A DNA stretch of 64,000 bases from Marinobacter sp. SS21 (GTDB taxonomy: Bacteria > Pseudomonadota > Gammaproteobacteria > Pseudomonadales > Oleiphilaceae), in the NCBI RefSeq assembly GCF_028369065.1, contig NZ_JAQNDA010000001.1, positions 186,001 to 250,000 of the forward strand. The letters are read 5' to 3'. A program made the position numbers and the translations under genes. The notes below the pieces were generated by a model, which worked only from the letters and a program-made list of their open reading frames with translations, was not told the origin of the DNA and searched no databases. Positions within the stretch are counted from its first letter, which is position 1; each line of letters starts with the position of its first letter. Positions 1 to 64,000 of the stretch are shown here, one piece after another.

Positions 1-258
1 GCCCGACTACCGGTGGATCAGCTCAAGCTGGATCGATCGTTTATCCAGAAGCTGAAGGAATCCAGCGGCGTTGCCATTGTGAAGTCAATCATCGAGCTTG
101 GCGCTTCGCTGGGCCTGGAAGTGGTGGCGGAAGGCATCGAGGAGGAAACCGAAGCCCAACTCCTCAGCGAGATGCAGGTGCACAGTTTTCAGGGCTATCT
201 GTACGCCCGGCCCATGCCCATGGCCGACATCGTGGAACTGCTGGCTGGGGCCGATTGA
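1..258 (+). CDS. EAL-domain c-di-GMP phosphodiesterase, C-terminal end only (truncated by window start)
   Basis: Frame 1 is open from the first base, so the gene begins outside the window. The visible 85 residues are the C-terminal end of an EAL domain. They contain LPVDQLKLDRSFI, the VVAEGIE segment and the closing FQGYLYARPMP segment, all conserved in cyclic-di-GMP phosphodiesterases. The EAL signature itself lies upstream and cannot be checked, so catalytic competence is unknown. The stop codon ends 2 bases before the ATG of the next gene, a sensor kinase, which suggests translational coupling and one signalling operon. Confidence 0.9.
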   Translation, partial: ARLPVDQLKLDRSFIQKLKESSGVAIVKSIIELGASLGLEVVAEGIEEETEAQLLSEMQVHSFQGYLYARPMPMADIVELLAGAD

Positions 259-260
259 GC

Positions 261-1853
261 ATGCGGGTTCGCTGGTATCACTCGATTCGCACCCAGCTGC
301 TGTTGTTGGTCATGGCGCCGTTGATTCTGCTGTTCTGTATGCAGGTGATCAACTCCAAACAGGTGTCCGAACGGGTGCTGATCGAGAACCTGGCCCACTC
401 GGTCACCACCTACTCCCAGACCCTGAATCTGGCCATATCCGTACACCTGGGCACCGGCAATTCGGTGAGCCAGATAGCCCCGTTTCTGAACGAATTTATC
501 GACACCGGTGGTGAGGGTATCGTTTACCTGGCCTTGACCAACGAGCAGGGCGAGACGGTTGCACAGACGCCGGGCGCACCGGATCTGGCCACAACCTTCG
601 CCAATTTGCCGATTACTCCTGAGTTGCTGGCCCAGACCCAGTACCACGTTGCCATTCCCATCTTGCTGGATCGGGACAATGTCGGGCTGCTGCACTACGG
701 CGTCTCGCTGGGCAGCATTCATCACACCACCCAGCGCCTGTTCGAGGACTACCTGCAGCGGAGCCTGCTCGGTCTGGGCCTGATCGTGCTGCTGATGGGC
801 GGCTTGTCGCTCTGGGTGCTGCTGAAAATGAATCGGCGGCTCAACGGCTTGTTGCTGCGCAGCCGCAAGATCGCCAAGGGTGAATACGAAGTGCCGGCCA
901 CCGACCGGGGCCGGGACGAGATTGGGGTACTGAGTTGGCAGATGGATCGTATGCGCGAAGCCATTCGCACCCGAGTGATTGAGCTGAACGACAGCCGCAA
1001 GCAGGTGGAGACTCTGAATGACGATCTGGTGCAGACCCTCGACCAGCTCAAACTGTCGCAGGAGAACCTGGTGCAGTCGGAAAAGCTGGCCAGTCTTGGC
1101 AGTATCGTGGCGGCGGTGGCCCATGAACTCAACACGCCCATTGGCAACGCCTTGACGGTGGCCACCACGTTCGATCATAAATCCCAGGAGTTCAACCGGG
1201 CCATGGCCCAGGGACTGCGGAAGTCGACCCTGGAAAAATTCGTGGCGGATGCGAACCAGGCGACGCAACTGATGGCCCGTAACCTCAGCCGTGCCACCGA
1301 TCTGGTGGAAAGCTTCAAGCATGTGGCGGTTGACCAGACCAGCTCCAAGCGCCGCCACTTCAACCTGCGCCAAACCGTCGAAGACCTGTTGACCACGTTG
1401 CAACCCACCATCCGGCACCGGCCGGTGACGACGCACTTCGATATTCCGCCGGACATCGAGCTGGACAGTTTTCCGGGCCCACTGTGCCAGGTGATTTCCA
1501 ACCTGTTCAACAATGCGATGATTCATGCCTTCGAGCCGGACCAGGCTGGCCACTGGAGCGTGGCCGCACAACGTCAGGGCGGCGATCAGGTAATCCTTAC
1601 CGTGGTGGATGATGGCAGGGGTATGTCGAAAGCGGAGTTGGGCAAGATCTTTGACCCCTTCTACACCACCCGCCTGGGTCAGGGCGGTAGTGGGCTTGGA
1701 TTGCACATTGTGTACAACCTGTCCACGGCGGTATTGGGGGGAACGGTGTCGGTGGCATCGGCGCCAGGCCAGGGCGCAACCTTCACCCTGCGCCTGCCGC
1801 TGTGCCCGCAAACCCTAGCAGAAAACTCTTCAGATACGTCGGTGATTGCATGA
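261..1853 (+). CDS. Membrane-bound sensor histidine kinase (HAMP, HisKA, HATPase)
   Basis: 530 aa from the ATG at 261; a TTG six bases earlier is a less likely start. One membrane segment lies at about residues 10-31 and a second at about 170-190, bracketing a periplasmic sensor region of unknown fold. A HAMP linker and coiled coil follow, then a HisKA box with AHELNTP (phospho-acceptor His288). The ATPase part has N-box NNAMIHAF, G1 box DDGRGM and G2 box GSGLGLHIV. There is no receiver domain and no response regulator nearby. Instead the gene sits between an EAL protein and a porin-like gene and overlaps the latter by four bases (ATGA). Ligand and partner are unknown; the small PstS-like protein two genes down might supply the ligand. 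Confidence 0.9.
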   Translation: MRVRWYHSIRTQLLLLVMAPLILLFCMQVINSKQVSERVLIENLAHSVTTYSQTLNLAISVHLGTGNSVSQIAPFLNEFIDTGGEGIVYLALTNEQGETVAQTPGAPDLATTFANLPITPELLAQTQYHVAIPILLDRDNVGLLHYGVSLGSIHHTTQRLFEDYLQRSLLGLGLIVLLMGGLSLWVLLKMNRRLNGLLLRSRKIAKGEYEVPATDRGRDEIGVLSWQMDRMREAIRTRVIELNDSRKQVETLNDDLVQTLDQLKLSQENLVQSEKLASLGSIVAAVAHELNTPIGNALTVATTFDHKSQEFNRAMAQGLRKSTLEKFVADANQATQLMARNLSRATDLVESFKHVAVDQTSSKRRHFNLRQTVEDLLTTLQPTIRHRPVTTHFDIPPDIELDSFPGPLCQVISNLFNNAMIHAFEPDQAGHWSVAAQRQGGDQVILTVVDDGRGMSKAELGKIFDPFYTTRLGQGGSGLGLHIVYNLSTAVLGGTVSVASAPGQGATFTLRLPLCPQTLAENSSDTSVIA

Positions 1854-3016
1854 GACGAGGTGGCTACTACGCCGTTGGCTTGTTGTGCCTTGCGGTCGGG
1901 TTAAGCTCGCCCGCGCTGGCCTGGGAACTGATCGAAGACCGGTTGTTTTTCAATACCTACGGCACTCTTGGGGTTGCCGCCGTTGATGACGATGACGTTG
2001 CCATCGACAATCTGCAGGATCAGGATATCGGTGACGAGCCCTCCGCCGGTTTTGACAGCCGGCTGGGCCTGCAACTGGAATACCGTGTCAACGAGCGCTG
2101 GAACATCACCTGGCAGGGGCTGGCCACCCGCGACGAGGACGACGACTACGAATTGGATACCAAGTGGGCGTACATCGATTTCGACGCTGCGTCCTGGTTG
2201 ACCGTCCGCCTCGGCCGGTTCATCACACCGCTATTCCAGATCTCGGAACAGCGCTACGTGGGCTATAGTCAACCCTGGGCGCGACCGCCGCTGGAGGTCT
2301 ATGGTCTGGAGAACGATTTTGACCACTCCGATGGCCTCTGGTTCGCCTTGAGGCTGCCCACCACCGGCGTTGCCACAACGCTGGATCTGTTCGTCAGCCG
2401 ACATCACTCAGCCGATCTGGATGTCGAGATTGAGCCGATCTACGGGGCCGCATTGAACGTGACGAGGAATAACCTGAACCTGCGCCTGATGCTGGCCAAT
2501 CTTTCCATTGATCTGGATCATTCGGAGCTGGCAGGCCTGGATCAGCTGCTCCAGCAGCCATCGGCGGAACATGAATACCGCTTTGACTCGGACTTTCTGT
2601 ATTACAACCTGGGCTTTCAGTACAACGACCATCGCTGGCTGGCACTGCTGGAATACATACACCTTAACTCCGAAGGCCATTTCTACCCCGAACTGGAGGC
2701 CTTCACCATTACGGTTGGGCGCTACCTCGATGTGTTCCTGCCCTACGCTGTCTATTCGAAGCGCTCCGTTCTGAATACCGAGCCGGAGACCGGGCTGACG
2801 GGCATGGCGGGGGTGGTGGCCAACAGCCTCATTGACGCCAGAAAGTCCGATCAGTCTACCCTGGGGATGGGGCTTCGCTGGGATGTCCTGCCCGGCCTTG
2901 CCGTCAAGGGCCAGTGGGACCATATCCGTATCCCACCCGATAGTCGCGGCGTGTTTGACCGGGACCCCGATGGCCATGTCAATCTGTATACCCTGGTCTT
3001 GGATTGGGCGTTTTGA
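1850..3016 (+). CDS. Outer-membrane beta-barrel (porin-like) protein, exported
   Basis: 388 aa. The start chosen is the ATG at 1850, which overlaps the kinase stop and gives a clear signal peptide: MRRGG, then a hydrophobic core, then a probable cut after SPALA. The mature part is rich in alternating aromatic strands and acidic loops, with a DDDD-containing segment near the N terminus. It closes with LDWAF, a C-terminal aromatic residue typical of BAM substrates. This supports an outer-membrane barrel, but the family could not be named. It overlaps the next gene by one base (TGATG), so it belongs to the same operon as the EAL protein, kinase and PstS-like protein. Confidence 0.75.
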   Translation: MRRGGYYAVGLLCLAVGLSSPALAWELIEDRLFFNTYGTLGVAAVDDDDVAIDNLQDQDIGDEPSAGFDSRLGLQLEYRVNERWNITWQGLATRDEDDDYELDTKWAYIDFDAASWLTVRLGRFITPLFQISEQRYVGYSQPWARPPLEVYGLENDFDHSDGLWFALRLPTTGVATTLDLFVSRHHSADLDVEIEPIYGAALNVTRNNLNLRLMLANLSIDLDHSELAGLDQLLQQPSAEHEYRFDSDFLYYNLGFQYNDHRWLALLEYIHLNSEGHFYPELEAFTITVGRYLDVFLPYAVYSKRSVLNTEPETGLTGMAGVVANSLIDARKSDQSTLGMGLRWDVLPGLAVKGQWDHIRIPPDSRGVFDRDPDGHVNLYTLVLDWAF

Positions 3017-3423
3017 TGAGAAGTCTGGTGATAACGTTGATCGCCCTTTTGATGTCGGGCATGGCGCAGGCCCGGGAGCTGGTGGTGGTGTCGGGCGCCG
3101 ACAGCGCCCTAGTTCAGCTTAGCCGCGAAGAGCTGCAGAAGTTGTATTTTGGCCAGTCGTCGGCGACCGCCGAGGGTCACAGCGTGGTGGTTTACGATCT
3201 GGACAGCACCGAGTATCGAGCTGAGTTCTACCTTACCGCCTTCTCCATGTCGTTGATTCAGATGCGGGCCTACCGTGCCAAGCAGGTATTCACCGGGCGT
3301 GGCCGGCCGCCCCGGCAGCTGGGTGTCGACGACCTGATTGCGCGGCTGCAGCAGGATGGCGGTGCCATTGGCTACCTGCCAGTCGAACTGGCGGAAGGGC
3401 TGACCATCCTGCATCGGTTCTAG
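3016..3423 (+). CDS. Small periplasmic PstS-like (phosphate-binding-like) protein
   Basis: 135 aa from the ATG at 3016, which shares a base with the preceding stop. It has a signal peptide (LIALLMSGMAQA) and then a short PBP-like fold: ELVVVSGADSALVQLSREEL, the segment KLYFGQ, and a late GAIGYLPV. These resemble the small phosphate-ABC substrate-binding-like proteins found next to sensor kinases and porins. It is less than half the length of a transport PstS and no permease or ATPase is nearby. A sensory or accessory role is therefore more likely than transport; this is inference. Confidence 0.7.
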   Translation: MRSLVITLIALLMSGMAQARELVVVSGADSALVQLSREELQKLYFGQSSATAEGHSVVVYDLDSTEYRAEFYLTAFSMSLIQMRAYRAKQVFTGRGRPPRQLGVDDLIARLQQDGGAIGYLPVELAEGLTILHRF

Positions 3424-3450
3424 CCAGCCGTTCCGCGTCGATCGACGGCC

Positions 3451-4761
3451 TCAGTGCAGCTTGAGGCGCGGTTGCATGGCCCGGCTGATTCGATCCATCA
3501 ACCAGATCACGCCGGTGCGCAGGAAGCCGTGCAGGGCCACCTGATGCATGCGGTACAGGGAGACATAGAACAGCCGCGCCACCTTGCCTTCGATGTACAT
3601 GCTGCGCCCGGACAGGTTGCCCATCAGGTTGCCCACCGTGGTGTAGCGGCTGAAGTTGATCAGCGAGCCGTGGTCCTTGTACACGAAGGCCACCACTTCC
3701 TTGCCTTGCAGCCGATTGACCAGACTCTGATACAGGGTATCGGCCTGCTGGTGGGCGGCCTGGGCGCGGGGCGGCACCGACCGGTCGGCCTGCGGTTGCG
3801 GGCAGGCGGCGCAGTCGCCGAAGGCGAACACGTCGTTATCCGCCGGGGTTTGCAGGGTCTGGGTTACCACCAGCTGGTTACCGCGATTGGTTTCCAGGCC
3901 GTCAAGCTCGGTCAGGAACGCCGGCGCCTTGATGCCGGCGGCCCAGATGGTCATGGCCGAGGTCAGTTCGGTGCCATCCTTCATCACCACACCCTGAGGC
4001 CGGACCTCGCTCACCGGCTGACCGGTGAGGACCTGCACCTGCTGGCGCTCCAGCTCGCGGGTGGCCGCGGCGGAGAGCCGGTTCGGCAAGGCCGGCAGAA
4101 TGCGGTCGGCGGCCTCGATCACGCGAATGCTGACGTCTTCCGCCCGCAGCGCGTTCATGCCGTAGACCGGCAGCTCGCGGGAGGCCAGTCGCAGCTCGGC
4201 AGCCAGTTCCACCCCGGTGGCGCCGGCGCCGATGATGGTGATGGGCAACTGCCCCGCCTGGCCCTGCTGGGCGTCGTGGTTGGCCCGCAAGAAGGCGTTC
4301 AGCAACAGGGTGTGGAAGCGCCGGGCCTGGGCCAGGCTGTCCAGGAACAGGCAGTGATCCTGGGCTCCGGGAGTGCCGAAATCGTTGGCGGTGCTGCCGA
4401 CGGCGATCACCAGGGTGTCGTAGTTCACGTGCCGTTCCGGCACCACTTCCTCGCCCTCCTGATCACGAATCGGCGCCAGGGTGATGCGTTTGTCCGTCCG
4501 ATCCAGGCCATTCATCCGGCCGAGCTGGAATTCGTAGTGATGCTTGCGCGCGTGGGCGCGGAAATTGATCTCGTTGGTGCTGGCATCCAGCGAGCCGGCG
4601 GCCACTTCGTGCAACAGCGGTTTCCAGACGTGGGTCAGCACGGCATCGATCAGGGTAATGCGCGCCTTCTTCTTGCGCCCCAGCTTGTTGCCCAGCCGGG
4701 TCACGAGTTCCAGACCGCCGGCACCACCGCCGACGACCACAATGTGGTGCAGGTTTTCCAT
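3451..4761 (-). CDS. ndh: Type II NADH dehydrogenase (NDH-2)-like FAD oxidoreductase
   Basis: 436 aa from the ATG at 4761, preceded by a good AAGGA site; an upstream in-frame ATG at 4806 lacks one. NDH-2 enzymes pass electrons from NADH to quinone at the inner face of the membrane without pumping protons. The N terminus has the FAD-binding HHIVVVGGGAGGLELV, the middle the NADH-binding ITIIGAGATGVELAAEL, and later AFGDCAACP marks the second FAD contact. Length fits bacterial NDH-2. The C-terminal region holds the amphipathic membrane-attachment segment of the family (VSLYRMHQVALHGFLRTG). It is monocistronic and divergent from the PEBP-like gene. Confidence 0.9.
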   Translation of the reverse strand: MENLHHIVVVGGGAGGLELVTRLGNKLGRKKKARITLIDAVLTHVWKPLLHEVAAGSLDASTNEINFRAHARKHHYEFQLGRMNGLDRTDKRITLAPIRDQEGEEVVPERHVNYDTLVIAVGSTANDFGTPGAQDHCLFLDSLAQARRFHTLLLNAFLRANHDAQQGQAGQLPITIIGAGATGVELAAELRLASRELPVYGMNALRAEDVSIRVIEAADRILPALPNRLSAAATRELERQQVQVLTGQPVSEVRPQGVVMKDGTELTSAMTIWAAGIKAPAFLTELDGLETNRGNQLVVTQTLQTPADNDVFAFGDCAACPQPQADRSVPPRAQAAHQQADTLYQSLVNRLQGKEVVAFVYKDHGSLINFSRYTTVGNLMGNLSGRSMYIEGKVARLFYVSLYRMHQVALHGFLRTGVIWLMDRISRAMQPRLKLH

Positions 4762-5060
4762 CACGGTTTCCTTGAAAGTAAAGACAGCCAAGCACTCTGG
4801 GGGCAAAATCCTTGGCTTTCCCTACTCGTGTTGTGCGCCCCGAATACCGGCGACGGGGCGCTATTATGCTAACGTTGCGCCAAACATCAAACAATGGATC
4901 AAAAGGCGCACATTATCGAGATCGTGGAATGGCCGCCGCAACCGAAATCCCTCCCGCCGTCTCTGGACAACAAATCCGGCGAGCTGCTACAACCTATGAG
5001 ACAGTACAGGAGTCATCCAGAGGCTCTTAACGCCCAGAGTAAGAGTATAAGGAGCAACGT
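4762..5060. other. Divergent intergenic region between ndh and the PEBP-like gene
   Basis: 299 bases that must hold both promoters. I see no convincing ORF. A small inverted repeat (CTCTTA at 5024-5029, TAAGAG at 5040-5045) lies just before the AAGGAG site of the downstream gene and could form a 5' UTR hairpin. No clear -10/-35 pair was assigned. Confidence 0.5.
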
Positions 5061-5684
5061 GTGAAACTCACCGTCAGTGGTATCCACAATGGCCAGCCAA
5101 TTCCCGAGCAGTTTGCCTTCGGCGTGCCCAACGCCAACGATCATATGAGCTTTGGCCCCAACCGTAATCCGGAACTGGTCTGGGATGCGGTCCCCGAGGG
5201 TACCAAAAGCTTCGTCGTGACCATGTTTGATCCCGATGTGCCCAGCGTTGCGGACGATGTCAATCAGGAAGGGCGGACCATTCCCCGGGACCTGCCGAGA
5301 GTCGATTTCTTCCATTGGCTGCTGGTGGATATTCCCGCCGAGGTCCGTCGCATTCCCGAAGGCGAAGACAGCGACGGCGTGATTCCCAAGGGCAAAGCCG
5401 CCGGAGCGGGGCCCATTGGCATCCGGGGTATCAATAACTACACCCAGTTCCTGGCTGGCAATCCCGATATGGGTGGCACCTACGCCGGTTACGATGGCCC
5501 TTGTCCGCCCTGGAACGACGAGCGCCTGCACCACTACCATTTCGAACTCCATGCGCTGGACGTGGCGAGTCTGGGGCTTAGTGGTGACTTTGACGGCGAG
5601 GCGGTACGCCAGGCCATGGCTGGCCACGTTCTGGCCAGTGCCCGGGTCACCGGTACCTACACGCTCAACCCCAATCTGCGCTGA
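5061..5684 (+). CDS. YbhB/YbcL-family (PEBP, Raf kinase inhibitor-like) protein
   Basis: 207 aa with a GTG start at 5061 preceded by AAGGAG at a six-base spacing. The sequence has PEBP landmarks: IPEQFAFG, NPELVWDAVPEGTKSF, the motif FDPDVP, FFHWLLVDIP, and later YDGPCPPWNDERLHHYHFELHAL-type residues including GPCPP and HHYHF. These form the small-anion/phosphate-binding pocket in YbhB and YbcL. The biochemical role of bacterial members is not settled. No signal peptide, so cytoplasmic. It is followed by the DUF3179 gene on the same strand after 99 bases. Confidence 0.88.
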   Translation: MKLTVSGIHNGQPIPEQFAFGVPNANDHMSFGPNRNPELVWDAVPEGTKSFVVTMFDPDVPSVADDVNQEGRTIPRDLPRVDFFHWLLVDIPAEVRRIPEGEDSDGVIPKGKAAGAGPIGIRGINNYTQFLAGNPDMGGTYAGYDGPCPPWNDERLHHYHFELHALDVASLGLSGDFDGEAVRQAMAGHVLASARVTGTYTLNPNLR

Positions 5685-5783
5685 CGCCCTGCTGGGTCGA
5701 TACCGGAGCGCCGGAACTCCGCTGTAACAAGCCGGCCTTCCGGGTGTCTAAGCCACACTGATCGATGTTGTGGAGGTGTGGCC

Positions 5784-6734
5784 ATGGCGGTGCTAATGGG
5801 TTGCCGTTCGCTGGTTGTGGGGCTGTTTGCCCTGATGGTGCTGGGAACACACAGTGCCCTGGCCCAGAGCAAGAACGGATTTGATCTGAGCCGGGCGCTG
5901 ATCCCGGCTGCGGACATCCTGCACGGCGGCCCTCCCCGTGACGGCATCCCAGCCATCGATCAACCCAGATTCGTTGACCCCGAGGCGGCCAGGCTCTGGC
6001 GTCCGGATGACCTGATGCTGACCCTGGAGCTGGGCGAGCACAGCTTCGCTTACCCCATCGGCATCCTCAATTGGCACGAGATCGTCAACCACCGGGTTGG
6101 CGAGTCCGGAGTGCTGATCACCTTCTGTCCGCTGTGTGGCACCGGCATTGGTTTCGACCCGGTGGTGGAAGACCGTTACCTGACGTTCGGCGTATCCGGG
6201 TTGCTCTACAACAGCGACCTGTTGATGTATGACCGCCAGACCGAATCGCTCTGGTCCCAGATTGAGGGGCGGGCCATCGCAGGTCCACTCGCCGGTACCT
6301 TGCTGACCCGCGTGGCGGTGCGTCATGAACTCTGGCGCGGTTGGCAGCAGCGGGTGGGTGATCGCGGCCAGGTATTGTCGACCGACACCGGACATCGGCG
6401 GGATTACCGACGCTCTCCCTACGGCGACTATGACCACTCCGAACGGATCTTTTTTCCGGTGACCCATAGCAGTCGGCGCTTTCACCCCAAAACCTGGGTG
6501 TTGGGGTGGACGCATCAGGGCGAGAGCAAGGCCTGGCCGTTCCCGGAACTGGCCAAAGCCGGCGGTCCGGTTCGCGACCGGGTAGGCGGTCAGGAGGTGC
6601 TGGTGCACTACGATGCGGACGTGCCGAGCGCAAGCCTGACCACCGCCGCCGGCGAGCCGGTGGCGGCCATTCGGGCGTTCTGGTTTGCCTGGTATACCTT
6701 CCACCCGGACACCGCCGTATTCCAGGCACCCTAA
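5784..6734 (+). CDS. Exported DUF3179-domain protein
   Basis: 316 aa. The ATG at 5784 is chosen because a perfect GGAGG lies 7 bases before it; a GTG at 5778 would be only one base from that site. A signal peptide ends near ALAQS. The mature protein has DUF3179 hallmarks: YPIGILNWHEIVN, then ITFCPLCGTGIGF with two cysteines, then SGLLYNSDLLMYDRQTESLW. Function of the family is unknown; the CPLC motif suggests metal or redox chemistry. The next gene encodes an exported cytochrome with massive Cys content, so a shared periplasmic redox or metal role is possible but unproven. Confidence 0.88.
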   Translation: MAVLMGCRSLVVGLFALMVLGTHSALAQSKNGFDLSRALIPAADILHGGPPRDGIPAIDQPRFVDPEAARLWRPDDLMLTLELGEHSFAYPIGILNWHEIVNHRVGESGVLITFCPLCGTGIGFDPVVEDRYLTFGVSGLLYNSDLLMYDRQTESLWSQIEGRAIAGPLAGTLLTRVAVRHELWRGWQQRVGDRGQVLSTDTGHRRDYRRSPYGDYDHSERIFFPVTHSSRRFHPKTWVLGWTHQGESKAWPFPELAKAGGPVRDRVGGQEVLVHYDADVPSASLTTAAGEPVAAIRAFWFAWYTFHPDTAVFQAP

Positions 6735-6832
6735 AACTGCACGCCAGCTGTAATGCTGACGCCGGTGACGTGTCTCTGGTTTGAGCTAACCTAAAAAGGT
6801 TGGTCGAGCTTAACTTCAACCAGGAGAGACCC

Positions 6833-7699
6833 ATGTTCACCTCAAAGCCTTTGAGACGGGCGATCCGGTCCGTTCATGACCATCACCGTGCCACCTGGTG
6901 GTCTGCCGCCCTGATGACCTTGATGTTGGGCGGTGGTGGTGCCGCCCTGGCAGGGTGTACGCCCTGCTCGCCGTGCCGCGGACAATGCCGGGCAAGCCAG
7001 CAGTGCAAGGCGGGCTGCAGCCCTTGTGCGGTGAAAGTCGGCTGTTGTGCCGCCAATCCCTGCGCCAGTAACCCGTGTGCGGCCCGCAATCCCTGCGCCA
7101 CCAGGAACCCCTGTGCGGCCAAGTGCAATCCCTGTTGCAGCGCCTGCAACCCCTGCGCCGCCGGCGGTGCCTGCAGCGCGGCCCCCAACCCTTGCGCGGC
7201 CAAGAAAGTGACCCGCCCCGAGGGCTATGAACCGTACCAGGGCAACCCCTGTGCGCTGATGGCCAGGGGCGAGCAGTTGTTCAACGACACGTCGTTGAGC
7301 TCCAACGGCCTGGCCTGTACCAGCTGCCACAACAACGATGCAGGCTACAACGCAACGTTTGCCAACGCCTACCCGCATTCCGTCGCCATGGCCAAGAACG
7401 TGTTCGGTATGGACGAGGTCCATCTGGATGAAATGGTGCAAATCTGCATGGTTCGGCCCATGGCATCGGAACCCCTGGCGTGGAACAGCGAGGCCCTGGC
7501 GGCGCTGACGGCGTATATGGAAAAGGTCCAGAAGCGTGTGGCGGCGAACCCCTGCGCCCTCAAGAGCGGCGCTTGCGGCGCCTGTAATCCGTGCGATCCC
7601 TGCAATCCGTGCAATCCTTGCGAGGGCAAGAATCCCTGCGCCGGCAAGAACCCCTGTGCGACCAGGGCCCCATCCACCCGGGCCGATACGGCCGCCTGA
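6833..7699 (+). CDS. c-type cytochrome lipoprotein flanked by NPC-type Cys/Pro repeats
   Basis: 288 aa from the ATG at 6833 (site AGGAGA). After a 20-residue basic head comes a hydrophobic stretch ending in a lipobox, LAGC, so Cys42 is probably lipidated. Residues about 42-130 are built from NPCA[AST]-[RK]-type units plus CNPCC and SPC variants. The middle carries one haem site, CTSCH (about residues 162-166), followed by MVRPM and a helix typical of small c-type cytochromes, with a likely Met ligand. A second repeat block near the C terminus includes CNPCDPCNPCNPC. I count 14 NPC triplets. The flanking cysteines could bind Cu, Fe-S or other thiophilic metal; this is inference. The gene forms a pair with the next CDS. 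Confidence 0.85.
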   Translation: MFTSKPLRRAIRSVHDHHRATWWSAALMTLMLGGGGAALAGCTPCSPCRGQCRASQQCKAGCSPCAVKVGCCAANPCASNPCAARNPCATRNPCAAKCNPCCSACNPCAAGGACSAAPNPCAAKKVTRPEGYEPYQGNPCALMARGEQLFNDTSLSSNGLACTSCHNNDAGYNATFANAYPHSVAMAKNVFGMDEVHLDEMVQICMVRPMASEPLAWNSEALAALTAYMEKVQKRVAANPCALKSGACGACNPCDPCNPCNPCEGKNPCAGKNPCATRAPSTRADTAA

Positions 7700-7759
7700 A
7701 AGCATGCCCGCAGCCTCGGCCAGGATCAGGCCGGCGCTGCGGGCATGAGGAGAACCGTG

Positions 7760-8485
7760 ATGTTTGAGCCGGAGATGAACAGCCTGCAGGCCCTGAGCCT
7801 GGAGACGGTGCGCGACTGCCTGGCGGGCGCCGAGGAAATCCAGGAGTGTTACCGGGTGCTCAAGAAAGGCGGGCTGAATGTGGTGGGTGAGGTGCTCAAG
7901 GGCCAGGGCGACTTCTACGAAATGGACCACTACCCCAAGGACGACGTTTTTGACCGGGAATTCCACGCCCAGTACTACTACCATGCCCACCGCGAAGGCC
8001 ACGATGAACATGGCCACTTTCACCTGTTTGTCCGCGACGGCGCCATTGAGGCTGACTGGGTGCCAGTGCTGGGGCCAACCGGTAAGGACCGGGTGGTGCA
8101 CCTGGTGGCCATCGCCATGGATGCCTGGGGCTATCCCCTCGAACTCTTTGCCGTCAATCGCTGGGTCACCGATGAAAGTTGGCTACCGGCGGACCAGGTG
8201 ATTGCCCTACTGGACCGCTTCACCATTGATCACGCCAACCCCAGTTGGCCGGTGAACCGCTGGATCTCTGCCATGGTGCGCTGTTACCGCCCACAAATCG
8301 AAGCCTTGCTGCGGCACCGCGACCGGGTGCTGCTGGCTCAACCCGGCTGCTTGCCGGCGGTGCTGGAGGATCGCGAACTGGAGGTAACCGGCGCCTTGCC
8401 CATTGATCTGGAGTTCTGGCGGGGGATGCTGCTGGAGGAGCTGGCGGCGAGATCCCAACCCACTGCCACCCTGGTTGGTACCTGA
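7760..8485 (+). CDS. Unassigned conserved-looking protein with His/Asp-rich motif, partner of the Cys-repeat cytochrome
   Basis: 241 aa. The ATG at 7760 is preceded by AGGAGA; an ATG at 7745 lies upstream of that site. There is no signal peptide or membrane segment, so it is probably cytoplasmic. The most distinctive region is YYYHAHREGHDEHGHFHLF (about residues 72-90), dense in possible metal ligands. Further on come VVHLVAIAMDAWGYP and FAVNRWVTDE. It may belong to a recently named DUF family (DUF6969 comes to mind, unverified). Position 60 bases after the cytochrome suggests co-transcription and a role in making or handling it, for example metal delivery; this is speculative. Confidence 0.75.
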   Translation: MFEPEMNSLQALSLETVRDCLAGAEEIQECYRVLKKGGLNVVGEVLKGQGDFYEMDHYPKDDVFDREFHAQYYYHAHREGHDEHGHFHLFVRDGAIEADWVPVLGPTGKDRVVHLVAIAMDAWGYPLELFAVNRWVTDESWLPADQVIALLDRFTIDHANPSWPVNRWISAMVRCYRPQIEALLRHRDRVLLAQPGCLPAVLEDRELEVTGALPIDLEFWRGMLLEELAARSQPTATLVGT

Positions 8486-8507
8486 GCCATCCGGGTCGGT
8501 GTCGGGC

Positions 8508-8762
8508 TCAGCCCGGGTTGTCCCCGCTGGCGTTGGCCAGGGCGCGCTGGATTTCGTGGTCCAGGCGCTCGGCGTAAGCCGGTGCCAGCCGCTGGCTGGA
8601 ATGAGCCTCCATCAGCGTGATGCTGTTGCGCAGCTGACCGACAAAGGCCCGGCACCGGCGGCACATCAGCAAGTGCATCTTGATGGACAGCCGTTCACCG
8701 GCCCCCAGCCGATCGTCCAGGTACTCGCTGGCCTTGGTTGCAAGCTCTCGACACATTAGCAT
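8508..8762 (-). CDS. Zinc-finger anti-sigma factor (ZAS/zf-HC2 type)
   Basis: 84 aa. The ATG at 8762 has AGGAG eight bases upstream and overlaps the end of the sigma factor gene; an ATG at 8756 is an alternative. It has the ZAS zinc motif HLLMCRRC (H-x3-C-x2-C) with an N-terminal Cys (MLMCREL). There is no transmembrane segment, so it is a soluble cytoplasmic anti-sigma. ZAS proteins hold their cognate ECF sigma inactive and often release it on oxidation or metal stress. Overlap with the sigma gene fixes the partner. Confidence 0.88.
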   Translation of the reverse strand: MLMCRELATKASEYLDDRLGAGERLSIKMHLLMCRRCRAFVGQLRNSITLMEAHSSQRLAPAYAERLDHEIQRALANASGDNPG

Positions 8763-9376
8763 TCGCCGGTCTCCTGGAACTGTTCCACCATCAGAAAGAT
8801 TTTCTGCCGCGCCCGATGGAGCAGCACTCTCAGATTGGATGCACTGACGTCGAGAATGTTACACACCTCATCGGAACGACGCTGGTGGGCCTCGTACAGC
8901 AGCAGTGCCGAGCGCTGGTTCTCCGGCAGGTGGGCCAGGTGTTTGTCCAGGCACTCGCTGAGCGCGCCATTCTCCAGCAAAGCCTCGGCGGACTCGACGG
9001 TGCTGATCCGGGGCGGGACCGCCCAACGCCCGTTGGGTTTGAAGCGGGCCGCCAGCGCCGGGTCGAGGGCGTCGGCGAAATCCATGGTGACTTCCCGTCC
9101 CTGTTTGCGTAGCAGGTTCTTGGCCCGATTGGCCACGATGCGGTGCAGCCAGGTTTTCAGCGAGGCCCGGCCCTCAAACTGCCGGATGGCGTCGACCACG
9201 CTCACCCAGCTGTCCTGTACGATGTCTTCGGCACTGCTAGGGTCAGTGTAATAGCGGGCCACCGCCAGCATACCGGGGGTGTAGGTTCTCACGGCCTCAT
9301 GAAAGGCGTCGGCGTGGCCGGCCTGCAGGCGATGGAGCAGCTGGGATTCATCCTGGTGCTGTACGGCAATGCTCAT
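8756..9376 (-). CDS. ECF-type RNA polymerase sigma factor
   Basis: 206 aa from the ATG at 9376 (AGGAC upstream). An in-frame ATG at 9418 would add 14 residues and has a worse site. Region 2 reads AVARYYTDPSSAEDIVQDSWVS-like (AEDIVQDSW), followed by FEGRASLKTWLHRIVANRAKN, the standard region 2.3-2.4 of ECF factors. Region 4 has LPENQRSALLLYE and the recognition-helix stretch SASNLRVLLHRARQK. The anti-sigma overlaps its 3' end. Likely targets are the divergent TVP38-FAD oxidoreductase operon or the convergent cytochrome pair, but no promoter could be matched by eye. Confidence 0.92.
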   Translation of the reverse strand: MSIAVQHQDESQLLHRLQAGHADAFHEAVRTYTPGMLAVARYYTDPSSAEDIVQDSWVSVVDAIRQFEGRASLKTWLHRIVANRAKNLLRKQGREVTMDFADALDPALAARFKPNGRWAVPPRISTVESAEALLENGALSECLDKHLAHLPENQRSALLLYEAHQRRSDEVCNILDVSASNLRVLLHRARQKIFLMVEQFQETGEC

Positions 9377-9627
9377 GGTCACGGGTCCTGGCGCTGTTCG
9401 ATCGCTGGGTGAGTCCATCGGAACGGGGAAAAGTTCCTGCTGATGGCGGAATCTGGCAGTGACGCCTTGCCGTTCGTGACGCTCCCACCTAAGGCCAGAC
9501 AGCACAAGGAGTTTTTTTAGCTTTCTTGAGGCATTTGTTATAAATATGTGACCGTTGGCCTGTAACATTCTGGATTATGGACTGTCTATGGCAGCAGTCA
9601 AATCGCCACAAGGAATCCATTATCCCC

Positions 9628-11829
9628 ATGAATCGGAAAAAGCTTTTCCTGATCGCCGTGATCGCCACCTTGGTGCTGACCTTTATCGGACTGGACGGCC
9701 ACCAGTTACTGACCCTGGCCAATCTGCAGCAGCACCAGGCCAGCCTGAATCAGTGGATCGCCGTCAACACCCTGGTGGCAGTGGGTGGCTTCGTGCTGAT
9801 CTACATCGCGGTCACCGCGCTGTCGTTGCCGGGGGCGGCGATCCTGACCCTGGCCGGGGGCGCGTTTTTCGGCAACCTGCAGGGCTTGCTGGCGGTGTCG
9901 CTGGCCTCAACCGTGGGTGCCTCGCTGGCTTTCCTGGCCGCCCGCTTCCTGTTCCGGGACAGCCTGCGCAAGCGCTACGCCGAGACCATCCGCCGGATGG
10001 ATCGGGGCATCGACAAGGACGGCGCCTTCTACCTGGCGACCTTGCGCCTGGTGCCGGTGTTCCCGTTCTTCCTGATCAACCTGGCCATGGGCCTCACCGG
10101 CATGAAGCTGCGCACCTACGCGTTGGTGAGCTGGCTGGCGATGCTGCCCGGCACCTTTGTCTATGTAAACGCCGGCACCCAATTGGCGCAGATCCGCGCG
10201 GTGGGCGATATCGTCTCCGCCCAGGTGCTCGGTGCCTTTGCCCTGCTCGGGCTGTTCCCGCTGATCGCCAAGTTCGTGCTGGGCTTTGTCCGTCGCCGCC
10301 GGGTCTATCGCGGTTTCCGCAAGCCCAAGCGGTTTGACTACAACCTGCTGGTGATCGGGGCCGGTTCAGGCGGACTGGTGTCGGCCTACATCGCCGCGGC
10401 GGTGAAGGCGAAGGTGGCGCTGATCGAGCGCGACCGGATGGGCGGTGACTGCCTCAATACCGGCTGTGTCCCGTCCAAGGCCCTGATCAAGTCGGCCAAG
10501 GCCGCCGATACCCTGCGCCATGCCCAGCGCTATGGCCTGGACTCGGTGCCGGTGACCGGCTCGTTTACCAACGTGATGGCACGGGTGAAGCGGATCATCA
10601 CCGAGGTGGAGCCCCACGATTCCCCCGAGCGTTACCGCAGCCTGGGCGTTGACTGCATCGCCGGCGACGCCCATTTCGTATCCCCCTGGGAGGTGGAGGT
10701 CCGCAGCAAGGATGGCCGCTCCCAGCGACTCAGCGCCCGCAGCATCATCATCGCCACCGGTGGCAAGCCGGCGCTGCCGCCGATACCCGGCCTCGAGCAG
10801 ATGGCGCCGCTGACGTCGGACACGCTGTGGGAACTGGACGAACAGCCGGGCCGGTTGCTGATCATCGGCGGTGGCCCGATCGGCTGCGAACTGGCCCAGG
10901 CCTTCAACCGGCTCGGCACTCAGGTGATCCAGGTGCAGCGGGGCCCACGGTTGCTGCCGAAGGAAGACGCCGATGTAGCCCAGCTGGTCCAGGCGCAGTT
11001 CCTCGCCGAGGGCGTGGACCTGCGCTTGGAACATCAACCCCAGAGGTTTGTGCTGGAAGACGGCGAGAAGGTGCTCTATTGCGACCATCAGGGAGCGCAG
11101 GTGCGGATTCCCTTTAACCGGGTACTGGTGGCGGTGGGTCGGATTGGCAACACCGCCGGGCTGGGACTGGATGCCTTGGGTATCCAGCCGGAGGCCAACG
11201 GCACCGTGCCGGTTGAGGAAGATCTCAGCGTGCGCTTCCCCAATGTCTTTGCCTGTGGCGATGTGGCCGGGCCGTATCAGTTTACCCATGCCGCCGCCCA
11301 CCAGGCCTGGTACGCCGCGGTCAACGGCCTGTTTGGCCAATTCAAGCGGTTCCGGGCGGACTATCGGGTCATGCCCTGGGTCACCTTTACCGCACCGGAG
11401 GTGGCCAGGGTCGGGCTGAGCGAGGCGGAAGCCCAGGCCAAAGGGGTCGCCTACGAGGTCACTCGTTACGGTATCGACGATCTGGATCGGGCCATCGCCG
11501 AAAGTGAGGCCCATGGCTTCATCAAGGTGCTGACCGCGCCGGGCAAGGACAAGATTCTCGGTGCCGTGGTGGTCGGCGAGCGGGGGGGCGAGATCCTGGC
11601 CGAATTCACCCTGGCGATGAAGCACGGGCTGGGGCTGAACAAGATCCTCGGCACGATCCACCCCTACCCGACCTGGAACGAGGCGGCCAAGTACGCCGCT
11701 GGTGAATGGAAACGGGCCCATGCCCCCGAGGCGGTGCTCAAGCTGTTGGAAAAGTTGCATCGCTGGCGGCGGGGCAAGGGCGCAGCGCCGCAACCCCGGG
11801 TTGCGCGGCAGCAATGGTCCGGAGAGTGA
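9628..11829 (+). CDS. Fusion: TVP38/TMEM64 membrane domain plus FAD pyridine nucleotide-disulfide oxidoreductase
   Basis: 733 aa from the ATG at 9628 (AAGGA upstream; an in-frame ATG at 9577 lacks one). Residues about 1-230 form a DedA-like TVP38 membrane domain with several helices and the conserved ALSLPGAAILTLAGGAFFG region. From about residue 238 a complete class I flavin disulfide reductase follows: YNLLVIGAGSGG, the redox pair GGDCLNTGCVPSK, NAD site LLIIGGGPIGCELAQ, and FAD site VFACGDVAG. The C-terminal active-site segment IHPYPTWNE keeps His and Glu. Such fusions are known. The substrate is not: a membrane-tethered mercuric- or dihydrolipoyl-type reductase is likely. It heads the plus-strand cluster with a radical SAM gene, symporter and phosphoesterase. 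Confidence 0.93.
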   Translation: MNRKKLFLIAVIATLVLTFIGLDGHQLLTLANLQQHQASLNQWIAVNTLVAVGGFVLIYIAVTALSLPGAAILTLAGGAFFGNLQGLLAVSLASTVGASLAFLAARFLFRDSLRKRYAETIRRMDRGIDKDGAFYLATLRLVPVFPFFLINLAMGLTGMKLRTYALVSWLAMLPGTFVYVNAGTQLAQIRAVGDIVSAQVLGAFALLGLFPLIAKFVLGFVRRRRVYRGFRKPKRFDYNLLVIGAGSGGLVSAYIAAAVKAKVALIERDRMGGDCLNTGCVPSKALIKSAKAADTLRHAQRYGLDSVPVTGSFTNVMARVKRIITEVEPHDSPERYRSLGVDCIAGDAHFVSPWEVEVRSKDGRSQRLSARSIIIATGGKPALPPIPGLEQMAPLTSDTLWELDEQPGRLLIIGGGPIGCELAQAFNRLGTQVIQVQRGPRLLPKEDADVAQLVQAQFLAEGVDLRLEHQPQRFVLEDGEKVLYCDHQGAQVRIPFNRVLVAVGRIGNTAGLGLDALGIQPEANGTVPVEEDLSVRFPNVFACGDVAGPYQFTHAAAHQAWYAAVNGLFGQFKRFRADYRVMPWVTFTAPEVARVGLSEAEAQAKGVAYEVTRYGIDDLDRAIAESEAHGFIKVLTAPGKDKILGAVVVGERGGEILAEFTLAMKHGLGLNKILGTIHPYPTWNEAAKYAAGEWKRAHAPEAVLKLLEKLHRWRRGKGAAPQPRVARQQWSGE

Positions 11830-11934
11830 AACCAGGGCAGTACCGGACAGTGAGAGCAGACCTGTGAGGCCGAGGGCCCAACGATCGGGGCGTGATGGCC
11901 CCGGCCGACAGAACAACGACGATTGGGAGAGCGT

Positions 11935-12900
11935 ATGCCGTTTAACGAAAGCCGTGCCCGGCGAATACCGGCGGTGGAGGTGGTCAGTCCGCGGGCGGTG
12001 GACAGCTGGACCCACACCCGTGCCGGTGAACCCCGTGGTTATATCGATGCCGACCAGTTGCAGGAGCTGTGGATCCATACCGGCACCGCCTGCAACCTGT
12101 CCTGTCCGTTCTGCCTGGAAGGCTCCCATCCCGGCGATCATCGGCTCGCCGCCATGAAGCTGGCCGACGTGACGCCGTTTATCCAGGAAGCCGTGGAGCT
12201 GGGGGTGGCGCAGTTCTCCTTCACCGGTGGCGAACCCTTCGTGATCCGCGATTTTGTCAACATTCTCGACCACGCCAGCCGACACCGGCCCTGCTTCGTG
12301 CTGACCAACGCCACCGAGCCGCTGTGGAAACGGCGCCACCAGGTCTCGCCTTTGTTGGCCAATCCCCATCCGATTCATTTTCGGGTCAGCCTGGACTACC
12401 CGGATGCCCACCGCCATGACCAGGGTCGGGGCGAGGGCAGCTTCGCCAAGGCGCTGGACGGTATCCGTTGGCTCCATGAGCAGGGCTTCGTGGTGTCCAT
12501 TGCCCGGCAGACCGATCCGGGCGAGGTTGCAACCGAGGTGGAGGACAGCTTCCGCGCCATCTTCCGTGGCCATGGTATCCCCGACACCCTGGCGTTCACT
12601 TCATTTCCCGACTTGGGCACCCCGGGTTCCGAAGATGGCAGCCCGGAAATCACCGAAACCTGCATGGCGAAGTACCCGACCCGGCAAAGCCGGGCCCACT
12701 TCATGTGCACCTACACCCGCATGCTGGTGAAGCGGGGCGATCGGGTGCGGGTGTACGCCTGCACCCTGGTGGACGACGATCCCCAGTATGATCTCGGCGG
12801 TACCCTCAGGGAGAGTATGTCCAAACGCATCATGCTGCGGCATCACCGCTGCTTCGCCTGCTACCGCTACGGGGCGAGCTGCGCCGAGGCCAAGGCCTGA
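11935..12900 (+). CDS. Radical SAM protein with C-terminal Cys-rich (SPASM-like) tail
   Basis: 321 aa; the ATG at 11935 follows GGGAGA at four bases. The radical SAM cluster motif is TACNLSCPFC (Cys53, Cys57, Cys60), and FSFTGGEPF is the usual SAM-binding GGE segment. The last third carries extra cysteines: MCTYTR, YACTLVDDDP, and RCFACYRYGASC at the end, which fits one or two auxiliary Fe-S clusters. The product is unknown. The sequence around the cluster (CPFCLEGSHPGD) did not match a named subfamily I know. Co-directional neighbours are a flavin disulfide reductase, a symporter and a phosphoesterase-like protein. Confidence 0.88.
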   Translation: MPFNESRARRIPAVEVVSPRAVDSWTHTRAGEPRGYIDADQLQELWIHTGTACNLSCPFCLEGSHPGDHRLAAMKLADVTPFIQEAVELGVAQFSFTGGEPFVIRDFVNILDHASRHRPCFVLTNATEPLWKRRHQVSPLLANPHPIHFRVSLDYPDAHRHDQGRGEGSFAKALDGIRWLHEQGFVVSIARQTDPGEVATEVEDSFRAIFRGHGIPDTLAFTSFPDLGTPGSEDGSPEITETCMAKYPTRQSRAHFMCTYTRMLVKRGDRVRVYACTLVDDDPQYDLGGTLRESMSKRIMLRHHRCFACYRYGASCAEAKA

Positions 12901-12963
12901 GGCCGCGGCGGGCGACAGCGTGACAGCGACCAAACAAGGATAAGCACGGGAGAGCCAAGGGTT

Positions 12964-14373
12964 ATGTCGATCACCGAAGCGAGTCTGTTCTGGGGCTTTT
13001 TGCTGGTGTATGGAGCCGTCATGTATTGGCTCTCACCCCGCAGCACCAATGCCGCCTCTTTCTACCGTGGCGCGGATGCCAACGGCAATCCGGTCAGTCA
13101 GTGGTCACTGACCGCGAGTATCTTTATCAGCTGGATCTTTGCCAAGTCAGTCACCAATGCCGCCAATCTGGGGGCGGCCTATGGCGTGGTGGGCGGGCTT
13201 GCCTACGCCACCTACTGGCTGTCGATCCCGGTGGCCGGCTACGTGATCTATCTGATCCGGACCCAAACCGGTGCCACCAGCCTGCAGGATTTCCTCACCT
13301 CCCGCTTCGGCCGGCTGGCGGCGCTGAGCTTTGCCGCCGCAATCCTGATCCGGCTCTATAACGAGGTCTGGAGCAACACCGCCGTGGTGGGCGGCTACTT
13401 CGGGCTGCCGGGTGAGCCGGAGTACTATGGCGCGGCGATGCTGTTCACCGTTTTCACCCTGGCTTACAGCCTCAAGGGTGGCCTGCGCAGCTCGATCTTT
13501 ACCGACGTGTTGCAGGCGGTGGTGTTCGTGTTTTTTGTCGGCGCAGTGCTGTTCCTGATCGTGCCGGCAAACGACGGCGTGACACTGTTGACCAGCGGTG
13601 AGTTCCGCCTGGAAGCGGGTCTGGACCTGCTGCTGGTGGCGGGCTTGCAGATCTTCAGCTATCCCTTCCACGACCCGGTGTTGACCGACCGCGGCTTCGT
13701 CAACAAAGAGAAGGCCATGCTCAAGAGTTTTGTGGTGGCCGGGCTGCTGGGCTTTGTGGCGGTGTTCGTGTTCAGCCTGGTCGGCGTCCATGCCCAACTC
13801 AATGGCATCGACGCCATGGGCAATGCCCCGGCGGCGGTGGGCCAGTCCCTCGGTCTGACCGCGCTGTTTTTCATGAGTGTGGTGATGATGACGTCGGCGG
13901 GCTCCACCCTGGACTCGACCTTCACCTCGCTGGCCAAGTCGCTGGCGGTGGATCTGCCGCGGCTGGCCCGGCGGGCGGCGGACAAGGCCCCCAGCCTGCG
14001 ACTGGGGGCGGTGGTGATGGTGGTGTTTGCCCTGCTGGGTAACCTGCCCATGTTCGCCGGCACCGACATCCTCAAGGCCACCACCATTTCCGGCACCATG
14101 GTGATGGGACTGGCGCCGGTGTTCCTGTTTTACGGCTTCACCCAGTGGTCGCCCTGGAGCTTCCACCTCAGCTTCTGGACTGGCCTGGGGTTGGGCGTGC
14201 TGCTGGCGGCGGGGCTGATTCCCGCGTCCTGGGCCATTGGCGAGGGCAAGTACGGGGCGTTGCTGGGAGTCAATGCCTACGGTTTCCTGCTGTGTTCGGC
14301 CGGGTTCTTCCTGCCGCTGCTGGCCCGCCGGTTGTGGGGCAAGGCCCCGGCACCGTCGGAATCGGTCAACTAG
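12964..14373 (+). CDS. Sodium:solute symporter (SSS family)
   Basis: 469 aa, about 12-13 hydrophobic helices across the whole length. SSS-type features include the N-terminal YWLSPRSTNAASFYRGA, ISWIFAKSVTNAANLGAAYG in the Na+ site region, YSLKGGLRSSIFTDVLQ, and TSAGSTLDSTFTSLAKSLAVD in the late Na2-site helix. This predicts uptake of a small organic solute driven by sodium. It lies 63 bases after the radical SAM gene and 2 bases before the phosphoesterase-like gene, so it may import the substrate of those enzymes. Substrate unknown. Confidence 0.88.
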   Translation: MSITEASLFWGFLLVYGAVMYWLSPRSTNAASFYRGADANGNPVSQWSLTASIFISWIFAKSVTNAANLGAAYGVVGGLAYATYWLSIPVAGYVIYLIRTQTGATSLQDFLTSRFGRLAALSFAAAILIRLYNEVWSNTAVVGGYFGLPGEPEYYGAAMLFTVFTLAYSLKGGLRSSIFTDVLQAVVFVFFVGAVLFLIVPANDGVTLLTSGEFRLEAGLDLLLVAGLQIFSYPFHDPVLTDRGFVNKEKAMLKSFVVAGLLGFVAVFVFSLVGVHAQLNGIDAMGNAPAAVGQSLGLTALFFMSVVMMTSAGSTLDSTFTSLAKSLAVDLPRLARRAADKAPSLRLGAVVMVVFALLGNLPMFAGTDILKATTISGTMVMGLAPVFLFYGFTQWSPWSFHLSFWTGLGLGVLLAAGLIPASWAIGEGKYGALLGVNAYGFLLCSAGFFLPLLARRLWGKAPAPSESVN

Positions 14374-14375
14374 CG

Positions 14376-15329
14376 GTGTCCCCTGGGCAGGCGGGCCGCA
14401 GTTGCCCGCTGCATTACCGCTATCGTCCGGAGCTGTTGTGTCAGGCGCCGGAATCCTGGCCCGACGACGTGCTCTATGTCATCGGCGGGCTCTATGGCAA
14501 CCCCTTCGCCCTCGATGCCATCGAGGCCATGGCGGCCGAAGAGCGTGCCGCCGGCCGTTCGGTGCGGTTGTTGTTCAATGGCGATTTTAACTGGTTCAAC
14601 GCCAGCGCCCCCTGGTTCGCCGACATCAACCGGCGGGTGTTGCGGTACGACGCCTCGCTGGGCAATGTCGAGCTTGAACTGGCCAGCCCCAGCAGCGATG
14701 CCGGTTGCGGTTGTGGTTACCCGGACTTCGTCGAGGATGGGGTGGTGGCCCGATCCAATCAAATCATCCAGCGCCTGCAGCAACAGGCCCATGCGCATCC
14801 AGAAATCCAGAGACAACTAAAGGCCTTGCCAAGATGGCGCTGCATGATATTTGGTGGCCTAAAGATTTTGGTGTTGCACGGCGATCCCGAATCGCTGGCG
14901 GGATGGGGGCTGTCGCGGGAGCGCCTGGCTCGACAGGGCGCCGGCCAACTGGCGCACTGGTTTCGCCAGACCGGTGCCGATCTGATTCTGTGCAGCCACA
15001 CCTGCCTGCCGCTGATGTGGTCCGGCCAGGTGGATGGCCGGTCGTGCGGGTTGATCAACAACGGCGCCGCCGGCCTGGCCAACCTGGCCGGCGACCACCG
15101 CGGCCTGGTCGTTCGTCTGGCGGCCTCCGGGCCTTCTGTGGCGCCGCTGGTGGGCCTGCAGGCAGGGGTGCTGAGCGCCGCTCTGGTGCCCGTGGATTTC
15201 GCCCTCGATGACTGGCTGGCGCTGTTTGACAGGCTTTGGCCGGCCGGCTCTGCGGCCGCCGTTTCCTATCGTTCCCGGGTGCGCAGCGGCACCGCCCTGG
15301 CCCCGGATGAGATCCGGATGTCCTGTTAA
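14376..15329 (+). CDS. Metallophosphoesterase-fold protein with degenerate metal motif I
   Basis: 317 aa from a GTG at 14376, two bases after the symporter stop, giving translational coupling. The order of motifs follows calcineurin-like phosphoesterases: YVIGGLYGNPFALDAI (motif I), LLFNGDFNWFN (motif II), LVLHGDPESL, then LILCSHTCLPL and LINNGAAGLAN. In active enzymes motif I reads roughly D-x-HGN; here both metal ligands are replaced (GGLYGN). The second aspartate of motif II is also changed. The fold should be kept, but classical two-metal catalysis looks doubtful. It also contains an extra Cys run, DAGCGCGYPDF. It is probably functionally tied to the radical SAM protein upstream. Confidence 0.75.
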   Translation: MSPGQAGRSCPLHYRYRPELLCQAPESWPDDVLYVIGGLYGNPFALDAIEAMAAEERAAGRSVRLLFNGDFNWFNASAPWFADINRRVLRYDASLGNVELELASPSSDAGCGCGYPDFVEDGVVARSNQIIQRLQQQAHAHPEIQRQLKALPRWRCMIFGGLKILVLHGDPESLAGWGLSRERLARQGAGQLAHWFRQTGADLILCSHTCLPLMWSGQVDGRSCGLINNGAAGLANLAGDHRGLVVRLAASGPSVAPLVGLQAGVLSAALVPVDFALDDWLALFDRLWPAGSAAAVSYRSRVRSGTALAPDEIRMSC

Positions 15330-15399
15330 GCGATCTTAAAGTATTCGTCTATATTGATTAAAAAGCATCCATTAATTGAGTCTTAGCGGGTGGGTTTCC

Positions 15400-15427
15400 T
15401 TGAAATATGTTTCGAGGTCTATATAAT
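15400..15427 (+). promoter_or_regulatory. Sigma-70-type promoter for the ectoine genes
   Basis: TTGAAA at 15400-15405 and TATAAT at 15422-15427 are separated by 16 bases, in an unusually AT-rich 132-base gap before ectA. The start codon lies 34 bases after the -10. Strong sigma-70-like ect promoters that respond to salt are known in related bacteria. No EctR-type regulator gene is seen in the window. Confidence 0.7.
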
Positions 15428-15461
15428 TTAACCCTAACATTTTGACGCAACTGATCGCTTT

Positions 15462-15998
15462 ATGACGACGGAAGGTTCGAATACCACCGCCATTACCCTT
15501 CGCAAGGCTGTGAAGAGTGATGGCTTCAGGCTCCACCAGCTGGTGGCTGAGTGTCCCCCGCTGGATCCCAACTCCATGTACTGCAACCTGCTGCAGTGCA
15601 GTCATTTTGCCGAGACCTGTGTTGCCGCTGAACTGGACGGTGAGCTGGTCGGCTTTATTTCCGGTTATATCCCTCCCCAGCAGCCCGACACGCTGTTCGT
15701 CTGGCAGGTTGCCGTACACGAGAAAGGCCGTGGACAGGGCCTGGCCAAGCGCATGCTCAAAGCCATCGTTGCCCGGTCGGTGTGTCGTGAGGTGACCCAT
15801 CTCGAGACCACCATTACCGCAGACAACGAGGCATCGTGGGCCCTGTTCCGCTCGTTCGCCAGGGATCTGGGTGCCGAGCTCAAGTACCACGAACATTTCG
15901 CGAAAGAGGCTCATTTCGGCGGTCTGCACGATTCCGAATTTCTGCTGCGCATCGGGCCTTTTACAAAAACAGGGCCCTTCACGAACCCCGTCAGCTGA
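15462..15998 (+). CDS. ectA: L-2,4-diaminobutyrate N-acetyltransferase
   Basis: 178 aa. EctA acetylates L-2,4-diaminobutyrate to N-gamma-acetyl-diaminobutyrate, step two of ectoine synthesis. It is a single GNAT domain. ECPPLDPNSMYCNLLQCSHF is the substrate-binding segment typical of EctA; the acetyl-CoA loop is KGRGQGLAKRML; LETTITADNEASWALF follows. Length matches the family. It is the first gene of the cluster, 127 bases before ectB, with a strong promoter upstream. Confidence 0.96.
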   Translation: MTTEGSNTTAITLRKAVKSDGFRLHQLVAECPPLDPNSMYCNLLQCSHFAETCVAAELDGELVGFISGYIPPQQPDTLFVWQVAVHEKGRGQGLAKRMLKAIVARSVCREVTHLETTITADNEASWALFRSFARDLGAELKYHEHFAKEAHFGGLHDSEFLLRIGPFTKTGPFTNPVS

Positions 15999-16125
15999 TA
16001 AGCCGGCGGCCCGCTGAGGTCGGGCTTCCACAGGGCTTAAAGTCACGTGTGTTGCGATGGTCGCGACCGAAACCGGCCAGCCAGCGCACACCCACCTCGA
16101 ACCTGAAATGCTAAGAGGCAAGACA

Positions 16126-17394
16126 ATGGACATTTTCAAGTCAACCGAATCCGAAGTACGCGTGTATTCCCGTGCCTTCCCGATGGTCTTCAATCGTGCC
16201 AAGAATGCGCACCTGTATTCCGAAGACGGTCAGGAGTACCTGGATTTTCTGGCCGGCGCCGGTTCGCTGAACTACGGCCACAACAACGACGTACTGAAAA
16301 AGGCGCTGCTCGACTACATCGAGAGCGATGGCATCAGCCAGGGCCTGGACCTGTTCACCACCGCCAAGCACGATTTCATCGAGGCCTACAAGCAGTACAT
16401 CCTGGACCCCCGTGGCCTGGACTATAAGATGCAGTTCACCGGCCCGACCGGAACCAACTGTGTGGAAGCGGCGATGAAGCTGGCGCGCAAGGTCAAAGGG
16501 CGCGACGGCATTATTTCTTTCACTAACGGTTTCCACGGGGTATCCCTGGGCGCCGTGGCGGCCACCGGTAACAAGCATCACCGCGGTGGTGCCGGCGTGC
16601 CGCTGAACAGCGTCACCTTTATGCCCTATGATGGTTACCTGGGCGCCGAGGTGAATACCCTGGAGGTGATGGACAAGATGCTGTCCGACAACTCCTCCGG
16701 GATCGACCTGCCGGCGGCGGTGATCGTGGAGGCGGTCCAGGGCGAGGGTGGCCTCAACGTCGCCCGCGCCGAGTGGCTGCAGGGTCTGGAGAAACTGTGC
16801 AAGAAGCACGACATTCTGCTGATTCTGGACGACATCCAGGCGGGTAATGGCCGTACCGGCGAGTTCTTCAGTTTCGAATTTGCCGGCATCAAGCCGGACA
16901 TCGTCACGGTTTCCAAATCCCTCAGTGGTTATGGCCTGCCGATGGCGCTGGTGCTGTTCAAGCCGGAGCTGGACGTGTGGGGGCCGGGTGAACACAACGG
17001 TACCTTCCGCGGTAACAACATGGCGTTCGTTACCGCCAGGACCGCCATTGAAACCTACTGGCAAGACGATGCCTTTGCCAACCAGGTGAAAGCCAAGACC
17101 CAAGTGCTGGGCGACGGCTTGCAAGCCATCGCTGACAAGTACGGTGCAGACTTCTATGTTAAAGGGCGTGGCCTGATGCGCGGCATCTGCTGCCCGAACG
17201 GTGAGCTGGCCGGCAAGATCACGGCCCTGGCGTTCAAGAAGGGATTGATCATCGAAACCAGCGGTCCGGAGGATGAGGTCATCAAGTGCCTGATGCCGCT
17301 GACCACCAGTGAGGCCGACCTGAAGAAGGGCACCGAGATTCTGGCCAAGTGTTTCGCGGAAGTTCTGAGTGAAAGTCTGAGTCAGGCGTCGTAA
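16126..17394 (+). CDS. ectB: Diaminobutyrate-2-oxoglutarate transaminase
   Basis: 422 aa from the ATG at 16126, which starts with [16 protein letters not shown] as in EctB. This PLP enzyme makes L-2,4-diaminobutyrate from aspartate semialdehyde and glutamate. Visible are the class III aminotransferase landmarks: [38 protein letters not shown], and [12 protein letters not shown] with the PLP lysine. The next gene, 19 bases on, is the specialised aspartokinase. The ectoine synthase gene that normally sits here is absent. Confidence 0.97.
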
Positions 17395-17413
17395 CGCCAA
17401 GGACCAAAGGATT

Positions 17414-18856
17414 ATGACTAGCCAACAACATACCGTCGAAAAAATCGGCGGCACGTCGATGAGCAGCTATGAGGCGGTTCGGGACAACATCATCCTGGCC
17501 GGCCGCAGTGAACATGAGCTGTACCAGCGTATTTTCGTGGTGTCCGCCTACGGCGGTGTCACCAATGAACTGCTGGAGCACAAGAAAACCGGCGAGCCGG
17601 GCGTTTACGCCCTGTTCGCCGATGCCGAGTCGGACTGGGCCTGGGGCGACGACCTGACCAAGTTGGTGCAACTGCTGACCGATCTTAATGGCAAGCTGTT
17701 TGACGACCCCATGCTCAAGCAGCAGGCGGATCAGTTCATTACCGACCGCATTGAAGGTGTTCGTGGGTGCCTCATCGACCTGCAGCGACTGTGTTCCTAC
17801 GGCCAGTTCCAGCTTGAAGAGCACCTGCTGACCGTGCGCGAAATGCTGGCCGGCATTGGCGAGGCCCACAGTGCCTTTAACACCGCCCTGAAGTTGCAAC
17901 AGGAAGGGGTCAACGCACGTTTTGTTGATCTGACCGGCTGGCGGGATAACGAATTGCTGCCGCTGGACGAGAAGCTGAAGCAGGCCTTCGACTCCGTTGA
18001 TCTCAGCCGGGAACTGCCCATCGTCACCGGTTACGCCCAGTGCAAGGAAGGGCTGATGCGCACCTTTGACCGGGGCTACAGCGAGATGACCTTCAGCCGG
18101 GTGGCGGTGATCACCGAGGCCCGCGAAGCCGTCATCCACAAGGAATACCATCTCAGCTCCGCCGACCCCAACATCGTCGGTGAGGGCAAGGTGGTTCCGC
18201 TGGGCCGGACCAACTACGACGTTGCCGACCAGCTGGCCAACCTGGGGATGGAGGCGATCCACCCCCGCGCCGGCAAGGGCTTGCGTCAGAACGAGATCCC
18301 GCTGCGGGTGAAGAACACCTTCGAACCGGAGCACACCGGCACCCTGATCACCGGTGACTACGTCAGTGAGAAGCCGCAGGTGGAAATTGTGGCCGGTGCC
18401 AAGGGGGTGTTCGCCATCGAAGTGTTCGATCAGGACATGCAGGGCGAGCCGGGGTCGGATCGCAAGATCCTCGACACCCTGAGCCGCTACAAGGTGCGCT
18501 TCGTGTCCAAGGACACCAACGCCAACACCATCACCCACTACGTCGACAGCACGCTGAAGCACGTCAAGCGGGTGGTGAAGGCGCTGCAGGAAGAGTTTCC
18601 CAATGCGGAAATCAATACCCGCAAGGTGGCGCTGGTGTCGGCCATTGGCTCTGACATGAAGGTGCCCGGCATTCTGGCGCGTTCGGTCAAGGCGTTGGCC
18701 GATCGAGAAATCAGCGTACTGGCGATCAACCAGTGCATGCGCCAGGTGGATATCCAGTTTGTGGTCGAGGAGACGGCCTACGAGCAATCGATCGCTGCGC
18801 TGCACGGCGCGTTGATCGAACCGCACAATCACGAATACGCCATCGTCGCGGCATAA
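17414..18856 (+). CDS. ask: Ectoine-type aspartate kinase (Ask_Ect)
   Basis: 480 aa. It phosphorylates aspartate to supply aspartate semialdehyde for ectoine synthesis, a dedicated copy thought to escape normal amino-acid feedback. The kinase starts VEKIGGTSMSSYEAV, where Ask_Ect has KIGGTSM instead of the common KFGGTS. FSRVAVITEAREAVIHKEYH-type residues and the C-terminal ACT repeats (DMKVPGILARSVKAL, EISVLAINQC) are visible. Directly behind ectB and followed by strong hairpins, so it is the last gene of the operon. Confidence 0.94.
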   Translation: MTSQQHTVEKIGGTSMSSYEAVRDNIILAGRSEHELYQRIFVVSAYGGVTNELLEHKKTGEPGVYALFADAESDWAWGDDLTKLVQLLTDLNGKLFDDPMLKQQADQFITDRIEGVRGCLIDLQRLCSYGQFQLEEHLLTVREMLAGIGEAHSAFNTALKLQQEGVNARFVDLTGWRDNELLPLDEKLKQAFDSVDLSRELPIVTGYAQCKEGLMRTFDRGYSEMTFSRVAVITEAREAVIHKEYHLSSADPNIVGEGKVVPLGRTNYDVADQLANLGMEAIHPRAGKGLRQNEIPLRVKNTFEPEHTGTLITGDYVSEKPQVEIVAGAKGVFAIEVFDQDMQGEPGSDRKILDTLSRYKVRFVSKDTNANTITHYVDSTLKHVKRVVKALQEEFPNAEINTRKVALVSAIGSDMKVPGILARSVKALADREISVLAINQCMRQVDIQFVVEETAYEQSIAALHGALIEPHNHEYAIVAA

Positions 18857-18869
18857 TCGTGGTCACCAG

Positions 18870-18910
18870 ATTACCCGGGGACGGAACCGGTCGCTCCGTT
18901 GCCGGGTAAT
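18870..18910 (+). terminator. Large hairpin after the ectoine operon
   Basis: ATTACCCGG (18870-18878) pairs perfectly with CCGGGTAAT (18902-18910). Inside it, ACGGA (18881-18885) pairs with TCCGT (18895-18899). It starts 14 bases after the ask stop. There is no T-run, so it may be a Rho-assisted or RNA-stabilising structure rather than a simple intrinsic terminator. Confidence 0.6.
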
Positions 18911-18933
18911 GGAGGGTGTCTTGCCTCCTGATC

Positions 18934-18960
18934 GGGGCGCCCGGCTTGTCGGGCGTCCCC
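18934..18960 (+). terminator. Second GC-rich hairpin after the ectoine operon
   Basis: GGGGCGCCCG (18934-18943) pairs with CGGGCGTCCCC (18950-18960) with one bulged base and a six-base loop. It lies between the first hairpin and the convergent tag gene, so it may help end transcripts from either side. No T-run. Confidence 0.5.
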
Positions 18961-19006
18961 GGTCAACCTCGCCGGACACCCTGCCTCGCCCGCCTTCCCT
19001 GCGCTG

Positions 19007-19618
19007 TTACCCTCCGATGACGGGTCCAGACCGGTCGGCTTCCGCGCTGCAGGCGTGGTGGCTCGGACAACTCACCAGATGGTCGTTCACCATGCCAGTG
19101 GCCTGCATGAAGGCGTAGACAATGGTCGGTCCGACGAAATTAAAGCCAGCCTGTTTCAGGGCCTTGGACATGGCTTCAGCCTGCGGGGTATGCACCGGCA
19201 CCTGATCCATTCGTTGCCATCGGTTCTGGACCGGGCGGCCATCCACGAAACGCCAGAGAAACTCGCTGAACGACTGGTCCTGCTCGCGAAAGGCCAGAAA
19301 CGCCCGGGCATTGCGAATGATCGAGTTGACCTTCAGGCGGTTGCGGATGATGCCCGGATCGGCCAGCAGCGCGGCCACCTTATGCTCGTCGTAGCGGACA
19401 ATACGGTCTGGATCGAAGTCGTCGTAGGCGGCGCGGTAGCTTTCCTGTTTACGCAGGATGGTGATCCAGCTCAGTCCCGCTTGCTGGCCATCCAGGCAGA
19501 GTTTCTCGAACAGGGCCTGATCGTCGTACTCCGGGCGCCCCCATACCGTATCGTGGTAATGGACGTAGAGTGGGTCGTCGCCGCACCAGGTGCAGCGCTG
19601 TGATTGCTGATCGGTCAA
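19007..19618 (-). CDS. tag: DNA-3-methyladenine glycosylase I
   Basis: 203 aa. It removes 3-methyladenine from alkylated DNA. RCTWCGDDPLYVHYHDTVWG is the family N terminus with the zinc cysteines, and LCLDGQQAGLSWITILRKQE and GFNFVGPTIVYAFMQATGMV-type segments (FNFVGPTI, MQATGMVNDH) follow; the late HHAC completes the zinc site. The start is a TTG that overlaps the stop of the PPTase gene (TTGA) with GGAAGA upstream. TTG is rarer but no better start preserves the zinc-binding N terminus. Confidence 0.92.
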   Translation of the reverse strand: MTDQQSQRCTWCGDDPLYVHYHDTVWGRPEYDDQALFEKLCLDGQQAGLSWITILRKQESYRAAYDDFDPDRIVRYDEHKVAALLADPGIIRNRLKVNSIIRNARAFLAFREQDQSFSEFLWRFVDGRPVQNRWQRMDQVPVHTPQAEAMSKALKQAGFNFVGPTIVYAFMQATGMVNDHLVSCPSHHACSAEADRSGPVIGG

Positions 19619-20373
19619 TGTGTGTCTTCCATGAGGATGGGGGAATGTTCGAGCCAGTGGAGCCGGTGGTCGCCACTGGGCACGGCCAGCAGGGCGCTCG
19701 CATCCGGTGCCCGCAGCACCGAATCGGACGGGATGGCGTGTGGCCCGGCGCGATAGACCACGGCGACGGTGTAGCCGCCAACGGTGCCCAGCGACGCACG
19801 CCAGTCGGGTTCCGGACGATCGCCCCGCAGCACCTGGTGCGGCAGTACCGCCAGGGTTTGCAGGTTACCGGCAATGCCGCGGCCGGTGGCCTTGAGCCAG
19901 GCTTCCTTGAGGGTCCAGGCGCGTACGAAGTCGGCATCGTCGGCGTTGGTTAACAGCCAGCCCTGTTCCGCGGCGCTGAACCAGCGTCGGACGATTCGCG
20001 GCCATTGGCGGTGTTGGTGGCTGGGTTCGATGTCGACACCGACCGGGCCCAGCGCCGACACCGCGCAGGCCGCGAAGCCATGGCTGTGGCTCAACGACAG
20101 CGTCCAGCCCGGCGGCGACAGTGAGGCCACCGGTCGGTGGGCGAGCACGCGGCAGTCATCCACCGGATGGTTACTGGCGCCGGACAGGGCCTGACGTATC
20201 AGCCAGCGACTGTGGACGAACTCCAGGCGGCCAGTGTGGTGAAAGCTGTACGCCCGCTCCCGTTCGGCGGGGCTGAGCCAGTCCGGCAATTGAGACAGTG
20301 GCTGTACCGGCGTCGGTGACAGCCACAGGCTCAGTGCCGGATCAGGGTTGCAATCGCTGGATAAGCCAGCCAT
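19615..20373 (-). CDS. Sfp-type 4'-phosphopantetheinyl transferase
   Basis: 252 aa. Members move phosphopantetheine from CoA to carrier proteins. The two catalytic motifs are clear: VGVDIEPSH in the centre and WTLKEAWLKATGRG further on, with Mg-binding Asp and Glu in place. HSRWLIRQAL is the CoA-binding segment. The C-terminal ~60 residues are poorly conserved. It overlaps the end of pdxH by 32 bases and couples to tag. No PKS, NRPS or siderophore cluster is nearby, so its carrier protein is not shown by context. Confidence 0.9.
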   Translation of the reverse strand: MAGLSSDCNPDPALSLWLSPTPVQPLSQLPDWLSPAERERAYSFHHTGRLEFVHSRWLIRQALSGASNHPVDDCRVLAHRPVASLSPPGWTLSLSHSHGFAACAVSALGPVGVDIEPSHQHRQWPRIVRRWFSAAEQGWLLTNADDADFVRAWTLKEAWLKATGRGIAGNLQTLAVLPHQVLRGDRPEPDWRASLGTVGGYTVAVVYRAGPHAIPSDSVLRAPDASALLAVPSGDHRLHWLEHSPILMEDTH

Positions 20374-20977
20374 CGTCCTGCCTCACATATTCAAACCGGT
20401 CGTGCAGCCGGCTGGGCCGGCCCTGCCAGAATTCGATGCGTTGGGGCACCACCCGATAGCCGCCCCAGAACGACGGCAACGGAATCTCACCGCTGCTGAA
20501 CCGCTGTTTGATCTCGGCCACTTTCTGCTCCAGCAGGCCGCGGGAGGTAATGACCCGGCTTTGTTCCGAGACCCAGGCACCAATCTGGCTGCCCCGGGGG
20601 CGGGCGGCAAAATAGCGCAGCGACTCGGCCTTGCTGACTTTCTCCACCCGGCCCTGGATGATGACCTGACGGTTCAGGCCGATCCAGGGGAACAGCAGCG
20701 CCGCGTTGGGGTTTTCCTGGATTTCCCGGGCCTTGCGGCTGCCATAATTGGTGTAGAACACAAAGCCCTGATCGTCGAAGTACTTCAGCAGTACGGTACG
20801 GAGGTTGGGCTGGCCGTCCCGTCCGCTGGTGGCCAGGGACATGGCGTTGGGTTCCAGGATGCCCGCTTCCTTGGCATCGTGGAACCAGTGCTCGAACTGC
20901 CGGGTCGGGCTGTCGTCAAGGTGCTCACGGTCGAGGCCTTCGCTTTCGAAGTCCCGACGCATGTGGCTAATGTCCAT
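20342..20977 (-). CDS. pdxH: Pyridoxamine/pyridoxine 5'-phosphate oxidase
   Basis: 211 aa. It makes pyridoxal 5'-phosphate using FMN and oxygen. Typical PdxH features are present: PNAMSLATSGRDGQPNLRTV near the N terminus, LLKYFDDQGFVFYTNY, the FMN segment SRKAREI, YFAARPRGSQIGAWVS, PSFWGGYRV and the C-terminal EFWQGRPSRLHDR. Length matches. It heads a minus-strand trio with the PPTase and tag genes. Confidence 0.97.
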   Translation of the reverse strand: MDISHMRRDFESEGLDREHLDDSPTRQFEHWFHDAKEAGILEPNAMSLATSGRDGQPNLRTVLLKYFDDQGFVFYTNYGSRKAREIQENPNAALLFPWIGLNRQVIIQGRVEKVSKAESLRYFAARPRGSQIGAWVSEQSRVITSRGLLEQKVAEIKQRFSSGEIPLPSFWGGYRVVPQRIEFWQGRPSRLHDRFEYVRQDDGWLIQRLQP

Positions 20978-21116
20978 TACGGGGTCCTGTCAGGGTTGTG
21001 GCGTCAGTGACAGCGCCCGGAAACCAGGCGTGAATCAGACGCTCCTTCAATAGTACGATTGTGTATTCTTTCAGGATTGATAGATCATTGAAACAAATCA
21101 ACAGTGGGAGTTGGGT

Positions 21117-24032
21117 GTGACGGAGGCTAGCCAGGGAAAAGCGCTCTATAAGCGGATTTGGTTTTGGGGGTTGGTGCTGGCGGTGGTCTACGCCCTGGCG
21201 GGATTCGTGGCGCTGCCCTGGTGGCTGGCCCGCATCGTGCCGGAGCGGGCAGCGCAACATCTGGGCTGGCAAACCCAAGTGGCGGACATCAATGTCAATC
21301 CCTTCGCCATGACGGTCGAGGTCATTGGCCTGAACGCGGCCGACGCTGACGCCACGGTGGTGTCGTTCGACCGGTTTGCTGTCGACCTGACGCTGTGGCG
21401 ACTGGTGACCGGCGTCATCGCCTTCGACAGCATTGAGCTGGAAGAGCCCCATATCCGGCTCGATCTGCTCGACGACCACTCGGTTAATTTTGCCCGCGAC
21501 TGGCAATCCCACAACCCGCCATCGGCGGCCGCGGAAACCGACGCCGAGCCCGAAGCACCGGGGGCTCCGCCAAAACTGCACGTTACCCGTATCCAGGTGA
21601 TGGGCGGCGACCTGTTGTTCCGGGATTTCAGCCAGCCTGAGCATGGCCAATTCACCGTCAGTCCGCTGGATTTGACCCTGACCGACCTGGCCACGTTCAG
21701 TCGCGACGGTGAAGACAGCCGCTATACCCTGGAAGCGGTGTTGGGTGACCAACGCCTGGCCTGGCAGGGCGAGTTGAGCATCACCCCTCTGTATTCCCGG
21801 GGGCATTTAACGCTGGAGAACGTCGGCCATGACACCCTCGCCCATTTCCTCCAGCAGGTGTTCCCTTACCGGTTGTTGGATGGCCGACTGTCATTGGCGT
21901 CCGATTACGAACTGGTCGCGGGTGAGACGTTCTCGCTGGTGACCAGCGCTGGCGAGCTGACGCTGTCGGATTTTGCCCTGGCGCTGCCGCAGGCGGAGGA
22001 CGAAGCGGTGGTGTCCCTGGCCGGGCTAGCGGTGGACAACATCCGCTTCAGCCTGGCGGAGGCTTACGCCGGGGTTGGCACGGTAACGCTGGATGGCTTG
22101 GCGGTGACCGCGGAGCGCGACGCGGAGGGATTGCTCAACCTGTTGCAACCCCTGAGCCGGAGCGCCGACCACACCAACGAATCGGCGCCGGAGGCCAATA
22201 GCAGCGACGGCGCTGACTTCCAATGGGAGGTGGACACGATCCGGCTCAACGACAGTCAGGTGACTTGGCGAGACGCCCAGTTGGCGACGCCGGCGACCTT
22301 GGCCCTGGCCGACGTGCAGTTCGAGCTGGCGCGGCTGAGTCACCGGCTGGCCGAGCCGCTGCCGTATCAGTTCCAGGCCCGGCTGGTCGACGGTGGACGT
22401 CTGCACGCCCGTGGTCAGCTCACCTTGCAGCCGTTTAATCTGGAAGCCGGGGTATCCGCCGCCGACGTGGTGCTGGCGCAATTTGAACCTTATGTGCAGA
22501 GTGGCGCGGCGCTGGCCATCCGGGACGGTCGGGTAAGTCTGGATGGTGACCTGGATCTGGACGGTCAGCAGGAGCCCATGACCGGCACCTTCAGCGGTCG
22601 CGGTGAGGTTAGCGCCCTCGACATTACCCTGCAGGACAGCGACGAGCCGCTGCTGGCCTGGCAGACCCTGCGGCTGGCTCCCATCGAGTACAACCTGGCG
22701 CCAGCGCGGCTGGAAATCGGCACCGTGAGCCTGGCGGCTCCCCGCGTTGACCTGACCCGGCTGACCTCCGGCGCCCACAACGTCGAGATGATCGCGACAG
22801 CGGCGGACGCGCCGGAAGACGGGGCGACGCCGGAGGATGCGGAATCCGGGTCCGGCCTGGTGTTCCGGATTGGCGAGTTCCAGCTGCAGGACGGCAATCT
22901 GGCCTATACCGACCGCACAGTCTCGCCGGTGTTCGCGACCCGCGTCAGCGAGTTGACCGGCTCGGTCACCGGCCTCAGCAATGTGGCGCCCCAACAGGGC
23001 ACGGTGGCCATTCGTGGCCGGGTCGGCGAGTTCGGCCAGCTGGATTTCACCGGCGCTTTGGGGGCCCTCGGTGGCGACGACAGCAGCGAGCTGAACCTGG
23101 CCCTGTCCCAGTTGTCCTTGCCGGTGCTGAGTCCCTATTTTGGCCGTTACCTTGGTTATGGCGTCGATAGCGGCAAGATGGCGCTGGCGCTGGACTACCA
23201 GTTCACCGGCAGCCATCTGCGGGCGGAAAACCTGGTCACCTTCGACCAGCTCGAACTGGGTCAGGCGGTCGAGAGCGAGAAGGCCGTCAATGCGCCCATA
23301 GCCCTGGGGCTGGCGTTACTGCGGGACAATGATGGCGTCATCGAGATTGATATTCCCGTTGAGGGCGATCTCGACGACCCCCAGTTCCGGGTCAGTCGGG
23401 TGGTGATGCGGGCGTTCGTCAACCTGCTGGTTAAGGCCGCCGCCTCGCCGTTCAACATGCTGGGGTCGGTGGCGGAACTGGCGGGTCTGAGTGGTGAAGA
23501 ACTGGGCCAGGTGCGGTTCGTCCCCGGCGAGGTGGCGCTGGCCGAGGAGGAGACGAAGAAGCTGGCGGCGTTGGCCAACGCCCTCAAGCAGCGTGACAAC
23601 CTGATGCTCAACGTTCGTGGCGCGGTGTCGCCGGCCCTGGACGGGCTGGCGCTGAAGCAGGCGCGTCTGTACCAGCGTCTGGGCGTGGCGGCGGATGCGC
23701 CGCTGGACGCTCAAATCGATGCGCTGGAGGGCGCCTTTGTCGCCGCGCAGGGGCCTGAGGCTCTCGCCGCGCTGCGTTCCGAACACGGTGGCGACAGCCT
23801 GGCCGGAGGGCGCTGGCAGGCGCTGTTGCTGACCCGGCTGGCGGCGTCGTCGACGTTGCCACCGGAAACCCTTGGTAACCTGGCGGTGGCCCGGGGTGGC
23901 TGGTTACAACGTCAGTTACTGGAGCAGTATGGCATCCCCGCGAGCCAGCTGTTCCTGCGGGACCCGGTGTTGACGGCACCGGCCGACAGTGACGGCCTGG
24001 TGACCGTGGAATTCAGCCTCGATGCCCGTTGA
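21117..24032 (+). CDS. Large AsmA-like DUF748 envelope protein
   Basis: 971 aa. The GTG at 21117 is preceded by GGGAG at six bases. One N-terminal membrane anchor (about residues 13-35) is followed by a long, mostly beta, periplasmic part with repeated AsmA-like stretches such as INPFAMTVEVIGLNAADADA-like strands and SIELEEPHIRL. The C-terminal third has VESEKAVNAPIALGLALLRDNDGVIEID-type DUF748 sequence (ALGLALLRD, IDIPVEGDL). The family is thought to act in envelope lipid transport with TamB/AsmA relatives; this is knowledge of the fold, not shown here. Confidence 0.88.
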   Translation: MTEASQGKALYKRIWFWGLVLAVVYALAGFVALPWWLARIVPERAAQHLGWQTQVADINVNPFAMTVEVIGLNAADADATVVSFDRFAVDLTLWRLVTGVIAFDSIELEEPHIRLDLLDDHSVNFARDWQSHNPPSAAAETDAEPEAPGAPPKLHVTRIQVMGGDLLFRDFSQPEHGQFTVSPLDLTLTDLATFSRDGEDSRYTLEAVLGDQRLAWQGELSITPLYSRGHLTLENVGHDTLAHFLQQVFPYRLLDGRLSLASDYELVAGETFSLVTSAGELTLSDFALALPQAEDEAVVSLAGLAVDNIRFSLAEAYAGVGTVTLDGLAVTAERDAEGLLNLLQPLSRSADHTNESAPEANSSDGADFQWEVDTIRLNDSQVTWRDAQLATPATLALADVQFELARLSHRLAEPLPYQFQARLVDGGRLHARGQLTLQPFNLEAGVSAADVVLAQFEPYVQSGAALAIRDGRVSLDGDLDLDGQQEPMTGTFSGRGEVSALDITLQDSDEPLLAWQTLRLAPIEYNLAPARLEIGTVSLAAPRVDLTRLTSGAHNVEMIATAADAPEDGATPEDAESGSGLVFRIGEFQLQDGNLAYTDRTVSPVFATRVSELTGSVTGLSNVAPQQGTVAIRGRVGEFGQLDFTGALGALGGDDSSELNLALSQLSLPVLSPYFGRYLGYGVDSGKMALALDYQFTGSHLRAENLVTFDQLELGQAVESEKAVNAPIALGLALLRDNDGVIEIDIPVEGDLDDPQFRVSRVVMRAFVNLLVKAAASPFNMLGSVAELAGLSGEELGQVRFVPGEVALAEEETKKLAALANALKQRDNLMLNVRGAVSPALDGLALKQARLYQRLGVAADAPLDAQIDALEGAFVAAQGPEALAALRSEHGGDSLAGGRWQALLLTRLAASSTLPPETLGNLAVARGGWLQRQLLEQYGIPASQLFLRDPVLTAPADSDGLVTVEFSLDAR

Positions 24033-24047
24033 CGGAGGCCGTTGCCG

Positions 24048-24644
24048 ATGACTATGTCGCCGATCAGCCATTTTTTCGCGTACCTGTCCCGGCTGCGCTG
24101 GATCAGGCGCTGGAGCCTGATGCGCAACGCCATCGAGGAGAATGTGGCCACCCACTCCTGGGAGGTGGCCACCCTCGCCCACGCCCTGGCGCTGATTCGT
24201 AACCGCCACTTCAACGGCACGGTGGACGCCGACCGGGTGGCGACCGCGGCCCTCTACCACGATGCCATCGAGGTCATCACCGGCGATCTGCCGACCCCGG
24301 TCAAGTACCATTCTCCGGTGATGCGGGCGGCGTTCGGCGATATCGAGCACAAGGCCGAAAACGAATTGCTGGCGTTGCTGCCCGACGCGCTACGGGCGGA
24401 TTTCGCCCCCTATGTCCGGGAGTCGGAATTGCCGTCGGAGGTGAAGGAACTGATCAAGGCGGCGGACCGGCTCTCGGCCTGGTTAAAGTGCCAGGCCGAG
24501 ATGCGGGCGGGCAACAAGGAGTTTGAGCCCGCCGCGGCGCAGATCTTCCAGCGTCTACAGCACGAAGGCTTGCCGGAGGTGCGCTATTTTCTGGAGGTGT
24601 TTGCGCCCAGCTATCAGCGCCCGCTGGATCACCTGCTGGAGTGA
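24048..24644 (+). CDS. yfbR: 5'-deoxynucleotidase YfbR (HD domain)
   Basis: 198 aa. ATG at 24048 follows GGAGG, and the gene begins 15 bases after the DUF748 stop. It removes phosphate from deoxyribonucleoside 5'-monophosphates. The HD metal site is visible: RWSLMRNAIEENVATHSWEV (His of the first motif), LYHDAIEVITGDLPTPVKY, and IKAADRLSAWLKC with the last Asp. Length equals E. coli YfbR. Confidence 0.95.
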   Translation: MTMSPISHFFAYLSRLRWIRRWSLMRNAIEENVATHSWEVATLAHALALIRNRHFNGTVDADRVATAALYHDAIEVITGDLPTPVKYHSPVMRAAFGDIEHKAENELLALLPDALRADFAPYVRESELPSEVKELIKAADRLSAWLKCQAEMRAGNKEFEPAAAQIFQRLQHEGLPEVRYFLEVFAPSYQRPLDHLLE

Positions 24645-24663
24645 TACCCAGCGTGCACGGTGA

Positions 24664-25704
24664 TCAGCCGTCGGCCAAGCCGGCGCCGCCCACCAGGCCG
24701 CCACGCAGGCCGTCCCGCTTGAGGGTTGCCTGCACCGCGTTCTCCGGGGAGCCCGCCAGCTCCCGGAACATCCCCATGGACCCCAGCAGCGCCGAGGATT
24801 CGTAGGGCACGAACACCCGCTCGCCGTCTTTGGCCATGGTGGGCAGCGCCTTGATGTAGCTTTGCCCCAGCAGGTAGCCGATGACGGTCTGCTTGTTGTC
24901 TTCGGATTCGCCCATGGCGCTGAGCACCAGGCGGATGGATTCCTGTTCACCCTGGGCTCGCAGGATGGCGGATTCCTTGTCGCCCTGGGCGTTGAGGATG
25001 GCAGACTCGCGCTGGCCCTGGGCCATGGCGATCGCCGCCGCCTTCTCACCCTCGGCCTCGGTCACCGTGGCGCGACGCTTGCGCTCGGCGGCCATCTGCA
25101 GGCGCATCGCCTCTTCCACTTCCTCCGGCATGCTGATGTCCTGCACTTCCACCCGGGTCAGCTTGACCCCCCACTTGGAGGCGGGCTCCTCCATCTCCGC
25201 CTGGATGGCGTTGTTGACCTCACTGCGGGACTCAAACAGCTTGTCCAGCTCCATCTTGCCCACCACCGAGCGCAGGGTGGTCTTGGCCAGTACTTCCACC
25301 GCCTGGCTCATGTTGGCCACCTCGTACACCGCGCGCCGGGGGTCGATGATCTGGTAGTAGAGGGCGCCGTTGATGGAAACGGTGACGTTGTCGGTGGTCA
25401 CCACCGGTTGGCCGGGGAAATCCATCACCGTTTCGCGGCGGTCGATGCGAGTCTCGTCGCTGACCACCGGATGGTAGTCGTCGCCCATTTTGACGTAACG
25501 GATCATGGTGATGGGGCGGGGGCGCTCGATGAACGGGATGATGATGTTGACCCCGCTTTCCAGGACCCGTTTAAACGACCCCAGACGCTCGATCACCATG
25601 ACTTCGGACTGCCGCACGATCACCAGACCCTTGGCGATGATAAAGATGCCAACGGCGACGAAAATGAGGCTGAGGATAAGGGTGGGGCTGATGAAAGATT
25701 CCAT
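24664..25704 (-). CDS. SPFH/band-7 (paraslipin, QmcA-like) membrane protein
   Basis: 346 aa. A single N-terminal membrane helix (about residues 8-27) is followed by the SPFH domain (QSEVMVIERLGSF, TTDNVTVSINGALYYQI) and a long coiled coil rich in Ala/Glu (EAEGEKAAAIAMAQGQRE). The C terminus has SYIKALPTMAKDGERVFVP, usual in paraslipins. Such proteins make ring-like membrane microdomains. It is preceded by its NfeD partner two bases away, the standard pairing. Confidence 0.94.
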   Translation of the reverse strand: MESFISPTLILSLIFVAVGIFIIAKGLVIVRQSEVMVIERLGSFKRVLESGVNIIIPFIERPRPITMIRYVKMGDDYHPVVSDETRIDRRETVMDFPGQPVVTTDNVTVSINGALYYQIIDPRRAVYEVANMSQAVEVLAKTTLRSVVGKMELDKLFESRSEVNNAIQAEMEEPASKWGVKLTRVEVQDISMPEEVEEAMRLQMAAERKRRATVTEAEGEKAAAIAMAQGQRESAILNAQGDKESAILRAQGEQESIRLVLSAMGESEDNKQTVIGYLLGQSYIKALPTMAKDGERVFVPYESSALLGSMGMFRELAGSPENAVQATLKRDGLRGGLVGGAGLADG

Positions 25705-25706
25705 GT

Positions 25707-26168
25707 TTACTGCTCCTTGTCGGATTTGACGAGATGGACAATGGCGGTGGTGCCGTCGAAGTGGTCGAACACCACCTCGGTGCCTACCGGTAGTTCGGTG
25801 CGGTGGCTGTCGGCCACTTTCAGGCGATAGAAGTCGCCATTGATCTTGACGCCGCAGGCGTTATCGAAATCCCGCTGTAGGGTGCGGAAGTGCTTGCCGG
25901 CCTCCACGCCGGTGCCGGTGGTGCCATAGGACACGCCCCGGGGCGAGAACCGCGGACGAATCCAGCGGATGGCGACGGGCACCAGGATGCCGGAGAGCAC
26001 CCCCATGCCCACCAGCTGCCATTCGAAGCTGGCGCCCATTGCCGCCAGCACCGCGGTCAGCCCGGCGGCGATGCCCAGTGCCAGCAACAGCAGCACGCCG
26101 GACGCCAATTCCGCCAGACAGAGGATCAGGGCGAGAATCAGCCAGAAATGCGTAAGGCTCCATTCCAT
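25707..26168 (-). CDS. NfeD-family membrane protein
   Basis: 153 aa. Three to four hydrophobic segments fill residues about 5-70, then a soluble OB-fold domain (about 80-150) with VKINGDFYRLKVAD and GTEVVFDHFDGTTAIV. This is the short NfeD form without the ClpP-like protease. Its stop lies two bases before the SPFH gene start, so the two are translated together and should act at the same membrane site. Confidence 0.92.
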   Translation of the reverse strand: MEWSLTHFWLILALILCLAELASGVLLLLALGIAAGLTAVLAAMGASFEWQLVGMGVLSGILVPVAIRWIRPRFSPRGVSYGTTGTGVEAGKHFRTLQRDFDNACGVKINGDFYRLKVADSHRTELPVGTEVVFDHFDGTTAIVHLVKSDKEQ

Positions 26169-26429
26169 AGCGGGTTTCCATGTTCAGATGAGTCGTGTTG
26201 CGATCTGGATTGTACCCAATGCCGCCGCTGGCGTCCCCACCAGCGTTGACCGCCTGACTGGCCGGAGCGCCAGGGTCTGGGTACCGGTAATGCCATTTGC
26301 CGGTGAGGCACAGGTGATACAGTAGAACGAGTTTAGAGCAATTGCTTTAACGGGTTGGATTCGCGACGTCAGAATCACGGAGCGCCCGCCAGTGCCGACG
26401 ATGAAGGCAACAACAAGAGGTCACGGTTT

Positions 26430-27245
26430 ATGAAAGAGTTGAACAACAAGGTTGCAGTGATTACCGGAGCCGGATCGGGCATCGGCCGGGCTTTGGCCAA
26501 GAAGCTGGCGCAGAAGGGTTGTCGACTGGCGCTGTCCGACGTCAACGAAAAAGGTTTGCAGGAGACAGTGGCCGAATGCGGCAATGCCGAGGTGAAAACC
26601 TACGTACTGGATGTGGCCGACCGTGATGCCATCTACGCCCACGCCGAGGAAGTGGCCAAACAGTTCGGCCAGGTCAACCTGATCATCAACAACGCCGGTG
26701 TGGCGCTGTCTGCGTCGGTGCGCGAAATGGCCGATGATGACTTCAAGTGGATCATGGACATTGATTTCTGGGGCGTGGCCCATGGCACCCGAGCGTTTTT
26801 GCCGCACCTGATTGCCTCCGGCGATGGTCACGTGGTGAACATTTCCAGTGTCTTCGGGCTGATTGGTGTGCCCAAGCAGAGCGCCTACAATGCGGCCAAG
26901 TTTGCCGTTCGCGGTTTCACCGAGGCGCTGCGCCAGGAAATGAAGCTGGAGAATCAGCCGGTGGCGGTGAGCTGCGTGCATCCTGGCGGCATCAAGACCA
27001 ACATCGCCCAGGCCGCCCGCATGGGCAAATCCGAGAACGCGGCCGCCCAGCGTCAGGGCTTCGACAAGCTGGCCATGACCACCCCGGACAAGGCGGCGGA
27101 CATCATCATCAAGGGCATTCTGCGCAACGAATCCCGTATCCTGGTCGGTGTCGATGCCTGGGGCATCGACGCCCTGAACCGGGTGCTGGGTGCCGCCTAC
27201 CAGCCGCTGGTAGCGCGCTTCTCACGCAAGAGCCTGTACAACTAA
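26430..27245 (+). CDS. Short-chain dehydrogenase/reductase
   Basis: 271 aa from the ATG at 26430 (AGAGG nine bases before). The Rossmann motif TGAGSGIGRALA and the catalytic Y-x3-K in SAYNAAKFAVRG are intact; the Ser lies in VVNISSVFG. NNAGVALS is the structural motif. Substrate is unknown. The Asp in ALSDVNEKGL points to NAD(H) preference. It shares general layout with the SDR at 32.4 kb and similar enzymes are common in wax-ester and hydrocarbon degraders. Followed by a terminator-like hairpin, so monocistronic. Confidence 0.9.
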   Translation: MKELNNKVAVITGAGSGIGRALAKKLAQKGCRLALSDVNEKGLQETVAECGNAEVKTYVLDVADRDAIYAHAEEVAKQFGQVNLIINNAGVALSASVREMADDDFKWIMDIDFWGVAHGTRAFLPHLIASGDGHVVNISSVFGLIGVPKQSAYNAAKFAVRGFTEALRQEMKLENQPVAVSCVHPGGIKTNIAQAARMGKSENAAAQRQGFDKLAMTTPDKAADIIIKGILRNESRILVGVDAWGIDALNRVLGAAYQPLVARFSRKSLYN

Positions 27246-27578
27246 GCTGCTGTCCAGACCGGTCCGCCGCCCTGACGACGGTATCGTGATGGCGCCCCCT
27301 CAAGCCTGGGATTAACCCCGGGTTGAGGGCGTGCGCCTCGCCCAGAACCAGTTCGGTCGGCGGCCGCGGACAACCGGAATCAGGCGGAGTTATGCAGCGG
27401 CTCCTTAAGCACTTATACTGACGGTAAGTCAGGGATCGAGCCGCCATGACACTGCCTGAAATCGATACCGTCCATCTCGCCCTTTATCGCCCACCCGCCG
27501 GTCCGTGTGGTCGCCGTGGACGCGCTCCCGTTTGCTTGTTTCATCGCGGTTCCATTGTCATGCCCGGGGAGCTGGGGC
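27246..27578. other. Intergenic region upstream of the class II amidotransferase
   Basis: 333 bases. The first part holds the hairpin at 27297-27329. The rest should carry the promoter of the amidotransferase; CTTATACT (27412-27419) resembles a -10. A 46-codon reading frame starting at 27446 runs into the amidotransferase start, but nothing supports it as a gene. Confidence 0.45.
27297..27329 (+). terminator. Hairpin after the SDR gene
   Basis: CCCTCAA (27297-27303) pairs with TTGAGGG (27323-27329), with a further CCTGGG/CCCCGG partial stem inside. It lies 51 bases after the SDR stop. No T-run follows. Confidence 0.55.
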
Positions 27579-28403
27579 ATGTGTGAACTGCTGGCGATGA
27601 GTGCCAACACCCCCACCGATCTGTGTTTCAGTTTTACCGGCCTGACCCGGCGCGGTGGCGACACCGGCCCGCACCGGGATGGCTGGGGCGTTGCCTTCTA
27701 TGAGGGCAAGGGAGTGCGGGTGTTTCTGGAATCCGGTGCCAGTGCCGAGTCGCGCATCGCCGAGGTGGTGCAGACCCACCCCATCAAGAGTGAAGTGGCG
27801 CTGTGCCACATTCGCCAGGCCAACGTCGGCGACGTCTGCCTGGCCAACACTCACCCGTTTGTGCGGGAGCTTTGGGGCCGCTACTGGAGCTTTGCCCATA
27901 ACGGTCAGCTGCAGGGCTTTCGAGCGCAGCCTGGGGTTTACCAGCCGGTGGGCGATACCGACAGCGAGGCGTTATTCTGTGACCTGTTGAACCGCCTGCG
28001 CGACGACGGTGGACCGGACCTGCCTGTGACGGCGTTATCCGATTGCTTGGTCGCCTACGCCACCGGCTATGCCCGCCAGGGGGTGTTGAACCTGCTGCTG
28101 AGTAACGGCGACTGGCTGTTCACTTTCTGTTCCACCAAGATGGCCAGCATCACCCGGCGCGCGCCGTTCGGCCCGGCCCGGCTGAAGGATGCCGACGTGA
28201 CCGTGGACTTTGAGGCGGAAACCACCCCCAATGACATTGTCAGCGTAATCGTCACCGAACCGCTGACCACGGACGAGCAGTGGGACGTTTACACGCCTGG
28301 GGAATGGCGGCTGTGGCGGCAGGGAGAAGTGAAGCTGCGCGGTCGAGTCCAGGTTCCGGCCCAGTCCGACTGTTCCGGTGGTGTCAGTCAGCGCACGCTT
28401 TGA
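27579..28403 (+). CDS. Class II glutamine amidotransferase (YafJ-like)
   Basis: 274 aa. The start at 27579 puts the catalytic Cys directly after Met (MCELLAMSANTP), as needed for N-terminal nucleophile amidotransferases. GGDTGPHRDGWGVAFYEG, IRQANVGDVCLANTHPF and SFAHNGQL are the glutaminase motifs. No synthase domain is attached; the acceptor is unknown, as for YafJ. Its 3' end overlaps the convergent AraC gene by 20 bases. Confidence 0.92.
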   Translation: MCELLAMSANTPTDLCFSFTGLTRRGGDTGPHRDGWGVAFYEGKGVRVFLESGASAESRIAEVVQTHPIKSEVALCHIRQANVGDVCLANTHPFVRELWGRYWSFAHNGQLQGFRAQPGVYQPVGDTDSEALFCDLLNRLRDDGGPDLPVTALSDCLVAYATGYARQGVLNLLLSNGDWLFTFCSTKMASITRRAPFGPARLKDADVTVDFEAETTPNDIVSVIVTEPLTTDEQWDVYTPGEWRLWRQGEVKLRGRVQVPAQSDCSGGVSQRTL

Positions 28404-29424
28404 CCCGTATCGATTTCCGATATTCCGAGGGCGCCACCCCGGTTTGATTCCGAAACGCCCGGGCAAAGTTGGCAGCGTCTTTATACCCCAATTCGTGGGC
28501 TACCTGACTAATGTTGAGCGGGGTATTGGCCAACAGATGTCTGGCACGGATAAGGAAGGTGTCATTGACAATTTCCCGGAAACTGGTGCCTTCCTTTTCC
28601 AGGAAGCGGTGTAGCGAACGTACACTCATAAACAGCTCAGAGGCAATGTCTTCCTGTGTGATCGGGTGTTCACCCTGATAATGCAGCAGGCGGGACTGAA
28701 TGCTGGTGCTGAGACTGCGATCCCGCATCGGCAGCTGATCCATCAGCGCCTCACATTGCTTGACGCTCATGCTAAAGGTTCCCGAATTGGCAAGGGCCAG
28801 TCTTTGATTCAAGGCGTCCGAAGCTATGGAAATTCGGTTATGGGTGCACAGCGGTTTGACATCAATCTGCTTGTTACTCAGAAATTCCTCAAAATAGGGT
28901 TCGCACTTGTTTTTGATTTCCAGTCGGATCTGCGGTACTTCGTCCAGCAGGAGCGTTGCCATGGTATGGAAACTGGCCAACGCAATTTCCAGAAGTGCTT
29001 GCCCGGCGATGGCGGAGATGGGGTAGGTGATGTCCAGCCGGAGTAGTGAGAGTGGCGGCTTGTCTTCGATTTGCGCGCCCAGTACGGGCAACACAATCGG
29101 CATATATTGACAGGCGATGCGCAACGCATCCCGAACAGTGGGACTGCTCAAGGCGGCATAGCCGACAATGCCGAATGAACTCAGGTTCAGGCGATAACCA
29201 TAGTCCAGGGTGAACCCGGGGCGGCAATTCCTGACAATGTTCTCCATCAAGGCTTCTAGCTGACGGATGCTGACCCGGTAACTTTCCAAAGACAGCGCCG
29301 CTTCAGGGATCTCGGTGCCGTGCATGAGCACGTCGATGTCCACGCCTTCTTTCCGCGCCAGCTCCACCAGCTGGGGAAGGTATCTGAAGTCATAAACTTT
29401 TTCATCGAAGCCAAATTGAAACAT
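28384..29424 (-). CDS. AraC-family regulator with arabinose-binding-like N domain (regulator 1)
   Basis: 346 aa. The N-terminal two thirds look like the PF12625-type ligand domain of OruR/ArgR-like AraC proteins (TLDYGYRLNLSSFGIVGYAA). The C-terminal AraC DNA-binding domain shows ITQEDIASELFMSVRSLHRF and LLANTPLNISQVAHELGYKD followed by ANFARAFRNQTGVAPSEYR. It is divergent from the PF10118 operon at 29.66 kb and probably controls it. Base composition is visibly less GC-rich than the flanks, as across the whole 28.4-33.3 kb block. Confidence 0.92.
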   Translation of the reverse strand: MFQFGFDEKVYDFRYLPQLVELARKEGVDIDVLMHGTEIPEAALSLESYRVSIRQLEALMENIVRNCRPGFTLDYGYRLNLSSFGIVGYAALSSPTVRDALRIACQYMPIVLPVLGAQIEDKPPLSLLRLDITYPISAIAGQALLEIALASFHTMATLLLDEVPQIRLEIKNKCEPYFEEFLSNKQIDVKPLCTHNRISIASDALNQRLALANSGTFSMSVKQCEALMDQLPMRDRSLSTSIQSRLLHYQGEHPITQEDIASELFMSVRSLHRFLEKEGTSFREIVNDTFLIRARHLLANTPLNISQVAHELGYKDAANFARAFRNQTGVAPSEYRKSIRVKACAD

Positions 29425-29540
29425 CGGTCAATAATACTACGGTCTACCCAGCTCGGTAAGCCTCTTGCCTGTTTTCCGCCAACCAGACGCCGCCCTGCCT
29501 AAGTATCCGTCCAGAAATGACTGGTAATTGGCGAGAATCA

Positions 29541-29584
29541 ACCTGAGATTTTGTCTCGTTACCTGAAGAATGGGTGGGTTCAGG
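29541..29584 (+). promoter_or_regulatory. Candidate AraC operator upstream of the PF10118 operon
   Basis: ACCTGA occurs at 29541-29546 and again at 29561-29566, a 20-base period that suits AraC-family direct-repeat sites. The second copy is also the left arm of an inverted repeat (CCTGAA 29562-29567, TTCAGG 29579-29584). Both lie in the 233-base gap between regulator 1 and the operon. Function is inferred from position only. Confidence 0.35.
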
Positions 29585-29657
29585 CATTGCGCCAGCTATT
29601 TCTGCAACTATTTTTATTATGGCGAGTTCCCACAAATCTGGAGCTGCGAGGTGACGT

Positions 29658-30608
29658 ATGATCTCCCGGGTATTTAAAGCTAACAGGCAAGCATCCAGCA
29701 CCGATACCGAGCTGACGCAGCGCAAGGTTTCTTTCGATTTCGGTCAGTCCCCCCTGCACTGGATCCCTGGCGATCCGTACAGCAGTCACCTTATCAGTGC
29801 GATTCATACGTTGCTGCCCATTCCAGAGCTGTACTTTTGCCGTATCTACAACAAGGCGCTGCCGTACATCAGCGATGAGCGGCTGCGCGAAGATGTTAAA
29901 GGCTTTATCCGGCAAGAAGCGGTACATTCACGAGCCCACAGCGTTGGCATCAGGGACTATCTGGAAAGGCATGGCATGGAAGTGGCCACTGTCACACAAA
30001 AGATTGAATGGATGTGCGATGCCCTGTTGGGCGAAAAGCCCTTTGGGCGAACTGTCCCCAAAGTGCTTGAGAAACGCTGGCTGGTGTTGCGGCTCGGTAT
30101 GATTGCGGCGTTGGAGCACTTTACCTGTGTGCTGGGCGCCTATGCATTATCGAACCAGGCTTGGGATCGTTCGGGCGCAGATGCCACCATTCTCGACATA
30201 CTGCGCTGGCATGGCGCTGAAGAGGTTGAGCATCGCAGTGTGGCGTTCGATGTCTACCGGCACCTGGGCGGAAATTACCCAGCACGCTATCTGCAACAGT
30301 TGGTCGCCTTGCCGCTGGTATTTGGACTTTGGAGCTTCGGTGGTTCACATTTGATGCAGCAGGATCCGGTTTTGGCTGCAGAAAAACCGCACTTGTATCG
30401 ACCGTATTTTTGGCGCAGCTGGTATAAGCAGGCCAGGGAAACCGGGCATTTGCCTCCTATGAGCTGGTTGTTGGTGCAATCGGCCCGTTATTTCTCTCCC
30501 TGGTATGACCCGGCCAAGGAAGCCGATACGGCCGTGGCGCAAGCTTATTTGGCGACCTCACCGGCGGCACAGCGGGCGGAAGCGGAAAGCGCCGTTCTGG
30601 CTCACTGA
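29658..30608 (+). CDS. PF10118/COG3687 'metal-dependent hydrolase' with diiron-like ExxH pattern (copy 1)
   Basis: 316 aa. Annotated in databases as a predicted metal-dependent hydrolase, but no reaction is known to me. Potential metal ligands follow a ferritin-like spacing: Glu87-x2-His90 (RQEAVHS), Glu153-His154 (ALEHF), His185 and Glu189-x2-His192 (EEVEH). Two ExxH motifs on different helices are characteristic of diiron-carboxylate proteins. The protein is mostly helical with a hydrophobic stretch near VALPLVFGLWSF. It is first in an operon with M24, alpha/beta hydrolase and SDR genes and is divergent from an AraC regulator. A paralogue lies at 33.5 kb. Confidence 0.82.
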   Translation: MISRVFKANRQASSTDTELTQRKVSFDFGQSPLHWIPGDPYSSHLISAIHTLLPIPELYFCRIYNKALPYISDERLREDVKGFIRQEAVHSRAHSVGIRDYLERHGMEVATVTQKIEWMCDALLGEKPFGRTVPKVLEKRWLVLRLGMIAALEHFTCVLGAYALSNQAWDRSGADATILDILRWHGAEEVEHRSVAFDVYRHLGGNYPARYLQQLVALPLVFGLWSFGGSHLMQQDPVLAAEKPHLYRPYFWRSWYKQARETGHLPPMSWLLVQSARYFSPWYDPAKEADTAVAQAYLATSPAAQRAEAESAVLAH

Positions 30609-30663
30609 TGGTGGCGGATCACGGCCCATCTTCGAGAAATCAATCACCGACGAAGCACAAGTT

Positions 30664-31518
30664 ATGCAGAAAATAGCGAACTTTACCTCAGCCGAACTGG
30701 AGCGCTTCAAAGAAGTGCAACAGCTGGCCTATGAATGCGTACAGGCCATCGAGCTACAACTCGTTGAAGGCATGACCGAAAAAGAGGCCGCTGGCCTGAT
30801 CAAGGCCTATTTGGACGAGCGTGGCGTCGACAGCTACCTGCACAAACCATTTGCCTGGTTTGGCGACCGTACTGCGTTTACCGGGTTTTGGTCGGATTTC
30901 CACTTTTTTCCGACCGACCGTAAGCTGGAATCGGGTATGCCGGTCATTCTGGATGTCGCGCCGACCTGCGGGGGCTACACGGCGGATATTGGCTATTCGT
31001 TTTCCTTTGGCAAGGTCAATCCCGAATTGGATCGGATGCGGCAGACGCTGCTGGAAATTCGCTCCTATATTCTGGAAGCCGTTCTGGCCGGAGAAACCTT
31101 TAAGCAGGTGTATCTGGGTGTTGATGAAATCATCGCCGAGGCCGGTTTCCGCAATGCCCATCAGGTGTATCCGCGGCGAGTGCTGGGACACCGTGTGATC
31201 AAGACTCGCAATACACGCTATGACAATCTGTCGCTGTTTGGCTTCAGCGCCCGCCAGTTGCAATGGTTGGTTCCCGGCGTGCTGCAGGGCCTCGTGCGCC
31301 AGCCGTCCCCATTGTGGAATGACCGCAAGGAGTCCGATCATCCGCCGCTGCCGGGTACTTGGGCCATTGAGCCCCATCTCGCTAGTCAGGATGGTCAGGT
31401 GGGCGCCAAGTGGGAGGAAATTCTGGTGATCACCGAGGACACCGCGTACTGGTTGGACGAGGGTGTTCCCCACAACGCCCAGTCAGTTGCATCCAATCAG
31501 CAAACGGTCGCGGTCTAA
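30664..31518 (+). CDS. M24 (pita-bread) metallopeptidase-family protein
   Basis: 284 aa from the ATG at 30664. The five expected metal ligands can be placed: Asp97 and Asp108 (DVAPTCGGYTAD), His176 (LGHRV), Glu236 (AIEPH) and Glu251 or Glu252 (KWEEI). An active M24 enzyme is therefore possible: aminopeptidase P, prolidase or creatinase type. There is no creatinase N domain, so it is a short single-domain form. Cleaving a C-N bond of an imported compound would fit an operon with an alpha/beta hydrolase and an SDR; substrate unknown. Its ribosome binding site is weak and it sits 55 bases after the PF10118 gene. Confidence 0.85.
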   Translation: MQKIANFTSAELERFKEVQQLAYECVQAIELQLVEGMTEKEAAGLIKAYLDERGVDSYLHKPFAWFGDRTAFTGFWSDFHFFPTDRKLESGMPVILDVAPTCGGYTADIGYSFSFGKVNPELDRMRQTLLEIRSYILEAVLAGETFKQVYLGVDEIIAEAGFRNAHQVYPRRVLGHRVIKTRNTRYDNLSLFGFSARQLQWLVPGVLQGLVRQPSPLWNDRKESDHPPLPGTWAIEPHLASQDGQVGAKWEEILVITEDTAYWLDEGVPHNAQSVASNQQTVAV

Positions 31519-31530
31519 GGGAAGGGTTGT

Positions 31531-32436
31531 ATGCGTGAACTGATGGTTAATCGCCTCGATGTTGAACTGTACGTCCAGGTGCACGGTGACGAAAACAAGC
31601 CAACGATTCTGTTTCTTCATGGTTTTCCCGACTGCCACAGAACCTGGGAAAATCAGGTCAGAGTCCTGAAGAAAGACTATCAGGTGGTCACGTTTGATAT
31701 GCGGGGGGTTGGTAAATCCACCTGGTCGGCTCGCCGTGACGCCTACCTGATTGAGCACCTGCTGGCGGATATCGAAGCAGTGATCAATGCGGTGGTTGGC
31801 GGGTCCGGCCAGGTTCATCTGGTTGCCCACGACTGGGGCTCCGTGATTGGCTGGTCGTTTATCAGCGACGCCAAGTACGCGTCCAGGGTGCTCTCCTACA
31901 CCTCGATGTCCGGCCCCCATCTGCGGCTTATGCTGGACTGGATGCGTCGTAACCTGTTGACGGGTGAGCCCAGGCGGATGGCGAAGGCGCTGCGCCAGGC
32001 CATGCTTTCCTGGTATGTCTATCTGTTTAACCTGCCGATGTTGCCCGAATTCGTGATCAAGCGGTTCGGGCGCCCGATCTGGCGTACCGCGTTGAGTATC
32101 AATGGAATCGACAAAGCGGATGACTACTTGAATGCCAGCCAGCCGGAAGTGGAGAGCCTTTGTCTCAACTCCATCAATCTTTATCGGCAGAATGTCAGGC
32201 GGCCTCCGGAATTGCCGGCGCCGAACAGCATCAACATACCGGTGCAGTTACTGATCGCGGATGGTGACATGTTCATTTCGGATGAGCTGTTCGAGTTCTA
32301 TGGTGAGTACGTAGCCGACCTGCAGTGCCATGGAATCAAGGGTAAGCATTGGGCTCACCACGGCCACCCGCAAGACTTCAATCGCTACGTCAAACAATTT
32401 GTTAACCAGGTCGAAGGCCGGAAGAGGATTAACTAA
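31531..32436 (+). CDS. Alpha/beta hydrolase (epoxide hydrolase/haloalkane dehalogenase-like)
   Basis: 301 aa. FLHGFPDCHRTW gives the oxyanion HGFP motif and VAHDWGSVIGW the nucleophile elbow with Asp as nucleophile, which points to epoxide hydrolase or dehalogenase chemistry rather than a serine esterase. A cap region lies in about residues 140-220, and the late KHWAHHGHP supplies the catalytic His. It is third in the operon, 12 bases after the M24 gene, and its stop overlaps the SDR start by one base (TAATG). Confidence 0.88.
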   Translation: MRELMVNRLDVELYVQVHGDENKPTILFLHGFPDCHRTWENQVRVLKKDYQVVTFDMRGVGKSTWSARRDAYLIEHLLADIEAVINAVVGGSGQVHLVAHDWGSVIGWSFISDAKYASRVLSYTSMSGPHLRLMLDWMRRNLLTGEPRRMAKALRQAMLSWYVYLFNLPMLPEFVIKRFGRPIWRTALSINGIDKADDYLNASQPEVESLCLNSINLYRQNVRRPPELPAPNSINIPVQLLIADGDMFISDELFEFYGEYVADLQCHGIKGKHWAHHGHPQDFNRYVKQFVNQVEGRKRIN

Positions 32437-33254
32437 TGGACAATATGAACCACAAAATCATCCTGATTACTGGAGCCGGCAGCGGTATTGGTCGTGAAAC
32501 CGCCCTCGAATTTGCACGCCATGGGGCCTACATCATTCTGGTTGATATCAACCGGGACGGCTTGGAGGAATCTGCCCGCCTGATCGCTCAGGAGGGGGGC
32601 GAGAGTGAGATTCACGAGTGTGACGTTAGCTCGCGGGAAGCCATGAGCCGGCTTGCAGAGACGGTGAATAGTCGTCATAAGGCGTTGGATGTGTTGATCA
32701 ATAACGCCGGTATTGGCTCCGCAGGCCGTTTTCTGGGAACCAGCCTGGATACCTGGGAGAAGGTGCTGGATGTGAACCTGATGGGCGTTGTTCACGGTTG
32801 CCATTTCTTTGCGCCGCAAATGGTCGAAAAAGGCAATGGAGGTTCCATCGTCAACGTCGCCTCGGCGTTGGCCTTTGCCGGTACCAAGGAGATGCCGGTC
32901 TATGCCGCGTCCAAGTTCGCGGTGCTCGGGTTCAGCGAATCCCTGCGCGCCGACCTGGCCGAGTATGGTCTCCATGTTGCGACCATTTGCCCGGGGATCA
33001 TCAACACGGCGATCGTCGGTAACACGGTTTTTGAAGGTGAATTGGCGAGCGGCGACCGCGCTCAAAAGAGTGCAACCAGCCTTTACCAACGTCGAAACTA
33101 CCCCCCGCAAAAAGTCGCAAAGGCCATTTTTGGCGCGGTGGTTAAACGCAAATCGGTGGTGCCGGTCTCGCCGGAAGCCTGGATGCTGTACTACGGTAAG
33201 CGATTGGCGCCATCGCTGATTGAACGTCTTGTGCGGTTGGACGCGCCAATCTGA
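32436..33254 (+). CDS. Short-chain dehydrogenase/reductase, last gene of the PF10118 operon
   Basis: 272 aa. Rossmann motif TGAGSGIGRETA, NNAGIGSAG, catalytic Ser in NVASALAF and Y-x3-K in YAASKFAVLG are intact. VDINRDGL with Asp after the second strand suggests NAD(H). It is coupled to the hydrolase stop and followed at once by an intrinsic terminator, closing the operon. Substrate unknown; an alcohol or ketone produced by the preceding hydrolase would be logical. Confidence 0.9.
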   Translation: MDNMNHKIILITGAGSGIGRETALEFARHGAYIILVDINRDGLEESARLIAQEGGESEIHECDVSSREAMSRLAETVNSRHKALDVLINNAGIGSAGRFLGTSLDTWEKVLDVNLMGVVHGCHFFAPQMVEKGNGGSIVNVASALAFAGTKEMPVYAASKFAVLGFSESLRADLAEYGLHVATICPGIINTAIVGNTVFEGELASGDRAQKSATSLYQRRNYPPQKVAKAIFGAVVKRKSVVPVSPEAWMLYYGKRLAPSLIERLVRLDAPI

Positions 33255-33275
33255 GGGGACAGCCTCCCCGTTTTT
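33255..33275 (+). terminator. Intrinsic terminator of the PF10118 operon
   Basis: GGGGA (33255-33259) and TCCCC (33265-33269) form a stem with a five-base loop, followed by GTTTTT. It starts right after the SDR stop. Confidence 0.8.
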
Positions 33276-33471
33276 CTCTCGCCTCAGTTGTAAACAGCGT
33301 TAATCAGAGGCTCCTTAAGGCCTTGGGCTCCGTCAATCCGTTCTGGAAGACAATGACCTCTGGAGCCCTCACCATAGGACGAGCGAAAGGTGGTTGGCCT
33401 GGTCACCGATTACCGTCGCTAAGCCGGTAACGCAGTCCTCGGCGGTTCCGGAATTTGGTTTGCGCAGCAAC

Positions 33472-33497
33472 AAAAAGGGGACGGCAGTGCCGTCCCC
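33472..33497 (-). terminator. Intrinsic terminator of PF10118 copy 2
   Basis: On the minus strand a perfect 10-base stem (plus-strand arms GGGGACGGCA at 33477-33486 and TGCCGTCCCC at 33488-33497) is followed by five T (33476-33472). It lies 32 bases after the stop of the minus-strand gene. Confidence 0.85.
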
Positions 33498-33529
33498 AGT
33501 TCTCGTGTGCCAGTTGAGATTGTACCCGC

Positions 33530-34417
33530 TCAGTTCAGAGCGCGGCGGTTGCCTTTACGGTATTCCGGTGCGATGTGCTCGCTGACCTGGGCCTTGAAAT
33601 CCTCGATCAACTGACTATTGTCGTGATCCCAGGGGTGGAAGCCCGGCTTGAAGTATTCCAACCAGGTTGGGACCAGGCTGGAGAAAGCACCGTTCTTACC
33701 CCACATGCGCCACAGGCCCTTGCCGGCGTCCTTGAAGCTGAACTGCTTGCGGTCTTTCAACATCATCTGGGAGGTAAAGGCGCTGGCTACCACACCCAGG
33801 GCCGCGGTAACGAAGACCAGGTAGAAGGCGCGCTCGGCGTAACTGCCGCCAACTTGCTGGAACACGTCGAAGGTGACCCCCTTGTGCTCGGTTTCCTCGA
33901 TCGCGTGCCAGACCCAGATGGTGCGCATGGACTCATGCATGTCGTCACGGATGTCGTCCCGCTCCAGCAGCATGTCCGCCATCATGGCGGTCAGGTGTTC
34001 CAGACCGCAGGTGATGGCCAGCTGGTGGCGCTTGGGCAGCTTCTTGGCAATGCCGAGGATCACACTCAGCTGCTTTTCCAATGCCTCAACCGGCATCCCC
34101 TGGTCGCGGACGTGCTGGTTCATGCTAATGTGTTCCAGGGAGTGCATCGCTTCCTGGCCGATAAAACCGCGTACCTCTTCCTTCATCTTGGGATCGGTGA
34201 TCTGATCGCGGTAGTAGCGTACGGAATCGACAAAGAACTGTTCGCCCTGGGGGAACAGCACCGACAACGCATTCATGGTGTGGCTGAGGATATAGCTGTT
34301 GTCGAGCCAGTAACGGGGGGTTTTGGCGTCAAATTCGAAGCCCATACGCTGGGGCTTGATGCTCACGTTGCCCGGAGTACGGGTCTTGGTGTTATTGGAG
34401 CGGCTTGTTGTCAGCAT
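33530..34417 (-). CDS. PF10118/COG3687 'metal-dependent hydrolase' with diiron-like ExxH pattern (copy 2)
   Basis: 295 aa, paralogue of the gene at 29.66 kb. The same ligand layout recurs: Glu89-x2-His92 (QEAMHS), Glu140-His141 (GLEHL), His171, and Glu175-x2-His178 (EETEH). A hydrophobic segment, FYLVFVTAALGVVASAF, follows the second ExxH. Retention of the pattern in two diverged copies argues that it binds metal. The gene stands alone with its own terminator and is divergent from a second AraC regulator, mirroring copy 1. Confidence 0.83.
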   Translation of the reverse strand: MLTTSRSNNTKTRTPGNVSIKPQRMGFEFDAKTPRYWLDNSYILSHTMNALSVLFPQGEQFFVDSVRYYRDQITDPKMKEEVRGFIGQEAMHSLEHISMNQHVRDQGMPVEALEKQLSVILGIAKKLPKRHQLAITCGLEHLTAMMADMLLERDDIRDDMHESMRTIWVWHAIEETEHKGVTFDVFQQVGGSYAERAFYLVFVTAALGVVASAFTSQMMLKDRKQFSFKDAGKGLWRMWGKNGAFSSLVPTWLEYFKPGFHPWDHDNSQLIEDFKAQVSEHIAPEYRKGNRRALN

Positions 34418-34727
34418 TATTGATACTCCCGGTGCTTATAGATTTTATTGGTGCTGAGTTCTGAGTGCTGTCGTTATGGAACCAGTGTCTATCAGTCAAT
34501 CCAATCGATGAAGGCGAGAACGGGACGTCGGTCGTGGAGGATGGGCCATGGCGTCGGAAGGTGACGGATCGGAAGTTGACTAAGTTGACAACCGCAACTG
34601 GCGGTTCGGCCACGGTGCTGGGGGGTATGGCTTCGTGGTAGCATCCTTAGTCAACGGCTTTCGATCCTCCGTTTGAGCCCTGCGTGCAGCGGCTGAGAGC
34701 CGCCCGATCATTACTAAAGGACGTGTC
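34418..34727. other. Divergent regulatory gap between PF10118 copy 2 and AraC regulator 2
   Basis: 310 bases with no supported ORF. AAGTTGAC occurs twice in close succession (34573-34580 and 34582-34589), a possible activator site. Promoters for both flanking genes must be here but no convincing -10/-35 pair was assigned. Confidence 0.4.
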
Positions 34728-35834
34728 ATGGCAACCACTAGCCCTGAAAAAGAACGCCAGATGCTGGGCCTGTTCCTGGTTCCGGGGGTGTATATGCGCG
34801 TGCTGGCGGAGACCGTCAGTAAGCTGGGCCATAATGAACGCCAGTTGTTCGAGGGTCTCAATTTCACCGCCGAAGACCTGAAGGCCAACGACAGCCGGGT
34901 ATTTGTAACCGACGCCATCATGATGGCAGAGCGGGCGCTGAAGCTGGCCGGCCACCAGGGGCTGAGTTTCATGCTGGCGCGGGAGCTGCGGCTCACCGTC
35001 CACGGCACGCTGGGGTTCGCCGCCCTGACCAGCTCCACTCTGGCGGAGGCACTCGATTCCGTCCGTCGCTACCTGCAGCTGCGGGCGCCGTTCGTCAGCA
35101 TGGGAATGAATCTCACCAGCGACCGGGCCATCGTGACGCTCAAGGCCGAGTTCGACGTGCCCCATCTGTATCATTTCCTGGCGGAAACCGTCGCCACTAT
35201 GTTGCTGATGCTCACCGATCAGCTGATTGACCGCAAAAGCGCCGCCGAGCTGGGATTTGAGCTGGCTGACGGAAAACTGGAATGCATCGAGGTGCACCTG
35301 ACTGGCCCGGAGCCGGAGTATTTCCGCAAATTTGCGGATCAGATCCCGGTCACCGTCATGTACGACCAGAAGGCCGAAATGATCGTGTTTCCCAAGGCGT
35401 TGCTGCAGGCCCGCATGCGCCTGGCCGACGCCGATGCCTCCAAGATGGCCCGTGACCAGTGCGAGTTCGAACTGCAGAAGGCGCTCAAGGATCAGGGCGA
35501 CATCACCTTCGCCATCCGCAATATGCTGCATGTGATGCCCGGCCCGCTGCCATCACTGGAAGCCATGGCCGAGCGCTTTTGCGTGTCGTCCCGTACCCTG
35601 AAACGCCGGCTCGCGGAGAAGGACACCACCTACCGCGAGGTGGTGGAATCGGTGCTCAAGGACCGCGCCATCCAGCTGCTGCGGTACACCAATCAGTCGA
35701 TCAGCGAAATCGCCTACGAACTGGGTTATGCCGATCTGTCCAACTTCAGTCGCGCCTTTCGCAAGTGGACCGGCAAGTCGGCGAGTGAATTCCGCGAGGA
35801 CGGTCCGGATCCGGCGCCGGAAATGGGGCCCTGA
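34728..35834 (+). CDS. AraC-family regulator with arabinose-binding-like N domain (regulator 2)
   Basis: 368 aa. ELRLTVHGTLGFAALTSSTL belongs to the PF12625-like ligand domain. The DNA-binding end shows SLEAMAERFCVSSRTLKRRL and LLRYTNQSISEIAYELGYAD, then LSNFSRAFRKWTGKSASEFR. Same architecture as regulator 1 and likewise divergent from a PF10118 gene, so it probably controls copy 2. The ligand may be a fatty or aromatic acid as for relatives; not shown here. Confidence 0.92.
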   Translation: MATTSPEKERQMLGLFLVPGVYMRVLAETVSKLGHNERQLFEGLNFTAEDLKANDSRVFVTDAIMMAERALKLAGHQGLSFMLARELRLTVHGTLGFAALTSSTLAEALDSVRRYLQLRAPFVSMGMNLTSDRAIVTLKAEFDVPHLYHFLAETVATMLLMLTDQLIDRKSAAELGFELADGKLECIEVHLTGPEPEYFRKFADQIPVTVMYDQKAEMIVFPKALLQARMRLADADASKMARDQCEFELQKALKDQGDITFAIRNMLHVMPGPLPSLEAMAERFCVSSRTLKRRLAEKDTTYREVVESVLKDRAIQLLRYTNQSISEIAYELGYADLSNFSRAFRKWTGKSASEFREDGPDPAPEMGP

Positions 35835-35923
35835 CATCGGCCCACAGCGTCTGGCCCACAGCGGCTCACCATCATTCCCCTTCGGTATCCGCCGAAGGGC
35901 GGCCATCACAAAGAGGACGTGGC

Positions 35924-36328
35924 ATGCAGCAAACAGATACCCACAGCAAGCTGTTTGGTTACCTGTTGTGGATTTTTGGCTTTCTCGGTGCGCACCGGTT
36001 CTACTACGGTAAGCCGGTCACCGGCACGATCTGGTTCTTTACCCTGGGGCTGTTCCTGATTGGCTGGATCGTTGACCTGTTCCTGATCCCCAGCATGGAT
36101 CGTCAGGCCGATTTGCGCTTCCGCAGCGGCGCCACCAGCTACAACGTCAGCTGGCTGCTGCTGACCTTCCTGGGGGTGTTCGGTGTCCACCGTATGTATC
36201 TGGGCAAATGGATCACCGGTATCCTCTATCTGTTTACCGGCGGATTTTTCCTGATCGGGGTGCTGTACGACTTTTGGACCCTGAACGACCAGGTGTCGGT
36301 CAAGAACGCGGCCGGAGACGGCTGGTAA
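35924..36328 (+). CDS. TM2-domain membrane protein (duplicated TM2)
   Basis: 134 aa with two TM2 units: GFLGAHRFYYGKPVTGTIWF then LGVFGVHRMYLGKWITGILY, each a pair of helices joined by the conserved H-R-[FM]-Y-x-G-K loop. No role is established for bacterial members. It stands alone and ends at a perfect hairpin. Confidence 0.88.
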   Translation: MQQTDTHSKLFGYLLWIFGFLGAHRFYYGKPVTGTIWFFTLGLFLIGWIVDLFLIPSMDRQADLRFRSGATSYNVSWLLLTFLGVFGVHRMYLGKWITGILYLFTGGFFLIGVLYDFWTLNDQVSVKNAAGDGW

Positions 36329-36340
36329 CCCTTGCCCCGG

Positions 36341-36360
36341 CCCCCCGGATTACCGGGGGG
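36341..36360 (+). terminator. Perfect GC hairpin between the TM2 and wax ester synthase genes
   Basis: CCCCCCGG (36341-36348) and CCGGGGGG (36353-36360) with an ATTA loop. It follows the TM2 stop by 12 bases and overlaps the 3' end of the convergent synthase gene. No T-run. Confidence 0.6.
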
Positions 36361-37726
36361 ACATGGCTGCCGCCTGTTCCAGTTCGGCCAGGCCATCCTC
36401 CAGATAGTCCAGCAACCGCTGCAGGCTCGGCAATGTCCGCCGGCAGCCAATCAGCCCGAATTCGATCTGGTCGCAATAGCTGGTCAGTGTCATGTTCAAC
36501 GCCATCCGGTCCATGGCAATGGAGACGGGATACATCCCTTCCAGTTTCGCGCCGTTCCAGTAACAGGGTTCGGCGGGCCCCGGCACGTTGGAAATCACCA
36601 CGTTAAAGGTCTGCCACTTGGGGGCCAGTCCGGTGAGCAGGTGGAAGCCGGCAGGGGCCAGGGTCAGCGCGGTGTAATTCATGATCTCCTCACTGGACAT
36701 GCTGGCGTAGCGCTGCTTGGCGGCATGGACCTCATCGTGGATGTGGCGCAGCCGCTGGTCGGGGGCCGCCAGATGGGTGCCCAGCGAGGCCAGAATCATG
36801 CCCACCTGATTACCCTCGGTGCTGTCATCCTTGCGTAGCGATACCGGTACCATGGCCACCAGTGGCTTGTCGGGCAACGCATCCTGGTTCATCAGGTAGG
36901 TCCGCAGGGCGCTGGCGCACATCGCCATGACCACGTCGTTGACGGTGGCCCCGAAGGCCGCGCCGACGTCCTTGATGCGTTGCAGGCAGTAGGACTGCGC
37001 CGCAAATCGGCGGGAGCCGGTGACTTTCTGGTTGAGCACGCACTTAGGGGCGCGGAACAGGGAGTCGTACTCCGGGTTCTTGCGTGCCTCGTTGACCGTA
37101 CGCAGTAGCTCCCGCGCCACCGTGGGCACGGTGCCGAGCTGGCGACCGGACCCACCCAGCAGCTGACTCAGGCTGTTGACCACCGACGGTCGCTGGCGGT
37201 GTGCCCGCGTGCGTGGCGGCAAGGCCCAGATCGGCGGCATATTGCGGTCGTCAGGGTCGTTTGACAGCATCCGCTGGGCCATGCGCATGGCCGAGACGCC
37301 GTCCACCAGGGAGTGGTGGATCTTGCTGTAGACCGCAAACTGACGGTCCTGCAGCCCTTCGATCAGATGAAATTCCCACAGCGGCCGTTCGCGGTCCATC
37401 TGGTGACTGTGTTCGGCGGAGACAAACGCCAGCAGTTCGCGGATCCGTCCCGGCGTTGGTAGCGCCTCGAAGCGGAAGTGGTGCTCAAGATCCAGTTGGG
37501 TGTCCTCGGTCCAGTAGCTCTGGCCGAGGCGAGTGGTCAGGCGCTGATCGAAGGGCGGGGTGACCTGGGTCTGTTGGCGCAGCTGGTCGGCCAGCTGCGC
37601 CACGTAGTCGTCTGGCGCGTCGTCGGGGAAGGAAAACAGTTGCAGTCCGCCCACGTGCATCGGTTGCTGGCGTTTCTCCAGCCATAGGAACAGCTGGTCT
37701 GCCGGGCTGAGCAGTTTCAATGTCAT
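36350..37726 (-). CDS. Wax ester synthase/diacylglycerol acyltransferase (WS/DGAT)
   Basis: 458 aa. It joins fatty alcohols or diacylglycerol to acyl-CoA, making storage wax esters or triacylglycerol. The catalytic HHSLVDG motif (HHxxxDG), TVNDVVMAMCASALR, and the late NVVISNVPGP are all intact. From memory the sequence is very close to Marinobacter WS2. The start at 37726 begins MTLKLLSPADQLFLWLEKR, matching WS2 (MTPLNPTDQLFLWLE). Its AAGGAT is unusually close to the ATG, so the in-frame ATG at 37807 cannot be excluded. Single gene, convergent with the TM2 gene. Confidence 0.95.
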   Translation of the reverse strand: MTLKLLSPADQLFLWLEKRQQPMHVGGLQLFSFPDDAPDDYVAQLADQLRQQTQVTPPFDQRLTTRLGQSYWTEDTQLDLEHHFRFEALPTPGRIRELLAFVSAEHSHQMDRERPLWEFHLIEGLQDRQFAVYSKIHHSLVDGVSAMRMAQRMLSNDPDDRNMPPIWALPPRTRAHRQRPSVVNSLSQLLGGSGRQLGTVPTVARELLRTVNEARKNPEYDSLFRAPKCVLNQKVTGSRRFAAQSYCLQRIKDVGAAFGATVNDVVMAMCASALRTYLMNQDALPDKPLVAMVPVSLRKDDSTEGNQVGMILASLGTHLAAPDQRLRHIHDEVHAAKQRYASMSSEEIMNYTALTLAPAGFHLLTGLAPKWQTFNVVISNVPGPAEPCYWNGAKLEGMYPVSIAMDRMALNMTLTSYCDQIEFGLIGCRRTLPSLQRLLDYLEDGLAELEQAAAMSPR

Positions 37727-37973
37727 ATCCTTATTGATGGTTATTATCGGGAGCCGTGGGCTAGTGAATCGTCTCTGCGCGATCCGGCGGCTCTTCAGTT
37801 TGGGCATGATACTACCGGAATCACCAGGTTGTGGTAGTGGCAACGACGACAACGATGAGGGCCGGCTCGGTCATCGTTCCGGGGTGGCTACCGACGGCCA
37901 TTCATGGACGGTTGACTGAACGGGTATAATGCAATGAACCTGAGCCGAACTGGTGCCTTAAGCGGGAGCAGCG

Positions 37974-38537
37974 ATGAGATACCCAGCCAATCACAAAGCG
38001 CACATCCATAAACAGCTGGTGGAGTCGGCCGGTGCCCTGGTGAAAACCCAGGGCTTTGGCACCACGGGGGTGGATGCGCTGATGGCGTCGGTGGGGCTCA
38101 CTGGCGGTGCCTTCTATGGCCATTTCAAATCGAAGGTCCAGCTGTTCCGCGAGATCATCGCCAACGAACTGGGCAAAACCCGGGACCGTTTTCAGGGGTT
38201 GAGCGCAACTGGCGACCGGCCACGGAGCTATCACGCGCTGGTGACAGGGTATTTCAGTCGCCAGCACTTGGAGCGAGCCGACAGCGGTTGTCCGTTACCG
38301 TCCCTGAGCAGCGAGGTGGCGAGGGCGGATGACGAGGTCAAGAGGGCCTATGAAGCGGGTCTACTGGAACTGCACGCCATCCTCACCGAACAGGTGGGTG
38401 ATGAGGCCAAGGCCTGGGCGGTGATTGCCATGGGTGCCGGTGCCATCAATCTGGGTCGGGCGGTGCAGTCGCCCGCCTTGCAGGAGGAATTGCTGGCGGC
38501 TTGTCGTCAGGTGGCGCTGGGTCAGACTCGAGACTGA
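37974..38537 (+). CDS. TetR/AcrR-family repressor
   Basis: 187 aa. The N-terminal helix-turn-helix is clear: VESAGALVKTQGFGTTGVDALMASVGLTGGAFYGHF-type (TTGVDALMASVG, GAFYGHFKSK). The ligand domain contains a Cys-Pro pair (SGCPLPSLSSEVAR) common in one TetR subgroup. A TATAAT at 37925-37930 lies upstream. It precedes the molybdopterin oxidoreductase by 188 bases and likely controls it or itself. Confidence 0.9.
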   Translation: MRYPANHKAHIHKQLVESAGALVKTQGFGTTGVDALMASVGLTGGAFYGHFKSKVQLFREIIANELGKTRDRFQGLSATGDRPRSYHALVTGYFSRQHLERADSGCPLPSLSSEVARADDEVKRAYEAGLLELHAILTEQVGDEAKAWAVIAMGAGAINLGRAVQSPALQEELLAACRQVALGQTRD

Positions 38538-38596
38538 TCATTTTCCACCGCTGCCTCACTCAACCTTGGGGGTAGCCTGGCGATGGAGGCGGACAC

Positions 38597-38670
38597 TAGT
38601 GCGGTGGCCCTACTCGACATGGGCAATGTTCGCACTATTGCATTATGATCGTTTATTAATAGATCGTTTA
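38597..38670 (+). promoter_or_regulatory. Repeat-rich promoter region of the molybdopterin oxidoreductase
   Basis: An inverted repeat TAGTGCG (38597-38603) / CGCACTA (38631-38637) is followed by a direct repeat GATCGTTTA at 38647-38655 and 38662-38670 (15-base period), in AT-rich sequence 56-130 bases before the start codon. One of these may be the operator of the adjacent TetR protein; assignment is by position only. Confidence 0.4.
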
Positions 38671-38725
38671 GTCACGGTTGGCATACCCTGAGGGCCGACC
38701 GGCTCATCTTTCCGGGGAGAATGTC

Positions 38726-41008
38726 ATGTCCAGCACCCGCACCGATACCACCGCCTGTATCCTGTGTTCCCGCAACTGCGGCCTGAGCGTGGAGCTTGAA
38801 GGCAGTCACCTGAAAAAGATCCGCGGCGACAAATCCCATCCACTGACCCAGGGCTACATCTGTCAGAAGGCCGCTCGCCTGGAGCATTACCAGAATCAGG
38901 ATGATCGTCTGACCAGCCCGCTGCAACGCCAGCCGGACGGTTCGTTCAAGCCGGTGAGCTGGGACGAGGCGTTAGAGGATATTGCCGGACGTCTGCTGGC
39001 CATCCGCAACCACCATGGTGGTGACGCTTTTGCCTTCCTCGGTGGCGGTGGCCAGGGCAATCATCTTGGCGGGGCATACAGCCGTCAGTTGTTGGCGGCG
39101 ATGAACAGCCGCTTCAGCTACAACTCCCTGGGCCAGGAAAAAACCGGCGATTTCTGGGTCAATGGCCGACTGTTCGGCAGTCAGCGCTGTCACACCACCG
39201 AAGACGTCGAACACGCCGACTTCGTGCTGTTCATCGGCACCAACCCGTTCCAGGCTCATGGCATTCCCAATGCCCGGGACACCCTGAAACACATCCAGAA
39301 AGACCCCAACCGGACCATGGTGGTGGTGGATCCTCGCCGCTCCGAGACCGCCAGATTGGCCGATATCCACCTGCAATTACGACCGGGCACCGACAGTTAC
39401 CTGCTCAGTGCGATGCTTGCGATCATCGTGCGTGAAGGTCTGCACGACCGGGACTTCCTGGCTCGCCGTTGCCTCGGTTTCGAGGAGGTGGAACAGGCGC
39501 TGCTGACCATCCCGGTGGCGGACTACGCCCGCAGAGCGGATGTTCCGCTGGACCAGCTGGAAAAAGTGGCGCGGGATTTTGCCAGCGCCAAAACCGCCTG
39601 TGTGCGTATCGACCTGGGCATTCAGCAGACCCTGCATACCACTCTGAACGGCTACCTGGAAAAGCTGTTGTATCTGCTGACGGGCAATTTCGGCGTTCGT
39701 GGCGGCAATAACCTGCATACCATGCTGCTGCCCATTTTGGGGGATACCGATGAGCGGAACCCGAAACTCAAACGCACGGCCCATCACGGCATGTTCCCCA
39801 TTGCCGGCATCTATCCACCCAATATCCTGCCGGACGAGATTCTCCACAATGGCGAGGACCGGGTGCGGGCGGTGTTCGTGGACAGTGCCAATCCGCTGGT
39901 GACTTGGGCCGACACCGCCGCCTATGAAAAAGCCTTTGCCGCCCTGGAACTGAGTGTGGTGGTGGATGTGGCGATGACAGAAACGGCCCGTGCGGCCCAT
40001 TACGTGCTGCCGGCGTCGTCCCAGTTTGAAAAGTGGGAGGCCACCGGCTTCAATCTGGAGTTTCCGGTCAACGGCTTCCATCTGCGCCACCCGTTGTTCC
40101 CGGCCCGGGCAGGCACCCTGCCGGAGCCGGAAATCTACACCCGGCTGTTGGAGAAAATGGGCGAACTGCCGCCGGCATTTCCGAAGCTGGAACGGATTGC
40201 CCGCCTTGAGTCGGGTCGTGGCCTGTATCCGGCCTACCTGGCCGCGCTGGGAGTGACGCTGGCGAGCAACCGTCGCTGGCGCCCTCTCGCCGCTTCCATC
40301 GTTTACCGTACCCTGGGTAAGTCGTTACCCGACAAAGCCGCCGCCACCGCGCCACTGTTGCCCTTGGCGATGGTCTACGCCCAGAAGCACTACGCCGCGG
40401 TGAAGCGGGCGGGTCACCGGGGCAATCGCCTGACACTCGGTGCCAATCTGTTCCGGGCCATCCTCAACGGTCGCTCCGGCGTGCTGCTCAGTGAGCACCA
40501 GTTCAGCGACCTGTGGTCGTTTATCGCCCACGAGGATGGCTTCATTCACCTGGCGATACCGGAGATGTTGGCCGAGCTGAGGCAGCTCGAAGCGGAAACC
40601 CTGCCCGGCTCTGATCACCCGTTCATCCTGATGGCGGGAGAGCGCCGCAGCTACAACGCCAACCAGATCTATCGTGATCCGGCCTGGCGCAAGGTAGACC
40701 CCCACGGTGCCATGCGCATGCATCCGAACGATGCCGAGGCACTGGCATTGACCACGGGCGACCAGGCCCGATGCCGGTCAGCCTGGGGTAGCATCGAGGT
40801 GGTGATTGAGGTGGATGACAGCGTGCGCACCGGTATGGTGACCCTGCCCCACGGTTACGGCATGCGTTTCCGGGATAGTGCGCCCATCGGGCCGGAACTG
40901 AACCGGCTGACGGGCAGCGACCATTGCGATCCGCTGTCACGTACCCCATTCCACAAGTATGTACCGGTACAGATCGAGAAAGCCGATAGCGCTACCGGCG
41001 AGCAGTAG
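38726..41008 (+). CDS. Molybdopterin-dependent oxidoreductase (formate dehydrogenase/DMSO-reductase superfamily)
   Basis: 760 aa; ATG at 38726 after GGGGAGA. The N-terminal [4Fe-4S] ligands are Cys11, Cys14, Cys18 and Cys46 (ACILCSRNC ... GYICQKA). The Mo-bis-MGD fold shows FLGGGGQGNHLGGAYSR, DFVLFIGTNPFQAHG and VVVDPRRSETARLADIHLQLRPG; the C-terminal domain has GERRSYNANQIYRDP. There is no Tat signal, so it is cytoplasmic. No partner subunit is adjacent. In this superfamily position such soluble enzymes are often annotated only as anaerobic dehydrogenases; the substrate is unknown. It is probably regulated by the TetR gene upstream. Confidence 0.9.
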   Translation: MSSTRTDTTACILCSRNCGLSVELEGSHLKKIRGDKSHPLTQGYICQKAARLEHYQNQDDRLTSPLQRQPDGSFKPVSWDEALEDIAGRLLAIRNHHGGDAFAFLGGGGQGNHLGGAYSRQLLAAMNSRFSYNSLGQEKTGDFWVNGRLFGSQRCHTTEDVEHADFVLFIGTNPFQAHGIPNARDTLKHIQKDPNRTMVVVDPRRSETARLADIHLQLRPGTDSYLLSAMLAIIVREGLHDRDFLARRCLGFEEVEQALLTIPVADYARRADVPLDQLEKVARDFASAKTACVRIDLGIQQTLHTTLNGYLEKLLYLLTGNFGVRGGNNLHTMLLPILGDTDERNPKLKRTAHHGMFPIAGIYPPNILPDEILHNGEDRVRAVFVDSANPLVTWADTAAYEKAFAALELSVVVDVAMTETARAAHYVLPASSQFEKWEATGFNLEFPVNGFHLRHPLFPARAGTLPEPEIYTRLLEKMGELPPAFPKLERIARLESGRGLYPAYLAALGVTLASNRRWRPLAASIVYRTLGKSLPDKAAATAPLLPLAMVYAQKHYAAVKRAGHRGNRLTLGANLFRAILNGRSGVLLSEHQFSDLWSFIAHEDGFIHLAIPEMLAELRQLEAETLPGSDHPFILMAGERRSYNANQIYRDPAWRKVDPHGAMRMHPNDAEALALTTGDQARCRSAWGSIEVVIEVDDSVRTGMVTLPHGYGMRFRDSAPIGPELNRLTGSDHCDPLSRTPFHKYVPVQIEKADSATGEQ

Positions 41009-41105
41009 GTGGGCTCCGCTGCTGTGGCGGTCGCTATGCCGGGTCGGCGCAGGACGTTCTGGTGACGGACGGTGTGCGTGACGTCTGGCGAAATGGGAAA
41101 TTCGA

Positions 41106-41146
41106 GGTAACAGGAAGTGCCGGGTAACAGGAAGTGCCAGGTAACG
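41106..41146. repeat. 17-base tandem repeat, 2.4 copies
   Basis: GGTAACAGGAAGTGCC begins at 41106 and again at 41123, and GGTAAC once more at 41140, a strict 17-base period in the gap between the Mo oxidoreductase stop and the nirD terminator. No function is evident. Confidence 0.85.
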
Positions 41147-41149
41147 GCC

Positions 41150-41183
41150 CGGGCCGGCAACCACCGATGTGGCTGCCGGCCCG
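41150..41183 (-). terminator. Hairpin after nirD
   Basis: CGGGCCGGCA (41150-41159) pairs perfectly with TGCCGGCCCG (41174-41183), with a further CCAC/GTGG stem inside the loop. It lies 17 bases after the nirD stop on the minus strand. No T-run; it probably ends both the nir operon and the converging Mo oxidoreductase transcript. Confidence 0.65.
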
Positions 41184-41199
41184 AACGCAGTTGCGGTGG

Positions 41200-41568
41200 T
41201 TAGGCGACAGCTTCGCTGCGGTTTTCCACCGGCACTTCCAGCAGCACCGAGTCACCGTCCAGCAGCACCGAGTAGCTGGGGATCCGCACGCTGTCGTCTT
41301 CCAGGCAGACGCCGGTGCGCAGGCTGAAGTGCTGCTTGTAGATCGGTGACGCCACCACCGGCTCGCCGCCGAGATCGCCGGTGATGCCGCGGGCGATCAC
41401 GTTGGCATTGCTGAACGGGTCGAAGTGGCCGACCGCAAACAGCGCGGGAATCTGTTGCGGCAGGTAGAAGATCGCCACCGGGCCGGCGGGGGTCCATACC
41501 GCGATGCCGGAATCCGCGATCAGGTCTTCGACTTTACAAACGGCTTGCCATTGGGTCTTGGTGCTCAT
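41200..41568 (-). CDS. nirD: Nitrite reductase (NADH) small subunit
   Basis: 122 aa. NirD is a Rieske-fold subunit of the cytoplasmic siroheme nitrite reductase that in this group lacks iron-sulfur ligands. WQAVCKVEDLIADSGIAVW, FDPFSNANVIARGITGDLGGEP and SPIYKQHFSLRTGVCLED are family segments. It follows nirB by 13 bases on the same strand and closes the operon. Confidence 0.95.
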   Translation of the reverse strand: MSTKTQWQAVCKVEDLIADSGIAVWTPAGPVAIFYLPQQIPALFAVGHFDPFSNANVIARGITGDLGGEPVVASPIYKQHFSLRTGVCLEDDSVRIPSYSVLLDGDSVLLEVPVENRSEAVA

Positions 41569-41581
41569 CTTGTCATCCTCC

Positions 41582-44092
41582 TTAGGCGGTTTCGGCTTCG
41601 GTTACAGGGCGGCGCTGATCGCGCTCCTGGGTCCACTGCTGTACCGGATCTTTACGCTCGTCGTTGACGAATTCACGGAAGCGCTTGCGTTTCTCTGGGT
41701 CTTCCACCGCGGTCTTCCACTCGCACTGGTAGGTGTCGATGACCGTTGCCATGTGGGCATCCAGTTCCTCGCCGATACCCAGGCTGTCTTCCAGCACGAC
41801 TTTCTTGAGGTAGTCGAGACCGCCTTCCAGGTTTTCCATCCACACGCTGGTGCGCTGCAGACGATCGGCCGTGCGAACGTAGAACATCAGTACCCGGTCA
41901 ATGGCGCGGATCAGTTCTTCATCGCTGAGGTCGGTGGCGAACAGGTCGGCGTGACGCGGACGCATGCCGCCGTTACCGCAGACGTACAGGTTCCAGCCCT
42001 TGTCGGTGGCGATCACGCCAATGTCCTTGCTCTGGGCTTCGGCACACTCACGGGTACAGCCAGATACCGCCATTTTCAGTTTGTGCGGTGAGCGCAGGCC
42101 CTTGTAGCGCTCTTCCAGCAGGATCGCCATGCCGACACTGTCCTGGACGCCGTAACGGCACCAGGTGCTACCGACACAGGACTTCACCGTGCGCAGGGAC
42201 TTGCCGTAGGCGTGACCGGTTTCGAAGCCGGCGGCGATCAGTTTTTCCCAGATCTCCGGCAACTCGCTCAGGGTGGCACCGAACAGGTCGATGCGCTGAC
42301 CGCCGGTGATCTTGGTGTACAGGTCGTATTCCTTGGCCACCTCGCCCAGCACGATCAGCTTGTCCGGGGTGATCTCACCGCCCGGCACCCGCGGCACGAT
42401 GGAGTAAGTGCCGTTCTTCTGCATGTTGGCCATGAAGGTGTCGTTGGTGTCCTGCAGCGCGACATGGTCGGTGGCCAGGATGTGCTCGTTCCACACGGTG
42501 GCGAGGATCGAGGCGACCGCCGGCTTACAGATATCACAGCCGTGGCCCTTACCGTGTTCGGTGATCAGCTGGCGGAAGGTGCGCACGCCATTGACCTTGA
42601 CCAGATGGAACAGCTCCTGGCGGCTGTACGGGAAGTGCTCGCAGATGTCGGTGCTGACTTCCACGCCCCGCTTCTCCAGCTCGCAATCCACCACGTTCTT
42701 CAGCAGTGCGGAACAGCCACCACAACCGGTGCTGGCCTTGGTTTCGGCCTTGACGCCGGCCAGGTCGCAGCAGCCGGCATCGATGACGCCGCAGATGTCG
42801 CCCTTGGTGACGTTGTGACAGGAACAGATGGAGGCGGTATCCGGCAGCGCGTCGGGGCCCAGGGCCGGGGCGCCGCCTTCGGATTCCGGCAGGATCAGCG
42901 CTTCCGGGCTGGCCGGCAGCTCGATGCCGTTGAGGGCATACTGCAGCAGGGTGTCGTAAGGGCCGTTGTCGCCCACCAGGATGGCACCCAGCAGGGTCTT
43001 GCCGTCCTCGCTGATCACCATGCGACGGTAAACGCCGGTGGCCTCGTCGTTGAAACGGATGTTGCGGGCACCCGGGGTCTGGCCATGGGCGTCGCCGATG
43101 GAGCCCACATCCACGCCCAGCAGCTTGAGTTTGGTGCTCATGTCGGCGCCGGTGAAGGCGGCCTCGCTGTCACCGTTGAGGGCGCCGGCCAGGGTCCGGG
43201 CCATGGTGTAGCCGGGTGCGACCAGGCCGAAGATGCGCTGGTCCCACAGTGCGCACTCGCCGATGGCGTGAATGTTGGCATCGGAGGTGGCGCACTGGTT
43301 GTTGATGACGATGCCGCCGCGCTCGCCGACGTCCAGGCCGGAGCTGCGGGCCAGGGTGTCCTGGGGACGGATACCGGCGGAGAACACGATCAGGTCGGTT
43401 TCCAGGTGGCTGTCGTCGCTGAAGTTCATGCGCAGACGGCAATCTTCCCCTTCGACGATGGCGGTGGTGGCCTTCTCGGTGTGCACCTGCACGCCCAGCT
43501 CTTCGATCTTGCGACGCAGCAGCGCGCCGCCGTCGTCATCCAGCTGAACCGGCATCAGCCGCGGTGCGAACTCCACCACGTGGGCCTGCAGGCCCAGGCT
43601 CTTGAGGGCGTTGGCGGCTTCCAGGCCCAGCAGGCCGCCACCGACAACCACGCCCACTTTGCCGCCTTCGGCGCTGGCACGGATCTGGTCGAGGTCGTCC
43701 AGGGTCCGGTAGACCAGGCAGTTGGGGCGGTCGTTACCCTTGATGGGCGGGACGAACGGGTAGGAGCCGGTGGCCAGCACCAGTTCTTCGTAGTCGTAGC
43801 TGCCTTTGGGGGTTACCACGCGCTTGTTGTCGCGGTCGATTTCGGTGACCTGCTCGTCCAGGTGCAGATCGATGTTCTTCTCGGCGTACCAGTCAGCGGT
43901 GCCCATGGCCAGATCGGCGTGGGTGGAACCACCGAAATATTCCGACAGGTGGACCCGGTCGTAGGCCAGCAGCGGTTCTTCACCGAATACCACGATGTTG
44001 AAGCCTGCGGCAGCCTCGGTCTCGACGATCTGTTCCAGAAAGTGGTGACCGACCATGCCATTGCCGATCACTATCAGGTTCTTCTTGCTCAT
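41582..44092 (-). CDS. nirB: Assimilatory nitrite reductase (NAD(P)H) large subunit
   Basis: 836 aa; start at 44092 (GAGGAAA upstream) begins MSKKNLIVIGNGMVGHHF. It reduces nitrite to ammonium. Order: FAD/NAD domain, BFD-like [2Fe-2S] domain with CSCHNV and STGCGGCSALL, then the siroheme ferredoxin-like half. The last carries VGSTWCRYGVQDS and AVSGCTRECAEAQSKDIGV, which hold the cysteines for [4Fe-4S]-siroheme. Second in an operon: flavoprotein, nirB, nirD. Expression likely depends on the leader at 45.36-45.49 kb. Confidence 0.97.
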   Translation of the reverse strand: MSKKNLIVIGNGMVGHHFLEQIVETEAAAGFNIVVFGEEPLLAYDRVHLSEYFGGSTHADLAMGTADWYAEKNIDLHLDEQVTEIDRDNKRVVTPKGSYDYEELVLATGSYPFVPPIKGNDRPNCLVYRTLDDLDQIRASAEGGKVGVVVGGGLLGLEAANALKSLGLQAHVVEFAPRLMPVQLDDDGGALLRRKIEELGVQVHTEKATTAIVEGEDCRLRMNFSDDSHLETDLIVFSAGIRPQDTLARSSGLDVGERGGIVINNQCATSDANIHAIGECALWDQRIFGLVAPGYTMARTLAGALNGDSEAAFTGADMSTKLKLLGVDVGSIGDAHGQTPGARNIRFNDEATGVYRRMVISEDGKTLLGAILVGDNGPYDTLLQYALNGIELPASPEALILPESEGGAPALGPDALPDTASICSCHNVTKGDICGVIDAGCCDLAGVKAETKASTGCGGCSALLKNVVDCELEKRGVEVSTDICEHFPYSRQELFHLVKVNGVRTFRQLITEHGKGHGCDICKPAVASILATVWNEHILATDHVALQDTNDTFMANMQKNGTYSIVPRVPGGEITPDKLIVLGEVAKEYDLYTKITGGQRIDLFGATLSELPEIWEKLIAAGFETGHAYGKSLRTVKSCVGSTWCRYGVQDSVGMAILLEERYKGLRSPHKLKMAVSGCTRECAEAQSKDIGVIATDKGWNLYVCGNGGMRPRHADLFATDLSDEELIRAIDRVLMFYVRTADRLQRTSVWMENLEGGLDYLKKVVLEDSLGIGEELDAHMATVIDTYQCEWKTAVEDPEKRKRFREFVNDERKDPVQQWTQERDQRRPVTEAETA

Positions 44093-44122
44093 GGGATTTC
44101 CTCTCATCAATGACCGGTGGGT

Positions 44123-45343
44123 TCATGCTGCCGCGTTGCAGTAATCTTTCCCGAATGCCAAGCTGGCCCGGTATTCAGTAATATCGTCCGCCTGGCGGAT
44201 GCGCTCGTGGTACCAGGGGCCGTCGCTGGTCTCGCCGAACAGAACGGCGCCAGTCAGGCGTTGGTCACGGATCATCAGCCGGCAATAGCGGTTGGTTTCA
44301 TAGTCCTGCCAGACCACCGACTCGGTCTGTTCGTCCGGTTCGGTCTGGCCGCTGGAAAAAATCGGGATACCGCTGATCTTCAGTCGGGTGGCGATGACGG
44401 ATGGCTCGAAGATCGCACTGGTTTGCGGTTGGCAGAGCACGTCCGCCAGTATGGCGGCCTGCTCATAGCCCGGCTCCACCAGACCGAAGGTTTCCTTGCC
44501 CAGCTGACAGCACTCGCCGAGGGCAAAAATGTTGGGATCACTAGTCTGTAGCCGGTTGTTCACCAGAATGCCGCGATCGCAGTCCAGTCCGGCCTCGCGG
44601 CCAATCTCTGAATTCGGGGTGATGCCGGCGGCAATCACCACCAGATCGGTACTGATCAGGGTCTCGTCCGCCAGTTGTACCGCCCGCAGCTGCTGGTTGC
44701 CCAGCAGGGCCATGGGCTCGGTGCCGGTGCGGACAGTCAGGCCGCGCTCAGTCAGGGCGTCCTTGAGCAGGTTGCCGCCAACCGTGTCGAGCTGACGATT
44801 GAGCAGGTGCGAGGCCCGGTGCAATACGGTGACCGCCATGCCCCGACAACGCAGACCCTCGGCCGCTTCCAGCCCGAGGAATCCGCCGCCGACCACTACG
44901 GCGCGACGGTGACGCTGGCTCAATTCAATCAGGGTGCGGGTGTCCCGCAGGTCGCGAAAGCCCACCACTCCTTTCAGGTTCTCGCCGGGCAGACCGAGAC
45001 TGGTCGAGCGAGAACCGGTGGCAATGACCAGCTGGTCGTAGTGCTCGTGGTGACCGCTGGCGGTGATCACTTGCTGGGCGTCGCGGTCGATCCGTACCAC
45101 CGGATCGCCCTGTCGGCGCTCAATACCATGGTGCTCGAACCAGTCCGCCTCTTGCAGGGCCAGGCTGGCTTCTGCGGCATCGCCGGCGAGCATGGAGGAC
45201 AACAGGATGCGGTTGTAGGCCGGGGCGGCCTCACCGCTGAGCACCACGATGCGGGAAAACGGCATTGACGGCTGGGCGCACAGTTGCTCCAGCAAACGCT
45301 GGGCTACCATGCCATGGCCACAGATCACCAAAGTATTCGTCAT
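44123..45343 (-). CDS. NasB/NirB-N-terminal-like NAD(P)H flavoprotein, probable electron donor for nitrate reduction
   Basis: 406 aa. It resembles the N-terminal FAD-NAD domain of NirB: TLVICGHGMVAQRLLEQL, ATGSRSTSLGLPGENL, AVVVGGGFLGLEAAEGL and NIFALGECCQL. It lacks BFD and siroheme parts, so it is a stand-alone reductase. Since NasA here carries a BFD-like [2Fe-2S] tail, this protein probably feeds it electrons from NAD(P)H. First gene of the operon with nirBD; its ATG follows GAGGCGGGAAGC, immediately after a leader terminator. Confidence 0.85.
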   Translation of the reverse strand: MTNTLVICGHGMVAQRLLEQLCAQPSMPFSRIVVLSGEAAPAYNRILLSSMLAGDAAEASLALQEADWFEHHGIERRQGDPVVRIDRDAQQVITASGHHEHYDQLVIATGSRSTSLGLPGENLKGVVGFRDLRDTRTLIELSQRHRRAVVVGGGFLGLEAAEGLRCRGMAVTVLHRASHLLNRQLDTVGGNLLKDALTERGLTVRTGTEPMALLGNQQLRAVQLADETLISTDLVVIAAGITPNSEIGREAGLDCDRGILVNNRLQTSDPNIFALGECCQLGKETFGLVEPGYEQAAILADVLCQPQTSAIFEPSVIATRLKISGIPIFSSGQTEPDEQTESVVWQDYETNRYCRLMIRDQRLTGAVLFGETSDGPWYHERIRQADDITEYRASLAFGKDYCNAAA

Positions 45344-45358
45344 GCTTCCCGCCTCGAT

Positions 45359-45403
45359 AAAAAAGCCGGAACGCCGCGCCCAAAGACGGGAGGGGTGTCC
45401 GGC
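45359..45403 (-). terminator. Leader terminator (attenuator) of the flavoprotein-nirBD operon
   Basis: Reading the minus strand, GCCGGA (45403-45398) pairs with TCCGGC (45370-45365) and six T follow (45364-45359). The structure ends only 16 bases before the start codon, so it would abort the operon unless antiterminated. With NasT encoded nearby, this is a candidate NasT-controlled attenuator. I could not assign the paired ANTAR-target hairpins by eye. Confidence 0.8.
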
Positions 45404-45473
45404 AACATTGCCAACAACGAAGATGGATGGTCAGACCGAGCGGAGTCGGTGAAGCCCATCCTGGGTTTGATAA

Positions 45474-45489
45474 AGCGATAACCGTGCCA
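45474..45489 (-). promoter_or_regulatory. Sigma-54-type promoter of the flavoprotein-nirBD operon
   Basis: The minus strand reads TGGCACGGTTATCGCT, an exact -24 element (TGGCAC), five bases, and TCGCT in place of TTGC[AT] at -12 (one mismatch). Transcription should start near 45462, leaving a leader of about 120 bases that contains the attenuator. Confidence 0.75.
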
Positions 45490-45570
45490 AGGTTGTTTGG
45501 CCTTTAATTACAAGGGGATGTATCGATGTTGGCGCGCCGGGAGGGAGATGCGAATGCCCCGCCCTGGTTC

Positions 45571-45593
45571 GCCCGCACCATATGGGTGCGGGC
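45571..45593. promoter_or_regulatory. Palindrome resembling an NtrC enhancer site
   Basis: GCCCGCACC and GGTGCGGGC flank a short ATATG centre; the core GCACCATATGGGTGC resembles the NtrC consensus GCACCA-N3-TGGTGC. It lies about 120 bases upstream of the inferred sigma-54 start at 45462, a normal enhancer distance. It is also 33 bases after the nrtD stop, so it could double as a transcript-ending hairpin. Confidence 0.6.
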
Positions 45594-45625
45594 GGGGCGG
45601 GGTTTTGGCTCGATTTTGGGGCCGG

Positions 45626-46531
45626 TCAGGCGATGGCCCGCTGTTGCGGTTCCAGCGGGGTGGATTCGACGACGATGGCGGGAGCGGCCGGTGCCGCCTC
45701 CGATGGTGCCGGCTCGGCTATGGACGTGACGGGGTCGCCCTTGCCCGGGAAGGTCTGCTTCTCATAGAGGAAGGACAGCACCGCCTGCCGGTAGTGGACG
45801 TAGGTCGGGTCGTCCGCCAGGGCGACCCGGTTGCGGGGCCGTGGCAGGTCGATGGTCAGCTCCTCACCGACGGTGGCGGCCGGACCGTTGGTCATCATCA
45901 CGATGCGGTCGGACAGCAACACCGCCTCGTCCACATCGTGGGTGATCATGATCACGGTGCTGTTCAGCTCCTGCTGGATGGTCATCAGCGAATCCTGCAG
46001 GTGCGCCCGGGTCAGCGCATCGAGGGCGCCAAACGGTTCGTCCATCAACAGCACACTGGGTTTCATGGCCAGGGCACGGGCAATGCCAACGCGCTGCGCC
46101 ATACCGCCGGAGATCTCGCCCGGTCGCTTGTCGAGGGCATGCTGCATGTTCACCAGGGTGAGGTTGTGCAGAATCCAGTCACGCTTCTCTTTCCTGCCCA
46201 TGGACTTGCGGAACACCTGCCGGACCGCCAGCTCGACGTTTTCGTACACCGTCAGCCAGGGCATCAGGGCGTGGTTCTGGAACACCACCGCTCGTTCCGG
46301 GCCCGGGGTGTTGACTTCGTGACCGTCCAGCACGCAGCCGCCACGGCTGGCCTGCAGCAAGCCGGCGACGATGTTCAGCACGGTCGACTTGCCGCAACCG
46401 GAATGCCCGATCAGCGAGACAAACTCACCCTTGCGGATCTTCAGGTTGACCTTGTCCAGCGCCAGGAACGGGCCGTTGGGGGTGTCGAACGCCATGTCGA
46501 CACCGGTCAGTTCAAGATGGGGCTTAATCAT
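45626..46531 (-). CDS. nrtD: Nitrate ABC transporter ATP-binding protein
   Basis: 301 aa. Walker A GHSGCGKST, signature ISGGMAQRVGIARAL, Walker B VLLMDEPFGALD and the His-switch ITHDVDEA are intact. PNGPFLALDKVNLKI and the sequence between Walker A and the signature follow NrtD/CmpD. An Ala/Pro-rich tail extends the last ~30 residues. It has no fused NrtA-like sensor domain (as in NrtC). Last gene of nrtABD. Confidence 0.93.
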   Translation of the reverse strand: MIKPHLELTGVDMAFDTPNGPFLALDKVNLKIRKGEFVSLIGHSGCGKSTVLNIVAGLLQASRGGCVLDGHEVNTPGPERAVVFQNHALMPWLTVYENVELAVRQVFRKSMGRKEKRDWILHNLTLVNMQHALDKRPGEISGGMAQRVGIARALAMKPSVLLMDEPFGALDALTRAHLQDSLMTIQQELNSTVIMITHDVDEAVLLSDRIVMMTNGPAATVGEELTIDLPRPRNRVALADDPTYVHYRQAVLSFLYEKQTFPGKGDPVTSIAEPAPSEAAPAAPAIVVESTPLEPQQRAIA

Positions 46532-46564
46532 GGCTCTCTCCTCTCAGTTCGTTGCAGGCAGCGG

Positions 46565-47560
46565 TTATTGGTTCCAGGCGACCTTTTTCTGGATCAACAG
46601 CATGATCCGGTCGAGCAGGAAGCCGATGAAGCCGATGGCGATCACCGCCACCATGATCCGGCTCAGCGACTGGCTGCTGCCGTTCTGGAATTCGTCCCAG
46701 ACGAACTTGCCGAGTCCGGGGTTCTGCGCCAGCATCTCCGCCGCGATCAGCACCATCCAGGCAATGCCCAGGGACACCCGCAGCCCGGTGAAGATCATCG
46801 GCACCGAGGATGGCAGCACCACCTTGCGGGTGTGGGTCCAGAACGACAGCCGCAGCACCTTGGAGACGTTCAGCAGGTCTGGATTCACCGCCGCCACTCC
46901 GACGCTGGTGTTGATCAGCGTGGGCCACAGGCTGCACAGGGTGACGGTGATCATCGAGGTCAGGAAGGCCTTCTCGAACATCGGATCGTCACTGACGTAG
47001 GTGGCGGACACCACCATGGTGACCAGGGGCAGCCAGGCCAGGGGCGACACCGGCTTGAACACCTGGATCAGCGGATTGACCGCCGCCGCGAAGTGGCGGT
47101 TGAGGCCCACCACGATGCCCAGGGGCACCGCGATCGCCGTGGCCAGAGCGAACCCGGACAGCACGGTGATCAGGCTGGTGCCGATCTGGCTGAAGAAGGT
47201 GGGCGCCCCCGGGTAGGGCCGGATCCGCACCTCGGCGTCCGGGTTGTCCTGGAGGATACGGGCATTGCGCTGCTCCTGCATGGTAACGAAACGCTCGGCG
47301 CGTTCGCGCTCGTTGCTGTGTTCCCGCCACAGCTGCCCGGCCTGTTCCCAGACATCCGACGGTGCCGGGAAGGCGCCCAGTGAGGTGTTGACCTGGGGCG
47401 CAACCAGTTGCCAGAACAACAGGAAGAGTGCGATGCCGATGGCAGGCAACAGCAGGGCTTGGCCCGCACGAGCCAGCGCCTGGGGCGCCAGCTTGTCGGT
47501 TACGGTACTCATCCAGCGTGGGGTGTCTGCCGTTGCGGCAGACTGGGTGATGGTCGTCAT
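46565..47560 (-). CDS. nrtB: Nitrate ABC transporter permease
   Basis: 331 aa, a binding-protein-dependent permease with about six to seven helices. A first helix (about residues 35-55) is separated from the core by a long charged periplasmic stretch, as in NrtB/TauC-type nitrate permeases. The EAA-like loop is seen around FKPVSPLAWLPLVTMV and GIAWMVLIAAEML. It lies between nrtA (24-base gap) and nrtD (33-base gap). Confidence 0.94.
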   Translation of the reverse strand: MTTITQSAATADTPRWMSTVTDKLAPQALARAGQALLLPAIGIALFLLFWQLVAPQVNTSLGAFPAPSDVWEQAGQLWREHSNERERAERFVTMQEQRNARILQDNPDAEVRIRPYPGAPTFFSQIGTSLITVLSGFALATAIAVPLGIVVGLNRHFAAAVNPLIQVFKPVSPLAWLPLVTMVVSATYVSDDPMFEKAFLTSMITVTLCSLWPTLINTSVGVAAVNPDLLNVSKVLRLSFWTHTRKVVLPSSVPMIFTGLRVSLGIAWMVLIAAEMLAQNPGLGKFVWDEFQNGSSQSLSRIMVAVIAIGFIGFLLDRIMLLIQKKVAWNQ

Positions 47561-47584
47561 CTCATCCTCCGGTAAGCACTCGGA

Positions 47585-48943
47585 TTAAGGGGTTTGCTGG
47601 CCTTTGAGGCCGATCGCAAAGCTGTCGATGTAGGCGTTCGGCGTGTGCGGGGTAAAGCGCACGCCGTCGATCAGTTCGCCCTGCTGGGGGCGTTCGAAGT
47701 TTTCCGCCCCCAGGTCCGGGAAGTCCGCGGCGCTGAGCAGGCCGTCGTCGATCAGGGACTGGGCCGCCTGCTCGTAGATATCGGCGCGATAGACCTTCTT
47801 GGCGATGTCCAGGTACCAGCCGTCGGGTTTGGCCTCGGGGATCTGGCCCCAGCGCCGCATCTGGGTCAGATACCAGATCGCATCGGACGGGAACGGGTAG
47901 GTGGCGTAGTAGCGGAAGAACACGTTGAAGTCCGGTACCGAGCGCACGTCGCCCTTCTCATACTCGAAGGTTCCGGTCATGGAGTTGGCGATGACCTTGG
48001 CATCGGCGCCGACGTAGTTGGGACGGGCCAGGATCTCCACCGCTTCCTCGCGGTTGGCGTTGTTGTTCTCATCCAGCCAGTGGGCGGCGCGAATCAGTGC
48101 GCGCAGCAGCCGCAGGTGGGTGTTGGGGTATTGTTCGGCCCAGCCCTCGGTGACGCCAAACACCTTCTCGGGGTTGTTCGGCCAGATCTCGTAGTCGGTG
48201 ATCACCGGCACGCCGATGCCCTTGAACACCGCCTGCTGGTTCCAGGGCTCGCCCACGCAGTAGCCTTTGATGGTGCCGGCTTCCAGGGTGGAGGGCATTT
48301 GCGGTGGCGGGGTCACCGACAGGTGCACGTCCGCCGCCAGGGTGCCGCTGGTGTCGCCCCGTTGCGGCGCGTAGTAGCCCGGATGGAGACCGCCGGCGGC
48401 CAGCCAGTACCGTAGCTCGTAGTTGTGGGTGGACACCGGGAACACCATGCCCATCGGAAAACGTTCGCCGCGATCCCGGTGGGCGTCCACCACCGGTTTC
48501 AGGGCTTGGGCGCTGATCGGGTGGATCGGGCTGCCGTCTTCCTGGCTGGGGATGTGCTCGCGCATCTGATCCCAGACATCGTTGGCGACGGTGATGCCGT
48601 TTCCGTTCAGATCCATGCTGAAGGCGGTGATGATGTCCGCCTGGGTGCCATAGCCGATGGTGGCGCCCAGCGGCTGGCCCGCCAGCATGTGGGCGCCGTC
48701 CAGTTCACCGGTGATGACCCGGTCCAGCAGTACCTTCCAGTTGGCTTGCGCCTCCAATTCCACGAACAGGCCTTCATCCAGGAAGTAGCCCTGCTCCCAG
48801 GCCACCGCCAGCGGCGCCATGTCGGTCAGTTTGATGAACCCCAGTTTGAGGTCCGGTTTCTCCGCCGGGCCGATCTCGGCCTGGGCGGATTGCAGCCATC
48901 CACTGCAGAGCAGCAATACAACCAATAGCGGCTTCAACTTCAT
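47585..48943 (-). CDS. nrtA: Nitrate-binding periplasmic protein of the ABC transporter
   Basis: 452 aa from the ATG at 48943 with a perfect AAGGAG site; the open frame extends further upstream but without a signal. The N terminus is a signal peptide ([17 protein letters not shown]). The CmpA/NrtA ligand domain shows [50 protein letters not shown] and [13 protein letters not shown]. It captures nitrate in the periplasm. First gene of nrtABD, directly behind a leader with a terminator. Confidence 0.94.
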
Positions 48944-48972
48944 CTTCTTCTCCTTTGAAGAACTCAGAAAAC

Positions 48973-49017
48973 AAAAAAAACGCCATGACCTCCGGTCGAT
49001 TGCGGGAGGGCGGGCGT
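48973..49017 (-). terminator. Leader terminator (attenuator) of nrtABD
   Basis: On the minus strand ACGCC (49017-49013) pairs with GGCGT (48984-48980), with an inner CCTCC/GGAGG stem, followed by eight T (48980-48973 region). It lies 29 bases before the nrtA start. Placement parallels the terminators before nasA and the nirBD operon. Confidence 0.8.
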
Positions 49018-49089
49018 CTTTGCCAATCTTGATGTCGAGTTGTAATGCCGGGTGGATCCAAGGCCGGCGATGCATGCTGTGATTAATAG

Positions 49090-49105
49090 AGCAGGTTCCG
49101 TGCCA
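49090..49105 (-). promoter_or_regulatory. Sigma-54-type promoter of nrtABD
   Basis: The minus strand reads TGGCACGGAACCTGCT: exact TGGCAC, five bases, then CTGCT for TTGC[AT] (one mismatch). The inferred start near 49078 gives a leader of about 135 bases. A clear NtrC palindrome was not found upstream, only a GGTGCAC half-site at 49179-49185. Confidence 0.7.
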
Positions 49106-49271
49106 AAACAAAAAGGTGATAATAAACAATAAGATATGGATTGTTTTTTGCGGTCGGTTGGTGGTTTTCGTGGTGAGCGGTGCACGAAGTTGAGCGTGCT
49201 GCCTCAATGTCGGGCGGTCGTGCGGATTGAAAGGTGCGGTTTTGGGACGGTGGCTCGCTACAGCGCGGCCG

Positions 49272-50438
49272 CTACCATTCGTGGAGTTGTTCGCCCAACA
49301 GGCTGTCGCTGGCGACGCTGACCGGGCCATGGCGACCGTTCAGGGTAAAGGGGCGACGGTGGCGGCCTTCGGTCTTGCCGTCGATCAGCGGAGTGTCGAT
49401 GCCGAAGGTGTCTGCCGCCTTGCGGTACAGCGCCGGCTTGACCACCGACTTGAGGGCGGCAAGGTCGCTCTCGGCCAGTTGACCATGGCGTTGGAGCCGG
49501 GTCGCCAGCCAGTGAGCCTGGGACAGCCAGGGAAAATTGGCGGAATCGCGGAAAAAATGTTGGTTCAGTTTGGGATGAAACAGGCTGAACGGATGGTGTT
49601 CGAGGCCGTCGATCTGGTTGCCCAGGTATTCCGGACGGGCCAGCACCCGGCGCAGCTCCGGGTGGTTGCGGGGCTCGTCCAGCCAGCGGCAGGCGCCAAG
49701 CAGGGCGTAAATCAGGCGTAAATGGATGGCCGGGTGCTGATCCGCCCAGTCGGCCCGCATGCCCAGCACTTTTTCCGGGGCGTTTTGCCAGACCTGGTGG
49801 CTGGAATGGAGAATCCGGCCCAGCCCTTTGAGCTCCAGCAGGGTGTTCCACGGTTCGCCGACGCAGCAGCCTTCAATGGCGCCGGCGCGGAAGGCGTCTA
49901 GCATCTGGACGGGGGACACCGGGATGATCTGGATGTCATCGGTACACACCGGGCCGGCGGAATTGAGCCAGTCCCGCAGTTGCAGATCGTGGCTGGACCA
50001 GGGCGCCACCGAGGCCAGTTGAATCGGACGGCCCCGCTCCCGGGCCAGTTCGATCAGGCAGTGGGCCGAGGCGATGGGGTCGTCCGCCTCGGCGCCGCGG
50101 GCAAGCAGTTGGTTATAGAGCTTGTTGGCCAGGGTGATGCCATTGCCGTTGCGGCTTAGCACCATGCCGGTGACCACCGCAGTGGTGGGGCCGCCGCTGG
50201 CCAACGACATGGTCAACGGCATCGGCGCCAGCATTTGGGCGCCGTCGAGGAGGCCGAAACTGACCTTGTCCCGCACTGAGGCCCAGGCGCCCTCCCTGAC
50301 CAGTTCGACCTGCAGTCCTTCGGTATCGAATAGACCCAGTTCCTGGGCCATGATCAGCGGAGCACTGTCAAGCAGGGGCACAAAGCCCAGGCGGATCTGG
50401 AAGCCCGGGTGTTTGTGCAACTGGGTCAGTGCAGCCAT
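49272..50438 (-). CDS. nasS: Nitrate sensor protein NasS
   Basis: 388 aa. Homologous to NrtA ([62 protein letters not shown]) but with no signal peptide, so it is cytoplasmic. In known systems NasS binds the ANTAR protein NasT and releases it when nitrate binds. The gene follows nasT by 13 bases. Loss of export plus pairing with nasT makes the assignment firm. Confidence 0.93.
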
Positions 50439-50451
50439 GATGGGGGCGGCC

Positions 50452-51087
50452 TCAGGACGCGTGTTTCAATGCATTACCGTTAGCGAGTGCCAGGTCGTTC
50501 TCGGGGGCGAGCAGTTCGATGACTCGCTGGGCGATCACCGCCAGCCGTTCGCTGTGATCCATGGCGGATTTGCGCAGGACCTGGTAAGCGGCGTCTTCGT
50601 CACAGCCTTCGCGCTTCATGATCAGGCCCTTGGCCCGTTCGATCAGCTTGCGATCTTCCAGCGCCGAGCGCGTCTGGGCCAGCTCCACACGCAGGGCCTG
50701 GAAGGATTCAAATTGCACCACCGCCGAATCGATGATGGAGCGTACCCGGTCCGGTTGCAGGCCATCCATGACATAGGCACTGACACCGGCGTGCAAGGCG
50801 GCCTTGATCGTCGCCCGGTCGGCGGGCTCGTTGGCGCAGAACACGATGGGACGGGGCGCATGCTCGTTCATGGTGCTCATGTTTTCCAGGGTATCCCGGT
50901 CCGGCAGGTCCATATCGATGATGACCATATCCGGCTCGTCCCGGGCAACGGCGGCGGTCAGGCCGGTGGCGTCGGGACGTTGACTGATAACCTCGTGACC
51001 CTCCTGCTCGAGTGCCAGCTTCACCAGGCTGGCACGGTCGCTGTCCTTGTCGATAAGGAGTATGCGGAGTGGGTCTTGTGCATTCAT
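50452..51087 (-). CDS. nasT: NasT: ANTAR-type RNA-binding antiterminator
   Basis: 211 aa from the ATG at 51087 (AGAGGAA upstream). A receiver-like domain (ILLIDKDSDRASLV, DMVIIDMDLPDRDTLENM) is followed by a helical ANTAR domain (RSALEDRKLIERAKGLIMKR, DEDAAYQVLRKSAMD). ANTAR proteins bind paired hexaloop hairpins in leader RNA and prevent terminator formation. Three leaders with terminators lie within 6 kb. The gene is divergent from nasA and shares its upstream region. Confidence 0.94.
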   Translation of the reverse strand: MNAQDPLRILLIDKDSDRASLVKLALEQEGHEVISQRPDATGLTAAVARDEPDMVIIDMDLPDRDTLENMSTMNEHAPRPIVFCANEPADRATIKAALHAGVSAYVMDGLQPDRVRSIIDSAVVQFESFQALRVELAQTRSALEDRKLIERAKGLIMKREGCDEDAAYQVLRKSAMDHSERLAVIAQRVIELLAPENDLALANGNALKHAS

Positions 51088-51270
51088 GACGGCATTCCTC
51101 TGAAAACTGAACTTGGCGTGTGTGTTACCGCTGACGCGATCCAGTAGAGCAAATAGTTTGCCAACCCTGTTCAAAGTGCAGAAATTCAGGATATCGCGTA
51201 TTCTGTACGCAGATTGATCAAAATAGAGGCGGGGCGTCGTGCCCGGTTTCTGTGCAATTCACGGATAGGG

Positions 51271-51286
51271 TGCACCAAAATGTGCG
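51271..51286. promoter_or_regulatory. NtrC-like site upstream of nasA
   Basis: TGCACCAAAATGTGCG matches the classic NtrC site TGCACCAAAATGGTGCA apart from one missing G and the last base. It lies 71 bases before the sigma-54 -24 element, a usual activator distance. Confidence 0.65.
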
Positions 51287-51341
51287 TAATGGCCTGGGGA
51301 AAGCGGGCTCGGTAGGGGCTAAGGCCCTGATTGACAGGGGG

Positions 51342-51357
51342 TGGCCCTGTTATTGCT
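51342..51357 (+). promoter_or_regulatory. Sigma-54-type promoter of nasA
   Basis: TGGCCCTGTTATTGCT: TGGCCC (one mismatch to TGGCAC), five bases, then TTGCT, a full -12 match. The start would be near 51368, leaving about 105 bases of leader up to the attenuator T-run. Confidence 0.75.
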
Positions 51358-51410
51358 TTGCTATTGCACAAAGATCTTAACGAATTGAATGCACCTTTGA
51401 TTCGGCGCCG

Positions 51411-51472
51411 AAGCCCGTCTGTTTGCCCCAACCGCGAGCGCGCGGTAGTGGCGAAACCTGCGGGCTTTTTTT
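51411..51472 (+). terminator. Leader terminator (attenuator) of nasA
   Basis: A long nested hairpin: AAGCCCG (51411-51417) with CGGGCTT (51461-51467), GTTT/AAAC and GCC/GGC further in, and ACCGCG/CGCGGT around an AGCG loop (51431-51446). The outer stem runs straight into seven T (51466-51472). It lies 31 bases before the GTG start. With nasT divergent next door it is the best candidate NasT target in the window. Confidence 0.85.
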
Positions 51473-51502
51473 ATGGGTCGGACGAGAATTTCGGGAGACA
51501 CC

Positions 51503-54163
51503 GTGACTGCTTCTAACACGGCCTCATGCCACACCACCTGTCCCTACTGTGGGGTTGGTTGTGGTGTTGTTACCAATACCACGGACCGTCTCACGGTCAG
51601 CGGTGATACTGCCCATCCGGCCAACCTCGGGCGTCTGTGCGTCAAGGGCACCAACCTGCATGAGACCACCGACCTCAATGGTCGCCTGATGCAGCCGCGG
51701 GTTGCTGGTCGCCAGGTAGCCTGGGACCAGGCCATCGGCGAGACCGCCCGCGCCATCCGCGAGTCCATCGCCCAGTACGGGCCTGAATCCGTGGCGTTCT
51801 ATCTGTCCGGGCAGTTGCTGACCGAGGACTATTACGTGGCCAACAAGTTGGCCAAGGGCTTCATCGGAACCCCCCACGTCGATACCAACTCCCGGCTGTG
51901 CATGTCTTCCGCGGTCGCTGCCCATAAACGCGCCTTCGGTGCCGATGCGGTACCGGCCTGTTACGAGGACCTGGAACTGGCGGATCTGCTGGTGCTGGTG
52001 GGCAGCAATGCCGCCTGGAACCATCCGGTACTGTACCAGCGCATGAAAGCGGCGGCTCGGGATGGCCGCCGGGTGGTGGTGATCGACCCGCGGGAGACCG
52101 CGACCTCTGAGCTGGCGGATCTGCACCTGCGCCTGCGTCCCGGCACCGATACCGTGCTGTTCAACGGCTTGCTGGTGTGGCTGGCGGATCAGGGCGGCCT
52201 CGACGCGGACTACATTGCCGAGCACTGCGAAGGCTTCGACGACGCCTTGGCGGCGGCCCGTGCCGCAGCGCCGGATGTGGCCGCGGTGGCCAGCCAGTGC
52301 GACCTGCCGGAGGAAGCGGTAACCCGTTTCTATCGTTGGTACCAGGCTACCCCCCGTACGGTCACCGGTTTTTCCCAGGGCGCCAATCAGTCGGTGGCCG
52401 GTACCGACAAGGGTAACGCCATCATCAACTGTCATCTGGCCACCGGTCGGGTGGGCAGGCCGGGCGCCAGCCCGCTCTCCCTCACCGGTCAGCCCAATGC
52501 CATGGGTGGGCGGGAAGTCGGCGGCCTGGCCAACACCCTGGCTGCGCACATGGATTACCAGACCCCAGGCGCCCGGGAGCTGGTGGCGGAATTCTGGCAA
52601 TGCGAACAGGTGGCCGATGGCCCCGGTCACAAGGCGGTGCAGCTGTTCGACGCCATCCATGACGGCAAGATCAAGGTGTTGTGGGTGATGGCGACCAACC
52701 CGGCGGTCAGCCTTCCCGATACCGCTCGGGTGCGCGAGGCGTTGCAGCGCTGCCCGACGGTGATTGTCTCCGACTGCATGGCCAGCACCGACACCACCGA
52801 GTTTGCCGACATCCTACTGCCGGCGGCGGGCTGGGGCGAAAAGGACGGCACCGTGACCAATTCGGAGCGGCGGATTTCCCGTCAGCGCCAGTTCCTGCCC
52901 CTGCCCGGAGAGGTGCGCCCTGACTGGTGGATCATGACCGAGGTGGCCAAGGCGCTGGGTTTCGGTGAAGCCTTCAAGTACGCCGGCCCGGCGGATGTGT
53001 TCCGGGAGCACGCGGCGTTGTCGGCGTTTCGCAATGACGGTCAGCGCATTTTCAATCTGGCCGGACTGACCACGTTGAGCAATGAAGAATACGATCAGCT
53101 GTCCCCGGTGCAGTGGCCGGTATTGCCGGGTGCGTTAGCGGGCCAGGCGCGGCTGTTTGGCGATGGCCACTATTGCACCGCCAATGGTCGGGGGCGGTTT
53201 GTGCCGATCCATACCGTGCTGCCGGTGTGTCAGCCCACGGCCGAGGCGCCTCTGGTGGTTAACACCGGTCGTATCCGTGATCAGTGGCACACCATGACCC
53301 GGACCGCGAAATCGCCACGCTTGCTGCAGCACCGGGGCGAGCCGTTCATCGAGGTGCATCCCGATGACATGGCTCGCTACGGCCTGCAGGATCAGGGCCT
53401 GGCGAGCCTTCACAATGGCGATCAGCGTTACGTCGGCAAGGTGCGCAGCTGTCCCCAGCAGCGGGTTGGCGAGGTATTCGTGCCGATCCACTGGAATCAG
53501 CAATTCAGCTCGGCAGGTCTGGCCTCGGCGCTTACCGACCGGGTCACCGACCCGGTGTCCGGTCAGCCCGAGTCCAAGCACGGCGTTGCCTCGATTCAGC
53601 CGCTGAAGACCAAGTGGCACGCCCGCCTGCTGGTGCGGCAGAATCGCCCCCGCCGCTGGCGCGCCGATTACTGGACCTACGTGCCGATGGCGGACTGCGA
53701 CAGCTGGTGGCTGGCGGGCACCTCGGATGAGGACTGGGCGGAGCGGGCGGACTACTGGCTCGGCGGTGCGCCCCAGTTGGTGATGAACGATCCGGCCCAG
53801 GGCATGTTCCGGGCGGCGCGGATTGTGGACGGCCGCCTCGAGGCGCTGATTCTGGTGGACCGGGACGTGAGCCGGCTGCCGGATCTGGCCTGGCTGGAAA
53901 CCTGTTTTGCCAGTGACACCCTGTCCGAGCGGGATCGGCGGGCGTTGCTGGCGGCACGGGATGCGGAAGCCGAGGATATCGGTGCCATTGTGTGCAGCTG
54001 TTTCCAGGTCGGTGAGCGTCAGATTGAGGCGGCGATCGCCGCCGGCGCCGCCAGCGTCGACGAGCTGGGTAAACGCTTGCGCTGTGGTACCAACTGCGGC
54101 TCCTGCCTGCCGGAGCTGAAGGAGCTGGTGGCCAATGCGGTAGAGGTCAAGGTGACGTCCTGA
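51503..54163 (+). CDS. nasA: Assimilatory nitrate reductase catalytic subunit with BFD-like [2Fe-2S] tail
   Basis: 886 aa. The GTG at 51503 follows GGGAG by five bases; the ATG at 51473 abuts the terminator T-run and is unlikely. Cys9, Cys13, Cys16 and Cys20 sit in CHTTCPYCGVGC; Mo-bis-MGD fold segments include NSRLCMSSAVAAHKRAFG and VTGFSQGANQSVAGTDKGNA. The C-terminal ~60 residues form a BFD-like domain (CSCFQVGERQIEAAI, CGTNCGSCLPEL), as in NasA/NarB types that take electrons from an NAD(P)H flavoprotein. It reduces nitrate to nitrite in the cytoplasm, feeding NirBD. It is monocistronic and opposite to nasTS. Confidence 0.95.
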   Translation: MTASNTASCHTTCPYCGVGCGVVTNTTDRLTVSGDTAHPANLGRLCVKGTNLHETTDLNGRLMQPRVAGRQVAWDQAIGETARAIRESIAQYGPESVAFYLSGQLLTEDYYVANKLAKGFIGTPHVDTNSRLCMSSAVAAHKRAFGADAVPACYEDLELADLLVLVGSNAAWNHPVLYQRMKAAARDGRRVVVIDPRETATSELADLHLRLRPGTDTVLFNGLLVWLADQGGLDADYIAEHCEGFDDALAAARAAAPDVAAVASQCDLPEEAVTRFYRWYQATPRTVTGFSQGANQSVAGTDKGNAIINCHLATGRVGRPGASPLSLTGQPNAMGGREVGGLANTLAAHMDYQTPGARELVAEFWQCEQVADGPGHKAVQLFDAIHDGKIKVLWVMATNPAVSLPDTARVREALQRCPTVIVSDCMASTDTTEFADILLPAAGWGEKDGTVTNSERRISRQRQFLPLPGEVRPDWWIMTEVAKALGFGEAFKYAGPADVFREHAALSAFRNDGQRIFNLAGLTTLSNEEYDQLSPVQWPVLPGALAGQARLFGDGHYCTANGRGRFVPIHTVLPVCQPTAEAPLVVNTGRIRDQWHTMTRTAKSPRLLQHRGEPFIEVHPDDMARYGLQDQGLASLHNGDQRYVGKVRSCPQQRVGEVFVPIHWNQQFSSAGLASALTDRVTDPVSGQPESKHGVASIQPLKTKWHARLLVRQNRPRRWRADYWTYVPMADCDSWWLAGTSDEDWAERADYWLGGAPQLVMNDPAQGMFRAARIVDGRLEALILVDRDVSRLPDLAWLETCFASDTLSERDRRALLAARDAEAEDIGAIVCSCFQVGERQIEAAIAAGAASVDELGKRLRCGTNCGSCLPELKELVANAVEVKVTS

Positions 54164-54190
54164 TGTTAAGGGGCACAATGTCCCTTAACA
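54164..54190. terminator. Symmetric hairpin between nasA and the SprT-like gene
   Basis: TGTTAAGGG (54164-54172) and CCCTTAACA (54182-54190), nine-base perfect stem, directly after the nasA stop and overlapping the end of the convergent gene. No T-run; could serve both strands. Confidence 0.6.
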
Positions 54191-54898
54191 CGAGTCGTCT
54201 TGGCGGCTTTGCTCCCGTCGCAACATCTGCATCGGAACCCGGTAGCGCGCCGTGCCTGACACACAGGCCACGGTGCAGGTCTTGCGATTCACCTTCACTA
54301 CCTGCCCCCGTTTGAGCCGCGGCGGCTCGCCAAAGCTGACTCGGTCACCCACCTGCCAGAGTGTGACCGGGGCGGGCGCCGCCACGGGCGGGAACGCCGT
54401 CGCCGACAGCGCCAGCCCCCGGCGCCGGGCGCCTTCCTGCAGATACCCCCTGACCTGATCAGCCCCGCCCTGGCGATGCAAGTCGTCCAATAGCCGATAG
54501 AAATGCCGGTTGTGCACCGAGCCCCGATAACGCTTGCCCGCCACCTGCTGCAGCAGGTGGGCGAATTCGTGACAGCAGGTGTGCGCCAGCAGGTTCAAGG
54601 TCGACAGCTCACCCTCGAAATAACGGTGTTGCTGGATTTCCCGGCTGGACAGCCAGCCCACGGCGTGCTCCGGGTGCTGCTTCGCCGCCACCATGCGGGC
54701 ACCGTAAGTGATCAGGTGATGCTGATGGCGGGGATCGAAACGGTGGTAGGTAGCGCGACCCGGGCCTACCCGGCATTGCAGGACGGTATTGGCTTGCTGT
54801 CGGCGAATGTCGTCGGCGTGTGACGCCCACAGAATCTCATGGGTGGCGTCGCAGAGCAGTTCGCCGAGCAGAATGGCGTGATCGGAGCCGGATGGCAT
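54185..54898 (-). CDS. SprT-like zinc metalloprotein
   Basis: 237 aa. TCCHEFAHLLQQ is an HExxH zinc motif, and 17 residues later HNRHFYRLLDDLH provides a third His as in SprT/Wss1-like domains. The C-terminal ~60 residues form a small beta domain (VGDRVSFGEPPRLKRGQVV, VNRKTCTV), seen attached to some SprT-like proteins and perhaps nucleic-acid binding. Substrate unknown; SprT-type proteases act on DNA-protein crosslinks in eukaryotes, but bacterial roles are unclear. Single gene. Confidence 0.75.
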   Translation of the reverse strand: MPSGSDHAILLGELLCDATHEILWASHADDIRRQQANTVLQCRVGPGRATYHRFDPRHQHHLITYGARMVAAKQHPEHAVGWLSSREIQQHRYFEGELSTLNLLAHTCCHEFAHLLQQVAGKRYRGSVHNRHFYRLLDDLHRQGGADQVRGYLQEGARRRGLALSATAFPPVAAPAPVTLWQVGDRVSFGEPPRLKRGQVVKVNRKTCTVACVSGTARYRVPMQMLRREQSRQDDSC

Positions 54899-55237
54899 GT
54901 TGGGGCGGTTTCAGTGGCTGATGACAGGGGCAATGATACTGATAGTCGGGGCAGAAAAGACAGCTGATAGGTTGCTGGACTCGCCGCTAACATCTCAGCG
55001 GCGCAGATTTTTGCAGCAATAAAGCCCACTGCCGCGCAGCCCCTTAAATACCTGAAGAGACCGTCCCTGCGATCTGGTCAAATTCGGCTGCCAGCAAACT
55101 TCTGAATTGTCGCCCAGGAGTTAATTTGCAAGTAAGGCTGATTTTAACGGGATCTCGGGTGAATGGCGCTTCCGCGGCGCGAATGACCCGAATAGCCCGG
55201 TTTCGAATGCCGTTTGCCGGAGCGATTTATGTCACTC

Positions 55238-55260
55238 ACTATCAATCTCCTTTTGATAGT
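55238..55260. repeat. Inverted repeat downstream of hcp
   Basis: ACTATCAA (55238-55245) and TTGATAGT (55253-55260) form a perfect eight-base stem with a seven-base loop, close to a second hairpin. On the minus strand the loop reads AAGGAGA, a Shine-Dalgarno-like sequence, with no ORF behind it. Confidence 0.6.
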
Positions 55261-55268
55261 CAAAGTGG

Positions 55269-55292
55269 CAAAGGGGGGACCTCCCCCCTTTG
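55269..55292 (-). terminator. Strong hairpin after hcp
   Basis: CAAAGGGGGG (55269-55278) pairs perfectly with CCCCCCTTTG (55283-55292) over a four-base loop, 15 bases after the hcp stop. The 3' arm ends in T-rich sequence but no long T-run follows. Stable 3' hairpins are common on abundant hcp transcripts. Confidence 0.75.
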
Positions 55293-55307
55293 AAAGTCCA
55301 TCGAGGC

Positions 55308-55826
55308 TTAAGCTTCGATCGGTGAACGCCAGTCATCGGCGCCGGAGGTGCCGGCCACGGCGTGTTCCCAGGTGACCTTGCGGTAGGACAGGGAGACCGT
55401 CACCAGTTGGGTGAAGTCGGCGTTGGCGGCATCCTGGCAGTGGGGCATGTTGCAGTTGATGTCGATGATGGTGGCGTCTTCGAGAATGGTGGAGAAGAAG
55501 TGCTCCTGTTTGCCCTCCACCGAGGTGCGGTACCACTTCAGTTCCACCTTGGGCAGCATTTCACCGGAGGCCAGCGCGTTGTACATCAGCGGCGTGGCCT
55601 TGTTCAGCGCCGAGGTGAACTTGAATGGCTTGTGGACACGCTGGCCGGAGGGCTGTCCGGACTGCGGATCTGTCGGTACGGTGACGACGTGGTTGAACTC
55701 CTGTACCAGCACTTCGTCTTCGTGGCCTTCCACGTAGATGTTGCCGACCGAGTCGGAGGTGAAGGCACCAGCGGTGATGTTGCCCTGGGTCTGGCCTTCG
55801 ATACTGATATAACAAGGCGTTGGCAT
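55308..55826 (-). CDS. hcp: Hcp-family type VI secretion tube protein, orphan
   Basis: 172 aa from the ATG at 55826 (GGAGC five bases before). PTPCYISIEGQTQGNITAGA, FNHVVTVPTDPQSGQPSGQR and HKPFKFTSALNKATPLMYNA match class Hcp1 proteins, which form hexameric rings stacked into the T6SS tube and carry small effectors. Length is normal and no effector domain is fused. No other T6SS gene lies in the window, so it is an orphan copy supplied to a system elsewhere. Confidence 0.93.
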   Translation of the reverse strand: MPTPCYISIEGQTQGNITAGAFTSDSVGNIYVEGHEDEVLVQEFNHVVTVPTDPQSGQPSGQRVHKPFKFTSALNKATPLMYNALASGEMLPKVELKWYRTSVEGKQEHFFSTILEDATIIDINCNMPHCQDAANADFTQLVTVSLSYRKVTWEHAVAGTSGADDWRSPIEA

Positions 55827-56045
55827 AGTCTGCTCCATGACGTTAATGAATGAGAAAAGTCCTGCGGGTTCTCCCTGGACGCCATGGTCAAGGCGATTAC
55901 TGTGCCACATTGCAATATTCTTTACATATCAATTGGTTGCTTATTTGCTGGCGAGTCGCCGGGTGCATGATCAGGCAAGAACTTGCTGGCGGCGGGCGAA
56001 CGCTTGCTGGCCGGGCAAGTTGTTGCCCGGCCGTTTTCGCCCCGG

Positions 56046-56746
<701 letters not shown>

Positions 56747-56750
<4 letters not shown>

Positions 56751-57157
56751 GGGCTCGGCTCCGTCAGCAAGATGATGTCGGTATAGCCGGCAGCCTCAAG
56801 ATGGCTGAGCAGGGTTTCCAGCTCCGACATGGCGAGGTCGCGGGCGGCGGCGATGCGCAGCGGCTGCTGCTCGGACGGGGCCGGTAACTGGCTGCGGAGC
56901 TCGGCGACGCCGACGCTTGTCCCCTTGACCTGCCAGCGACCGTCGGGCTGGATGACCAGATCGGCGGCCGGTTGTTGCTGCTCGCCTTGATTGGCCATGG
57001 CCGGCAGTTGTGGCAAGGGGTCATTGGACAGCTGGCCGGCAACGATGAAAAACATCAGCAGCAGGAAGACCAGGTTGATCAATGGCAGCAGGCTGTCTTC
57101 CACCCGCTCCATCAGGCCTTTGCCACTACCGGGTGGCGGCGGTACCAGGGAATCCAT
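56747..57157 (-). CDS. ExbD/TolR-like protein lacking the membrane Asp (second copy)
   Basis: 136 aa. One membrane helix ([19 protein letters not shown]) then a periplasmic domain, as in ExbD. The residue aligned with the essential proton-carrying Asp of ExbD (PLID in its neighbour) is Asn28 here. It cannot therefore relay protons in the usual way and may form a mixed complex with the first ExbD, or adapt it to this TonB. It lies between exbD and tonB, overlapping the latter. Confidence 0.88.
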
Positions 57158-57174
57158 TGCTTACGCTCGCTTGG

Positions 57175-57576
57175 TTAGTCGCTGGCCGCTGCACCGGTTT
57201 CGCGTTGCCAGTGGGTGTTGATGCCGGCGGACTGCAGGGTGGTGAATGTTTCGGTAAAGCTGGTCAGACGGGTTTGGCCGTCGCTGGCCAGATTGACGTC
57301 GGTATGGCCCAGGCGTTTGAGTTCCGCCACCAGTGCGCTGAGCACCCAGGGCCGCTGTTGCCACTGCACGGTGCCGCTATCATCGAGCACCAGCTCCGGT
57401 CGCGGCTGGTCAGCCATGGCCTGGCCCTTCCCGCTGTCGTTGTCCAGCTCAAGATAGCCGGTTGGCAACAGCCGGCTGGTGAGCATGAAGAACACCAACA
57501 GGATGAACACCACGTCAATCAAGGGTGTGATCCGAATGGGCGTGGGCCGTGATGGCCGCGGCTCAACCAGTTGCAT
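57175..57576 (-). CDS. exbD: ExbD proton-channel component (canonical copy)
   Basis: 133 aa from the ATG at 57576, overlapping the exbB stop by 14 bases. ITPLIDVVFILLVFFML holds the conserved membrane Asp (Asp21) needed for proton use. The periplasmic part (LELDNDSGK onward) matches ExbD in length. It works with ExbB to energise TonB. Confidence 0.92.
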   Translation of the reverse strand: MQLVEPRPSRPTPIRITPLIDVVFILLVFFMLTSRLLPTGYLELDNDSGKGQAMADQPRPELVLDDSGTVQWQQRPWVLSALVAELKRLGHTDVNLASDGQTRLTSFTETFTTLQSAGINTHWQRETGAAASD

Positions 57577-58339
57577 GGGCAAAACGGGCTGAGGCCAGGT
57601 CCAGGCTGGGCTCGTCCGCCGTTTCGGTGGCGGAGTTGGCGGCGGGTTCGGGATCGATGGCGGGCTCCGGTAACGTCGCGGTGAGCACCGTCACCAGGGC
57701 TGCGTTGACCAGGGTGTTCAGCCGCCGCAGCCGGAACTCGATCCAGGCGGCCAGGGCGGCAAAGGGGATGGCCACAATCAAGCCGGCGGCGGTGGTGGTG
57801 AGCGCCTCGTAGATACCGCCGCTGAGCTGACTGGCGTTGGCCCGGCCTTCGGTGGCGGCCATCGCGCCAAACGCGTCCATCATGCCCAGCACCGTACCCA
57901 ACAAACCGAGCAGCGGGGCCAGAGCGGCCACCACCTCGACCACCTTCAGCGGCGCGTTGAAGGGTTCCAGAGCGGCACCGGCGTCCCGGCGCAGTACTTC
58001 CCGCAGCCGCTCCGGGTGCTGCCTTGTCAGCCGTGCCTGCATGGCCTGCATCACCAGGTTGCGCAGCGGGTTACGCCGAGCCAGCCAGCCGGATGAGGCG
58101 CGCAGTTGCTGCAGATGTTTGCGGTCAGGGGCCTGGGCCCAGTGGGCGAGCGCAGTGCGCAAGGCCCGTGAGTGCCGGGGGGCGTACACCGCGCCGGTGA
58201 GCATCAGGTAGAAGAACGAGACCAGTCCCGCGACAGCCAGGGCGAGCAAGACCAGAATCACCGGCCCGCCCATCTCGACCAGTTGTTGCAGCGGTCCGGA
58301 CAGGCCGCCAGGGGATGCGTTTAGCAGAGCGTCTGACAT
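57563..58339 (-). CDS. exbB: ExbB/TolQ/MotA-family proton channel
   Basis: 258 aa from the ATG at 58339; a TTG at 58369 lies inside the Fur-like box and is unlikely. Three helices: one near the N terminus (PVILVLLALAVAGLVSFFYL) and two after a cytoplasmic loop, with the family motif VVEVVAALAPLLGLLGTVLG and GGIYEALTTTAAGLIVAIPF. The C-terminal ~40 residues are acidic and variable. First gene of exbB-exbD-exbD-tonB. Confidence 0.93.
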   Translation of the reverse strand: MSDALLNASPGGLSGPLQQLVEMGGPVILVLLALAVAGLVSFFYLMLTGAVYAPRHSRALRTALAHWAQAPDRKHLQQLRASSGWLARRNPLRNLVMQAMQARLTRQHPERLREVLRRDAGAALEPFNAPLKVVEVVAALAPLLGLLGTVLGMMDAFGAMAATEGRANASQLSGGIYEALTTTAAGLIVAIPFAALAAWIEFRLRRLNTLVNAALVTVLTATLPEPAIDPEPAANSATETADEPSLDLASARFAHATG

Positions 58340-58365
58340 GGTTGCACCAGTTGGAAAGTAAATGC

Positions 58366-58384
58366 GCAAATGATAACGATTTGC
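58366..58384 (-). promoter_or_regulatory. Fur-box-like operator of the exb-tonB operon
   Basis: GCAAATGATAACGATTTGC is a palindrome (GCAAAT/ATTTGC, seven-base centre) matching 13 of 19 positions of the Fur consensus by my count. It lies 27 bases upstream of the exbB start, so iron-dependent repression is likely. The sequence runs on into a second overlapping partial match (GATAACGATTTGCGTTAAC). Confidence 0.7.
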
Positions 58385-58511
58385 GTTAACGAATAAAAGG
58401 TTCGGCCTGCACTTTCTGGGTCATCTGTTACACTCTAACCATCACTACCGCCAGTAACGGGCGGCTTTCGAACGCGTTCTGCGCCATTCCTGCTGGGTGT
58501 TGCCTGAGCTC

Positions 58512-60854
58512 ATGTTGCGTCGTTGGCTGGACAGTCTGGTTAATCGAGCCGTCCTCTTGGTCGTCGTGGCCATATTTCTCACCGCTGTGGCGGTCACGAT
58601 CGCCAACAGCCTGGCAAGCCGCCAGGAACTCAAGGCCCAGGCCGAGACCCAGGTTGCGTCCCTGGCAACGCTGATTGCCGCAGAACTCGACCGCAAGCTG
58701 TCGGAGCGGCTCGATACCCTCACTGACGTGGCCCGGGCGCTGACCATGGAAACCGAGGCCTTCGAGGGCCGAGCCCAGTTGCTGGTGGAGCGGCAAGTGG
58801 CCCTGCGGCATCTGTTCGATGCCATCTACCTACTCGATGCTCACGGCATCGTCATCGGCGAGTATCCCCTGGAATCTGTTCAGACCGGCTTCGATGCCAG
58901 CGGTCGGGCTTACTTCCAGCAGGCCTCCCAACAGCTGACGCTGGTGCTCTCAGAGCCCTATCGATCCCGTCACAACGCTACCCCTACCATCATGATGGCG
59001 GCGCCGGTGTTTAACCATCAGGGCCGTCAGATGGGGGTGCTCGGTGGTGCGTTGCGGCTTGAAGGCGATAACTTCATGGCCGACCTGGCCGATGTCCGGC
59101 TGGGCCAGCACGGTTACCTGTTTGTCGCGACGCACAGCGGCATCACCCTAGCCCATGGCCGCGATCCTGGCCTGGTGCTGCAGCCGACGTCCGCACGCAG
59201 TGAGGCGATCCAGGCGGCGCTCACCGGTTATGAGGGTACCCGTCTGTCGCTGAATCAACAGGGCCTGGAAACCCTTATCTCGGTGAAGCAGCTGAACCAT
59301 GCACCCTGGTTTGTTGCCGCCGTCTGGCCGCTACAGGAAGCCTTCGCGGCCGCCGAACGCCTGGCGGAAATCCTGTTGTGGGTGGTGCTGGCGGTGCTGG
59401 TGGTGTTGGTGCCGCTGGCGTTGCTGGTGTATCGGCGGTTGCTGGCGCCGTTGACCGACCTGGCCGAGCAGATCACCGAGCGTCACCTTGGCTTGCGTAC
59501 CCGTTCGGTGAAGGTGGGGGGTGGTCGGGAAATTCAACAGGTGGCGGATACCTTCAATACCGTCATGGATGAGCGCACCGAGGTGGTGGCGTCGCTGGCG
59601 GACCGGGAAGCGTTCTTCCGCTCGCTGTCCCAGAGTGCGCCGATCGGCATCCTGCAGGCCGACGTCCTCGGACGCATCGAGTTTGTGAACCCCGCCTTTG
59701 AATGCCTTGTTGGCGCCGACGCCGACGAGCTGCGACACCACTACCTGTCCTCCTTCATCTACCAGGAAGACCGGGACGAAGTGGTGAACGAATGGCTCCA
59801 TGCCCGCGAGGTGGGCGATATCTACCGGGGCCAGTTCCGCATCCACCATCGACCCGAAGACCGCGTTATCTGGGTCGATGTCATGACCGCTCGCATTGAC
59901 GCCGCCGACAAGACGCTGGGCACCATTACCGTGGCCCGGGACATCACCCATGAACTGGAAGTGGAGGCGGAACTGAAGGCTGAGCAAGGCCGGGCGGACA
60001 GCATTCTCGGGGTGCTTCAGGAAGGCGTGCTGCTGACCGACCGGGAGGGTGAGATCCGGTTTTGCAACGAGGCTGCCCGGGCCTACCTGGGGACCGATTC
60101 GGGGGGTAACTTCTTCGAGCTGGTCGCGGTGGAGGCGGAGGATGGCGCCACCTGGGACGCCGGTCATTTTCAGGGCGAGAGCGAGGTGCCACTGCTGGAC
60201 GGCGTGCTGCACAACCGGCGCGGCGACCGATTCGATATCGAGCTGACCATGTTGCGACTGAATCCCGGGGAGGCCTTGGAGCGTCTGGTGTTTGTGCTGC
60301 GGGACGATTCCGAACGCCGCCGCCAGGAAGAACGGCTGTCCTGGGAAGCCACCCATGACAGTCTCACCGGTCTACTGAACCGGCGCGCCTTCACCGCCTC
60401 CCTGATCAAGTGCCTGGGCGAGGCGCCGGCCCAGTCGACCGCCAGCGTGGTGATGCTGATTGATCTGGATCACTTCAAGCCAGTGAACGACCAGGGCGGC
60501 CATTTGCTCGGTGACGAGCTGTTGCGGGAACTGGGCTCGGTCTTGGCCGGCTCGGTGCGTAAGTCCGATTCGGTGGCGCGGCTGGGTGGCGATGAGTTCG
60601 GCATCGTGTTGCCCGCCTGCGGTCTGGCCCGGGCCGAGTCGCTGGCGGAGGAAATCCGCCAGGCGGTGGCATCGGTCAGGGTTGGTCAGAACGGTCAGCG
60701 TTTTGGGGTCACCGCCAGCATCGGGCTCACCGAAGTATCGGCCCACGACAGCGGGCCCCGGGAAACCATGGCGCGGGCGGACGAGGGGTGCTATGCCGCC
60801 AAGGCCCGGGGCCGAAATGCGGTGGTAGCGGTGCCACTGCCGCCGGAGCCCTAG
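58512..60854 (+). CDS. Diguanylate cyclase with periplasmic Cache sensor, HAMP and two PAS regions
   Basis: 780 aa from the ATG at 58512; a GTG at 58497 is the alternative. Two membrane helices (about residues 11-33 and 280-305) flank a double-Cache-like sensor (DAIYLLDAHGIVIGEYP, GYLFVATHSGITLAH). A HAMP region follows, then PAS (FFRSLSQSAPIGILQADVLG) with PAC, a second PAS-like unit, and the cyclase domain with GGDEF at 692-696. The inhibitory I-site RxxD is present (R683-D686). It should make c-di-GMP in response to an external small molecule and be feedback-inhibited. Single gene divergent from exb-tonB. Confidence 0.92.
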   Translation: MLRRWLDSLVNRAVLLVVVAIFLTAVAVTIANSLASRQELKAQAETQVASLATLIAAELDRKLSERLDTLTDVARALTMETEAFEGRAQLLVERQVALRHLFDAIYLLDAHGIVIGEYPLESVQTGFDASGRAYFQQASQQLTLVLSEPYRSRHNATPTIMMAAPVFNHQGRQMGVLGGALRLEGDNFMADLADVRLGQHGYLFVATHSGITLAHGRDPGLVLQPTSARSEAIQAALTGYEGTRLSLNQQGLETLISVKQLNHAPWFVAAVWPLQEAFAAAERLAEILLWVVLAVLVVLVPLALLVYRRLLAPLTDLAEQITERHLGLRTRSVKVGGGREIQQVADTFNTVMDERTEVVASLADREAFFRSLSQSAPIGILQADVLGRIEFVNPAFECLVGADADELRHHYLSSFIYQEDRDEVVNEWLHAREVGDIYRGQFRIHHRPEDRVIWVDVMTARIDAADKTLGTITVARDITHELEVEAELKAEQGRADSILGVLQEGVLLTDREGEIRFCNEAARAYLGTDSGGNFFELVAVEAEDGATWDAGHFQGESEVPLLDGVLHNRRGDRFDIELTMLRLNPGEALERLVFVLRDDSERRRQEERLSWEATHDSLTGLLNRRAFTASLIKCLGEAPAQSTASVVMLIDLDHFKPVNDQGGHLLGDELLRELGSVLAGSVRKSDSVARLGGDEFGIVLPACGLARAESLAEEIRQAVASVRVGQNGQRFGVTASIGLTEVSAHDSGPRETMARADEGCYAAKARGRNAVVAVPLPPEP

Positions 60855-60872
60855 GGCGCTCGACCGAGACGC

Positions 60873-61640
60873 TCAACCGAGCCAGCCGCTGCTGGCAGCC
60901 GCCTGCCACAGTAAGCGCAGGGCCAGCAGTGACAGCAGGATGTTAAAAATGCGGTTGAAATGGCGGTTGCTGAGCCGTTTGAGGGCGTGCAGACCCAGCC
61001 AGGTGCCGGCAAACCCGAACAGCACCATCGCGATGATGAACCACAGCCAGTCCTGGAACACGAAACCCGCGACCGTGAACACCAGCGCCTTGGGGGCGTG
61101 CTGCAGCACCATGGCCTGGGCAAAGGTGGCGATGGTGGTGAACCGGTTGTCGTGTATCTGCTTGATGAACGCCGCCACCAGCGGGCCGGTGGCGCCGACA
61201 AACAGGCTGACGAAGGTGGTCAACGTTGACGCTACGAACACACCGGTGCGGCCGAAGGCGGCGCCGGGCAGCGCCGGACCCCAGCACAGGTAGAGCACAA
61301 ACAGCCCGATGGTGAGCTGCCAGAGATGGGCCGGCAGGTCCACCAGCAGCCAGGCGCCGATACCGGCGCCCACCACCACGCCGGGGGCAAACGCCGCGAT
61401 CACCCGCCAGTCGGCCTGCCGCCAGGTCATCGCCGCCCGGCCACCGTTGGAGCCGAGCTGGACCAGCCCATGCACCGGAATGATCGCGGCCGGCGGTAGC
61501 CACAGTGCCAACAGCACCAGCATCAGCACCCCCCCGCCGGCACCGAGGCTGGCGGTGATCATCGAGGTCAGGGTGGAACACAGCAGCAGGATGATGACGG
61601 TGGTGGTGGTCAGGTTTTCGGGAAAGAGGGTGAGTTCCAT
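60873..61640 (-). CDS. TauE/SafE-family permease
   Basis: 255 aa, about eight hydrophobic helices. The family repeats are visible: TSMITASLGAGGGVLMLVLL in the first half and ASTLTTFVSLFVGATGPLVA in the second. Members export or take up small anions such as sulfite or sulfoacetate; the substrate here is not indicated by neighbours. Convergent with the diguanylate cyclase, 18 bases between stops. Confidence 0.9.
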   Translation of the reverse strand: MELTLFPENLTTTTVIILLLCSTLTSMITASLGAGGGVLMLVLLALWLPPAAIIPVHGLVQLGSNGGRAAMTWRQADWRVIAAFAPGVVVGAGIGAWLLVDLPAHLWQLTIGLFVLYLCWGPALPGAAFGRTGVFVASTLTTFVSLFVGATGPLVAAFIKQIHDNRFTTIATFAQAMVLQHAPKALVFTVAGFVFQDWLWFIIAMVLFGFAGTWLGLHALKRLSNRHFNRIFNILLSLLALRLLWQAAASSGWLG

Positions 61641-61695
61641 GGCGGATCCGATCGTTTAAGGGCTCAGTAGATCAGCGAATTAACCAGACGGGACA

Positions 61696-62802
61696 CTAGC
61701 CGGCGTCGCCGCAGAAGCCGTTCTGCCGCACCTGCGCCCGTTGACACAGGGCTTCCATGGCCAGCTCGACATCGGCCACATAGTACAGCGACGCCAGGCC
61801 GAACCGATCCCGACCCAGGTTGTGGTAGATCATGCCGAATGCGATATCTCCGGCGCTGTAGCGGTGGTGATGGCGGGAAAAGTAGGCCGCGGGCGCCGAC
61901 AGATCCTCGCTGGTCAGCAGCGCCTCAACCCGGCCGGCACCGCCGTGGTAGGCCTGCACCAGCAGCAGTGTGAACAGCCGCTCGCGTTTGGTTGCGGGCA
62001 GCTCGCCAAAGCGGGCCTCGAAGGCCGGTCGCAGATTGCGGGCATTCTGGTTCATTAACTTGAGGGCGCAATCGAGCTGGGCCAGGCGGTGCCAGTAATT
62101 GCCGGCGGCAATGCCGCAGTCGCCCAGCGCCGACCGCGACAGCTGCAGGATGCCGCGGGCATCGGCGGCTGAGTGGGCCTGGGCCCGGGCGCCGCTTTCA
62201 ATCAGCACCTGGCCGGCCAGGTATCTGGGCAACTCCGCGGGCAACTGCAAGCGCTGTTGGTTCTGTCGGGTCTGGTAGACCTGCAGCAGGGCCTCATGCA
62301 AGGCGCCGGGGTTGTCGGGTGCGCGGAAGCGGAGATCGTCCCAGGTTCCCCAAAGCCGGTCCGCGGCGTCGGTGCCGAGGTAGCGGTGAATGGCTTCGTC
62401 CAGATCAACGTGTGGTTGGTTGCAGGCCAGGGCAAAGGGGTAGCCGGTCTTGCCGGGGCCACCTTTGACCCAGGTGTGCACCTCGCCACGGCGGGCCAGC
62501 GCCGCCCGGGTCTCGTTGAGGCGGTGTTGGGTGCCGGGACGGGTGACGCCGTTATCGATGTAACCCAGGAAACGGCCGCGGTGGCCAAACAGGATGTGTC
62601 GGTTGGGTTCGGAACAGTAGCCGGACTCGGTGAGCACCCAGCGCCGAATGGTGACGATGTTCTGATACACGCCCTGGCTCACCCAGTAAGGGGAGGCGCG
62701 CACCACCGACACCCAGTTGTCGGCGGCGGCCTCGGCCGTGGCCTGTTTCTGGGAGCCCCAGCACAGCGCAGGGACAAGCAGCAATCCGATCCATTTCCAC
62801 AT
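61696..62802 (-). CDS. Secreted lytic-transglycosylase-like (SLT) protein
   Basis: 368 aa from the ATG at 62802 with a signal peptide (WIGLLLVPALCWG). The SLT-like core lies at about residues 200-290: VLIESGARAQAHSAADARGI resembles the catalytic ESxxNPxAxSxxGAxGLMQ region with Glu kept, followed by QLSRSALGDCGI and YHGGAGRVEALL (the AYNAG motif in altered form). The N-terminal half (ESGYCSEPNRHILFGHRGRF) is unfamiliar. Likely a peptidoglycan-cleaving or binding enzyme; the altered motifs leave activity open. Confidence 0.7.
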   Translation of the reverse strand: MWKWIGLLLVPALCWGSQKQATAEAAADNWVSVVRASPYWVSQGVYQNIVTIRRWVLTESGYCSEPNRHILFGHRGRFLGYIDNGVTRPGTQHRLNETRAALARRGEVHTWVKGGPGKTGYPFALACNQPHVDLDEAIHRYLGTDAADRLWGTWDDLRFRAPDNPGALHEALLQVYQTRQNQQRLQLPAELPRYLAGQVLIESGARAQAHSAADARGILQLSRSALGDCGIAAGNYWHRLAQLDCALKLMNQNARNLRPAFEARFGELPATKRERLFTLLLVQAYHGGAGRVEALLTSEDLSAPAAYFSRHHHRYSAGDIAFGMIYHNLGRDRFGLASLYYVADVELAMEALCQRAQVRQNGFCGDAG

Positions 62803-62977
62803 GGGCCGTTCCGATCCAACGAGAGTGGCTATTGCCTGCATCCTAGCCAGTCTGGCGTGCCAGGTCCATGGTTGTGGCGGCCGCGACCGATCGGGCCAAC
62901 ATGAGGTATTGTCACTGTTCTCCTTCCGTCATTTCGGTATCCTTGGCGACGTATAACAACCAGTTCCGGAAGCCGTC

Positions 62978-64000
62978 ATGAAAGAATCCGAATACCTGCG
63001 TTACGACGCCGTCGCCCTCGCCGAGCTGATCAGACGCAAGGAAGTGTCACCCCGGGAAGTCTGCGAAGCGGCCATTGCCCGGGCCGAACGGGTCAATGGC
63101 CGACTCAATGTCATCTGTCATCCCCAGTATGGCGATGCCCTGAGCCAGCAACCGGCCGCGGCGGGGCCATTCGCCGGCGTGCCGTTCCTGCTCAAGGATC
63201 TGGCTCAGGAGCAGCAGGGAGTGCCATGCACCCATGGCAGCCGTGGCTATCGGCGTTACCTGCCGCAGCAGGATTCCGAGTTCGTTCGCCGCAGCCGTGA
63301 CAGTGGTTTGACGGTGATCGGGCGCACCACCACCCCGGAACTGGGGCTGAAGGCCATCACCGAGTCCCGGTTGTGGGGGCCGAGTCGCAACCCCTGGAAT
63401 CCGGCCCTGACCCCGGGTGGATCCAGTGGTGGGTCCGGTGCCGCCGTCGGTGCGGGTATTGTACCGATGGCCGGGGCCAACGACGGCGGCGGCTCCATCC
63501 GCATTCCGGCGGCCTACAACGGGCTGTTTGGCCTCAAGCCGTCCCGTGGCCGGGTTTCGGTAGGGCCCATGGCCGGTGAGAGCTGGACCGGTGCGTCCAG
63601 CGATCACGTGGTGACCCGCACCGTGCGCGACAGCGCCGCCATGCTTGACGTGCTGTCCGGCCCCGCCACCGGCGACCCGTTCCGGATTCCGGAACCGCCC
63701 CAGCCCTACGCCGAGCTGATGCAGCAGGCACCACGCACCCTGAGAATCGGGGTGTTCACCGAATCCCCCTACGGAACCGAGGTGGATGCCCACTGCGTTG
63801 AGGCCGTGGAGGCCACCGCCCGCCTGCTGGCCAGCCTGGGCCACACGGTAGAGTACGCCCAGCCCCGCATTGACGGTCCCGATCTGGCCCGTTGTTATCT
63901 GGGTCTGTACTTCGGTGAGGTGTCCGCCGCGGTGGATCGGGCCACCCGCGAGTATGGCGCGCGGGAGTCGGACTTTGAATTGGAAACCCGCCTGTTGGCG
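62978..64000 (+). CDS. Amidase-signature family hydrolase (truncated by window end)
   Basis: The ATG at 62978 opens a frame that runs to the last base (341 codons seen, about 70% of a typical amidase). The Ser-cisSer-Lys triad can be read: Lys in GVPFLLKDLAQE, then TPGGSSGGSGAAVGAG and NDGGGSIRIPAAYNGLFG with the two serines. These enzymes hydrolyse amides; substrate unknown. It is divergent from the SLT-like gene. The C-terminal specificity region is outside the window. Confidence 0.93.
   Translation, partial: MKESEYLRYDAVALAELIRRKEVSPREVCEAAIARAERVNGRLNVICHPQYGDALSQQPAAAGPFAGVPFLLKDLAQEQQGVPCTHGSRGYRRYLPQQDSEFVRRSRDSGLTVIGRTTTPELGLKAITESRLWGPSRNPWNPALTPGGSSGGSGAAVGAGIVPMAGANDGGGSIRIPAAYNGLFGLKPSRGRVSVGPMAGESWTGASSDHVVTRTVRDSAAMLDVLSGPATGDPFRIPEPPQPYAELMQQAPRTLRIGVFTESPYGTEVDAHCVEAVEATARLLASLGHTVEYAQPRIDGPDLARCYLGLYFGEVSAAVDRATREYGARESDFELETRLLA

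Follow-up and report, generated by a model that had tools for sequence, protein, structure and literature searches.

DUF6969, a predicted metalloprotein, is paired with exported cysteine-repeat chains, one of them fused to a SoxA/TsdA-type haem domain in Marinobacter

In the haem protein TsdA, an S-thiosulfonate is formed on the haem-ligating Cys, and an Arg described as invariant in TsdA and SoxA binds the substrate (PMC4423706, in excerpt). A related idea is found in the sulfur carrier SoxYZ, whose exported Cys accepts sulfur from a SoxA-type haem (same source, likewise in excerpt). Bufferins, in turn, are copper-chelating, Cys-containing chains that leave by the Sec route and have an iron enzyme of their own in the cytosol (PMC12452194, in excerpt), and CdeC, a protein of the Clostridioides difficile exosporium, carries a 6-NPC repeat and self-assembles in a disulfide-dependent manner (PMC7677010, in excerpt). 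Here we describe a two-gene cassette in a window of 64,000 nucleotides from Marinobacter sp. SS21 (contig NZ_JAQNDA010000001.1, positions 186,001 to 250,000), in which an exported cytochrome with Cys-Pro repeats is followed by a gene of the DUF6969 family. The pairing of DUF6969 with such repeats is real, selected and absent from the literature searched, in which no paper named DUF6969, PF22308 or any of three NPC repeat strings and no title concerned this system; it was found via the cytochrome and is not defined by it.

The cassette occupies positions 6735..8507 of the window on the + strand. The cytochrome gene (6833..7699, +) runs from an ATG at 6833, with AGGAGA five bases 5' of it, to a stop at 7699 and encodes 288 aa. 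Sixty bases past this stop, the gene for the 241-aa DUF6969 protein (7760..8485, +) begins, for which the sequence, through a supporting AGGAG, favours the ATG at 7760 over a start at 7745. A scan for promoters and terminators returned a number of sites not above that in shuffled sequences. Upstream of the cassette lies the gene for a DUF3179 protein (5778-6734) with a CPLCG motif; 3' of it, on the opposite strand, are a zf-HC2 anti-sigma gene and an ECF sigma factor gene, which stand divergent from a VTT-domain/FAD-oxidoreductase fusion (8508-11829 for the whole arrangement). Farther on, 11923-12900 encodes an Rv1681-like radical SAM protein that scores under that model's cut-off. The nearest loci of the window genome belong to Marinobacter.

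The initial annotation was right about the make-up of the first product, which contains 33 Cys, 14 NPC triplets and a single CxxCH (CTSCH, aa 162-166, 7316-7330), with two Cys-rich blocks around the haem domain that together hold 29 of the 33 Cys: an N-terminal one (aa 42-125, 6956..7207), mostly disordered by prediction, and a C-terminal one that starts at aa 237 (aa 237-280, 7541..7672) and is missing from several relatives. Neither chance nor DNA slippage accounts for the repeats: 2000 shuffles of aa 41-288 gave on average 0.29 and at most 3 NPC triplets against the 14 observed, these 14 are encoded by 8 different nine-base spellings, and across five sequence pairs the blocks have a pN/pS of 0.00-0.35 at a pS of 0.27-0.84. 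The variety of spellings and the low pN/pS indicate that the repeats are maintained at the protein level, that is, by the measure of these sequences, under purifying selection. In the nearest relative, 25 of the 29 repeat Cys are conserved, as aligned. A wider sample of 80 relative loci yielded 79 readable ORFs (35 NPC-type, 41 GEAEG-type and 3 untyped), and among the 35 NPC-type cytochromes the number of Cys ranges from 8 to 34 and that of NPC triplets from 4 to 20, while exact positions vary. With 21 sequences as input, AlphaFold2 gave scores of 89-98 to the ten-residue blocks between aa 121 and 240, which span the haem domain, and scores mostly below 50 to the repeats. The NPC blocks may be pictured as flexible multi-thiol arms on an exported protein.

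Export itself is read from the N-terminus (aa 1-41, 6833..6955), in which a lipobox-like LAGC had led to the description of the cytochrome as a lipoprotein. This identity is poorly supported by the relatives: by script, a lipobox-like motif is present in only 4 of the 35 NPC-type relatives, two of these four being copies of one locus in the same strain, and none was seen by eye in L022, L024 and L025, while L008, L012 and L017-L021 have no Cys at this position at all. Since relatives rarely possess the motif and several are without the Cys, the N-terminus is more safely read as a Sec signal with AxA-type cleavage.

The haem domain (aa 126-236, 7208..7540) is of the SoxA/TsdA kind. The protein matches the SoxA-TsdA_cyt-c profile PF21342 at 3.6e-9 (36.9 bits against a cut-off of 27), and a Foldseek search of the PDB with the domain model returned TsdA or SoxA in all of its first 12 rows, at E values of 0.005-0.07 and none below 0.001. 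With VIA-align, SoxA (1h31) reached a Z of 9.0 (rmsd 2.4, 87 residues aligned) and TsdA a Z of 8.0-8.2 (101-104 aligned), whereas hydrazine synthase scored 6.7 and a MauG-like protein 5.5, as did one SoxA entry (3oa8). Cys205 (7445..7447), which aligns with the haem-ligating Cys of SoxA and of TsdA haem 1, is invariant in 21 of 21 sequences, and by its modelled fold the domain is a Cys-ligated cytochrome, the ligation being predicted. Equally constant (21/21) is Met201 (7433-7435), which occupies the position of the invariant Arg (Arg119 in TsdA, four residues before the Cys). Because the substrate-binding Arg is thus replaced, the sequence makes thiosulfate an unlikely substrate. A thiosulfate dehydrogenase proper was likewise rejected as an identity for this protein, which has one CxxCH as against the two haems of TsdA and is missing the Arg. 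The cytochrome is the sole PF21342 match in the window's genome, where no second gene of the SoxA/TsdA family was found, and neither SoxX nor TsdB was among its nine annotated window neighbours.

The GEAEG-type relatives share this haem domain, bear GEAEG repeats and usually contain three Cys. Haem homologues without the NPC repeats and with a free number of Cys, which the initial annotation had set against a dedicated system, therefore do exist (41 of the 79 readable ORFs, and 8 to 34 Cys within the NPC type); for the haem domain the objection holds, and the Cys arms are dispensable for its basic role, because the GEAEG relatives retain it without them. One could accordingly regard the haem domain as the functional core, the repeats as interchangeable spacers and DUF6969 as linked yet independent, a reading that draws on these very relatives and that we consider scarcely probable: DUF6969 adjoins 29 of the 35 NPC-type genes, none of the 41 GEAEG-type genes and one untyped gene, it accompanies repeats in proteins that have no haem (stand-alone peptides and the NPC lipoproteins described below), and the repeats are under purifying selection. 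The same variation in repeat number and individual Cys, together with the predicted disorder of the blocks, the ability of GEAEG repeats to stand in for them and the precedent of CdeC, would suit a structural cross-linker, in which NPC disulfide networks anchor the haem domain in an envelope assembly and DUF6969 keeps the thiols separate until export. We judge this improbable, as many loci fuse or link the repeats to redox and sulfur proteins.

Both flavours are also present, in many of the same loci, as short stand-alone repeat peptides with predicted export, whose N-termini resemble those of the same-flavour cytochrome (by eye in L021, L022 and several GEAEG loci). Furthermore, the GEAEG type seems to have a neighbour of its own, since a DinB-family protein is encoded near 25 of the 41 GEAEG-type loci and near 0 of the 35 NPC-type loci, an assignment made by Pfam match in L047 and L035, by BLAST for the remaining members of the cluster and without a Pfam match at 0.001 in L062. 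In loci of the range L027-L075 (for instance L035:6625-8345), a GEAEG-repeat exported peptide, a DinB-family protein and a GEAEG-repeat cytochrome form a parallel system. DUF3179 is found near many GEAEG-type loci as well, and the arrangement of window positions 8508-11829 is retained in many Marinobacter loci of both flavours. The genes that flank the cassette are nearly adjacent in most GEAEG-type Marinobacter loci holding both: their matches are 923-982 bp apart in 10 of 11 such loci (1421 in the other) and 1247 in the untyped L046, as against 2588-3131 in six NPC-type loci, two of them from one strain, and 2730 between the gene starts in the window. Because this spacing differs by flavour, the NPC cytochrome and DUF6969 appear to have been gained or lost as a unit at a shared Marinobacter locus. 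Near other NPC-type Marinobacter loci, DUF3179 was not found. In one strain of Marinobacter mobilis the locus is present twice, on different contigs and with the same protein matches (L001, L002).

The second gene of the cassette matches DUF6969 (PF22308) at 1.9e-80 (269.7 bits against a cut-off of 27). As the initial annotation had noted, its product contains a run of His and acidic residues, HAHREGHDEHGHFH, and has no hydrophobic start, so that it looks cytoplasmic by sequence. Across 66 sequences, down to 26% identity, H75, H77, E83, H84, H86, H88, H114, N133 and R187 are retained in every one and H57 in 65; H75 to H88 form a cluster encoded at 7982..8023 (+), with H57 and H114 outside this stretch. 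No Cys is invariant, the commonest being C30 (50/66). In the structural model (pLDDT 92, pTM 0.90), H75/H77 and H84/H86/H88 lie on adjacent strands of one hairpin and could share a face, a common face that we derive from strand positions in the model and not from coordinates. A metal centre is likely on these sequence grounds, and we refer to DUF6969 as a predicted metalloprotein. No PDB structure resembled the model (best Foldseek E 0.83, best VIA Z 2.9), comparison with viral models gave a best E of 0.23, and a sequence search of solved structures had no credible match (best E 0.062). From the model the fold may be a new one, weak matches being no proof of novelty.

Within the genus the association of DUF6969 with NPC repeats is tight. 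In a sample of 120 genomes, 30 have DUF6969, and matches to the NPC part of the window protein occur in these same 30; each of the 34 DUF6969 matches has such an NPC match no more than 0.6 kb away, the NPC nature of these matches being judged from the query range and the sequence read in nine loci and the window. The partner co-occurrence that the initial annotation had asked about is thus borne out, both here and beside 29 of the 35 NPC-type cytochromes. Several of the genus NPC proteins are not cytochromes: they are lipoprotein-like, have a PTP-like domain (PF04273, PF22741) and adjoin DUF6969, as in L202, L204, L207, L208 and L210 (PTP/BLH-phosphatase-like). Three further NPC-PTP proteins have no neighbouring DUF6969, which is encoded elsewhere in those genomes; outside the five adjoining loci, NPC-repeat lipoprotein-like proteins with this domain are seen in L203, L209 and L212. 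Similarly, for the six NPC-type cytochrome loci with no DUF6969 nearby, the family is found elsewhere in the genome for four and was not found for two (L031, L057). Among GEAEG genomes, 20 of the 41 were tested and one has DUF6969; that genome also has an NPC-PTP gene. In L134 (213-1304, -), NPC repeats adjoining DUF6969 are fused to a Cytochrome P460-like domain (E 1.8e-4, under the Pfam cut-off), and in a single genome, at L205, both genes are short and broken-looking (DUF6969 127 aa, NPC protein 147 aa). Because DUF6969 also stands beside haem-less peptides and NPC-PTP proteins and beside 0 of 41 GEAEG-type genes, its dedication is to the repeats and not to the haem; of the dedicated two-gene system that had been proposed, the pairing of DUF6969 with Cys repeats stands, and the haem is no part of it.

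Beyond the genus, DUF6969 was detected in 26 of 274 class genomes, 20 of 398 phylum genomes and 0 of 14 controls. Of the 46 loci inspected, 44 were scored, and in 28 of them the adjacency rule recorded a same-strand gene for a Cys-repeat export at most 1.5 kb away, against 2 of 160 control ORFs, one of which is itself that locus's NPC gene; the rule was tuned on these same loci and replaced a first one that missed the window's own gene and gave 26/44 against 14/160, and the scored loci are not independent, because several come from the same genus. By eye, six more were positive (L112, cut by a contig end; L122; L124, with two Cys only; L128; L130; L172), while 10 of the 44 had no Cys-repeat neighbour even by eye, including L160, where the contig ends 175 bases upstream. 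The chains beside DUF6969 vary widely, with NPC, NPCAPSARGG, NPCSLDED, SPCGLD, CCGCCG and CAAEG repeats. DUF6969 and the Cys-repeat chain are very probably a functional pair, as judged from these sequences, and their recurrence across many bacteria points to an undescribed system preparing or using such chains. In L155, L156 and L158, DUF6969 is beside an FGE-sulfatase-like protein and a Cys-repeat peptide was not found.

What the chains might carry is suggested by their neighbours. Among 98 hand-picked neighbours of DUF6969, Pfam returned Sulf_transp 12 times and rhodanese 10 times, the next commonest family appearing 3 times; in 45 DUF6969 loci, tblastn found Sulf_transp-like genes in 11, rhodanese-like genes in 16 and the two together in 10. 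These sulfur genes are restricted to some lineages, chiefly the one with SPC-type peptides, in which L124, L127, L128 and L172 share the order Sulf_transp, SPC-type peptide, DUF6969, rhodanese. The SPC-repeat peptide of these four loci has an IDHTRH motif past a hydrophobic stretch, and the double rhodanese has a signal-like N-terminus. A Sulf_transp gene is also present in 9 of the 35 NPC-type cytochrome loci. In another bacterium, YeeE-like proteins are reported to import sulfur that is then oxidised (PMC11582611, in excerpt). Sulf_transp was not found in the window's own genome, and the sulfur reading therefore leans on relatives and on the kind of haem. An alternative is a metal buffer, in which the NPC arms hold Cu(I) or some other thiophilic metal as bufferins do and DUF6969 is the enabling enzyme or chaperone. 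Besides the bufferin precedent, it is supported by one DUF6969 locus that also has MNIO and DoxX genes and by Met-rich or Met/His-rich NPC proteins in two genomes without DUF6969 (L236, L241). Yet the 25 commonest of the 80 families in the 98 neighbours, where sulfur genes are far ahead, include no copper gene, and the MNIO enzyme (PF05114) has 0 matches in the window's genome, so that we consider the metal buffer unlikely, if less so than the cross-linker. The role in copper or other thiophilic-metal handling put forward earlier likewise obtains no direct support from the neighbourhood, in which Sulf_transp and rhodanese recur most, and the haem is of the SoxA/TsdA kind. In L111 (9251-11728), the MNIO enzyme gene and the DoxX-domain gene come soon after an NPC-peptide/DUF6969 pair.

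NPC proteins are also encountered without DUF6969. When the 274 genomes of the class sample were queried with an NPC peptide, 17 gave a match; 12 of these were counted as true NPC and five dropped as chance matches. Eight of the 12 have DUF6969 and four do not (G057, G061, G076, G193), an overlap far above chance (Fisher test, p 8e-7, uncorrected for shared ancestry). Met or His is more abundant in the peptides of G061 and G193, and a five-haem cytochrome gene adjoins the peptides of G193 and G057. A multihaem cytochrome gene 3' of NPC peptides is seen in L262 and L263, with five CxxCH each, and also in L044, L057 and L078, the one of L057 matching Cytochrome_C554 and MtrC-like profiles.

Taken together, we tentatively regard DUF6969 as a metalloprotein of the cytosol whose task is to prepare exported multi-thiol chains, with the handling of sulfane sulfur as the probable purpose. 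DUF6969 would be the dedicated cytosolic partner of the NPC blocks and would depend on a metal to act on the chain of Cys repeats, ahead of Sec export or in its course; modification or loading of the cysteines is the likeliest form of such action. Once in the periplasm, the arms would bear a load bound to their thiols, for which sulfane sulfur is the likeliest candidate, and in the window protein the fused Cys-ligated haem would oxidise or reduce the load bound to them. The parts of this model differ in strength. The pairing with exported Cys-repeat chains, the SoxA/TsdA-type fold with the place of its Cys ligand, the invariant His set and the selection on the repeats are seen in sequence and model, while metal binding by DUF6969, its effect on the chain and the sulfur load are inferred. 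That DUF6969 acts on the chain itself is probable, and action before export is favoured because the layout, a maturation enzyme with varied precursors, would be that of MNIO and the bufferins; that it does so by covalent maturation falls a little short of an even chance. A load of sulfur rather than metal we place at about even, since the neighbours in some lineages and the kind of haem speak for sulfur, and the analogy with bufferins for metal. More doubtfully, DUF6969 might be the first of a class of metalloenzymes that mature peptides and have a novel fold. Tandem Cys repeats would be the portable tag on which it acts, free as peptides or joined to a PTP-like lipoprotein, a P460-like cytochrome or a SoxA-like haem domain; its product would be a periplasmic multi-thiol sulfur carrier, and the GEAEG repeats with the DinB-family protein would be a second pair of tag and partner. 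A scattered, unnamed family hereby gains a testable role and a likely substrate, and it may be a new class of peptide-modifying enzymes distinct from the MNIO family. Moreover, repeat-rich Cys proteins, which are easily dismissed as low complexity, become linked to periplasmic sulfur or metal chemistry, in growable bacteria in which both genes could be deleted.

The closest known counterparts of this system share some of its traits. The MNIO-modified bufferins, which are RiPPs with a Sec signal, likewise place an exported Cys-rich chain beside a cytosolic protein, and here the conserved His set suggests a metal site. In contrast to them, the partner is DUF6969 instead of MNIO/DUF2063 and its model has no PDB match, the Cys chain consists of tandem repeats that can be fused to other domains, and its modification is putative. 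CdeC resembles the NPC proteins in having NPC repeats in an extracytoplasmic Cys-rich protein, whereas it belongs to the spore coat, any kinship of the repeats being putative. With the SoxA/TsdA family, the cytochrome has in common the fold of the haem domain and the position of the Cys that is the second haem ligand, but it is a single-haem protein with Met for Arg, and the arms added in it and its relatives are Cys or GEAEG repeats. The comparison with SoxYZ is one of idea: an exported thiol would receive sulfur in reach of a SoxA-type haem, here with many Cys per chain, borne by the haem protein itself.
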